Of a DNA stretch of 37,034 bases, positions 1 to 37,034 are shown in pieces. The number at the start of each line of letters is the position of its first letter. Position 1 is the stretch's first letter. Made by a program: the position numbers and the translations under genes. The notes under the pieces were generated by a model. The model was given only the letters and a program-made list of their open reading frames with translations. It searched no databases and was not told the DNA's origin. The stretch comes from a virus: the IMG/VR virus record IMGVR_UViG_3300045747_000133, positions 1 through 37,034 of that record. The stretch is one strand, 5' to 3'.

Positions 1-245
1 TGTTGTTCTGCGTTGTACTTAACCCATGCATCAATCTCTTTGTGGTACTTTGCTTTCCACGCTAAATTCTCTGTATTCAGCATCTTGTTAGCAGTGCATT
101 CAGCGCCAAGGTTTCTGTTTGCGGATTCAATCAGTGCATCCCGCTCCGCGCACACTCGGGCGGCGTAGTTGTGCATTTGGGTGGCGGTGTATCCCGGTAT
201 GTCGCCAAGCCACACAGGATCAGGTAGTTCAGGTTTTGTGGTCAT
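1..245 (-). CDS. Hypothetical phage protein, C-terminus cut off by window edge
   Basis: An open frame starts at an ATG at 245-243 and runs off the left edge after about 81 codons. The start overlaps the stop of the upstream PAPS-reductase-like gene (ATGA), the usual sign of translational coupling in this leftward operon. The visible protein begins MTTKPELPDPVWLGDIPGY and then becomes charged and probably helical (segments such as AARVCAERDALIESANRN), which suggests a coiled coil. No catalytic motif is visible and I do not recognise a function. It is likely an early accessory protein. Confidence 0.6.
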   Translation of the reverse strand, partial: MTTKPELPDPVWLGDIPGYTATQMHNYAARVCAERDALIESANRNLGAECTANKMLNTENLAWKAKYHKEIDAWVKYNAEQ

Positions 246-1192
246 TCACACAATCCATAAAGTGACGAGCAGAGTGGCCCATCGTTTTGCACACGCAGAA
301 AATCGAACTGCTTTCCGCCTCGGCTAGTCTTTGCCCATTCAACCTTTGTTTCGATGGTCTGTTTCATGCTCCATTCAGGGTCATCGGACGGGGCTGCAAA
401 GAATGTCCCGGCCTGGCGCTTGCTGGCCTGCTTGACTGCATCCTCCCATTGGGCGATCCGCTCGATTACTTCTGGGAACCTCTTAGAGATCTCCAGCAGT
501 TCATCCTTGCGGCAGTTGATGCACGGCATGCACCCGACTCGGCCCATTCCCATTTCGTACAGCGGGTTGTGTTTGACGCCATGCTTGCGGTGCATTGCAA
601 AAGCGTCATCTGCTGTCCAGTCCAGAATGGGGCGGTAGTTCCAAAGATACGCGCCGTTTTCGTGCGTGCTTTTCAGTTCCGACTCAATCAGGAAGCGTCG
701 GTTCAGTGATTCGTCACGTCGTACACCCTGCCAGCTACGCACATCGTCCCCAGCTTCAAGTAGCGGGTTTTGCACTTGGTTGATGATGGGGTTTCGCTTC
801 AATTCTTCGCTACAGAATGCGGCCTTCGTAGAGGGAAATCGGCCCTTCCATACGCACAGGTCAAGGAATGGGTTTCCACTGGGTACCAGGGCCGCTGCAG
901 CACGGTCTATTGCAGATTGCGATACACCTTTGTCAGCCCACTTTGTCAGGACGTATTCGCGCTTTCCAGCGATCTGGCGCGTGAAGTCGGCACGCACTGT
1001 GCGGATTGGGAATACGTTGTCATTCAGGTACTGCACATAGTCGTATGTGATCTGGTGTTCGTTGCCAGTATCAGCAAACACGGCACTCATGTTTTCGGTG
1101 TTGCGCTCGATTGCCAACAGCAGCAGTGCTGTGCTGTCCTTACCACCGCTCACGCTGATGATGTTGTGTTCTGCGCGGTCTTGTTGGTCCAT
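242..1192 (-). CDS. PAPS reductase / DndC-like ATP-pyrophosphatase family protein
   Basis: A 316-residue protein of the adenine-nucleotide alpha-hydrolase fold. The PP-loop SGGKDS lies at about residues 15-20. A cysteine cluster GCMPCINCRKDE lies in the C-terminal half and could hold a metal or iron-sulfur cluster. Phage members are usually annotated as phosphoadenosine phosphosulfate reductase; the same fold includes DndC, which acts in DNA phosphorothioation, and tRNA thiolases. The substrate cannot be read from sequence. The ATG at 1192 is preferred because GGGGG lies 7 nt upstream; a GTG at 1195 is possible. The start overlaps the stop of the second frame in the methyltransferase locus (TGATG), so it should be co-translated with it. 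A role in nucleotide or DNA modification is an inference from that neighbour. Confidence 0.85.
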   Translation of the reverse strand: MDQQDRAEHNIISVSGGKDSTALLLLAIERNTENMSAVFADTGNEHQITYDYVQYLNDNVFPIRTVRADFTRQIAGKREYVLTKWADKGVSQSAIDRAAAALVPSGNPFLDLCVWKGRFPSTKAAFCSEELKRNPIINQVQNPLLEAGDDVRSWQGVRRDESLNRRFLIESELKSTHENGAYLWNYRPILDWTADDAFAMHRKHGVKHNPLYEMGMGRVGCMPCINCRKDELLEISKRFPEVIERIAQWEDAVKQASKRQAGTFFAAPSDDPEWSMKQTIETKVEWAKTSRGGKQFDFLRVQNDGPLCSSLYGLCE

Positions 1193-1204
1193 CACATCAC
1201 CCCC
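1192..1204 (-). repeat. 13-nt direct repeat, downstream copy (start signal of PAPS-reductase-like gene)
   Basis: The leftward sequence GGGGGTGATGTGA is identical to the copy at 2086-2098. It contains the ribosome site and the start/stop overlap used by the next gene. Together the two copies bracket the methyltransferase dual-frame cassette. Confidence 0.8.
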
Positions 1205-2085
1205 TTATCGTCCGCCGAGCAGACGCCATGCTGCTGCTGCCACTCTTGGAACTTGGCCGTTTCCAAGGGCTTTAAGTCGGTCCACCCCGAAGGCCACCCC
1301 ATCAACCATTCGACCCACTCCGGGTTCAATCGGCCATCTGTTTTTCCCTCCGATTCCGCAACCTGAGTTATCAACGGTTCCGTCCCCAATGCATTCATAC
1401 TCCGAGACCCCCCCCGAACCGTCCGTGAATCCCTTGCCAATGGAGTCGGCCAATGCCTGGCGCCACGAATCTTCACTGCTTGCGATAGGCGCATCTGTGA
1501 CTTCTCTCCAGTCGGACTTACATGCTTGAACTGGCCTGTTTTTGTCGTGTGGAAACCGTCCGGAACTTTTCGATCTGATGTGTCCGATGCGCTTGGGGTC
1601 GGTAGCGTGTATCCAAATTCGGTTACGCTTGTGCGGTGCTCCAACGTCGGCAGCTCCCAGCACTCCCCATTTTGTGTCATACCCGAGCGCGGCCAGGTCA
1701 CCGAGAACAGTTCCGATTCCCCGAGTAAGCAAAGCTGGACTGTTTTCCACGTAGACGATGATTGGTTGAACTTCGCCAACGATGCGCGCCATGTGAGTCC
1801 ACATTCCTGACTTTGCTCCAGTGATACCGGCGCCTCGTCCTGCAACTGATATGTCCTGGCACGGAAATCCTCCAGCAACAACGTCAGCAACTCCGCGCCA
1901 TGGTTTTCCGTCAAAGGTTTGCACATCATTCCAAATCGGGAATGGCGGGAGACTTCCATCGTTTTGTCGTGCCACAAGCACTGCTTGGGCGTATGGTTCC
2001 AACTCGACTGCACAGACGCATCGGTGTCCAAGCAAATGGCCGGCAAGTATTCCTCCACCAGCGCCTGCGAATAGATGTAGCTCAT
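1192..2085 (-). CDS. Second full-length frame overlapping the cytosine methyltransferase (conserved-looking phage protein)
   Basis: A 297-codon frame, shifted one base from the methyltransferase, starts at an ATG only 4 nt after its GTG start (GTGAATG) and ends 13 nt past its stop. The ATG lies 8 nt after a GGGGG ribosome site, better spacing than the GTG has. The product begins MSYIYSQALVEEY, contains SSSTWKT, TWPRSGMTQNGE, WPTPLARDS, and ends with LNPEWVEWLMGWPSGWTDL. From memory, proteins with this start and this LNPEWVEWLMGWP signature recur in phage genomes, often annotated as hypothetical or as a methyltransferase. No enzyme motif is visible. Whether it is translated, or is only open because of constraint in the other frame, cannot be settled here. 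Confidence 0.6.
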   Translation of the reverse strand: MSYIYSQALVEEYLPAICLDTDASVQSSWNHTPKQCLWHDKTMEVSRHSRFGMMCKPLTENHGAELLTLLLEDFRARTYQLQDEAPVSLEQSQECGLTWRASLAKFNQSSSTWKTVQLCLLGESELFSVTWPRSGMTQNGECWELPTLEHRTSVTEFGYTLPTPSASDTSDRKVPDGFHTTKTGQFKHVSPTGEKSQMRLSQAVKIRGARHWPTPLARDSRTVRGGSRSMNALGTEPLITQVAESEGKTDGRLNPEWVEWLMGWPSGWTDLKPLETAKFQEWQQQHGVCSADDKGVM

Positions 2086-2089
2086 TCAC
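1205..2089 (-). CDS. DNA (cytosine-5) methyltransferase, Dcm family
   Basis: A complete C5-cytosine methyltransferase that would transfer a methyl group from S-adenosylmethionine to cytosine in DNA. Motifs appear in the standard order: FAGAGGG near the N-terminus (SAM binding), GGFPCQDIS with the catalytic cysteine, VENSP, and GAPHKRNRIWI (motif VIII type), then a variable target-recognition stretch and LKALGNGQVP at the C-terminus. With the GTG at 2089 it has 294 residues, short but usual for phage enzymes. The GTG overlaps the stop of the 28-codon gene before it (GTGA); a GTG at 2146 would put 19 extra residues inside that gene and is less likely. No restriction endonuclease gene is visible, so host-restriction evasion or regulation is the likeliest job. 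The same DNA is open in a second frame throughout. Confidence 0.92.
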   Translation of the reverse strand: MNELHLFAGAGGGILAGHLLGHRCVCAVELEPYAQAVLVARQNDGSLPPFPIWNDVQTFDGKPWRGVADVVAGGFPCQDISVAGRGAGITGAKSGMWTHMARIVGEVQPIIVYVENSPALLTRGIGTVLGDLAALGYDTKWGVLGAADVGAPHKRNRIWIHATDPKRIGHIRSKSSGRFPHDKNRPVQACKSDWREVTDAPIASSEDSWRQALADSIGKGFTDGSGGVSEYECIGDGTVDNSGCGIGGKNRWPIEPGVGRMVDGVAFGVDRLKALGNGQVPRVAAAAWRLLGGR

Positions 2090-2098
2090 ATCACCCCC
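2086..2098 (-). repeat. 13-nt direct repeat, upstream copy (start signal of methyltransferase pair)
   Basis: The leftward sequence GGGGGTGATGTGA supplies the ribosome site for both the GTG (2089) of the methyltransferase and the ATG (2085) of the second frame. It also encodes the last codons and stop of the 28-codon gene. It is an exact match to 1192-1204. Confidence 0.8.
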
Positions 2099-2172
2099 AT
2101 CACGCGCATCGCGGAAAGTGCAAGCGAAAGCGCCAGCAGGTAGCACGCAAAATAGAATTTGAAGTCGGTCAT
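2086..2172 (-). CDS. 28-residue hydrophobic microprotein
   Basis: A 28-codon gene with a good ribosome site (AGGAAGA, 3 nt before the ATG). Its start overlaps the stop of the 26-codon gene upstream (ATGA), and its stop overlaps the methyltransferase GTG (GTGA). The peptide runs MTDFKFYFACYLLALSLALS then AMRVMGVM, a single likely membrane helix. No function is recognisable. The tight coupling on both sides and the clear ribosome site are why I call it a gene; its translation may mainly deliver ribosomes to the two methyltransferase-locus frames. Confidence 0.5.
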   Translation of the reverse strand: MTDFKFYFACYLLALSLALSAMRVMGVM

Positions 2173-2249
2173 TGATCTTCCTTGTTTGCTTTCAGATATT
2201 TCTCGCACCACACATCTAGTGCAGCCCATAGGCGGCGGATGGTGGTCAC
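2169..2249 (-). CDS. 26-residue small phage protein
   Basis: A short frame with a GTG start at 2249 that overlaps the stop of the upstream gene (GTGA) and ends in the ATGA overlap with the 28-codon gene. GGGG lies about 7 nt upstream of the start. The peptide reads VTTIRRLWAALDVWCEKYLK followed by ANKEDQ, and is predicted to be an amphipathic helix. It is supported by the overlap pattern rather than by homology, and its function is unknown. Confidence 0.4.
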   Translation of the reverse strand: MTTIRRLWAALDVWCEKYLKANKEDQ

Positions 2250-2554
2250 CGTGGACCCCACGCCAGAATGGCGATGCACAGCACGCCAGTGATGCAAGAT
2301 CCCCACATAACTACGCGGTCCTGCCAATCAAACGGCGGATCCACTTCTTCTTCAATAGCCTGGCCCAGGCGCACACGAACCTCGTCGGAGTCCCTGCGGT
2401 ACACATGCCAGTCGCCACCGCGCGCATACAGGCCGATGTAGCCGGTGAGCGTGCGCGTGGTAAGTCCAACGTCCATGATGAAGTCCGGTTCATCGAAAAC
2501 AACCACATCGCCTGGCCGAACTTCATCGGCTCTGATCGTGCAAAGGTTTGACAT
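2246..2554 (-). CDS. Hypothetical protein with C-terminal membrane helix
   Basis: A 102-residue protein read from the ATG at 2554, which has GGGGAT just upstream. An upstream in-frame start at 2608 would overlap the previous gene and has no better site. The N-terminal part (SNLCTIRADEVRPGDVVVFD) resembles small beta-strand-rich domains. The C-terminus carries a hydrophobic segment (VMWGSCITGVLCIAILAWG) followed by PR, so the protein is probably anchored in the membrane with its N-terminal domain in the cytoplasm. No family is recognised. The stop overlaps the next gene's GTG. Confidence 0.6.
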   Translation of the reverse strand: MSNLCTIRADEVRPGDVVVFDEPDFIMDVGLTTRTLTGYIGLYARGGDWHVYRRDSDEVRVRLGQAIEEEVDPPFDWQDRVVMWGSCITGVLCIAILAWGPR

Positions 2555-2561
2555 ATATCCC

Positions 2562-2753
2562 CTATCGGTTATTTGCTTGCAAAGAAAGATCGTCGGCCAT
2601 CCACTCAAGGCTTACCGTGTTGCTGGCATTGCCGAGCAACTGACCGCCCGGCTCGTCGTACAGATTCCATATTTCGTCGCCCTGGTCGTACTCTGCAAAA
2701 TAGAGCACTCCGTTGGCTTCGAGTTTGTAGTGGGTGCGGGTGGACAATTGCAT
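2562..2753 (-). CDS. Hypothetical small phage protein
   Basis: A 63-codon frame in line with the rest of the leftward operon, ending 7 nt before the next start. It is mixed and soluble in composition (LYFAEYDQGDEIWNLYDEPG), with a likely short beta domain and an acidic middle. The ribosome site is weak. No recognised domain or function. Confidence 0.5.
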   Translation of the reverse strand: MQLSTRTHYKLEANGVLYFAEYDQGDEIWNLYDEPGGQLLGNASNTVSLEWMADDLSLQANNR

Positions 2754-2761
2754 CGCTGTGA

Positions 2762-2968
2762 TTAGCTAAGATCGACACAAAAGAAAAATGTTTCAAAGTT
2801 GGCGCTGAAACCCTGGCGCATACTTGGCATCTTGCGGAATAGGCGAAGCGTTGCCAACTCAGAACCGTAGGCATAAATGGTGCTGCCTATCTGTTCAATA
2901 TTTATCGCTTCACCAGCTATTGCGCTCCATTCGCGCTTGGTACGTTCTTGTTGCATTTCGGTGATCAT
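2762..2968 (-). CDS. Hypothetical small phage protein
   Basis: A 68-residue protein with a clear ribosome site (GGAG, 6 nt before the ATG at 2968). Its sequence alternates charged and hydrophobic residues (INIEQIGSTIYAYGSELATL) and ends with an aromatic run FETFFFCVDLS. It contains no motif I can assign. It sits 8 nt before the next gene in the operon and is likely an early accessory protein. Confidence 0.55.
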   Translation of the reverse strand: MITEMQQERTKREWSAIAGEAINIEQIGSTIYAYGSELATLRLFRKMPSMRQGFSANFETFFFCVDLS

Positions 2969-2977
2969 TGGTTCTCC

Positions 2978-3247
2978 TTAGGCTGAAATGAATTCGCTTG
3001 GGTATGCGCTGCTTGGCATCACTGACCGGGCTTTGAGTGCCCCGACTGAAATCGCGTCCCGGGCAGCTTTCTCACCAAGCCCTGACACCACGCATCCACT
3101 GCCGTCATATACCCGAGTGACGAACTTCTCACCGCCCATGTAGCTCCGTTCAAGTGCATTGCGCACAAAGCCACCGGCCTTGCAGACTTCGATAACCCGC
3201 TTTGCCCTTGCGCCTAACTTCAAACCTGGATTGCTGACTACATACAT
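2978..3247 (-). CDS. Hypothetical basic phage protein, first gene after the inner leftward promoter
   Basis: The ATG at 3247 is chosen over one at 3277 because a near-perfect GGAGGT lies 5 nt before it. The 89-residue product is basic and small-residue rich (LKLGARAKRVIEVCKAGGFV) and may bind nucleic acid, but no known domain is visible. It is the first gene downstream of the promoter at 3284-3313, whose spacer carries an operator, so its expression is probably controlled by the repressor or the Cro-like protein. Confidence 0.6.
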   Translation of the reverse strand: MYVVSNPGLKLGARAKRVIEVCKAGGFVRNALERSYMGGEKFVTRVYDGSGCVVSGLGEKAARDAISVGALKARSVMPSSAYPSEFISA

Positions 3248-3283
3248 CGCTGACCTCCTATTTAATTTCCTGACCACGGTTCG

Positions 3284-3313
3284 ATCATAAACCGATAACG
3301 GTTATTCATGCAA
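3284..3313 (-). promoter_or_regulatory. Leftward promoter with operator in the spacer
   Basis: On the minus strand a -35-like TTGCAT (3313-3308) and a -10-like TATGAT (3289-3284) are separated by 18 nt. The spacer contains the inverted repeat AACCGTTATCGGTT (3290-3303). The related site AACCGATAACGGGTT lies in the divergent switch at 4193. This is therefore a repressible promoter for the genes from 3247 leftward. The gap 3248-3350 holds no other gene. Confidence 0.65.
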
Positions 3314-3350
3314 GGACTTTTTCAAGAAAAAAACAACCAACGGAAAAAAT

Positions 3351-3641
3351 TTATCCCACCCGAGTGAAGGGCTCTGGGTGTGTTGGCGCGGAGGCCAGGC
3401 TTTGGAACTGATTGGCGATGCGCTCAAGCTCAGGCAGCATGAGCGAGGCGTGTATGGGGTCGATGTGAATGGACCTGGCGATGATGCTGCCGTCCCATGT
3501 GATTGCGATGCTCAGGGCTGCTACCGGGTGTTCCGGTTGTGCGGCCTGGCTCAAGAACCATTGGCGGATCCTGCGTATTCTGCTTTGGTCAGGTTTTGGA
3601 TCTGCGTGCAGTGACTCGACTTTCCTGTTTTTCTTTCGCAC
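3351..3641 (-). CDS. Hypothetical protein overlapping the repressor gene
   Basis: A 96-residue protein with a GTG start at 3641, supported by GGAAGG 7 nt upstream. It overlaps the last 53 nt of the repressor gene in another frame, so it is probably co-transcribed with it. The N-terminus is very basic (RKKNRKVESLHADPKPDQSR); the rest has a beta-strand pair and a C-terminal helix (LPELERIANQFQSLAS). No family is recognised. Its position behind the repressor fits an accessory role in immunity, which is only an inference. Confidence 0.55.
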   Translation of the reverse strand: MRKKNRKVESLHADPKPDQSRIRRIRQWFLSQAAQPEHPVAALSIAITWDGSIIARSIHIDPIHASLMLPELERIANQFQSLASAPTHPEPFTRVG

Positions 3642-4125
3642 TTTGTTGCCTTCCCTGGGGCTTTAACTCCACACCAGCCGCTCTTTTAAGGGCTGCAACA
3701 CTTGAGTCCGGCACTTTGCTGATGTGTTCATTTGTATTGTGTTGCGGTGCGTCATTGTGTCTGCGCCGAGTCTGTGCTGCAACCGTCATAAATGCCATTG
3801 CCTGGTGTCTGGTTTCTTCCTTAAGTTTTCTCCAAACCTTGAGCAGTTCCTTTTCTTCGTATGACGCCGGGGCAACGGTGCTTGTTTCGCCGGCCGTCTT
3901 TTCCTTAAGGAGTTCCATCGGATGCACGCCGAATATCTCAGCAAGTTGCTCAACTATGTCCAATGACGTGTGCACTTCGGCACGCAGGATCCGCTGAATT
4001 GACGATTGCGAGAGCGTGAAGTGCAGTGCCAATGCCCGCGCGTGGATCTTCGCTTGCGTGTCAAGGTCTGATCTGTCGTCCTTTAGTGCGCTCAATCTGT
4101 CAGCAAGTATCTGGTTTAGGCGCAT
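3589..4125 (-). CDS. CI-like phage repressor (XRE-type helix-turn-helix)
   Basis: A 178-residue protein with an N-terminal helix-turn-helix domain at about residues 25-75: ARALALHFTLSQSSIQRILR followed by a helix with EIFGVHPMELL, typical of lambda-repressor-like proteins. There is no S24 autoprotease domain; the C-terminus is polar and basic (KPQGRQQSAKEKQESR), so it may be inactivated in some way other than RecA-stimulated cleavage. The ATG at 4125 has GAGGAA 4 nt before it. It diverges from a Cro-like gene with operator-like palindromes between them, so the most likely role is maintaining lysogeny by blocking the early promoters. Confidence 0.8.
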   Translation of the reverse strand: MRLNQILADRLSALKDDRSDLDTQAKIHARALALHFTLSQSSIQRILRAEVHTSLDIVEQLAEIFGVHPMELLKEKTAGETSTVAPASYEEKELLKVWRKLKEETRHQAMAFMTVAAQTRRRHNDAPQHNTNEHISKVPDSSVAALKRAAGVELKPQGRQQSAKEKQESRVTARRSKT

Positions 4126-4218
4126 GTTCTTCCTCTTGTCTTGCGGTTCTTAAGTATTCCATAAACGGTTTATATGTTGCGGTTTTCGTTTGAACCGATA
4201 ACGGGTTAAGATCGACGC
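4126..4218. promoter_or_regulatory. Divergent immunity switch region with operator palindromes
   Basis: This 93-nt region separates the repressor and Cro-like genes. It holds a perfect palindrome ATAAACGGTTTAT (4161-4173), an imperfect inverted repeat AACCGATAACGGGTT (4193-4207) nearly identical to the operator at 3290, and two direct copies of TTGCGGTT (4141-4148 and 4177-4184). For the rightward promoter a -10-like TAAGAT lies at 4207-4212, only 6 nt before the Cro ATG. For the leftward promoter TATAAA-like sequence overlaps the palindrome. The exact promoter elements are uncertain. Confidence 0.6.
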
Positions 4219-4497
4219 ATGCCAAAAGAATCAATCTCCCAATACCTCTTACGCCGCCTTGATACCAGCGCTGGTCAGCACACGCGCATCGCAAAGGAAA
4301 GCGGCATTTCCCAGGCGTCCATCAGCAGGATCTATCGGCGTGAGGCCTCACCCAGGCTGGAAACCGTCGATCGGCTGTTGGACTGGTTTGAGCGCTATGA
4401 CCGGGCCGCTAAAAAGCACTCAACACCCCGAATCGTCGCAGCTAACGGCGCTGCTAGTGGTTGTGAGCGATGCGCATCCGCGCCCCTCAGTAAGTAA
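4219..4497 (+). CDS. Cro-like helix-turn-helix regulator
   Basis: A 92-residue protein with a compact helix-turn-helix: HTRIAKESGISQASISRIYR at about residues 21-40, then a helix LETVDRLLDWFERY. It diverges from the CI-like repressor, which is the classic position of Cro. The ATG at 4219 lies just 6 nt after a -10-like TAAGAT and has no good ribosome site, so the transcript may be leaderless. The C-terminus is low-complexity and overlaps a possible opposite-strand gene. Confidence 0.75.
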   Translation: MPKESISQYLLRRLDTSAGQHTRIAKESGISQASISRIYRREASPRLETVDRLLDWFERYDRAAKKHSTPRIVAANGAASGCERCASAPLSK

Positions 4498-4686
4498 AGC
4501 GAACAGGAGCACAACGATGGCGCAGGCCTGGGCAATCTCCCACACCGTTTTCCAGGTAAGGCTGATTCCCTTTCCCCTAGCGCCCTGTGCAAACAGGCAG
4601 GCCGAAGCCCATCCAACCAGCGCGAACTGACCCCAAGCGAAATCAAACATACATAGGCCCACCAAAATGAATGACAGCCCGACCAT
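4420..4686 (-). CDS. Possible small multi-pass membrane protein, convergent with cro
   Basis: An 88-codon minus-strand frame starting at an ATG at 4686. It has three hydrophobic stretches (VGLSFILVGLCMFDFAW, FALVGWASACLFA and IAQACAIVVLLFALL) separated by short basic loops, as expected of a small inner-membrane protein. It fills the only sizeable gap (4498-4666) between rightward genes, and overlaps the ends of both neighbours. The ribosome site is poor. It could be a superinfection-exclusion type protein expressed from the lysogen, but that is a guess from position and topology. Confidence 0.35.
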   Translation of the reverse strand: MVGLSFILVGLCMFDFAWGQFALVGWASACLFAQGARGKGISLTWKTVWEIAQACAIVVLLFALLTEGRGCASLTTTSSAVSCDDSGC

Positions 4687-4945
4687 GTTAAGCCGTAACG
4701 GCAATTCCGGTGATGGCAAAAAAACGTCGCGCATTGATGTGCCGGTAAGCGATGAGCTTGAGGCGGAAATCATCACCATGGCCACCCTGGACGGCATGAC
4801 CAAAGCTGAATGGGTCCGGTACCAGATCGAAAAGATATTGCATGGTGAGATTGGCATGACCAGAAGGATGCGCTCTCAAACCCACAAAGGCAATGGTACG
4901 AATGACGGATGTTCATCCGATGATCTAGGGCGGAGGTTGGAGTGA
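4667..4945 (+). CDS. Ribbon-helix-helix-like small regulator
   Basis: A 92-residue protein whose centre (SRIDVPVSDELEAEIITMAT followed by MTKAEWVRYQIEKIL) has the strand-helix-helix pattern of Arc/CopG-type DNA-binding proteins. It is likely a dimeric early regulator. The tail beyond residue 65 is polar and probably disordered. No strong ribosome site is visible, and the frame overlaps a possible minus-strand gene by 20 nt. Confidence 0.6.
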   Translation: MNDSPTMLSRNGNSGDGKKTSRIDVPVSDELEAEIITMATLDGMTKAEWVRYQIEKILHGEIGMTRRMRSQTHKGNGTNDGCSSDDLGRRLE

Positions 4946-4991
4946 GTAATGTTCAAAACCGCACAGACTCAACCCAAAAGCGGGGCCTTTC

Positions 4992-5303
4992 ATGTCACTA
5001 GACTGGACCGCCCGACGCCTTCTGACTCAGCACGGTGGCTTGAATCTCCAAGTTGCTCGCTACAACCCACGCCCGGCCGGCGTCATCCGCCCCGGGAGCT
5101 CCACGGACCTGGTGCTCTCCATCTTCCAGTCAAACCCCAAGCTGTGGCTCTCGCATGCCAATCTTGTTTGGCACACCAATCTGAACCACAAGCGCATGAG
5201 TTGGGCGCTAATTTATTTGCAGCGCCAGGGCCTTATCGAAGCATCCACCGGGGACGACGAGCGCAATTCACGGTACGCACGTTACCGCATCGTTTTGAAG
5301 TGA
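4992..5303 (+). CDS. Small winged-helix-like phage protein
   Basis: A 103-residue protein with a likely winged-helix fold: helices around LVLSIFQSNPKLWL and MSWALIYLQRQGLIEA, then a beta wing RNSRYARYRIVLK at the C-terminus. A probable DNA-binding early protein. A GGGG lies 6 nt before the ATG. The longer frame at 4949-5317 in another phase is low-complexity and is not supported. Confidence 0.65.
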   Translation: MSLDWTARRLLTQHGGLNLQVARYNPRPAGVIRPGSSTDLVLSIFQSNPKLWLSHANLVWHTNLNHKRMSWALIYLQRQGLIEASTGDDERNSRYARYRIVLK

Positions 5304-5313
5304 GGACACAGCA

Positions 5314-5628
5314 ATGAACCAGCTTTCCTTTGACCTGTCACCACGGCCTGCCTACCAGGCCCATTCAAAAACCAGCAAGGCCGCTGCATTCAACGCACAG
5401 CCCAAGTCTGGTACCAAGCGCGCCATCCTGTTGGACTTCATTCAGCGCCAGCGCCACCTGGGCGCCACTGACGAAGAAATGCAGAGCAGCCTGCCCATGA
5501 ACCCCAACACCCAGCGCCCGCGCCGTGTGGAGCTTGTGCAAGGCCTTTGGGTGGTCGACAGTGGCCGCACGCGCAAGACCATGGGCGGCGATGAGGCCGT
5601 GGTTTGGGTTGCGACTGAGTTCGCGTAA
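5314..5628 (+). CDS. Small winged-helix-like phage protein
   Basis: A 104-residue protein with a ribosome site GAGGA before the ATG. The core (RAILLDFIQRQRHLGATDEE, PNTQRPRRVELVQGLWVVDSG) resembles phage winged-helix domains in which a helix with an 'NTQRPRR' recognition turn is followed by a beta wing; such proteins are common in the early regions of phages of Proteobacteria. It likely binds DNA. The gene ends in a TAATG overlap with a possible 27-codon frame. Confidence 0.65.
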   Translation: MNQLSFDLSPRPAYQAHSKTSKAAAFNAQPKSGTKRAILLDFIQRQRHLGATDEEMQSSLPMNPNTQRPRRVELVQGLWVVDSGRTRKTMGGDEAVVWVATEFA

Positions 5629-5711
5629 TGAGTTTTGGACCGGCTAGGGTAGCTCCCGAAAAGACGACTCACCACCGTCCTGCCGCAATCCTTATTTTTT
5701 TTGGTGAATGA
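5628..5711 (+). CDS. Possible 27-residue microprotein before the replication gene
   Basis: A short frame beginning in a TAATG overlap with the previous gene and ending 17 nt before the replication initiator start. It contains a run of eight T at 5695-5702. No ribosome site beyond coupling, and no recognisable domain (MSFGPARVAPEKTTHHRPAA then ILIFFGE). Apart from this frame, 5629-5728 shows no gene. Low confidence. Confidence 0.2.
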   Translation: MSFGPARVAPEKTTHHRPAAILIFFGE

Positions 5712-5728
5712 ACTGGTGAATCAAATAA

Positions 5729-6667
5729 ATGACAAATGCTGAAACCCCCGCACCATACCCGCCAGACACGCGGGCCAAGGGATGGCGCTTTGAACTTGAC
5801 CATGAACGCATCATGCAGTCAGACACGTGGGCCTTAACGCCTTCCGAAGTGCGCCCATGGCTTCTGATGATCTGGATGGTGGCCTGGCAGCAGACGCCTT
5901 GCGGATCACTCCCAAAGAGCGATGAACTTATCGCGGCGCGCATCGGCATGCAAATGGAAGATTTCAAGTCGAAACGCCAGTGGCTTTTGCGTGGCTGGTG
6001 GGCCGCTAACGATGGCCGCCAATACCACGATGTGATCGTTTTGCGTGTGCAGGAAATGCTCACAAAGCGCAGAAGTGAGGCCGATAGGAAGGCAGCAACC
6101 CGCGCAAAGAACAAGGTTGGACCACCATCGGAAGATGATTATGTCCATAAGTTGTCCCAAGGGACGCAAGAAGGACTACATGGTGACTACACCGTGAATC
6201 CGACACCAGAACCAGAACCAGTACCAGTACCAGGTATTTCTAAAGAACTAGGTATTGGTAAACCTACACCACGGATGGATGTGAATTCTTTTTCAATCAT
6301 TCGCGCAATGCGGGATACCGGCATGTCGGATGGCAATGCAAGCAACCCGAGCTTCATGGCTTTGGTAGCTGCCGGAGCATCACTCGATGAGTTCAGGTCG
6401 GCCGCAGAAACGGCGGTGAAGGCGAAGGCCGGTTTCAACTACGCGCTCACCGTGGTATCGAACGCGAGAGAAAAGGCCGCAGAGCTCGCCAAACGCATCC
6501 ACAACGGGCCAATGCAGGCTTCTCGACCATCCGAGCCAACTTGGTCTGAAAAACAGGCCCATGCCGTCCAAACAGCCGTTCCTGGCATAGCAGCACGACA
6601 CCCATCACAAAAACCTTTCATTGACGCGGAGACTTCGAATGTCACTTCCATTGCCCTGGGTCGATAG
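5729..6667 (+). CDS. Phage replication initiator (O / DUF1376-like)
   Basis: A 312-residue protein. The N-terminal half (WRFELDHERIMQSDTWALTP, RPWLLMIWMVAWQQTPCGSL) is like the DNA-binding domain of phage replisome organisers, with a winged-helix appearance and the 'slow-down' helix WLLRGWWAANDG. A proline-rich linker (PTPEPEPVPVPG) follows at about residues 159-170, then a helical C-terminal half. It lies directly before a lambda P-like gene, matching the O-P order of lambdoid phages. The DNA under the linker is a set of tandem hexamers that could form the origin. The ribosome site is weak. Confidence 0.7.
   Translation: MTNAETPAPYPPDTRAKGWRFELDHERIMQSDTWALTPSEVRPWLLMIWMVAWQQTPCGSLPKSDELIAARIGMQMEDFKSKRQWLLRGWWAANDGRQYHDVIVLRVQEMLTKRRSEADRKAATRAKNKVGPPSEDDYVHKLSQGTQEGLHGDYTVNPTPEPEPVPVPGISKELGIGKPTPRMDVNSFSIIRAMRDTGMSDGNASNPSFMALVAAGASLDEFRSAAETAVKAKAGFNYALTVVSNAREKAAELAKRIHNGPMQASRPSEPTWSEKQAHAVQTAVPGIAARHPSQKPFIDAETSNVTSIALGR
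6205..6234 (+). repeat. Five tandem ACCAGN hexamers inside the replication gene
   Basis: ACCAGA, ACCAGA, ACCAGT, ACCAGT and ACCAGG occur head to tail, followed by A/T-richer DNA (6235-6300). They encode the proline-rich linker of the initiator. The position matches lambda, where origin iterons lie within gene O. Confidence 0.6.
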
Positions 6668-7085
6668 AATTTTCGAGAAACTAACGCTTACCTACGGGAA
6701 TGCGTTTCTCAATCGCTGGCGCGAGATTGACCTTAACGCCGTGAAATCCGATTGGATGCACGAACTGGCAGGATTCGAGAATGCCCCAGAGGCAATCAAG
6801 TACGGCCTGCAGCACCTGCCTGAAAAGCCACCGACCGTGCTGGAGTTCCGTTCAATCTGCCGCTTGGCACCCGAGGTTGAACTGCCTCGGCTTTCAGAGC
6901 CGCAAGCCGACCCGGTGTTGGTTCGCCAGAACCTCGACAAGTGGGGCGAGTTGAAGAAAACCCTCGTCAATGCTCCAAAGGACTGCCGCGAGTGGGCCAG
7001 GGTTCTGATTCGCCGCCATGAGTCCGGTGAAAAGCTCACACCAACACAACTCCAGATGGCAAGAAATGCGCTTGGAAACCAATAA
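6639..7085 (+). CDS. Lambda P-like replication protein (helicase loader family)
   Basis: A 148-residue protein. The segment IFEKLTLTYGNAFLNRW, the WMHELAGF and IKYGLQHLPEKPPTVLEFRS parts and the following C-R-L-A are the conserved core of phage replication P-type proteins, which load the host DnaB helicase at the phage origin. The ATG at 6639 has CGGAG 7 nt upstream; the start overlaps the end of the initiator gene by 29 nt. The C-terminal part (WARVLIRRHESGEKLTPTQL) is helical. The loader role is inferred from family and from the initiator next door. Confidence 0.7.
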   Translation: MSLPLPWVDRIFEKLTLTYGNAFLNRWREIDLNAVKSDWMHELAGFENAPEAIKYGLQHLPEKPPTVLEFRSICRLAPEVELPRLSEPQADPVLVRQNLDKWGELKKTLVNAPKDCREWARVLIRRHESGEKLTPTQLQMARNALGNQ

Positions 7086-7088
7086 CCG

Positions 7089-7391
7089 ATGCCGGATAAT
7101 TCGCAATCCGAAGGAAAACCATGTCCAAACTGCGCAATAGCCAGGGAGTTCCCGGAATACCGGATGTTCACGCCGGCCTGCGTCTACTGCGGGGCGAGGC
7201 TTATTCAGCGCATTGGACTGTTGCCGATTCCCCCATCGGAGATTACAGCCAGGCGCCGCGTGGTGCTCAGGGACTGGATGGCACACGGCCACAGCGAACA
7301 GAATTTGCGCCAGTTCGCAAAAGGTTCAACGGCCCTTGGCCCGGCGCCCTCTACGGAACGCGACAGCCGGACCCCCAAGAAACGCCGCTGA
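7089..7391 (+). CDS. Small zinc-ribbon-like phage protein
   Basis: A 100-residue protein with two CxxC pairs (CPNC at residues 12-15 and CVYC at 31-34), the pattern of a zinc ribbon. The C-terminus is basic (STERDSRTPKKRR). It starts 3 nt after the P-like gene stop and is probably translated by coupling, as it has no ribosome site. Likely a nucleic-acid-binding early protein. A second frame, 7121-7435, overlaps it and has a good ribosome site of its own. Confidence 0.6.
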   Translation: MPDNSQSEGKPCPNCAIAREFPEYRMFTPACVYCGARLIQRIGLLPIPPSEITARRRVVLRDWMAHGHSEQNLRQFAKGSTALGPAPSTERDSRTPKKRR

Positions 7392-7431
7392 GTTGGGGTG
7401 AAGTGCACCATGCCGTGCGTGAAGGTTTGCT

Positions 7432-7869
7432 ATGACGCTCAAAATGACCGCAAGGGAGTACGCAGGCAGCCCTATGGCGCGCCGTTTGAGTAGGGTTGAT
7501 GCCTATGCCGCCCGTACCGAGAAAAAGGCCAAGAGCAAGTACGGCAATCAAAAGGTCGACACACCCGATGGCCTTACCTTCGATTCAAAGGCTGAATACC
7601 GCCGCTGGTGTGAGCTAAACGTCCTGCTCAAGGCCAAGGAAATCACCGACCTGCAGCGCCAGGTGCCATTCGTCCTTGTGCCCGCCCAAGTCTCTCCAGA
7701 CGGTACAAAGCTGCGCGGCATCACCTACGTGGCCGACTTCACCTACCGCGATGCCCGCGGCAATCTGGTGGTCGAGGATCCAAAGGGCGCAACGACTGCC
7801 GAATGGGTTTTGAAAAAGAAGCTCATGCTGTTTGTGCACAAGATTTGGGTGCGGGAGATTCGGACATGA
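7432..7869 (+). CDS. DUF1064 family protein (PD-(D/E)XK nuclease-like)
   Basis: A 145-residue protein matching the DUF1064 pattern: KYGNQKVDTPDGLTFDSKAE, then YVADFTYRD and VVEDPKG with a lysine-rich helix KKKLMLF after it. The E (SKAE), D (VADF) and E-D-x-K (VEDPKG) residues are the metal-binding set of PD-(D/E)XK nucleases. Phage members are thought to cleave branched DNA such as Holliday junctions, but this is not shown for most. It acts in the cytoplasm in replication or recombination, before packaging. Confidence 0.8.
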   Translation: MTLKMTAREYAGSPMARRLSRVDAYAARTEKKAKSKYGNQKVDTPDGLTFDSKAEYRRWCELNVLLKAKEITDLQRQVPFVLVPAQVSPDGTKLRGITYVADFTYRDARGNLVVEDPKGATTAEWVLKKKLMLFVHKIWVREIRT

Positions 7870-8078
7870 CTAACGTGACGGACAAACTGATGTGTTTCAT
7901 CAAGACATTCACGCTGGCTGAATTTCAGGCTATTTACCTTCATGAATCTAATCCCTACGGTTGCCACAACCGCGCGCCCATCGTTACCGTGTGCAAGCCG
8001 ACCTGCCAGTACACCTACACGGCGCTTGGCCAGGCTGATGCTCGCTGCCATGGATGCAAGGAGCGCCACAGTGGCTAA
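7866..8078 (+). CDS. Small cysteine-rich hypothetical protein
   Basis: The ATG at 7866 overlaps the stop of the nuclease-like gene (ATGA), giving a 70-residue protein. Six cysteines and several histidines (CHNRAPIVTVCKPTC, ARCHGCKERH) could bind zinc. Its stop overlaps the start of the small terminase by 8 nt. Function unknown. Confidence 0.5.
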   Translation: MTNVTDKLMCFIKTFTLAEFQAIYLHESNPYGCHNRAPIVTVCKPTCQYTYTALGQADARCHGCKERHSG

Positions 8079-8496
8079 ACCCGGTGAGCTCACGCCAAAG
8101 CAGGCCGCATTCGTGCGGGAGTACCTGATCGACCGCAATGGCACTCAGGCCGCTATCCGCGCGGGCTACAGCGCCAAGACGGCTAAGGTCATTGCCACTG
8201 AGAACTTAACCAAACCTGCCATTATTGAAAAGGTAAGGTTGGCCACTGAAAAACAGTCCGAGCAGACCGGAATAACTACTGATTGGGTTTGGAGAAAACT
8301 CAAAGAGGAAGCAGAGGATTACTCAGAGTTTTCCAGCCATTCCGCCCGTGTAAGGTGCACAGAAATAGCTGCAAAGCTGCTTGGTATGTTCAAAGAGGAC
8401 AACGAACAGAAGGCCACGCCGCTTGTGCAACTGGCCTTGATCCTGCGCCCCAACATCGCCGGACCTGGCACCTTTGCGATACCCGAAGATGACTGA
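8071..8496 (+). CDS. Terminase small subunit
   Basis: A 141-residue protein of the terminase_2 type. LTPKQAAFVREYLIDRNGTQ and AIRAGYSAKTAKVIATENL are the conserved N-terminal helix-turn-helix. Small terminase binds the phage DNA at the packaging site and presents it to the large subunit. The GTG at 8071 is chosen because AAGGAG lies 7 nt upstream; the in-frame ATG codons further up would bring in a low-complexity extension. It overlaps the large subunit gene by 8 nt. Confidence 0.85.
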   Translation: MAKPGELTPKQAAFVREYLIDRNGTQAAIRAGYSAKTAKVIATENLTKPAIIEKVRLATEKQSEQTGITTDWVWRKLKEEAEDYSEFSSHSARVRCTEIAAKLLGMFKEDNEQKATPLVQLALILRPNIAGPGTFAIPEDD

Positions 8497-10075
8497 CGAA
8501 TCAAAAGCCCTGGCCGAGATTGCCGAAAAACTCAACGACCGGATATGGCGCCTAACCTCCGGCAAGCTGTACCAGATCATCGTTAAGGGCAATGAGGACG
8601 ATGATGATGGCCTGGTGATGCCGTTCATCCCTAACAGGGCTCAGCGCCGGTTTATGGCCAGGCTACACAACCGCAATGTGATCTTGAAGGCCCGCCAGCT
8701 TGGCTTTACGACCCTGGCCTCGATCCTTTGGCTGGATACCGCGCTGTTCTCGCAAGACCCAATCCGCTGCGGCATCATTGCCCAGGATAAGGAAACGGCC
8801 GAGTCGATATTCCGCGACAAGGTGAAGTTCGCATACGACCGCCTGCCAGACTTCGTGCGTGAAATGTTCCCGGTCGAAACCTCGAACACCAAGGAAATTG
8901 TGTTCGGCCACAACCACAGCAGCATCCGTGTGGCCACCAGCGTGCGCGGCGGCACCATCCACCGGCTGCACATTTCTGAGTTCGGCAAGATTTGCGCTAA
9001 GTTCCCCGACAAGGCCAAGGAGGTGGTGACCGGCTCCATCCCTGCCGTGCCAAAATCTGGCATGTTGATCATCGAGTCCACTGCCGAAGGCCAGGAAGGC
9101 GAGTTCTACAAAATCAGCCAGCGCGCGCAGGCCTTGTTTGAAAAGAATGCCACGCTCAATGAAAAGGACTACCGGTTTCACTTCTTCGCCTGGTGGGAGG
9201 CTCCAGAGTACGAAATGGACCCAGAAGGCGTGGTGTTCACGCAGGTCTACAACACCTACTTTGCGGACCTTGAGGGCAAGATTGGGCGACCCATCAGCAT
9301 GGAAAAGCGCGCATGGTACGTGTCGACATGCGAATCAGACTTCTCCGGCGACCAGACTGCCATGTGGCAGGAATACCCCAGCACGCCCAAAGAGGCGTTT
9401 CAGGTATCCATTGAGGGTTGCTACTACTCTGCTCAGCTTACCCTGGCGCGCAAGCAGAACAGGGTGCACAAGACAATCCCGCTGGAAGCCGCACCGGTTA
9501 ACACCTTCTGGGACTTGGGCCGCGGCGACATGACAACGGTTTGGTTTCACCAGCGCATCGGCTTAGAAAACCGCTTCATCGGTTACATGGAATGGAGCGG
9601 TGAGGAAATCAAGACGTTTGCCGAGTACCTGCAGGGCCTGGGTTACACCTTCGGCAAGCACTACCTGCCGCATGATGCTGAGTACAAGCGCCTGGGCGAG
9701 ACTCCAGACACCAACTTCTCGCTCAAGGAAATGTTTGAGCGCCAACTACCCGGGCAGACATTTGATGTGGTTCCGCGCGTGACCGCGCTCATATCCGGCA
9801 TCACCAGCACGCGCAACGTGTTCAGTTCCTGCCATTTCAGCGAGGAAGGCTGCGGCATTGGCCTTACCCGCCTGGCAAACTACAAAAAGAAGTGGAACAA
9901 AACCACCGGCTCATGGTCCAGTGAGCATGTGCACGACGACAACAGCCACGGCGCTGACGCCTTCCGCCAGTTCGGCCAGCTTGCAGACACTGGCGAGGCC
10001 TTCAACGCCCGCGGCCTATCGTCCAGCACCGCCAAACTGACCTTCCGCCGCCGAGGAACCCCCATGGGCGTTTGA
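8489..10075 (+). CDS. Terminase large subunit
   Basis: A 528-residue DNA-packaging motor. The ATPase half has a Walker A variant (KARQLGFTT, residues 68-75), a Walker B-like segment RLHISEF (159-165) and coupling motif IESTAEG (195-201). The nuclease half has D342 and D347 in FWDLGRGD and the acidic pair in DDNSHGADAF (D483/D484, D490). It cuts concatemers and pumps DNA into the prohead through the portal. The ATG at 8489 overlaps the small subunit. It lacks the classic GxGKT loop, as is common in this terminase group. Confidence 0.93.
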   Translation: MTDESKALAEIAEKLNDRIWRLTSGKLYQIIVKGNEDDDDGLVMPFIPNRAQRRFMARLHNRNVILKARQLGFTTLASILWLDTALFSQDPIRCGIIAQDKETAESIFRDKVKFAYDRLPDFVREMFPVETSNTKEIVFGHNHSSIRVATSVRGGTIHRLHISEFGKICAKFPDKAKEVVTGSIPAVPKSGMLIIESTAEGQEGEFYKISQRAQALFEKNATLNEKDYRFHFFAWWEAPEYEMDPEGVVFTQVYNTYFADLEGKIGRPISMEKRAWYVSTCESDFSGDQTAMWQEYPSTPKEAFQVSIEGCYYSAQLTLARKQNRVHKTIPLEAAPVNTFWDLGRGDMTTVWFHQRIGLENRFIGYMEWSGEEIKTFAEYLQGLGYTFGKHYLPHDAEYKRLGETPDTNFSLKEMFERQLPGQTFDVVPRVTALISGITSTRNVFSSCHFSEEGCGIGLTRLANYKKKWNKTTGSWSSEHVHDDNSHGADAFRQFGQLADTGEAFNARGLSSSTAKLTFRRRGTPMGV

Positions 10076-10119
10076 CGCACCAAGCATGCGAAAGTCCCAC
10101 GAACTTCTTGGGGCTGGAC

Positions 10120-10551
10120 ATGGGTGTTTCTCTGGATCTTCGTAAGGCGCACGCATCGCACTACCGGGGTGACTTGGTGGTGGTGCTCTCATGGATCAAC
10201 GATCTGCGCGCAATGTTCATCATTCCGCGCTACGCCAAGGGCGCTGCCTGGTTCGTTATCGAGGAGCCGGCCGCTCACTTCTGGCGCGATGACGTTGCAT
10301 CCAACATTTGGAATGCAGCCAAGAAGTCATTGAAGGCCTGCGAAGTGCTGGGCCTTGAGCCAAGCCTAATGAATTCCACCAAGATCATTTCCCTGGTAAA
10401 CAACTTCATACCTGACCTACTGCGCATGCCCAGCGCACCGCCCACCAAGTACATCAATCGTGATTTTGGACAGATGACCATGCGCGAGGGCGGCAAGGTT
10501 TTAGCCCAGCAAGAAATCCGCCTTGAGGACGAGGGCCAAGAGTATGTTTGA
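10120..10551 (+). CDS. Hypothetical protein between terminase and portal
   Basis: A frame open from a TTG at 10072; the ATG at 10120 is preferred because GGGG lies 6 nt upstream, giving 143 residues. The protein has short beta and helical stretches (SHYRGDLVVVLSWINDL, AAWFVIEEPAAHFW, IISLVNNFIPDLLR) but no recognised domain. Its location between terminase and portal suggests a packaging or DNA-end function, or an unrelated accessory gene. The end overlaps the portal start by 8 nt. Confidence 0.6.
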   Translation: MGVSLDLRKAHASHYRGDLVVVLSWINDLRAMFIIPRYAKGAAWFVIEEPAAHFWRDDVASNIWNAAKKSLKACEVLGLEPSLMNSTKIISLVNNFIPDLLRMPSAPPTKYINRDFGQMTMREGGKVLAQQEIRLEDEGQEYV

Positions 10552-13147
10552 TGAAGTGCGATCGGTCCACGGCCGCGCCCCGGGCGATGACTATTTCAGG
10601 CGCCAGGACGAAACCATTGCACAGATTGGCCAAGAGCAGGGCCCGCAAAACCCTGACGACCTGGACAACGAAGCCAACCGCGCGCTGCACAGCAAGCTCC
10701 TATCCTGGTTCTTCATGGAGCGCGAAAAGCAATCCCTGAACCGCATGGAAATGGCCATGGACGCCGATTTCTACGACAACCTGCAGTGGGATCCACAAGA
10801 CAGCCAAGACCTGCGCGACCGCGGGCAGATGCCACTGGTATACAACGAAGTGGCGCCCATGGTTGACTGGCTCATCGGTACCGAGCGCCGCACGCGCGTG
10901 GACTGGAAAGTGCTGCCGCGCGCCGAAGATGACGTAAAGACGGCTGACATTAAGACCAAGGTCTTGAAATATGTGTCGGATGTGAATCGCTCCACATTCG
11001 CCCGCTCTCGCGCCTTCGCTGATGCTGTGAAGGCCGGAGTCGGATGGATTGACTCAGGCGCGCGCGATGACCCAACCAAGGACATTCTTTACAACAAGTT
11101 TGAGGACTGGCGCCGGGTGCTCTATGACTCGGCCAGCACGGAGCTTGACCTGAGCGATGCGCGTTTCATATTCCGGTGGGCATGGGTGGATGAGGATATT
11201 GCCGTGCTGATGTACCCAGAGCGCGCCAACCAGATCCGCATGTCCGTGGAAAAGACCAACCACAACCGTGACATTTCCTGGGAAGAAGAAAACTGGCAGA
11301 GCCAGAACACCCTGCAGTCGCGCCACCAGGGCCAGCTTTATGCGTCCGGCACCGGTGTGACCATCAACACCAAGCGCCGCCAAGTCAAGATCATCGAGGC
11401 GCAGTACCGCATGCCGGTGGTGACCAAGGTCATCAAGTCCGGTCCGCTCAAGGGCTCAATCCTGCACCCGGGCGATACACCGCTGCAAAACGCACTGCAG
11501 CAAGTGGGTGGATCTGTTGTAGATCGCCTGATCATGCGCTTGCACCATGCCGTGATGACCGAGGCGGACCTGCTTTCTGTTGAGCCATCAATCTACCGGC
11601 ACAACCGTTTCAGCCTGACGCCCATTTGGTGCTATCGCCGCAGCCGGGACCGCTTGCCATACGGCGCAATCCGCCGCGTGCGCGATGTACAGCAAGACCT
11701 GAACAAGCGCGCCAGCAAAGCGCTATTCATGCTCAACACCAATCAGATCATTGCTGACGAGGGCGCGGTGGACGATTGGGAGTTGGCCCGGGACGAAGCC
11801 GACCGCCCGGACGGTTTGATCGTCAAGAAGGCCGGCAAGCAGTTTGACATTCGCCGGGACACCGATGCGGCAACCGGCCAACTGCAGATGATGGCCATGG
11901 ATGCCCAGGCCATTCAAAAGTCTGCCGGCGTGGCTCAGGAAAACATGGGGCGCCAGACCAACGCCGTGAGCGGTGAAGCCATCAAGGCGCGCCAGACTCA
12001 GGGCAGTGTGGTAACGACCGAGCCCTTCGACAACCTGCGCCTGGCCACGCAGATCGACGGCGAGAACCAGCTTTCCCTGTGTGAGCAGTTCTACACCGAG
12101 GACAAGGTTATCCGCCTGACCGGTGCCAAGGGTGCCATCGAGTGGGTGAAGGTGAATCAGCCCGAGCAGCAGGCAGACGGATCCATTCGGTACATCAACG
12201 ACATTACCAACAGCATGGCTGATTTTGTGGTGTCCGAGCAGGACTACGCCGGCACGCTGCGCCAGGTGATGTTTGAGAGCCTGAACCAGCTTGCTACGCG
12301 CCTTCCTCCAGAGGTAAGCCTGCGCATCATGACGATTGCCATGGAGTTCTCGGACCTGCCAAATAAGGACGAGATAGCCGACGCGCTGCGCAAGATGACC
12401 GGCGACCGTGACCCAACCAAGGAAATGAGCCCGGAAGAACAGCAGCAGGCCCAGGCCCAGGCCCAGCAGCAGGCCGAAGCCATGCAGATGCAGCGCGAGA
12501 CTGCCATGAATGCGCTGGCCGAGCAGCAGGCCAAGGTACGCCAGATAAACGCCCAGGCTGCGAAGCTGGAGGCCGAAGCCATGGCAGCAGGGCAGGGCGG
12601 TATGGATCCTGAAATTCAATCGCAGATCCAGCAGATCCAGAGCCAGGCCGCAGACCAGATTGATGCGCTCACCCAGCAGCTAACCAAAGCACAGTACGAG
12701 CTCACCAACCGCACGCTGCAGATCAACCGCGATGCCGATACCAAGATGGAATTGGCCAACATCGACCGGGATACCAAGCTGCAGGTAGCTGAGATTCAGG
12801 CTGCAAGCGATAAGAAGGTCGACGCCCTTACCCAATCCATGGCCGACCTGGTGCGCCAGATTGAAGATGCCAACAAGGCCGCGGCCGAGGCGCGCAAAGT
12901 GGCTGATGAAGCGACCAAGCGCGCCGAAAAGATCGAAAAGATGCCGCCACCTGCTGCGCCGCCCCCCGCTCCAGCGCCAGCAGCCCCCGCACCGGCCCCG
13001 GCGCCTGCCGCTCCGACCGTAATCAATGTGACTGTGGATGCCAAGTCAGAGCCTGGTACCAAGTCAATCACCCTGGAAAAGGATTCGGCCGGGAATATCA
13101 CCGGCGCGAAGGTCAATGAATCAACCAAGAAAGCCACTAAGAAATGA
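10544..13147 (+). CDS. Portal protein, P22-like, with long coiled-coil C-terminus
   Basis: An 867-residue protein. The first 600 residues resemble P22-type portals (DNLQWDPQDSQDL, MPLVYNEVAPMVDWLIGTER, RRVRDVQQDLNKRASKALFM). From about residue 627 it changes to a Gln/Ala-rich coiled coil (QQAQAQAQQQAEAMQMQ), then a Pro/Ala stretch (about 800-825) and a short beta tail INVTVDAKSEPG. The dodecameric portal forms the DNA channel and attaches the tail; the C-terminal coil probably forms the barrel that extends into the capsid. The start at 10544 is favoured over a TTG at 10523. Confidence 0.88.
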   Translation: MFDEVRSVHGRAPGDDYFRRQDETIAQIGQEQGPQNPDDLDNEANRALHSKLLSWFFMEREKQSLNRMEMAMDADFYDNLQWDPQDSQDLRDRGQMPLVYNEVAPMVDWLIGTERRTRVDWKVLPRAEDDVKTADIKTKVLKYVSDVNRSTFARSRAFADAVKAGVGWIDSGARDDPTKDILYNKFEDWRRVLYDSASTELDLSDARFIFRWAWVDEDIAVLMYPERANQIRMSVEKTNHNRDISWEEENWQSQNTLQSRHQGQLYASGTGVTINTKRRQVKIIEAQYRMPVVTKVIKSGPLKGSILHPGDTPLQNALQQVGGSVVDRLIMRLHHAVMTEADLLSVEPSIYRHNRFSLTPIWCYRRSRDRLPYGAIRRVRDVQQDLNKRASKALFMLNTNQIIADEGAVDDWELARDEADRPDGLIVKKAGKQFDIRRDTDAATGQLQMMAMDAQAIQKSAGVAQENMGRQTNAVSGEAIKARQTQGSVVTTEPFDNLRLATQIDGENQLSLCEQFYTEDKVIRLTGAKGAIEWVKVNQPEQQADGSIRYINDITNSMADFVVSEQDYAGTLRQVMFESLNQLATRLPPEVSLRIMTIAMEFSDLPNKDEIADALRKMTGDRDPTKEMSPEEQQQAQAQAQQQAEAMQMQRETAMNALAEQQAKVRQINAQAAKLEAEAMAAGQGGMDPEIQSQIQQIQSQAADQIDALTQQLTKAQYELTNRTLQINRDADTKMELANIDRDTKLQVAEIQAASDKKVDALTQSMADLVRQIEDANKAAAEARKVADEATKRAEKIEKMPPPAAPPPAPAPAAPAPAPAPAAPTVINVTVDAKSEPGTKSITLEKDSAGNITGAKVNESTKKATKK

Positions 13148-13377
13148 CCCTTGAACAAATCTTTATCGCAATCATTGGCTTTACCTGCGCGGTAGGCGGT
13201 TGGTTTGCCAGAGAGCTTTACGCCGCTACCCAGCAACTGCGAAAAGACCTGGCGTCACTTGAAGTGCAGATCAGCAGGGACTACGTGCGCTATGACCGAC
13301 TGCAGGATGCTTTGAAGCCAATCCTTGAGGGCATTCACGACATTCGTGAAACGCTGAAAAGCAAGGCTGACAAATGA
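13144..13377 (+). CDS. Small membrane-anchored coiled-coil protein (lysis cassette)
   Basis: A 77-residue protein with one N-terminal membrane helix (IFIAIIGFTCAVGGWFA) and a long coiled coil after it (TQQLRKDLASLEVQISRDYV). It overlaps the portal stop (ATGA) and leads into the endolysin gene with another ATGA overlap. The shape is like XhlA-type and other small lysis accessory proteins. It may help the holin, but there is no proof from sequence. Confidence 0.55.
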   Translation: MTLEQIFIAIIGFTCAVGGWFARELYAATQQLRKDLASLEVQISRDYVRYDRLQDALKPILEGIHDIRETLKSKADK

Positions 13378-13790
13378 TCAACAGCCGCGACACTGCCGAG
13401 CTTATTCCGAGCGTCAAGTTAAAAGCCGACGCATTCGTGATGGCATGCACTTTGGCTGGCATAACGGTGGTCATCACCAGCACGTACCGCGATGCTGAAT
13501 CGCAAGACAAGCTGTACGCGCAGGGCCGCACCGCACCCGGCAAGATCGTGACGAAGGCGAAAGGCGGCGATAGTTTCCACCAGTACCGGGTGGCATTCGA
13601 CTTCGTTCCAATCGTCGGTGGAAAGGCTGTTTGGGACAACGACAAGCTGTGGCAGCGCTGCGGCGAAATTGGACGCAAGTGTGGCCTGGAGTGGGGCGGC
13701 GGATGGGGCTTCAAAGACAAGCCTCACATGCAGAGTACGGGTGGCTACTCGATTGCTGACTACAAAGAAGGCAAGGGGTTGAAGGAATGA
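13374..13790 (+). CDS. Endolysin, M15-type L-alanyl-D-glutamate peptidase
   Basis: A 138-residue zinc peptidase that cuts the peptide stems of peptidoglycan at the end of infection. It shows the T5-endolysin/VanY pattern: YAQGRTAPGKIVTKAKGGDS then H69 and D76 in SFHQYRVAFD, with the third zinc histidine H118 in KPHMQ. The size is that of single-domain phage endolysins. There is no signal peptide, so a holin must release it; a holin-like gene lies two genes downstream. Confidence 0.88.
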   Translation: MINSRDTAELIPSVKLKADAFVMACTLAGITVVITSTYRDAESQDKLYAQGRTAPGKIVTKAKGGDSFHQYRVAFDFVPIVGGKAVWDNDKLWQRCGEIGRKCGLEWGGGWGFKDKPHMQSTGGYSIADYKEGKGLKE

Positions 13791-14002
13791 AGCCGCGCAT
13801 TCATATTCTCGACGTTGACGTTCACCACTCTGAGCTAACACCAGCAGAGGCTGTAGGGCTGGCGCTTGCAAAGGACAAATGGGAGCGCTACACGGCAAAG
13901 GGCCTGACGCAGCAGGCACAGGGCGCAGCGTCGGCAATCACGATCATCTACCAAGCGCTGATCGGTGTTCAGCATGTTGATACCGGGTGGGGTGAGCTAT
14001 GA
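13787..14002 (+). CDS. Hypothetical protein in lysis cassette
   Basis: A 71-residue protein joined to both neighbours by ATGA overlaps. It has an N-terminal beta strand (RIHILDVDVHHSELTPAEAV) and a helical part (KWERYTAKGLTQQAQGAASA). There is no membrane helix and no recognised family. Its place inside the lysis cassette hints at a role in lysis timing, but that is speculation. Confidence 0.5.
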   Translation: MKPRIHILDVDVHHSELTPAEAVGLALAKDKWERYTAKGLTQQAQGAASAITIIYQALIGVQHVDTGWGEL

Positions 14003-14316
14003 ACGAATCACTGTTGCTTTACTCGGTGGCATCCCTGCTGGCGCTGGTCGTCATCAAGTGGCACATGTCCTTAGATTCAAGCGTGGATCTGCAGTATTTG
14101 CTGGTGGACACTGAGACAAAGAAGTTAAGCATCTTCAAAGCCGGGCAAGTGCTGGCGCTGATTGTCAGCACTTGGATTGTGGTGCGCGAGACAAACCACG
14201 ACCGGCTGAATGAATGGCTTTTCGGCGGCTACATGTTCGCCTGGGCGGGTGCCAACTTGGCAAATAGGGCGCTAACCGTCAAGGAGAAATCAAATGCTGA
14301 TGTTGCTATTAAGTAA
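13999..14316 (+). CDS. Holin-like membrane protein
   Basis: A 105-residue protein with three hydrophobic stretches (LLLYSVASLLALVVI, VLALIVSTWIVV and GYMFAWAGANLANRA), ending in a basic tail KEKSNADVAIK. The position between endolysin and spanin genes and the small size fit a holin, which would open the inner membrane to let the endolysin out. Holins have no fixed motif, so the call rests on topology and neighbours. Confidence 0.6.
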   Translation: MNESLLLYSVASLLALVVIKWHMSLDSSVDLQYLLVDTETKKLSIFKAGQVLALIVSTWIVVRETNHDRLNEWLFGGYMFAWAGANLANRALTVKEKSNADVAIK

Positions 14317-14800
14317 CTGGCGGCTGTGGGCCATCGCTGGCCTGCTGGCTGCAAACGCTGTCAGCTACTCAGTCGGCCACCACCGCGGCTATCTGGCCGG
14401 CAAGGCGGAAGTGCAGGCCACGTTTGATTCCTACCGAGCCGACGCGCTGGAGCAGGCACTTGCTGCCCAGGCTGAATCAACTTTGAAAACCCAGGCCATG
14501 CAGGCCGCAAATGAGAAAGTGAGTGCTGATTATGTCTCCCTCCAAACTGCGACTGCTACCGCTGTTGGTGCTCTTAACCGTGACCGGCTGCGCTTGCAAG
14601 CAGCCATTGCCGCCCGTAGTGGTGCCACCCCCGACAATCCCGGCCCCGGACTACAGCCTGATGCAGGCCCCGAAGTCAGGATTCTTGGAGCGTGCATCAC
14701 AGAATATGAATCAGTGGCTTCTGATGCTCAGTCCCTCTCAGACAAAGTGACTGCGCTACAGGCTTACGTCAACAAAGTGGTATCAGGAGCAAAACCATGA
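14294..14800 (+). CDS. Rz: Rz-like inner-membrane spanin
   Basis: A 168-residue protein with an N-terminal signal anchor (LWAIAGLLAANAVSYSV) and a periplasmic coiled coil (AEVQATFDSYRADALEQALA). AGGAG lies 7 nt before its ATG, and it overlaps the holin-like gene. Inner spanins join with an outer-membrane lipoprotein to fuse the two membranes in the last step of lysis. The partner is nested inside this gene in another frame, as in lambda. Confidence 0.8.
   Translation: MLMLLLSNWRLWAIAGLLAANAVSYSVGHHRGYLAGKAEVQATFDSYRADALEQALAAQAESTLKTQAMQAANEKVSADYVSLQTATATAVGALNRDRLRLQAAIAARSGATPDNPGPGLQPDAGPEVRILGACITEYESVASDAQSLSDKVTALQAYVNKVVSGAKP
14532..14750 (+). CDS. Rz1: Rz1-like outer-membrane lipoprotein spanin, nested in Rz
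   Basis: A 72-residue frame embedded entirely within the Rz-like gene. It has a lipoprotein signal with lipobox (LLVLLTVTGC) and a proline-rich mature part (KQPLPPVVVPPPTIPAP), the hallmarks of Rz1. The ATG at 14532 is chosen; a GTG at 14523 would add three residues. Its cysteine would be lipidated and anchor the protein to the inner face of the outer membrane. Confidence 0.82.
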   Translation: MSPSKLRLLPLLVLLTVTGCACKQPLPPVVVPPPTIPAPDYSLMQAPKSGFLERASQNMNQWLLMLSPSQTK

Positions 14801-15021
14801 TCAACACAGCCCAAGGTTCACTCACCATCGTGGGGGCCAACACCCCAGCAGTTCAACTGTTCTGGCGTGGGAAGCCAATTCCAAACGTCACATCACTAAG
14901 CACTGATTGGGACCATTGCGAACAGCGCGTGAAGATCAAGGTCACTGCGATGGACCCGGTGTTGCAGTGTGAGCTACTGGATGCAGGCCTGATCGTCAAC
15001 AAGGAGCAAAGCCATGTCTGA
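14797..15021 (+). CDS. Hypothetical small virion-region protein
   Basis: A 74-residue protein that overlaps the Rz stop by ATGA. It is beta-rich (SLTIVGANTPAVQLFWRGKP, CEQRVKIKVTAMDPVLQCEL). No domain is recognised. It leads directly into the large virion protein genes and may be a small structural or assembly protein. Confidence 0.55.
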   Translation: MINTAQGSLTIVGANTPAVQLFWRGKPIPNVTSLSTDWDHCEQRVKIKVTAMDPVLQCELLDAGLIVNKEQSHV

Positions 15022-15253
15022 TTTCCTGCTGATCGTGCCAGAGGGATGGGTTGAGTTTCCTGAAACAAATGCGCTGCTAAATGATGGTGCTACCCCGCCG
15101 GATATGGCGTACTTCTGGATCGCTCAGGAGGCATGGGGAGACATAGACACATTCCTTGCAAGTGCTGGTATGGGTGTTCCTGGAAAACTGGTGTGTGGAG
15201 CAAAGTTGTTCTCCGAGAGCGATGGCTATCACCTTTGGATGACTTTTGCCTGA
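15014..15253 (+). CDS. Hypothetical small virion-region protein
   Basis: A 79-residue protein overlapping the previous gene by 8 nt and the next by one base (TGATG). It is rich in aromatic residues (FWIAQEAWGDIDTFL, GYHLWMTF). No family is recognised. The strict start/stop overlaps suggest co-translation with the large structural protein that follows. Confidence 0.55.
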   Translation: MSDFLLIVPEGWVEFPETNALLNDGATPPDMAYFWIAQEAWGDIDTFLASAGMGVPGKLVCGAKLFSESDGYHLWMTFA

Positions 15254-17577
15254 TGGCATACGTTGCTGACTTCACCACAAAGTCAAACGCCGCAAAGGCA
15301 TTGACGCTGGCGTTCGCTGCGGCCGACTTCCCTGAGCATGCGGCTGATGATTACCTGGTGATTGGCATCACATGCGAGGCTGAGGTGGCGGTCGCATTCA
15401 CTGCCACTGCTGGCTGGACGCAGATTGGTGCAACAGTCGGAAACCCGGCCACAGCCACAGGCCTGTACTCCAGCATGTGGTACAAAAAGTGTGCCAGCGC
15501 AGCAGAGGCGTGCACCATCACGCTATCGGTTACCAATGCCTCGCACGGCCATGCATTCCTGATCAAAGATGCAGACCTGACCACGTTTCTGGACGGTACG
15601 CCCGCTGCCGCCACGTTTGCCACGGCCAGCCAGTTCAACAGCGCCAGCATCACCACTACGGCCAGCGACACGCTGCTGCTCTATTACATCGGCATCGACT
15701 CCACCACCACCACGCCGACCATGTGCCACAGCGCGCCTGGACCGGTGCACTTCATTGACTCATCCGACAATGGCGGCGCAGTTGTAACGGCTGGAACCAA
15801 GGTTATGGCCGGTGCATGCGCTGGCTGGTACGTGCAGCGCACGCCTGGTGTCACTCCGACACCATCATGGAATGCATCACTCACGGCCATCCGTAATGAG
15901 TTTGTCGTTGGTATCAAGCACAAGGCAGGCGGAGTGGTTCCGCCATACATTGACGACTCAGTAACCATTGGTACAAAGGTGATGGATGGCCACTGGTGGG
16001 CCAGCGCCACAACGCGCAACAATGAGAACTTCAAGGCTACGCCTCTGAGCGTTACATCGTTTATCACGCACTTGGGAACGCTGACCGGCACGTTTGACGC
16101 CCTGGTTGCGGTTCCTGACTCGCACATCAATCCGTATTCCAATGCGGTGAGTTCAACGCCCGCCACATCAGCCACTGCACTGACCGGGTTTGAGCTGCAG
16201 ATACCGACCACAGCCATCGACATGAGCACCGGTTGGTTGGTCGGCTCTGTAATGGAGTCAACGCCAAAAGTAGCCAATTGGGGTACCGGATCAATCAAGA
16301 CAGGCGGGCTATTCATTGCCGTTGGGTCCACTGCCAATTACCGCATCTTCCAAGTGCTGGCGCGTGACAACCTGATCAATACCGAAGGCCGTGCCGTTTT
16401 TAGCGTGCAGGTCAACCAGACGCAAACCCAAAGCGGACAGAGCGTGACGCCGCCAACGGTATCAGCCATCAACCGGGTGTGGGCACTCAATCGGGGTAAC
16501 CTCGCAACGCTGGCTCAGTACCACTGCGACTACCACATGATTAACAAGATCATTGCTGCTGGTGGTGACTCACTCAACCCGGTGGACTCCGAGGGCCTTT
16601 ACCAGATCGGAAAATTCCTGCGCTTGAAGCTGATCCAAAAGCAGGGCGCTGGCGCTTTGATGCCGCTGGTGCCAATTCAGATCGGCGGCGGAGATGCCAT
16701 CAATTTCGAGATTGACGCAGGCGCGCTGCAGTTCCCGCGCATCTACAACCGCACCAAGCGCGAAATCAATTACCACGGCGCAGACAACGCCATCGGCATA
16801 AGCTACGCCGGAAAGCTGGGTGATGTGATCAAGCACACCAATAGCGTGGTGACTTCCGCCTCTCCCTACTATTGGGAAATCAATAGCGCGGCTACAAGCG
16901 CGGCAACGTGGGACTTTTCCGGCCTGGTGGTGGTGGGCGCAACAGTCACGCTGCGCCCGGTGATGACGTTCACCAACATGGCGTTCTCCAACTGCCTGAG
17001 CGTAACCACAACTGGAAGCACGGTCACCAACTGCAAGTTTTCAGGCACGAAGGTGGTTTGTGACTCGCTGGCAAACATGGCCCTGGTATCAAACTGCAGC
17101 TTCACAAGCGCGGGTACCGGGTACGCCATTGAAGTGACCGGCGCTGCGGCCAACATCACTCTGAGCGGCGACACGTTCACCGGATACGCGGCCACCAACG
17201 GATCAACCGGCAATGAGGCCATATTCGTCAACATCGCAACCGGCACGGTGACCATCACCATCGGCGGCGGCGGTAGCACCCCGAGCATTCGCACTGCTGG
17301 CGCGACTGTCAATGTTGTGAGCGGCGCGACCGTCACCTTCACCGGCCTGCCTATTGGCTCGGACATTGTGATCCTTACCGCTGGCACATCCACCATCCTG
17401 GCGCAAGTGGACGCGCACCCCAGCAGCAGCTATGCATGGGGCTATTCCGGCACGCCGACCGTGGATGTTGGGTTCCTCAAGCCCGGCTATGTCCCACAGT
17501 ACATCCGCGGACTGGCGCTCAGTTCAAGCGATTCAAGCATTCCTGTCAGCCTGGCTGCTGACCGCAACTATTCTTAG
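15253..17577 (+). CDS. Large beta-rich virion structural protein
   Basis: A 774-residue protein from the ATG at 15253. The N-terminal 200 residues are Thr/Ala-rich beta sheet (FAAADFPEHAADDYLVIGIT), and the C-terminal 250 residues have the repeated short-strand pattern of a right-handed beta helix (VTNCKFSGTKVV, VSNCSFTSAG, ITLSGDTFTG). It ends with a conserved-looking block (VDVGFLKPGYVPQYIRGLAL). Such proteins are usually tail or decoration proteins. No glycan-cutting site could be identified. An in-frame extension to 15133 is rejected for lack of a ribosome site and overlap with the gene before. Confidence 0.65.
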   Translation: MAYVADFTTKSNAAKALTLAFAAADFPEHAADDYLVIGITCEAEVAVAFTATAGWTQIGATVGNPATATGLYSSMWYKKCASAAEACTITLSVTNASHGHAFLIKDADLTTFLDGTPAAATFATASQFNSASITTTASDTLLLYYIGIDSTTTTPTMCHSAPGPVHFIDSSDNGGAVVTAGTKVMAGACAGWYVQRTPGVTPTPSWNASLTAIRNEFVVGIKHKAGGVVPPYIDDSVTIGTKVMDGHWWASATTRNNENFKATPLSVTSFITHLGTLTGTFDALVAVPDSHINPYSNAVSSTPATSATALTGFELQIPTTAIDMSTGWLVGSVMESTPKVANWGTGSIKTGGLFIAVGSTANYRIFQVLARDNLINTEGRAVFSVQVNQTQTQSGQSVTPPTVSAINRVWALNRGNLATLAQYHCDYHMINKIIAAGGDSLNPVDSEGLYQIGKFLRLKLIQKQGAGALMPLVPIQIGGGDAINFEIDAGALQFPRIYNRTKREINYHGADNAIGISYAGKLGDVIKHTNSVVTSASPYYWEINSAATSAATWDFSGLVVVGATVTLRPVMTFTNMAFSNCLSVTTTGSTVTNCKFSGTKVVCDSLANMALVSNCSFTSAGTGYAIEVTGAAANITLSGDTFTGYAATNGSTGNEAIFVNIATGTVTITIGGGGSTPSIRTAGATVNVVSGATVTFTGLPIGSDIVILTAGTSTILAQVDAHPSSSYAWGYSGTPTVDVGFLKPGYVPQYIRGLALSSSDSSIPVSLAADRNYS

Positions 17578-17588
17578 GAGAGAGCATC

Positions 17589-18971
17589 ATGGCAAAAATC
17601 ACAAGCAAAGCGGACCTGGTTGTCGGTACCAATCTGACTATTGACGAACCGGGCCGCATCATCACGCTCAATGCGGGCGGCGCGCTGGTGGCCAAGGATG
17701 GCGTCACCTGGCAGGCGCTGTACTCCAAGCTGGTGGACCTTTGGGCCACAAGCACCTATCAGGATAGTCCGTTCCCCGCATACGCAATCGATGCGCTCTC
17801 CGGCCAGTTCCAGATCGGCACAGACGGCTCCACGTTCAGCGGCTGGAAGTTCAGCGATGTGGACTCCAACGCCACACGCAACATGCTGCGCGATGGCGGA
17901 TGGTCCGAATACAGCGCCGCGGGTGTGCTGCTGCAGCAGTTCTCTGGTTTTGTCGGCCTGGGCTCTGTGAACACTGGAGCGCAGCCGTACTACCACCTGG
18001 CCAGCACCGACGCGCCGACCAACTTCCCGTTTGCCGACCAGTTCAATGTCGGCGTCAAGGTCTATGGCGATGCCACGCACGGAGCCTTCGACAAGCGCAC
18101 CTACGCCAAGACCTACGTGCGTGAGTACGGCAAGAAGTTCAAATCGTCCGTGCTGGCAGATACCGGTGCGAGCGCAACCGGCGCCAACAAACAGAACTTC
18201 TTGATTTCCAATGAAGATGACTTGAAGATCCAGACGCTGCTGGGTACCGTGCAGGCAACCGGAGATGCTGCCATGGCTGGTGCACCGTACTCTGGCATCA
18301 CCGTGGCCTATTACACGTTGGATCAGGCACGAACCGTCAATAGCGTTTCGTGCAACTTCAAGATCATCATCAACGGCAACAGCGCCACGCTGGAGCAGAT
18401 TTATGCCAAGGTGCAGTACCTGCTGCGCCAGTCAACTGACATTAACACTGGCGGCACTGCCGGTATCAAACTGGGCCAGATCCAGTCTGACCTGCTAGCT
18501 TTTGTGGGCGATACACTGGTGACCAGTCAATCGGTCTACATCGACAACATTCTCGGCACGGACTCAAACCGCATCGAGTTCTATGACGACACCAACACCA
18601 AGCGCACCAACCCCTACACCGCAGCGGGCATCATGTCCTTCAATAGCGTGTTGGTGGGCGCAGGATCCAGCTACCGCCTGATGTACTCAGCCCCCGCCGG
18701 TGCTGGCAACGACTACGGCGAGGCGGGCGCGATCACGGTGAAAAACTCGCTGAACGTGGACATTGCCGGGACCATCAGCGCGGCCAGCATCGGGTTTGAC
18801 TTCGACTACGACAACAGCACTGCGGGCGGTACCGCGGGCACCGACAAGGCCGTGACGCTGATCGGCATTCGCCCGGGCTCTGGCAAGTTCGCCGTGGCCA
18901 CTGGCACGCTCTCGCGCTCCAAAGGCATCAGCTTGTCGTTGGTAGCGGAAACTGATCGTGTTTACGCTTAG
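17589..18971 (+). CDS. Virion structural protein (unrecognised family)
   Basis: A 460-residue protein with AGGAG before its ATG. It is beta-rich with a small-residue bias (RIITLNAGGALVAKDGVTWQ, LLAFVGDTLVTSQSVYIDN), typical of phage tail or capsid-surface proteins. It follows the large beta-helix protein by 11 nt. No enzymatic motif is visible. I infer a structural role from composition and neighbours. Confidence 0.6.
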   Translation: MAKITSKADLVVGTNLTIDEPGRIITLNAGGALVAKDGVTWQALYSKLVDLWATSTYQDSPFPAYAIDALSGQFQIGTDGSTFSGWKFSDVDSNATRNMLRDGGWSEYSAAGVLLQQFSGFVGLGSVNTGAQPYYHLASTDAPTNFPFADQFNVGVKVYGDATHGAFDKRTYAKTYVREYGKKFKSSVLADTGASATGANKQNFLISNEDDLKIQTLLGTVQATGDAAMAGAPYSGITVAYYTLDQARTVNSVSCNFKIIINGNSATLEQIYAKVQYLLRQSTDINTGGTAGIKLGQIQSDLLAFVGDTLVTSQSVYIDNILGTDSNRIEFYDDTNTKRTNPYTAAGIMSFNSVLVGAGSSYRLMYSAPAGAGNDYGEAGAITVKNSLNVDIAGTISAASIGFDFDYDNSTAGGTAGTDKAVTLIGIRPGSGKFAVATGTLSRSKGISLSLVAETDRVYA

Positions 18972-18977
18972 TCTGCC

Positions 18978-19556
18978 GTGCCCATCACTATCGACCCCGC
19001 CAACAAGCGGTTTGTGCTGGACAGCACATCCGTAACGGCCAAGGCTATTTATGTCGCCTGGGTTGATTGGGTGGCACTCTCTGACAACGCAAAGTACCTG
19101 CCAGCATTCCGCACGGCTGGTGGCGATGACCTGGGCAGCGGGCTTTCCATTCCGCCGTACTACTTCCTGCTCAATGGCTGGCGCGTGCGGCCCATGGAAG
19201 CCAATCAAACCCTGGTGATCGACGGCAATCTGTTCGTTGATGGCGGCGGCGATCCGATTGTGGCCACGCTGGGCGTGTTTCAGGTGTTGGTCAAGTCCGT
19301 GGTACCGGTGCAGGCGCAGGGCATCAGCACAAGCGGATCCACCGGGCCCACCGCGGCCGACATTGCTGCCGAAGTCTGGATGTACCTGAATCGCACGCTC
19401 ACATCGGCCGGATCTTCCGCACCAACAGCAGCAGAAAACGCTGCAGCCGTTCTGGCCGCTGCCCAGGCCACGCCAATCCACGCGGATGCCAAGAGAATGA
19501 ATGGCGCGACCATATTTGGCACTGGCGCTGAATTGGACCTCTGGCGGGGCGCATAA
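18978..19556 (+). CDS. Virion-associated protein (unrecognised family)
   Basis: A 192-residue protein with a GTG start and no clear ribosome site, 6 nt after the previous stop. The N-terminal half is a beta domain (RFVLDSTSVTAKAIYVAWVD); the segment GPTAADIAAEVWMYLNR followed by an Ala-rich helix resembles linkers often found in phage structural proteins that precede the scaffold gene. Probably structural. Confidence 0.55.
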   Translation: MPITIDPANKRFVLDSTSVTAKAIYVAWVDWVALSDNAKYLPAFRTAGGDDLGSGLSIPPYYFLLNGWRVRPMEANQTLVIDGNLFVDGGGDPIVATLGVFQVLVKSVVPVQAQGISTSGSTGPTAADIAAEVWMYLNRTLTSAGSSAPTAAENAAAVLAAAQATPIHADAKRMNGATIFGTGAELDLWRGA

Positions 19557-20030
19557 ATGTTCACCAGGCTTTCGTTTGCGCCCTTTGCCTTTTCGGCAAT
19601 GTCATTCGCAATTCTGGACCTTATTGAAGAAATCAAGAAGGAAGAAAAGCGCAGCCAGGTCTATGGATCAGGCCGCAAGCTATCGGTACCGCCAGATTGG
19701 AATACCGGCCCGGCGCGCAACCCAAAGGCCGAAGAAGAAGCGCTAATTGCCAAGGTGGTAGACAAGTGGGAAACCATTGAGCGCGCCAGGTCCCCAGCTA
19801 TCAAGGTGGAGGCGCCCGCGCCCGCGCCGGCCAAGCAACCGCCCGCGCCAGCAAAGTCCGTCATTACACCTGGTGTAAAGGTGGACACCAGCCCCAAGCT
19901 GTCCGCGCTCAAGACCAAGCCCATTGCAGCCATTCCCGCCATTGACGATACCCTGGCGCTCAAGGCCATGCAGGACCGGCGCAACCTCGAACAGATCGCG
20001 CTGATTCTTTCCATTGTCGGAGCTATTTGA
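19557..20030 (+). CDS. Hypothetical protein with Pro/Ala-rich linker
   Basis: A 157-residue protein starting right at the previous stop. A hydrophobic N-terminus (LSFAPFAFSAMSFAILDLI), a charged helix (IEEIKKEEKRSQVYG), a low-complexity linker (EAPAPAPAKQPPAPAKS) and a C-terminal hydrophobic helix (RRNLEQIALILSIVGAI) are visible. The last helix could be membrane-active. Function unknown. Confidence 0.5.
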   Translation: MFTRLSFAPFAFSAMSFAILDLIEEIKKEEKRSQVYGSGRKLSVPPDWNTGPARNPKAEEEALIAKVVDKWETIERARSPAIKVEAPAPAPAKQPPAPAKSVITPGVKVDTSPKLSALKTKPIAAIPAIDDTLALKAMQDRRNLEQIALILSIVGAI

Positions 20031-20074
20031 CGTGCCAAGCCTGCCAGAGTCACTGCACTTTGAAGGAGTAACCC

Positions 20075-20269
20075 ATGGCTAAGAAATCTACTGGCGGTGC
20101 AATCGCTATCTCTGGCTCCGATGACTGGCAGGTCGAGTCTGATCTGCGCACGATGATGGAATCTGAGGCTATCGAAAAGGATCCCAAGCGACTGGCCAAG
20201 GTGCAGGCTCTTGCAAAGAAAAAGATGCTGGAAATGGCGGCACTCGCCAGTGAAGGCAAAGACGACTGA
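20075..20269 (+). CDS. Small helical protein before scaffold
   Basis: A 64-residue protein with a strong ribosome site (AAGGAGT, 5 nt before the ATG). The core WQVESDLRTMMESEAIEKDP and the lysine-rich helix after it are seen in small proteins next to capsid genes of other phages. Probably an assembly factor or minor capsid protein; function not known. Confidence 0.6.
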   Translation: MAKKSTGGAIAISGSDDWQVESDLRTMMESEAIEKDPKRLAKVQALAKKKMLEMAALASEGKDD

Positions 20270-20293
20270 TTCCACAACCACTAAGGACAGAGC

Positions 20294-21214
20294 ATGAGTT
20301 CTACCGCAAATCTTGACCAAGCAGCCCTCAACAATCTGACCCCCGAAGAGCGCAAAGCCTTCGATGAACCAGAGTATTCCGCTTCCGAACTGGAGGCCAT
20401 GAAAAAGCTGGCCGGTGATGACGGTGATGATGACGGCGCCGATGATGGCGACCCGAACGAAGTTCTTGATGCCAATGGCAAGCCGGTGGAAGTGCCAGCA
20501 GCCGCAGAGCCAGCCAAAGATGATGATGCCCCGCCCGCTGCCGATACTGCCCCGGTTGTTGCCGAAGCCGACGCACCCCGGGCTCAGAGTCCATACAAGG
20601 CCACGCTGCCGGAAGATTTCGACGCGCGTGTGCAGGGCCTGGGCGAAGCTGAAACCACCGCATGGGCACAGTTTGAAGATGGCGCACTGGACCGACCGGC
20701 ACTGCAAGCTGAATTGCGCCGCATCGAAACCGAGCGCGCAGAGCTCAACGGTGCCAAGCTGAAAGTCGACATTGCGCAGGAAATGAGCCAGCAGCAGGCC
20801 GCACAGCAGTGGGAATCTGCCATCAATAGCCTGTTCAAATCCGCCAAGGCAGAAGGCATCGACTACAAGGCCGACCAAGACCGCAATGCGGAGCTTGATC
20901 AATTCGTCAAGGTGCTGGCCAACAACCCGGCCCACCAAGACAAATCCATGGATTGGTTCTTAACCGAGGCGCACAAGCGTGTGATGGTTCTCAATGGCAA
21001 AACCGTACAAGCCGCTGCGCCGGCCAAGCCCGCTGCCCAAAATCGCACCCCGCCTGCTCCACCAAAGACCATCGCGCACATTCCTGGCGGTGATGGCCCT
21101 GGCGATGTTGGCGGTGAGTTTGCTCACCTTGACGCTCTTGATGGTAATGATCTGGAAGCAGCTATTGCCCGCATGACGCCGGCCGCGCGCGAGAAATATT
21201 CACGCGGCGGTTGA
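20294..21214 (+). CDS. Scaffold-like capsid assembly protein
   Basis: A 306-residue protein that is acidic at the N-terminus (DDGDDDGADDGDPNE), helical in the middle (ALQAELRRIETERAELNG, QQQAAQQWESAINSLF) and ends in a basic C-terminus (MTPAAREKYSRGG). These are typical features of scaffolding proteins, which guide capsid assembly and then leave. It lies just upstream of the major capsid gene, which supports the call. Sequence homology to a named family cannot be confirmed by eye. Confidence 0.7.
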   Translation: MSSTANLDQAALNNLTPEERKAFDEPEYSASELEAMKKLAGDDGDDDGADDGDPNEVLDANGKPVEVPAAAEPAKDDDAPPAADTAPVVAEADAPRAQSPYKATLPEDFDARVQGLGEAETTAWAQFEDGALDRPALQAELRRIETERAELNGAKLKVDIAQEMSQQQAAQQWESAINSLFKSAKAEGIDYKADQDRNAELDQFVKVLANNPAHQDKSMDWFLTEAHKRVMVLNGKTVQAAAPAKPAAQNRTPPAPPKTIAHIPGGDGPGDVGGEFAHLDALDGNDLEAAIARMTPAAREKYSRGG

Positions 21215-21438
21215 TGGCTGTGAAAACCACAAGCCTGATTGTTGATGTTCGACCTGGTGAGCGCCTGAATCTATCGGGCGCGGCCAGTGTTGAACTGGTG
21301 CACAAGAGCGGGCAACTGGTGCGGCTGCGCATCATTGCACCGCTTGATGTGACGTTTGAAAAAGTGAGTTCGCAACAGCACGAAGTCGTGCCAAGCATGA
21401 CAGTATCAACACCGTCGAAAGACTATTTATCAACCTGA
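21214..21438 (+). CDS. CsrA-like small protein
   Basis: A 74-residue protein whose first 50 residues follow the CsrA/RsmA layout: a strand SLIVDVRPGERL, a short strand around VELVHKSGQ, and LVRLRIIAPLDVTFEK, which matches the CsrA segment with its key arginine and the A-P pair (VRIGVNAP in E. coli CsrA). The residue at the second arginine of the CsrA 'TRR' box differs (VDVR). CsrA dimers bind GGA sites in mRNA leaders. The gene overlaps the scaffold stop (TGATG) and lies just before the capsid gene, whose leader has two AGGA-type sites. RNA binding is an inference. Confidence 0.55.
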   Translation: MAVKTTSLIVDVRPGERLNLSGAASVELVHKSGQLVRLRIIAPLDVTFEKVSSQQHEVVPSMTVSTPSKDYLST

Positions 21439-21481
21439 GCGCAGGAAGTGCTCTTAGGGCCGAGGCCCAAGGAGAACTATC
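21439..21481 (+). promoter_or_regulatory. Capsid gene leader with GGA motifs and small hairpin
   Basis: The 43-nt gap contains AGGA (21443-21446), a short inverted repeat GGGCCGAGGCCC (21457-21468) and the ribosome site AAGGAG (21469-21474). Two GGA sites around a hairpin are the kind of target CsrA proteins recognise, and the gene just upstream is CsrA-like. Regulation here is a hypothesis. Confidence 0.35.
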
Positions 21482-22618
21482 ATCGCGCGCTTAATCATTG
21501 GCGTCAACGACGCAAAGGCAGTCAAGCGTTGGGCTGGACTGCTCGCATACGACACTTCCCAGAAGTCGTATTTCAATCAACGCTTCATGGCGCGCGGCGC
21601 CGAAGCCGAAGTTCCAATCCAGATCCTGACCGATTTGGAATCGGATGCCGGTGAAGCAATCAACTATGACCTGCTGGCTGAGCTTCGCATGGCTCCGGTC
21701 GAAGGCGAGGACATTCTGGAAGGTAAGGAAGAAGCCCAGCGCTTCTACTCCGATTCCATTTACATCGACCAAGCACGCTGCGGTGTGAACACCGGTGGTC
21801 GCATGACCCGCAAGCGTACCCTGAACGACTTGCGCGAAAAGGCCAAGCGCCAGCAGTCTAGCTGGTGGGCTCGCCTGCAGGACGAACTGACGTTAATCTA
21901 CCTGTCTGGCGTGCGCGGCATCAATGCCAACTTCTTGCTGCCCCTGGCATATACCGGTCGCGCCAACAACGCGCTGGTCGCACCTGACAGCAATCACACG
22001 CTGTACGGCGGCAATGCAACTGCGTACAACAACATCAGCAATGAAGCTGCTGGCTTGACCAACTCGGATGCGATGGACCTGCGCCTGATTGACCGCGCCA
22101 AGACCAAAGCTGATGCACAGGGCGGTGGCGCTACCGACATTCCGGTGCTCCAGCCTTGCAAGATCGACGGCAACGAAACCTTTGTCTGTGTGATGCACAC
22201 GTTCCAAGAGGACGATCTGCGCAGCAACACCGGAACCGGTCAATGGCTGGACATTCAAAAGGCTGCAGCTGCTGCCGAAGGCCGCAACAACCCCATGTTC
22301 AAGGGCTCGTTGGGCATGTACCGCGGCGTGATCCTGCACAGCCACCGCAACGTGATTCGCCAGAACACCGCTGGTGCTGGCGGAAACTTTGAATCGGCCC
22401 GCGCGCTGTTCCTGGGTTCGCAAGCTGCTGTGATGGCCTTTGGCTCTCCCGGTACCAATCTGCGCTTCGACTGGAATGAGGAAACCCGCGACAACGGCGA
22501 CAAGGTAGTGATTTCCACTTCCTCGATCTTCGGCGTCAAGAAGGTGACTTTCACCACGCCCGCAGGCGCTCAGGACTTCGGCGTGTTCGCGCTGGATACC
22601 TTCGCCGCATCGCGTTAA
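21482..22618 (+). CDS. Major capsid protein, N4-gp56 family, with apparent ATC start
   Basis: A 378-residue major head protein. Its core (YFNQRFMARG, LTDLESDAGEAINYDLLAEL, GVNTGGRMTRKRTLNDLREK, LIYLSGVRGIN) is that of the N4-gp56-like capsid family. The first ATG in frame is at 21587, but the family's N-terminal arm (LIIGVNDAKAVKRWAGLLAY) is encoded upstream in the same frame. Between the in-frame stop at 21455 and 21587 there is no ATG, GTG or TTG. The codon 7 nt after GGAG is ATC (21482), so initiation at ATC, or a G-to-C error in an ATG, is the best explanation. The C-terminal half is an ordinary capsid fold. Confidence 0.85.
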   Translation: MARLIIGVNDAKAVKRWAGLLAYDTSQKSYFNQRFMARGAEAEVPIQILTDLESDAGEAINYDLLAELRMAPVEGEDILEGKEEAQRFYSDSIYIDQARCGVNTGGRMTRKRTLNDLREKAKRQQSSWWARLQDELTLIYLSGVRGINANFLLPLAYTGRANNALVAPDSNHTLYGGNATAYNNISNEAAGLTNSDAMDLRLIDRAKTKADAQGGGATDIPVLQPCKIDGNETFVCVMHTFQEDDLRSNTGTGQWLDIQKAAAAAEGRNNPMFKGSLGMYRGVILHSHRNVIRQNTAGAGGNFESARALFLGSQAAVMAFGSPGTNLRFDWNEETRDNGDKVVISTSSIFGVKKVTFTTPAGAQDFGVFALDTFAASR

Positions 22619-22644
22619 TCGGCCCTGGAACATAGGAGTAAATC

Positions 22645-23115
22645 ATGGCTTTTACCAATTCGAACGACTACATCACCGGCCGTAAGCCCGTGGTGTTCCC
22701 GGCTGGCTGCGAAGTTGTCGCAGTGCGTTTTGCAATCGACCTGGCAACGGGCGACCTGGCACTCAACACCATCGGCCAAGTGGGCATCTTGCCTGCTGGC
22801 TGCGTGCCTGTTGATGTGCTTGTGGATGGAACCGACTTGGATACCGGCCTCGGCGCTGGTGTCTATGAAGTGGGTATCTGGGACGGTTCTGGCGCTTCGC
22901 TCTCCGTTGCTGCTGCTGACGGCGGCGGCGCCTGGGGCAATACCGGTGCTGCTGTGGCCACGGCTTTCAGCAAGAACCTGACTAAGACGCTGAACAACAT
23001 TTCCACCGTCCAGTCGGCTACCACTGATCGCAAGATCGGCGTGAAGGTCACAACGGCACCGACCACGGCTGCTGCTGGCACTTTGGGTGTGACCGTTCTT
23101 TATCGAGCCTCCTGA
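22645..23115 (+). CDS. Head decoration-like protein
   Basis: A 156-residue beta-rich protein with GGAG before its ATG, 26 nt after the capsid gene. It has the Thr/Gly/Ala-rich composition of small capsid-surface proteins (PAGCEVVAVRFAIDL, KIGVKVTTAPTTAAAG). Likely a decoration or stabilising head protein, inferred from position directly after the major capsid gene; the gene ends before a strong terminator. Confidence 0.6.
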   Translation: MAFTNSNDYITGRKPVVFPAGCEVVAVRFAIDLATGDLALNTIGQVGILPAGCVPVDVLVDGTDLDTGLGAGVYEVGIWDGSGASLSVAAADGGGAWGNTGAAVATAFSKNLTKTLNNISTVQSATTDRKIGVKVTTAPTTAAAGTLGVTVLYRAS

Positions 23116-23146
23116 TCCCCTGGGAATCATCCTTGATCAACGAGTT

Positions 23147-23177
23147 CAGGGGGGGCTTTTGCTTCCCCTGTTTTTTT
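23147..23177 (+). terminator. Rho-independent terminator after the capsid genes
   Basis: The stem CAGGGG (23147-23152) and CCCCTG (23165-23170) with a 12-nt loop is followed directly by seven T. It would end or reduce rightward transcription after the capsid and decoration genes, so that these highly needed proteins are made in excess of the tail proteins. Confidence 0.8.
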
Positions 23178-23187
23178 GGAGAGTGAT

Positions 23188-23544
23188 ATGAAACTTGAAA
23201 CCTCAATTCCCATGCGCACCGATGGAACAGTTCGTGTGGCAGGCCTTGACGGTAAGGCCTATGTGTTCAAGATGGATGCTGAAAGCGGCATGGTTTCGTG
23301 CGATGTATCCCACGATGAGACTCTGGCTCACCTGTTGCGGATTGGCACGTTTTTCCCTATTGACATGGCGGACTATGACAAGGCCGAGTCCATGCTTGAC
23401 ATGAGCAAAGCTCCTGATACCGATGGTGATGACGGACAAGATGATGGTGATGACGACGAGGATGAGGAAGTCGACCCCAATGCTTTGCCGGTAGAAGCTG
23501 GCACACCGCCTGCACCGCGCAAGAAAAAAGCCAAGGCCGAATAA
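23188..23544 (+). CDS. Small protein with acidic tail
   Basis: A 118-residue protein; the ATG at 23188 has GGAG 6 nt upstream, favouring it over a TTG at 23176. The N-terminal domain (KLETSIPMRTDGTVRVAGLD) is a small beta domain. The C-terminal third is a run of Asp/Glu (DDGQDDGDDDEDEEVD) and ends in a basic patch RKKKAKAE. Similar small acidic proteins are found in phage head-tail regions. Function unknown. Confidence 0.6.
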   Translation: MKLETSIPMRTDGTVRVAGLDGKAYVFKMDAESGMVSCDVSHDETLAHLLRIGTFFPIDMADYDKAESMLDMSKAPDTDGDDGQDDGDDDEDEEVDPNALPVEAGTPPAPRKKKAKAE

Positions 23545-23563
23545 ATAGCCGGGAAACACCATC

Positions 23564-24202
23564 ATGAAAGCCTGGTCCAACTGGTTCAACGACTTGCTGC
23601 CACAGTTGCCGGGCTGTCCTGATCCGCAGATTGAGCATGAGCTGCTGCGCGCATGCCAAGACTTCTTCACCCGGTCCCGCGCCTGGCAAGTGATTCAGGC
23701 CCCGGTGGCCATTGCGGCTGATCAAACATCGCTTGCCATTGCACCGGCCGACGCCGAGCAGGAATTAGTGCGCATCGAAGGCGCCTGGCTCGATGGCATG
23801 CGCCTGAACATCTTTGGTGTGGGCGACATGGATTCGGCATTCCCTGACGACTGGCAGACCCACACCGGCGCCATATCGACGCTGGTACAGATCACGCCTG
23901 GCACGGTGCTGCTGTACCCGATACCTGTTTCTGCATCGGCAACTGGCCTCAAGCTGCGCATGTCCGTGAAGCCCAGCGATACCGCAACTGGCATCCCTGA
24001 TGACCAGTATGTGAAGTACCGCGACCCGCTTGCGTCCGGCGCCCGGTCCCGGCTGATGCTGCAGGCCGAAAAGAAGTGGTCAAACCCCGGGCTTGGCGCA
24101 CTCAATGCATCGGTGTTCGATGCCGCAATCAACAGCGCCAGCATTGCCGCGGCGCGCTCATTCAGCACCGGCCGCATTTCTGCGCGCCCCAAGTTCGCCT
24201 AA
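23564..24202 (+). CDS. Head-tail adaptor-like protein
   Basis: A 212-residue protein. The opening (NWFNDLLPQLPGCPDPQIEH followed by a helix RACQDFFTRSR) is the common N-terminal pattern of podovirus adaptor (head-completion) proteins, and the rest is beta strands with a helical C-terminus. It would join the portal to the tail. The family call rests on pattern memory, position after the head genes and the similar protein next to it. Confidence 0.6.
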   Translation: MKAWSNWFNDLLPQLPGCPDPQIEHELLRACQDFFTRSRAWQVIQAPVAIAADQTSLAIAPADAEQELVRIEGAWLDGMRLNIFGVGDMDSAFPDDWQTHTGAISTLVQITPGTVLLYPIPVSASATGLKLRMSVKPSDTATGIPDDQYVKYRDPLASGARSRLMLQAEKKWSNPGLGALNASVFDAAINSASIAAARSFSTGRISARPKFA

Positions 24203-24205
24203 GCC

Positions 24206-24868
24206 ATGACCACCACCGCCCAATACTTGGTCAAGTCCTGCCAGACGGCGCTGCAAGACATTGCCGGCGTGCGCTGGCCTGCCAGTGATCTTGTCAGCTA
24301 CCTGAACGATGGCCAGCGTGACCTGGTGATGGTTCGCCCGGATGCCAATGCTGTGACTGCCGCGTTTGTCCCTGTACTTGGTGCGCGCCAGGCCTTGCCA
24401 GCGGCCTCCATGAGCCTGATTGATGTTCCACGCAACACAGGCGGAAACAAGCGGGCTATTCGCAAGATCGCGCTGGAGGATCTGGACGCCATCAATCGGG
24501 ACTGGCGCTCGATGACGGCTGCTACCGAAATCATCCACTTCTGCTACGACCCGCGAGAGCCCAACGTCTTTGATGTGTACCCACCGGCCGCGGCGTCGGG
24601 TGTGTCCGTCGATATTACCTATGGCGCTTACCCAACTGACGTACCAGCACCATCTGGCGACGGCAAGGCCTTCACGACCGTGGCCGGCAACATTTCGGTG
24701 AATGACCAGTGGGGCACTGCACTCTACAACTACATGCTGGCCAGGGCCTTTAACAAGGACGCGGAGTACGGCGGCAATGCGGCCCTCTCTGCGGCCTACA
24801 TGAGCACGTTCACAAACCTGATTGGCGCGCAGCTTCAATCGTCACAGACGGTTGCACCAAAGAACTAA
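24206..24868 (+). CDS. Head-tail adaptor-like protein (second)
   Basis: A 220-residue protein with a similar layout: an N-terminal helix (WPASDLVSYLNDGQRDLVMV), a beta middle (FDVYPPAAASGVSVDITYG) and a C-terminal helix (LYNYMLARAFNKDAEYGGN). Two adaptor-like genes in a row are usual in short-tailed phages, where the proteins form rings below the portal. It starts 3 nt after the previous stop. Confidence 0.65.
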   Translation: MTTTAQYLVKSCQTALQDIAGVRWPASDLVSYLNDGQRDLVMVRPDANAVTAAFVPVLGARQALPAASMSLIDVPRNTGGNKRAIRKIALEDLDAINRDWRSMTAATEIIHFCYDPREPNVFDVYPPAAASGVSVDITYGAYPTDVPAPSGDGKAFTTVAGNISVNDQWGTALYNYMLARAFNKDAEYGGNAALSAAYMSTFTNLIGAQLQSSQTVAPKN

Positions 24869-24877
24869 GGATTAACT

Positions 24878-26686
24878 ATGAGCCACTACCGCACAGGAAC
24901 GATTGCGCTAACGAACGGGTCAGCCGCAGTCGTCGGCACCGGTACTGACTTTATCAATGGCGCAGCCATTGGCGAGTGCGTGCAGGCACCAGATGGCAAG
25001 CTGTACGAGATTCTGACCATTGCATCTGCAACGTCGCTCACGCTTGGCTCGGTTTACCTGGGTGCTACTGCATCCGGCCAGGCCTATTCAATCGTTCCGA
25101 CGCAGAGCTATATCCGGGAGTTGGCCGCGCAGGCTGCTGCCCTAGTGAACAGCTATTCCAGCATCCTGACCACTGCGCTTACAACAGCGGCAACTGCGAA
25201 GGCAACACCGATTGACGCTGACAGCATTGGCTTGAAGGACAGTGTTACCGGGTTTGCTCGGCTGCTGACCTGGGCGAATCTGAAGGCAACGATTGTTTCG
25301 TACTTTCAGAGCGTCGGGCTTAACAGCACAGCCATCGGCTCCACCACCCCATCGACAGGCGCGTTTACTACGCTGAGTGCGAGTGGCCTGCTAACAGGAA
25401 ACTCTGCTCAATTCACTGGTGCAGCTTCACCAGCAAGTGGCAGCGGCACGGAAGTTTTCTACTCCGGTGGCAGTGGTTATGTGCAGTCGTATAACCGCAC
25501 AGGGTCTGCATACACGCCGCTGTTTTTGACTGGCTCAACGATCAACCTGTACCCAAATGGCGCATCAATTGGTGCGGCTGTAGTCTCATCCAACGGCCTA
25601 GCCGTGACAGGTGCTATATCAGGAACGACAAACCTACTGCTGAACGGAGCAACGTCTACGGTTGCATTCGGAGCGAGTTCTACTGAGCAAATTTATCGAA
25701 GTGGCACTACGCTTAACTTAATGACCAACTCGGTCACGCAAGCCACCCTAGACGCTAATGGCAACTTTGGGGTAAAAGCCACTCCACATACAGGATGGAC
25801 TCCAGCGAATGCTTGCTTTATTGCCCTTGGAGGATTGGGCGGAAATGGATTGGTTGGAACAGGGGCGGGCTCAACTGCGCCGTCTATCTCCCTTGTTACA
25901 AACGGGTACTACAACGTAGGATGGAAATACCACTCAAGCAGTTCACAGACCGGAGCGGGACTTTACAACATAGAAAACGGTTCGCATAGATGGTACATAG
26001 ACAACGGAACTCCAACTGCGGGTAACACTATTCCCGGCTTTGCAACTCCGTTAATGACGCTGAATGATAGTGGGGTGCTTGATGTAGGCGGTGGAACAGG
26101 CGGAGGGGCTTTTATTAACCCAAGCAACGGTATAACTGGGCAAACGCAGCTACAAGTGACACATAGTGCTGCATCAACATCTGGGTCTGCTTTTCAAGTA
26201 TTTGTCTATAACGCAGGGATCATCGGCTCCATCACCCAATCCGGCACAACAGCAGTCGCCTACAACACCACATCCGACCACCGCCTGAAAACCAACGTAC
26301 GCGATGCCAACGCAGCACGGTTCATGGATATCCAGTTCCGTGACTTCGAGTGGATTGACGGTCGCCATGACTGCGGTGTGATCGCCCACGAGTTTCAATT
26401 GGTCTACCCTGACTTGGTTCTTGGCGATAAGGATGCGACAGAGGTTCGCACCGTAGAGATCACCCCTGCTGTGCCTGCGGTGCTTGATGCAGAAGGCGTG
26501 GAAGTCACTCCCGCAGTTGCATCGGTCACAGAGCAGCAGACATTCCCGGTCTATCAGCAAGTCAACTATATGGGACTGATCGGGCGCATGGGTACTCGGG
26601 TGCAATCGTTGCAGCGCACTGTTGATGCACAGGCCGCAATGATCGAAGCCCTCGCAGCACGCCTCACCGCAGCAGGTATCGCATGA
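24878..26686 (+). CDS. Tail fibre with S74 intramolecular chaperone domain
   Basis: A 602-residue host-recognition protein. The N-terminus (HYRTGTIALTNGSAAVVGTG) is the particle-binding end; the middle is Thr/Ser/Gly-rich beta structure. At about residue 465 the motif TSDHRLKTNV opens an S74 chaperone domain, with catalytic Ser466 and Lys471, followed by FEWIDGRHDCGVIAHEFQ and a C-terminal coiled coil (RVQSLQRTVDAQAAMIEALA). The chaperone assembles the trimer and then cuts itself off. The receptor-binding middle (about 25600-26250) looks richer in A/T than its flanks, suggesting exchange with other phages. Confidence 0.85.
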   Translation: MSHYRTGTIALTNGSAAVVGTGTDFINGAAIGECVQAPDGKLYEILTIASATSLTLGSVYLGATASGQAYSIVPTQSYIRELAAQAAALVNSYSSILTTALTTAATAKATPIDADSIGLKDSVTGFARLLTWANLKATIVSYFQSVGLNSTAIGSTTPSTGAFTTLSASGLLTGNSAQFTGAASPASGSGTEVFYSGGSGYVQSYNRTGSAYTPLFLTGSTINLYPNGASIGAAVVSSNGLAVTGAISGTTNLLLNGATSTVAFGASSTEQIYRSGTTLNLMTNSVTQATLDANGNFGVKATPHTGWTPANACFIALGGLGGNGLVGTGAGSTAPSISLVTNGYYNVGWKYHSSSSQTGAGLYNIENGSHRWYIDNGTPTAGNTIPGFATPLMTLNDSGVLDVGGGTGGGAFINPSNGITGQTQLQVTHSAASTSGSAFQVFVYNAGIIGSITQSGTTAVAYNTTSDHRLKTNVRDANAARFMDIQFRDFEWIDGRHDCGVIAHEFQLVYPDLVLGDKDATEVRTVEITPAVPAVLDAEGVEVTPAVASVTEQQTFPVYQQVNYMGLIGRMGTRVQSLQRTVDAQAAMIEALAARLTAAGIA

Positions 26687-27072
26687 ACCTCGACCCAATC
26701 GACGGTTACCCAACCACGCGCTTCGTGTGGCGAGCCATCGTCATCTACCTGATCGTTGTCTCGCTGTGCTTCGTCGGCTTCATAGCGCAAGCAGTGGCTC
26801 AGGAAGTAGAGCAACCCATCATCGAAAGCCCAACCACTTTTGCCATTTGCAAGGCCGCAGACATAGCCACGACAGCCTACATCCTAGGCAACGGTGGTGT
26901 TGAGCTAAACCCTATCGTCGCGTGGACTCTGAAGGCCGGGTATGCCCCGCTGATCGTCGTAAGCCTCGGCATCTGGCTGGCCATGAAGCACTACGGGACA
27001 CCCGCCGGCAACACCGTCATAAATGTCGCAACCTGCGGCGTAGCTATTCACAACTTGGTGCAAATACCGTGA
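26683..27072 (+). CDS. Small membrane protein after the tail fibre
   Basis: A 129-residue protein overlapping the fibre stop (ATGA). It has an N-terminal hydrophobic helix (AIVIYLIVVSLCFVGFIA), a DIATTAYILGNGGVELNPIV segment as in DUF5658-like membrane proteins, and two further hydrophobic stretches. It is probably an inner-membrane protein. An accessory role such as superinfection exclusion is possible but not shown by the sequence. Confidence 0.55.
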   Translation: MNLDPIDGYPTTRFVWRAIVIYLIVVSLCFVGFIAQAVAQEVEQPIIESPTTFAICKAADIATTAYILGNGGVELNPIVAWTLKAGYAPLIVVSLGIWLAMKHYGTPAGNTVINVATCGVAIHNLVQIP

Positions 27073-28688
27073 GCGTCATTCGCTTTACCGGATTCGTCGG
27101 CGCCAATAGGGCGGTGCATCCAATGCTGCTCGGCGATTCGGTAGGCGTCACAAGCCTTAACCAGAAGCCCGGTCGCTCTGATCTTCGCCCATGGAATGCG
27201 CCGCTCAACAAGGCGACGGTGCCGGCCAGCCGCAAGACCATTCACCGTATGGGCCGGGATGTGGCAAGCGACACACAATACTGGCTGAGTTGGCCAACAA
27301 CCGTACATGCCGTGCTTGGAGGAAATGCTGCCGACACATCAGAGCGCACCTACTACACCGGTGACGGCGCGCCGAAGTGGACGGACACAACAAAGGCCCT
27401 GGCTGCAGCACCGTACCCAACTGCTTCGCGCACGCTTGGCATTCCGGCACCTTCTGGTGCCATTTCACTGTCCGCTGCAGGCGGTACTAGCGCGACGGTA
27501 GAAACCCGCTTCTATCTGGACACCTTTGTGTCCGACATTGGCGAAGAAAGCGCACCAAACCCTGCGCCTGTGAGCATCACTTGCAAGCAAGACGACACGG
27601 TAACCATCAGCACACTGCCTGCAGCACCTGGTGGGTCATACGGCATTACGCTGCGCCGCATCTACCGCACGCAAGACGGCTTGACCACGGCCGGGGCGTT
27701 TTACTTTCTGCGCGAGATTGCATCGGGCCTTACTAGCACCACGGATGACAACCGCACGCTTGGCGAGACTCTAGCGACAACCTCATGGCTAACGCCACCG
27801 ACCGACCTAAAGTGCCTCACCGGCCTATGGAACGGGATGATGGCCGGTATCTCTGGCCGGTCCCTGCGGTTCTGCGAGGCGTACACCTACTACGCCTGGC
27901 CAATCGAGTATGAAATCATCCCGGCTAACACCATGCCGGTGGCCCTGGCAACGTTCGGGCAGACCCTGGTGATGCTGACTGACGGCAACCCATCGGTTGT
28001 CGTTGGCGGATCGCCGGACGCGATGGACGAATCCCCGGTAGCCTTTGACCAATCCTGCGTTTCTGTGCTGTCCGCAGTAGGCATGGGTCATGGTGTGGCC
28101 TGGGCCTCTCCTGACGGCCTGGCTTATATCGGATCGTCCGGCCCACGCCTGCTCACTGACGGCTTGATGACGCGCGACGACTGGCAGGCACTGGTACCGA
28201 GCACGATTGAAGCCGCCATGTATGAGCGCCGCTACATCGCCACGTACAACGATGGCACTGGCCGAAAGGGGTTTGTGATCGACCCGGCCAACCCGGACGG
28301 CATCTACTTTCTGGACTTCGGTTTCGATGCCATGCATGTTGACGCGCTACAGGATGCTCTGTTTGTGCTGGATGGCGTGAATGTCCAGAAGTGGGATGCC
28401 GGTACCGCGCTGACTACCACCTTCAAATCAAAGTTGTTCCACCAAAGCAAGCCGACGCCATCGTTTGCTTGCGCCCAGGTGACCGGTGGGCACTCTGTTG
28501 GCACCCCGGCCATGTTCAAGCTGTACGTCGATGGCGCATTGATCCACACGGAGAGCGTTACCAGCAGCGAACCATTCCGCTTGCCGGCCGGGTACCTCGG
28601 GGTTGACTTCCAGATCGAGGTAACCACCACCACCAACATCCAGGCTGTGGCCATGGCCCACTCAATGCGTGAATTGGCCCAGACATGA
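27069..28688 (+). CDS. Large tail protein (podovirus tail-tube/knob type)
   Basis: A 539-residue protein with a GTG start at 27069 in a GTGA overlap. It has beta-propeller-like segments (FGQTLVMLTDGNPSVVVGG, VAWASPDGLAYIGSSGPRLL, IATYNDGTGRKGFVIDP) similar to the tubular tail proteins of short-tailed phages. Likely the nozzle or knob of the tail. The longer open frame to 26922 overlaps the membrane protein and is rejected. Confidence 0.6.
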   Translation: MSVIRFTGFVGANRAVHPMLLGDSVGVTSLNQKPGRSDLRPWNAPLNKATVPASRKTIHRMGRDVASDTQYWLSWPTTVHAVLGGNAADTSERTYYTGDGAPKWTDTTKALAAAPYPTASRTLGIPAPSGAISLSAAGGTSATVETRFYLDTFVSDIGEESAPNPAPVSITCKQDDTVTISTLPAAPGGSYGITLRRIYRTQDGLTTAGAFYFLREIASGLTSTTDDNRTLGETLATTSWLTPPTDLKCLTGLWNGMMAGISGRSLRFCEAYTYYAWPIEYEIIPANTMPVALATFGQTLVMLTDGNPSVVVGGSPDAMDESPVAFDQSCVSVLSAVGMGHGVAWASPDGLAYIGSSGPRLLTDGLMTRDDWQALVPSTIEAAMYERRYIATYNDGTGRKGFVIDPANPDGIYFLDFGFDAMHVDALQDALFVLDGVNVQKWDAGTALTTTFKSKLFHQSKPTPSFACAQVTGGHSVGTPAMFKLYVDGALIHTESVTSSEPFRLPAGYLGVDFQIEVTTTTNIQAVAMAHSMRELAQT

Positions 28689-31600
28689 CGGACCAGCGCA
28701 ACGACTTACCGCCTGCATCGGCCCCGAACTTTCTGGAAAAGGTGCGCGAGGCGCTGTCCACCTATTTGGGCACGCGCGGCGACCGGCTAGACCGGGGCCT
28801 GACGGTGCGCGATCTGTCGGATGCTGGCTTGGTCGACATTACGCCAGGGTACCTTAGCGGGCGTGGCCGGGTAGCCCCAATCATGGGCATAGGCAATAGT
28901 GTGGAGCCGGTCTATGTTGCCGACCTGACGCCACCGCCAACGCCTACCGGATTTAGTGCGGTAGCTGCCATCAGCAACATCATGGTTGAGTGCGCGGCCC
29001 AAACCTACACTGTTGGCCATGGTCATGGCCGGTCGAAGCTGTACGGCGCAACGTGGATAAGCGGCCCGCTGCCGGTGTTTGCCGATGCCGTGCTGCTTGA
29101 GGAATTCCAAGGCACAGTTTTCAGCCACGCAACCAACCCGGCAACCACCTGGCACCTGTGGCTGACATGGGTTTCTGTGGACGGTGTGGAGTCGACCAGC
29201 CCAGCAGGCGGCACCAATGGCGTTGCTGTGACAACCGGCCAAGATGTGGCATCACTTCTAGCGGCTCTTACCGGCGAACTGACCGCCTCGCAGCTACATG
29301 CTGATCTTGGATCACGGATCAACATCATTGATGGCGGTGTGGCACAGCCGGCGCTGGCCTACCCGCTGGCAAAGCTGGCCGCTCTGCAGGATGCGGCAAA
29401 CCAGAAACTGCGCATTGATGTTGACTCGATGGGTACGAATCTGCTTTCGTCCCTGGTCACAATCAACAATACGCTCACAACGGTGCACGATGCCGGTATC
29501 ACGGTCGACCCCGGATCAGGCCTTGTCGTCATCACTGGCCTAGAGGCAGCAAACACCCACCTTACGACCGTGGACGCCAGGCTTTCAGCCGCAGAGGGCA
29601 GTATTCTGCTGAAAGCCACAACCACCTATGTCGACAATGCTATTGCCACGGCGGTTCTGGACCCTACACAGGTCCCGATATTTGGAATCCTTGAGGCCCG
29701 GGTAACAACCGCAGAATTGGACATAAACAGCCTTGAGGGGTCTGTAGCCCTTAAGGCAAACACACTCGACCTGTCAGCAACCAACGTGCGCATGACAACG
29801 GCCGAAACCAACATCAGCAGCTTGGAAGGAACCATTCTTACGAAGGTCAGCCAATCCAGCTTTGACGCTGTAACTGGCGGGCTTGATACACGCCTCGGGT
29901 CTGCTGAAACACTGCTATCTGTGGTGGGCGACACCAGCACACTGGCGAACGAAGTATTCCATTCCAGTCAGGCATTGCGCCGGGATGATGCCGACGCCGA
30001 GGCACTGCTGCGCTCAATCCTGAACAACGAAAACACTGGAGCGGATAGCCGCCTGGCACTGGCCACTGCCAAGAATGAACTTAGCGCGTACACCGACGCC
30101 GGGGTGGCTGCGGAGGCGGCGCAGCGCCTGCTGCTTGTGAGCGTGGTTGATGGGCATACCAGCGCAATTTCTGCAGAGGCACTGACTCGGGCCACGCAAA
30201 CCGGCGAGTTGTACGCGCAGTACACGGTAAAGCTGGATGTGGACGGTAAGGTTTCTGGCTTTGGCCTGGCCAGCAGCGGGCCTGGTGGTCCGGGCTCTGC
30301 GTTCGAGATTCGGGCTGACAAGTTCAGCATTGCTGCACCAACTGGAGCCACTGCCGGGTATGTCCCGTTTACGGTGGTGGCAACTGCATACACCAACACA
30401 GACGGCGTGTATTTCCCAGCCGGCGTGTATGCAGCCAACGCCTATATCTTGGACGGCCAGATCACCAATGCGAAGATCGCAAACCTGGCTGTTGATAATG
30501 CGAAGATCACGGACCTGAGTGCAACCAAACTGACGGCGGGGTCCATTGCTGTAGGCCAGCATATCGAGAGTGCTACCTACTCAGCATCTGGCGGAACAAC
30601 TGGCTGGCACATCGGTGGCGACGGAAATTCCATCTTCAACAATGCTACGGTGCGCGGAGAGTTCATCGCTCTGGGGCCAACAAGCGGCGACTATGCGCGC
30701 ATGTTTTATGGAAACGTGGAGATTTACAAGCAGGTGCCAGGAGTTGGTTCGGTTGCCTACAAGGCGCTGAGTCGCATTGAGACAGGGGTGGCGTCAAACA
30801 ACACTCTTGTGACCATACCGGGCTACTTTAAATCGCAGCCCAAGGTGATCGTATCGCCCAACAGCATGCAGCTCTACTCAGCAGCGTATGCTGGACAGAA
30901 CCAAAGCATAAACTGCTCGGCATCTGCACCTGTTGAAAGTTACGCTGGTTCAATGGTGTGGCGGTTCACCCCGACTGCAAACCTGGTGCTGGCCAGCGGG
31001 TCGCTGACCAAGACGATAAACCAGACAAGTGGCGCAGTATCGGCAACAAACTGGACCAGTTCGACCTACACAACGGATGCCAACACATCCAGCATTACAC
31101 CGGTCATAACCATTGCATCCAATCGTGGCAATGGCGCATCGCAGTATTTTTACCGCACAGTGCGGTGGCGTGTTGAGTACCTCGTCGGTGTAAGCACTTG
31201 GGTTACCACTGGTGCATTCACAACCACAAACCTGGGCGCAGACACTGCGGCAAGTTCATCGTCGTCTGCTTCCTTCACATTCCCATACGCTGGGACTTGG
31301 GTTTTCAGAATTTATGCAGAGGTTTACGATACCAGCACAGCGGTGTTTGGTGCGGCTTCCTACACCTACAGCACGGCCACTGTCACATACTCTGGCACAT
31401 CCTCGCACAACCTGTATTCCGGTGTTTCAGGCACTAGTTACTCCCTGGCAATCAACAATGGCACCTACACGCCAACTGCCCCATGGGAACTTGATCCATC
31501 AGGAACCTACAGCACCACCTACAGCTACAGCTACACACTGCAAGGTGGAACAAGTTTCACATCAGGTCAAGCCACGTTATCAGACCCTAGTGGGACTTTT

Positions 31601-31900
31601 ATTGATACCGGTTTTGGCCGTGGCACGGTCCTAAGCGGATCGGCTACCAAGACCAAAGTCTCCACTACGGACGGAAATCTATCGTTTGGGCTAAGTGCAT
31701 CTGGTTGGACCGGTAGCAGCGCTGCAAGCAGCGCGTATGTAAACGTATCAAGCTCCGTGACAACGGTAAAACTGCGGGCACTGGCCACCAATAGCACTAT
31801 CCCATCGAGCACATACACCTTTGGCTCCTACTCTGAGGTTCTGTCTACGGCGACGGTTTTGGCCACTGGAACGCTGAATTGGGTGGCGGTTGGGGACTAG
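28685..31900 (+). CDS. J-like tail-tip / central fibre protein (DUF1983-like)
   Basis: A 1071-residue protein. Its N-terminal third carries small beta domains, then a helical region with repeated 'tLdat... aETnisSLEGti' patterns (VRMTTAETNISSLEGTILTK). The region of about residues 510-660 (YTVKLDVDGKVSGFGLAS, DGQITNAKIANLAVDNAKIT) is like the DUF1983/tail-tip J C-terminal region of siphoviruses. The last 300 residues are Ser/Thr-rich beta domains likely to contact the host. It is unusual to find a J-like module in a podovirus-like gene order. The start overlaps the gene before (ATGA). Confidence 0.75.
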   Translation: MTDQRNDLPPASAPNFLEKVREALSTYLGTRGDRLDRGLTVRDLSDAGLVDITPGYLSGRGRVAPIMGIGNSVEPVYVADLTPPPTPTGFSAVAAISNIMVECAAQTYTVGHGHGRSKLYGATWISGPLPVFADAVLLEEFQGTVFSHATNPATTWHLWLTWVSVDGVESTSPAGGTNGVAVTTGQDVASLLAALTGELTASQLHADLGSRINIIDGGVAQPALAYPLAKLAALQDAANQKLRIDVDSMGTNLLSSLVTINNTLTTVHDAGITVDPGSGLVVITGLEAANTHLTTVDARLSAAEGSILLKATTTYVDNAIATAVLDPTQVPIFGILEARVTTAELDINSLEGSVALKANTLDLSATNVRMTTAETNISSLEGTILTKVSQSSFDAVTGGLDTRLGSAETLLSVVGDTSTLANEVFHSSQALRRDDADAEALLRSILNNENTGADSRLALATAKNELSAYTDAGVAAEAAQRLLLVSVVDGHTSAISAEALTRATQTGELYAQYTVKLDVDGKVSGFGLASSGPGGPGSAFEIRADKFSIAAPTGATAGYVPFTVVATAYTNTDGVYFPAGVYAANAYILDGQITNAKIANLAVDNAKITDLSATKLTAGSIAVGQHIESATYSASGGTTGWHIGGDGNSIFNNATVRGEFIALGPTSGDYARMFYGNVEIYKQVPGVGSVAYKALSRIETGVASNNTLVTIPGYFKSQPKVIVSPNSMQLYSAAYAGQNQSINCSASAPVESYAGSMVWRFTPTANLVLASGSLTKTINQTSGAVSATNWTSSTYTTDANTSSITPVITIASNRGNGASQYFYRTVRWRVEYLVGVSTWVTTGAFTTTNLGADTAASSSSSASFTFPYAGTWVFRIYAEVYDTSTAVFGAASYTYSTATVTYSGTSSHNLYSGVSGTSYSLAINNGTYTPTAPWELDPSGTYSTTYSYSYTLQGGTSFTSGQATLSDPSGTFIDTGFGRGTVLSGSATKTKVSTTDGNLSFGLSASGWTGSSAASSAYVNVSSSVTTVKLRALATNSTIPSSTYTFGSYSEVLSTATVLATGTLNWVAVGD

Positions 31901-31916
31901 CGTGGCAAGCATGGCA
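31900..31916 (+). repeat. 17-nt direct repeat, copy 1 (after J-like gene stop)
   Basis: GCGTGGCAAGCATGGCA begins with the last base of the TAG stop and is identical to 35045-35061. Confidence 0.75.
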
Positions 31917-31926
31917 GCATGCCCGA

Positions 31927-32331
31927 ATGCTGGTATTTGACTTTGACAAGGTGTTTGCTTTTGCTAAACCACGCTTGCCAGGATTGGCGCGGTCTGAGCA
32001 AATGACAGGCATTGGCTGGGCAAAAAACGGTGAACTGGTAGCCGGCGCTGTGTTTGAGGGATTCAACGGCTGGAATATGTGGATGCACATTGCAGCTATA
32101 CCGGGCCGGTCATGGCTTAGGCGTGATTTTCTTCTGGCCTGCTTCAAGTACCCATTCGACGTTTGCGGAGTGGTTCGCTTGAGTGGGTATGTCGATGCCA
32201 GCAACGTGGATTCGCGCAGGTTTTGTGAGCATCTCGGGTGCCGGCAAGAGGCGCGGTTGGTGGGTGCAGCCAAGGATGGCGGCGATGTGATTATTTACGT
32301 GATACGTCGAGAGGATTTCCGCCATGTCTAA
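31927..32331 (+). CDS. GNAT-like acyltransferase-fold phage protein
   Basis: A 134-residue protein from the ATG at 31927. The sequence TGIGWAKNGELVAGAVFEGF, WMHIAAIPGRSWL, LLACFKYPFDVCGVVRLSGY, NVDSRRFCEHLGCRQEARL and GGDVIIYVIRRED follows the strand order of GNAT folds, with the last part like the acetyl-CoA-binding end. Such proteins are often found among virion genes of phages. The substrate is not known. The frame opens further upstream but no ribosome site favours those starts. Confidence 0.6.
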   Translation: MLVFDFDKVFAFAKPRLPGLARSEQMTGIGWAKNGELVAGAVFEGFNGWNMWMHIAAIPGRSWLRRDFLLACFKYPFDVCGVVRLSGYVDASNVDSRRFCEHLGCRQEARLVGAAKDGGDVIIYVIRREDFRHV

Positions 32332-33415
32332 ATGGATGTTTGAGTTTTACCCTATCGGAGCCTTTGAGCCCCGGCCGGGCGGTGGCATGCGATTGCATGG
32401 TGGAAGCGGCGGAAGTGATGCACCCCCGCCAGACCCGCGCCTGGTTGAGGCACAGATCCGTTCGATGGGCATTCAGGATTCAGCCATTCAGGACATTCTT
32501 TCCATCAGCAAGGACATGGCCCCGCTGCAAAAGGAGAGCATGCAGTTTGCGCTGGACTCCGGCAAGACAGCCTACGGACAGTCCCAATCTGACCGTGAAT
32601 GGATGTTGGGTCGTCGGGAAAACCTCACTGGCTTGCAGGACACCATGCTGGCCGACGCACAGGGGTTTAATGAAGATGGGCGCGCAGATCAACTGGCCGG
32701 GCAGGCTCAGGCTGACGTAACGGCATCCTTCGACAATGCTGCTGGCATTCAATCGCGCAACTTGGCACGCATGGGCATAAACCCGAGTGCTGGCAAGTCC
32801 CTGGCCATGGGAAACCAGACCAATATCGCGCGCGCGGTAGCTGGTGCTGGCGCTGCGAACAAGGCGCGGGAGGGCGCTCGGCTGGAGGGCTATTCCCTGA
32901 CCGACCGGGCGGCAAACACATTGTCCGGTTACCCGGAGATGGCAACAACAACCACTGGTTCCGGAGCCTCGATTGCGGCCAATGGCGTGAACATCGCTAA
33001 CGCCGGTACCGAAGGGCTCATGTCTGGAAACAAGACTGCGGCAAGTGTGGCCGGCTCCATGGGATCCAACGCCAGCAGCATGTGGGGTGCGCAGTCAAGC
33101 TACAAGAACGGACAGGACAGCGCCAATCAGGGCGACTCGCCCGCTGCGATCATGGGAGGCCTGGGCGGCATGGCCATGGGCTTTGCGAAGTTCTCAGACC
33201 GACGCCTGAAAGCAAACATTGAACTGGTTGGCAAGGATGAGGCTACCGGCCTGAATCTGTACGAATTCAACTACACGACCAATCCGAAAGTGCGATTCCG
33301 CGGGGTGATGGCCGATGAGGTTCTGGTATCGCACCCTGGCGCTGTGGTGGAAACGAGCGACGGTTACCTGGCTGTTGATTACAGCCAACTTGGAATTGAA
33401 ATGGTGGAGGTTTGA
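32324..33415 (+). CDS. Internal-virion candidate with C-terminal S74-like domain
   Basis: A 363-residue protein overlapping the previous gene by 8 nt. It has a Gly-rich N-terminus (RPGGGMRLHGGSGGSDAPPP), long helices in the middle (TASFDNAAGIQSRNLARMG) and a C-terminal segment (residues ~290-363) with FSDRRLKANIELV and LYEFNYTTNPKVRFRGVMAD, matching the start of an S74 chaperone domain but shorter. Position before the ejection-like protein and polyvalent gene suggests a virion-internal or tail-associated protein. Whether the S74 segment self-cleaves is unclear. Confidence 0.6.
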   Translation: MSKWMFEFYPIGAFEPRPGGGMRLHGGSGGSDAPPPDPRLVEAQIRSMGIQDSAIQDILSISKDMAPLQKESMQFALDSGKTAYGQSQSDREWMLGRRENLTGLQDTMLADAQGFNEDGRADQLAGQAQADVTASFDNAAGIQSRNLARMGINPSAGKSLAMGNQTNIARAVAGAGAANKAREGARLEGYSLTDRAANTLSGYPEMATTTTGSGASIAANGVNIANAGTEGLMSGNKTAASVAGSMGSNASSMWGAQSSYKNGQDSANQGDSPAAIMGGLGGMAMGFAKFSDRRLKANIELVGKDEATGLNLYEFNYTTNPKVRFRGVMADEVLVSHPGAVVETSDGYLAVDYSQLGIEMVEV

Positions 33416-33416
33416 T

Positions 33417-35042
33417 ATGGCAAAGCGTAGCAGTGTCCTGGATTTTCTTTCGTCCTTTAATCAGACCTTCGATACCGTCAACAAGGTAGGCAAGGATTAT
33501 GAAATTTCCAAGCTGGCCAACGAAAAAGAAACCGCCGTCTACAACCCTGACCAAGTAAATCAGCGCGATGCTATTTCCGGCGCCGTAGATGCCGAAGGCA
33601 AGCCGCTCTATACCGTCGATACCACGCCAGACGGACAGACGCGCGTGCAGAGTAATGTCCCTGGAGAAAATGGAGCGCAGCCTGCGCCGTTCAACATTGC
33701 CGCACAGGGCACGCAATACATGGGAAAGACCTATGACCGTGCTCTGACGGACTCCGACCGGGCATCTGCCAAGAACCTGGCCATGTCCGGGATCATGAGC
33801 AAGTACGGCGATACAGAGGGCGCGATGCGCTTTCAGGATAGTGCTTTGCGCATGCAGCGCCAAGACAAGCAGGATGTACGCCAAGATAAGCAAGATGCCC
33901 AAGGCGACCAGCGGTTTTCTTGGGACAAGACACGCGCAGAGCGTGAGCAGCGCACTGCCGACCAAACGGAAGCTGACGCGACCACAATGCGTGAGATTGA
34001 TGCGCAGGTGGCCGGCAACTTCAAAAAGCGCACAAGCAATCCGGACGGTACCCAGCGCCAGGTTAACGCTGACGATCTGTTGTCCGTCACCCATGAAAAG
34101 GCAAACCTGCTGGCCAAGGGTGGCTACATCAAGGATGCCACTGCGCTGACGGACCAGTATGCAGCCAGTGTTTCGCTCAAGTTGAAATCTGAGCAGGCCC
34201 AGCGCGAGGCGGCGCTAAAAAACATCGCGCCCGGCGATTACAAGGCCGTGGCTGAGTATTACAACCGGTTTATTCCTGATGGCGCACAGATCACGGCCAC
34301 TGAGCCCGGCAAGAATGGCGCCCTAGTGATCAAGCGCGCGCAGAGTGACGGCACGCAACTGCCTGACAAGGTACTTGCCAAGGGCGATGCCGAATTGAGC
34401 GCCATGCTGCAGCAGACCGTGGACAGCAACGCCATGACGCAGTTTTCAGCAAACGAGTTCAAGAACAATCTGCTGTTGAAGGCCGACCAGCGCGGCGCTG
34501 CACAGCTTGGCCTGGCTGGAAACGCCGACCGTCGCGCGCAAGCAAACTTTGAGGCTGAGCAGCCGACGCGCGAGGCCGCTCAAGAAGTGGCTAAGCTCAA
34601 GATTGAACTGGCCAAGACTGATGACCCGAGGCGGCAAGCAGAGTTGAGCGACAAGATCACGGCGCTTTCCAGTGGCCGGCGTGGCGCCAGCGCGCAACAT
34701 GACCCGGCCGACATTGCCAAGGCCAAGGCCCTGGTGGCACAGAACATTTACCCGAACGAGGGTGAGGCCCTGGATGCCATTGTCAGCAAGCCTGACAAGC
34801 TGTACCAAGGCTACAAAGACGCGGCCATGAAGGTCACAATGAATGCTGACGATTCAATCACCAGCGCCAAGAAGATGATGGCCGATGATGGCTGGGTGAA
34901 GTCCAGCCATGGAACGTGGAAGCGCGCTGGCGGCGGTGGCGCAGCGGCCGGTGGCCCGACCAAGGGTACGGTCGTGGACGGCTTTGAGTTCCAAGGCGGC
35001 AACCCCAACGACAAGGCAAGTTGGAAGGCTGTGGCCAAGTAA
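33417..35042 (+). CDS. Putative internal virion / ejection protein
   Basis: A 541-residue, mostly helical, polar protein from the ATG at 33417; an extension to 33315 is rejected because it overlaps the gene before. An imperfect repeat rich in Gln/Asp/Lys/Arg (RQDKQDVRQDKQDAQ) is followed by helices (DKTRAEREQRTADQTEADA). The C-terminus ends GFEFQGGNPNDKASWKAVA. The composition and place just before a huge polyvalent gene are like proteins carried inside the head and injected with the DNA. Function is inferred. Confidence 0.55.
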   Translation: MAKRSSVLDFLSSFNQTFDTVNKVGKDYEISKLANEKETAVYNPDQVNQRDAISGAVDAEGKPLYTVDTTPDGQTRVQSNVPGENGAQPAPFNIAAQGTQYMGKTYDRALTDSDRASAKNLAMSGIMSKYGDTEGAMRFQDSALRMQRQDKQDVRQDKQDAQGDQRFSWDKTRAEREQRTADQTEADATTMREIDAQVAGNFKKRTSNPDGTQRQVNADDLLSVTHEKANLLAKGGYIKDATALTDQYAASVSLKLKSEQAQREAALKNIAPGDYKAVAEYYNRFIPDGAQITATEPGKNGALVIKRAQSDGTQLPDKVLAKGDAELSAMLQQTVDSNAMTQFSANEFKNNLLLKADQRGAAQLGLAGNADRRAQANFEAEQPTREAAQEVAKLKIELAKTDDPRRQAELSDKITALSSGRRGASAQHDPADIAKAKALVAQNIYPNEGEALDAIVSKPDKLYQGYKDAAMKVTMNADDSITSAKKMMADDGWVKSSHGTWKRAGGGGAAAGGPTKGTVVDGFEFQGGNPNDKASWKAVAK

Positions 35043-35044
35043 CT

Positions 35045-35061
35045 GCGTGGCAAGCATGGCA
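35045..35061 (+). repeat. 17-nt direct repeat, copy 2 (before polyvalent gene)
   Basis: GCGTGGCAAGCATGGCA lies just after the stop of the ejection-like gene and is identical to 31900-31916. Both copies lie in short gaps right after a stop codon. Confidence 0.75.
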
Positions 35062-35068
35062 CTCTGCT

Positions 35069-35091
35069 CCCCATTCATTGCAATGGGGAAT
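35069..35091 (+). promoter_or_regulatory. Hairpin masking the ribosome site of the polyvalent gene
   Basis: CCCCATT (35069-35075) pairs perfectly with AATGGGG (35082-35088) around a 6-nt loop. The right arm contains the GGGGA ribosome site 6 nt before the ATG at 35096, so folding would hide it. This suggests translational control of the following gene. Confidence 0.55.
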
Positions 35092-35095
35092 CTGA

Positions 35096-37034
35096 ATGGC
35101 GAATCCATGGGAACAAGACTGGTCGAAACCCGCTGCTGCCTCCAACGCGGCCCCATGGGAAAAGAACTGGTCAGAGCCATCTGGCGACACAGCCACTGCT
35201 GAGAAACCCAAAGGACGCACCGCCGCGGACTATGCCCGCGATGTTGGCGTTACTGCACTCAAAGGCGCGGTTGGACTGCCCCAGGCGTTCGTTGGTCTGG
35301 CCGACATTCCCACGCTCGGCCACGCCGGCAAGGCGCTGGAGTCCATTGGGTACCGGCCAAACGAAACTCAGGCCCTGCTGGACCAGCAATATTCCGAGGC
35401 AACCCAGGCTGACAAGGCCTATGTCGGCCAGGCTGATGGTTTCATTGATACGCTCGGCCGCGCCATTGAGCGCCCGGCAACCATCGCAACCGCTGTTGGT
35501 GAATCCCTGCCGCAGATACTGGGCGGCGCTGGCATTGCGCGTGGCCTGATTAAATCTGGTGCTGTCGCTGCGCCATGGCTTGCCGGTGCTTTGGGCGAGG
35601 GCGTGTTGGGCGCTGGCGGTGCTGCAGAGCAGATCCGCGGCGAGACTGCTGATGGCCTGCTGACTCCAGAGCAGGCTGCTGCCGCTGTTGGGTCCGGCGC
35701 GGGTACTGCCGCTTTCGGTGCGCTTGGAGGGAAACTTACCAACAGCAAGTTGGGCCAGCGTTTGGGACTTTCAGACGTAGATACCATGCTGGCGCAGGGC
35801 GCTGGAAAGCTGGCAAAGTCGCCGGCCGGGTTCGTCAAGCAAGTGATCGGCTCTGGTATCAGCGAAGGCGCTTTTGAAGAACTACCGCAGTCGGTGCAAG
35901 AACAGATGTGGCAGAACTATGCCACTGGCAAACCGATTGGCGAGGGTGTTGGAAATGCTGCTGCCATGGGCCTGCTGGCCGGTGCCGCGATGGGCGGCGC
36001 TGGCGGTGGCTACAACGCTGCCGTGTCTAAGATGGACGCACCCGCTGCGGATCCACTGCAGCCAGAGCAGACTGCACCTTCTAACATTGCGCCAGCTGCT
36101 CCGAACACTGCAGCCGCTGCTCTAAATATTGCGCCCGCTGCGCCAGAAGTGTCGGCCGCTGAAAAGGCGCTGCACACACCGGTGGAGCTCACCAGCCTGG
36201 ATCGGGTAAACGAAATCGACAAGCAGGAAATGGCCCTGGCAGAGCGCGAGGCAGAGCTAAACGACCCGGCCAAGGGCTACGGCCCCATGTTTGATCAAGA
36301 GCGCAAGGACGTAGAGGTTCAGCGCCTGGAACTTTCCCAAGAGCGCGCGGATCTGTCCAAGGACTGGCCCAAGGCAGTGCAGGGCGCGCCGGCCAGCTTC
36401 ACCACAGAAGCCGGGGCAAGGGTGGAAGCTACCTATTCCCTGATGGATGCCGGCGACCTGGTGACTTCCCATGACACCGGCCTGCGCAAGAATTCCGCTT
36501 ACCCGCAAGAGTTGCAGCCCCGGGAGCGCGACCGCGCCGCTTCTGAAATGCAAGTTTCTGGCATCGTCCAGAAGTTGGACCCGGCCCGCCTCGGCCTGTC
36601 CGCTGATGCTGCCAACGGCGCGCCCATCGTCGGCGCTGATGGCCTGGTGGAGTCCGGCAACGCCCGCACCATCGCCCTGATGCGCGTGTATCAGGCCAAC
36701 GGCCAAAAGGCTGCTGATTACAAGCAGTTTTTGCGCACCAACGCGGCACAGTTTGGCCTGACACCTGAATCCGTTGATGCCATGGCCAAGCCGGTGCTGG
36801 TCCGGGTGCGCACCACGCCGGTCAACCGTGCCGAGTTTGCCCGCCAGGCCAACGCATCAACCGTGGCGCAAATGTCGCCCAGCGAAACTGCCAAGTCGGA
36901 TGCCGCGCGCATTGATTCCATGGAGGATCTGACACCTGATGACGGTGGCGACTTCTCCAACGCAGCCTCGCGCCCGTTCATTCGCCGTTTCATGGCCCGA
37001 CTGCCCGCCACGGAGCAGGCCGGGATGATCGACG
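35096..37034 (+). CDS. Polyvalent protein with DdrB/ParB-like domain, N-terminal part
   Basis: A frame open from the ATG at 35096 to the window edge: at least 646 residues of a much larger protein. The N-terminus has a tandem motif PWEQDWSKP ... PWEKNWSEP, then Gly/Ala-rich hydrophobic stretches (AAMGLLAGAAMGGAGGGYNA). From about residue 433 comes a DdrB-like ParB-fold domain: ADAANGAPIVGADGLVESGN and ARTIALMRVYQANG, then FARQANASTVAQMSPSETAK. Such domains occur in giant phage and plasmid polyvalent proteins thought to enter the cell with the DNA and to protect it. The rest lies outside the window. Confidence 0.75.
   Translation, partial: MANPWEQDWSKPAAASNAAPWEKNWSEPSGDTATAEKPKGRTAADYARDVGVTALKGAVGLPQAFVGLADIPTLGHAGKALESIGYRPNETQALLDQQYSEATQADKAYVGQADGFIDTLGRAIERPATIATAVGESLPQILGGAGIARGLIKSGAVAAPWLAGALGEGVLGAGGAAEQIRGETADGLLTPEQAAAAVGSGAGTAAFGALGGKLTNSKLGQRLGLSDVDTMLAQGAGKLAKSPAGFVKQVIGSGISEGAFEELPQSVQEQMWQNYATGKPIGEGVGNAAAMGLLAGAAMGGAGGGYNAAVSKMDAPAADPLQPEQTAPSNIAPAAPNTAAAALNIAPAAPEVSAAEKALHTPVELTSLDRVNEIDKQEMALAEREAELNDPAKGYGPMFDQERKDVEVQRLELSQERADLSKDWPKAVQGAPASFTTEAGARVEATYSLMDAGDLVTSHDTGLRKNSAYPQELQPRERDRAASEMQVSGIVQKLDPARLGLSADAANGAPIVGADGLVESGNARTIALMRVYQANGQKAADYKQFLRTNAAQFGLTPESVDAMAKPVLVRVRTTPVNRAEFARQANASTVAQMSPSETAKSDAARIDSMEDLTPDDGGDFSNAASRPFIRRFMARLPATEQAGMID

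Follow-up and report, generated by a model that had tools for sequence, protein, structure and literature searches.

One C5-cytosine DNA methyltransferase is probably encoded as two polypeptides in two overlapping frames of a phage genome

What does a second, fully open reading frame encode when it lies over a recognizable DNA methyltransferase gene, and is it a gene at all? The question arises from a viral sequence of 37,034 nucleotides (the window), in which two frames of the minus strand, alpha and beta, overlap almost totally. A preliminary description of this DNA had placed their starts 4 nt and their stops 13 nt apart with both frames open, and the coordinates agree with it. We conclude that one C5-cytosine DNA methyltransferase is very probably encoded by this single stretch as two polypeptides, alpha and beta. 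The features to which we refer are the following.

1205..2089, minus strand: alpha gene, catalytic polypeptide of the C5-cytosine methyltransferase; GTG start at 2089, 294 aa.
2054..2071, minus strand: alpha motif I (FAGAGG), SAM binding; invariant columns in alignment A2.
1856..1873, minus strand: alpha motif IV (GGFPCQ) with the catalytic Cys77; invariant columns in alignment A2.
1739..1747, minus strand: alpha motif VI (ENS); alignment A2.
1613..1627, minus strand: alpha motif VIII (RxRxW); alignment A2.
1304..1537, minus strand: alpha residues 185-262, unconserved and predicted to be disordered, at the place that the recognition domain and motif IX occupy in other C5 methyltransferases; pLDDT <50, with 86-92% of alpha changes non-synonymous over codons 162-262.
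1247..1264, minus strand: alpha motif X (GNGQVP), in DNA whose other frame encodes the end of beta; alignment A2.
1192..2085, minus strand: beta gene, frame +1 relative to alpha; ATG start at 2085, 297 aa; probable recognition domain and motif IX.
1951..2085, minus strand: N-terminal extension of beta, residues 1-45, open in the window's clade only; 0 stops versus 61.6 expected.
1336..1698, minus strand: candidate recognition-domain segment of beta, residues ~130-250; from the beta profile against single-chain phage methyltransferases, where it falls between motifs VIII and X.
1282..1332, minus strand: beta motif IX, RLNPEWVEWLMGWPSGW; aligned to GRLSPIFVEWMMGWPNGW of the single-chain relative L281.
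2083..2099, minus strand: shared initiation junction GGGGGTGATGTGAATG; its TGA overlaps the alpha GTG and abuts the beta ATG.
1190..1204, minus strand: junction GGGGGTGATGTGATG, read from the sequence; here the stop of beta and the first codon of the following gene overlap.
242..1195, minus strand: next gene, a PAPS-reductase-family protein whose start overlaps the beta stop; Pfam PAPS_reduct 6.3e-23, PHROG 424.

Elsewhere in the window, genes for a terminase large subunit, a portal protein (PHROG 156), a tail fibre and an internal virion protein (PHROG 511) lie on the plus strand at 8474-13147 and 24878-28688. Judging from this structural gene set, the window is a podovirus-like phage, and a repressor-like gene at 3589-4125 on the minus strand suggests that it is temperate.

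Alpha had been called a textbook C5 methyltransferase, which is true of one part of the enzyme. Motifs I, IV (PCQ), VI (ENV/ENS), VIII and X, by which C5-cytosine methyltransferases are recognized, are present in one catalytic domain. The protein matches PHROG 363, and M.HhaI is the top PDB structural match of its AlphaFold2 model. In the usual single-chain form the recognition domain and motif IX lie within the same chain as motifs I-VIII and X; here, they are absent from alpha and are found in the beta frame. The match to the Pfam model DNA_methylase (PF00145; E 5.6e-31) covers only residues 3-188 and stops at profile position 183 of 324. Hardly any residue is conserved in alignment A2 between motif VIII and motif X. 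The AlphaFold2 model comprises a confident large domain, including the motif X helix, and a disordered segment at residues 185-262.

Beta appears to be the recognition-domain and motif IX part of this same enzyme. It matches PHROG 1008, named "DNA methyltransferase" (E 4.4e-29), as do all 54 family members; against the Pfam and NCBIfam models, it has no match. The C-terminal end is strongly conserved in the family, and the columns N254, P255, E259, M262, G263, and P265 are conserved at 90% or more. Some relatives (L259, L262, L264, and L281) encode the enzyme as a single chain. The alpha profile aligns to L281 at residues 6-163 and 350-378, the beta profile at residues 228-354, and the other single chains show the same alpha/beta/alpha order. 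Because the beta profile falls between both alpha matches in these single chains, beta would provide the recognition segment and the motif IX that alpha is missing. Modelled alone, beta has a mean pLDDT of 52, and comparison with the PDB returned nothing usable, by fold (Foldseek) or by profile; hence, the assignment of the recognition domain rests on sequence homology to the single-chain relatives. The preliminary description had taken the second frame for a separate phage family. This is not supported, since the homologous segment lies within the one chain of these relatives, and their homology also rules out an unrelated second protein.

Could beta nevertheless be translated to act separately, for example as an overprinted regulator or inhibitor, with alpha an active methyltransferase by itself? 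Such a role would suit beta residues ~90-130, which matched nothing in the single-chain relatives that were examined, but we consider it improbable: the conserved C-terminal half of beta is homologous to the very recognition/motif IX segment that is absent from alpha, the corresponding alpha segment (185-262) is unconserved and disordered, and a second family, whose beta is shorter, shows the same two-frame division. Programmed frameshifting is another way to use both frames. A ribosome that left the alpha frame for the beta frame once past motif VIII, and returned to it for motif X, would produce a single chain in the usual order of motifs I-VIII, recognition domain, IX, and X. This is hard to credit, because two opposite shifts would be needed for each protein, and because the conserved beta ATG, 4 nt past the alpha start, and the depletion of stops in beta codons 1-45 would both be left unexplained. 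Furthermore, the poly-G tract carried by relatives (see below) precedes motifs V-VIII and is absent from the window.

The reading of alpha and beta as two subunits of one enzyme also depends on the +1 frame being a gene. We gathered 80 viral loci with the alpha protein as the sole query, so that the selection was blind to beta; a scan of genome contigs gave two loci only. The alpha-picked set was found partly via the peptide MNELHLFA, and since the search patterns are degenerate, codon choice in the set was free. In the null model, synonymous codons were permuted within each alpha gene, which preserves the alpha protein and its codon usage. The window alone has 0 stops in the +1 frame versus 3.9 expected (P ~0.001), and its third frame has 14. 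In nearly all of the 80 loci the +1 frame is open from alpha codon 2 to near the end of alpha; their +2 frame has 5-21 stops per gene. Frequent second-frame stops in homologues, which the preliminary description had named as evidence against dual coding, were searched for and are not there: 74 unique genes (the window and its alpha-chosen viral homologues) have 1 stop versus 291 expected. Region by region, the stops observed/expected are 0/38.8, 1/43.5, 2/112.7, and 5/78.7 among 69 representatives with <75% nucleotide identity. In the control families, those parts of the gene in which beta is not coded show little or no depletion (117 versus 104.2 and 30 versus 45.9); the first of these values is that of the S-H1-type family for beta codons 1-45, where the window's clade has 0 versus 61.6 expected. 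The openness of the second frame is not chance: although the composition of alpha somewhat reduces stop density, and the window alone expects few stops, an open frame without a gene, produced by codon bias and by the amino-acid constraint of alpha, has a negligible probability and is ruled out, as far as sequence statistics reach, by the permutation and the control families.

The start of beta is conserved too. Its ATG derives from AAT-GAG at alpha codons 2-3, fixed in 98 of 106 genes. At these codons, the representatives have AAT:AAC and GAG:GAA ratios of 63:0 and 63:0, compared with 226:325 and 312:633 elsewhere; AAC and GAA are thus the commoner choices in the rest of these genes and yet are absent here. 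Some loci (L004, L007, L019, L022, L025, L028, and L081) have no ATG at +4, and their alpha begins with xRE, not MNE. Their beta may have a GTG start or an internal start, the frame being still open from the first codons. Two loci without a G tract, L062 (codon 143) and L003 (~codon 225), show a beta-frame stop or a late shift of both frames; these rare cases could be true decay or assembly errors.

The rates at the three codon positions, computed from 49 independent pairs, differ along the gene. In codons 1-120, differences concentrate at alpha third positions, whereas in codons 162-262 the fastest position is the first of alpha, i.e., the third of beta. Given this shift in the fastest position, beyond motif VIII it is beta, no longer alpha, that is under the stronger constraint. 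In codons 162-262, 86-92% of the alpha changes are non-synonymous, versus 71-78% for beta, and at motif X both proteins are constrained. Where a change is silent in alpha, the replacement that it causes in beta tends to be milder than expected (z 3.5 for codons 90-150 and z 3.0 beyond 150). The same measure gives z 7.5 for codons 90-150 in the S-H1-type family and z -1.2 to -0.2 in the mycobacteriophage-type control. For beta residues 1-90 the amino-acid constraint is weak (z 2.4 and 1.4), so we claim only openness for this part, which may be a passively open leader. Silent-site rates were also compared with those of the control families, a comparison made ambiguous by divergence levels that differ between families. 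With the depletion of stops, the conserved start, and the shifts in codon-position rates, across more than 100 viral loci, the conserved dual-coding locus first suggested from the window alone is strongly supported.

How could two proteins be started from almost the same place? In the window, GGGGGTGATGTGAATGAG comprises a purine-rich stretch resembling a ribosome-binding site, the alpha GTG, an overlapping TGA, and, directly after it, the beta ATG. Ribosomes would initiate at the GTG and, 4 nt on, at the ATG, using one initiation region, and beta initiation could occur through termination-reinitiation at the intervening TGA. A 28-codon ORF, MTDFKFYFACYLLALSLALSAMRVMGVM (2086-2172, minus strand), encodes a small membrane-like peptide and ends on this TGA. 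Among 98 relatives, 39 have the junction TGA as the stop of their longest upstream ORF. The junction GGGGGTGATGTGATG, between the beta stop and the PAPS-reductase-family gene, has nearly the same sequence as that at the alpha and beta starts, and this would be the pattern expected of a translated beta in an operon. Frame 0 would then yield the catalytic large domain, with motifs I-VIII and X and a dispensable linker in mid-chain, and frame +1 a protein whose N-terminal part lies opposite the catalytic motifs of the other frame and is followed by the recognition domain and motif IX. Once both are made, the two proteins would bind each other and form one methylating enzyme, whose subunit proportion could be maintained by the shared initiation. 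The putative enzyme may shield phage DNA from host restriction, or mark it.

Methyltransferases split in this manner have precedents. In 1995, Lee, Kam and Shaw reportedly found the small polypeptide of M.EcoHK31I to be coded inside the large gene, in another frame, a layout in which the window resembles it. That beta is short, about 176 aa, whereas the beta of the window is full length, starts 4 nt after alpha, and overlaps it almost completely. The window also resembles M.EcoHK31I (YGGCCR) in having motif IX on the second polypeptide (RLNPEWVEWLMGWP) and motif X (GNGQVP) on alpha, a likeness that we judged from descriptions, by motif distribution and coding layout. It differs in that the predicted recognition domain of M.EcoHK31I is described as part of its large subunit, a domain which in the window appears to be on beta. 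M.AquI and M.EcoHK31I are established two-polypeptide C5 methyltransferases, the latter with motifs I-VIII and X on the large polypeptide and motif IX alone on the small one (PMC3404938). M.AquI (CYCGRG) is likewise divided between two polypeptides (PMC3404938), but its motif X is on the small subunit, and the window, with motif X on alpha, is not of the M.AquI kind. The mycobacteriophage pairs Firecracker gp6/gp5 and Phanphagia gp65/gp66 are also of the AquI type: their genes overlap in part, and motif X is in the second protein.

The S-H1 type (Synechococcus phage S-H1; L139-L218) has a nested beta, with motif IX in the +1 frame and motif X in the alpha frame. However, the first ~45 codons of its beta frame carry stops (117 versus 104 expected in codons 1-45, then 2/47.6 and 1/175.8), so its beta must start internally. 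PHROG 363 (alpha) and PHROG 1008 (beta) are catalogued phage families, both named DNA methyltransferase, but they are two separate families, and the model descriptions are silent on shared DNA. The relatives form a graded series: single-chain enzymes, partly overlapping AquI-like pairs, nested genes with an internal beta start, and the window type, with starts 4 nt apart; the direction of change along it is one that we infer. The best explanation is that this is an enzyme of the known M.EcoHK31I/M.AquI kind, in which the beta start has been shifted to 4 nt after that of alpha, which is new here. The near-complete overlap and the recognition segment on beta also set it apart. We found no direct report of overlapping phage methyltransferase genes, or of phage poly-G methyltransferases, in the open-access literature that was searched.

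Many relatives (loci L018, L020, L029, L032, L034, L035, L041, L107, L114, L116, L118, L123, and L299-L378) have a run of 9-17 G just after motif IV, absent from the window. A scan found the tract at this site in at least 120 viral contigs. Among the 75 classifiable of 79 distinct loci, it is in phase in 50, plus one in 13, and minus one in 12, i.e., 25/75 are out of phase. A single G, and with it the phase, separates close relatives: L299 (G9) and L345 (G10) at 96% identity, L307 (G11) and L319 (G10) at 96%, and L020 (G12) and L035 (G13) at 98%. The tract-bearing contigs contain 87 G/C runs of 9 or more in 689 kb; since about one per contig is the site itself, by selection, just a handful of long runs lie elsewhere. 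Relatives whose choice did not depend on the tract include 17 that have it, 3 of them with a broken alpha frame, and 97 that lack it, none with a broken alpha frame (Fisher test, p 0.003). Homopolymer assembly errors could be behind part of the differences in tract length. In our judgement the chances are even that, in many relatives, the dual-coded methyltransferase is a phase-variable on/off switch that acts by poly-G slippage. A tract one G shorter would fuse the start of alpha to the end of beta, and one G longer the start of beta to the end of alpha, so either shift would turn both proteins off in one step. As they share DNA, both subunits would switch together.

These findings have consequences for annotation and for the study of gene origins. 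INPHARED records (e.g., Pseudomonas phage phPA-G, Vibrio phage 1.236.O, and Acinetobacter phage ABMM1) annotate one frame of the two, in some cases beta, as a hypothetical protein, and in others alpha, as a methyltransferase. The gap is systematic, as most public records hold a single frame, and hence the enzyme is usually half annotated. The locus would be a clear example from nature of a single enzyme with its two domains superimposed in different frames of the same DNA. Its many diverged homologues, and relatives that range from a single chain through partial to full overlap, open the origin of overlapping genes to direct testing. The poly-G tract seen in relatives would bring in, besides, a modification system that is phase-variable and carried by phages; if this is true, phages bear an on/off DNA-modification gene in which both subunits are switched jointly.
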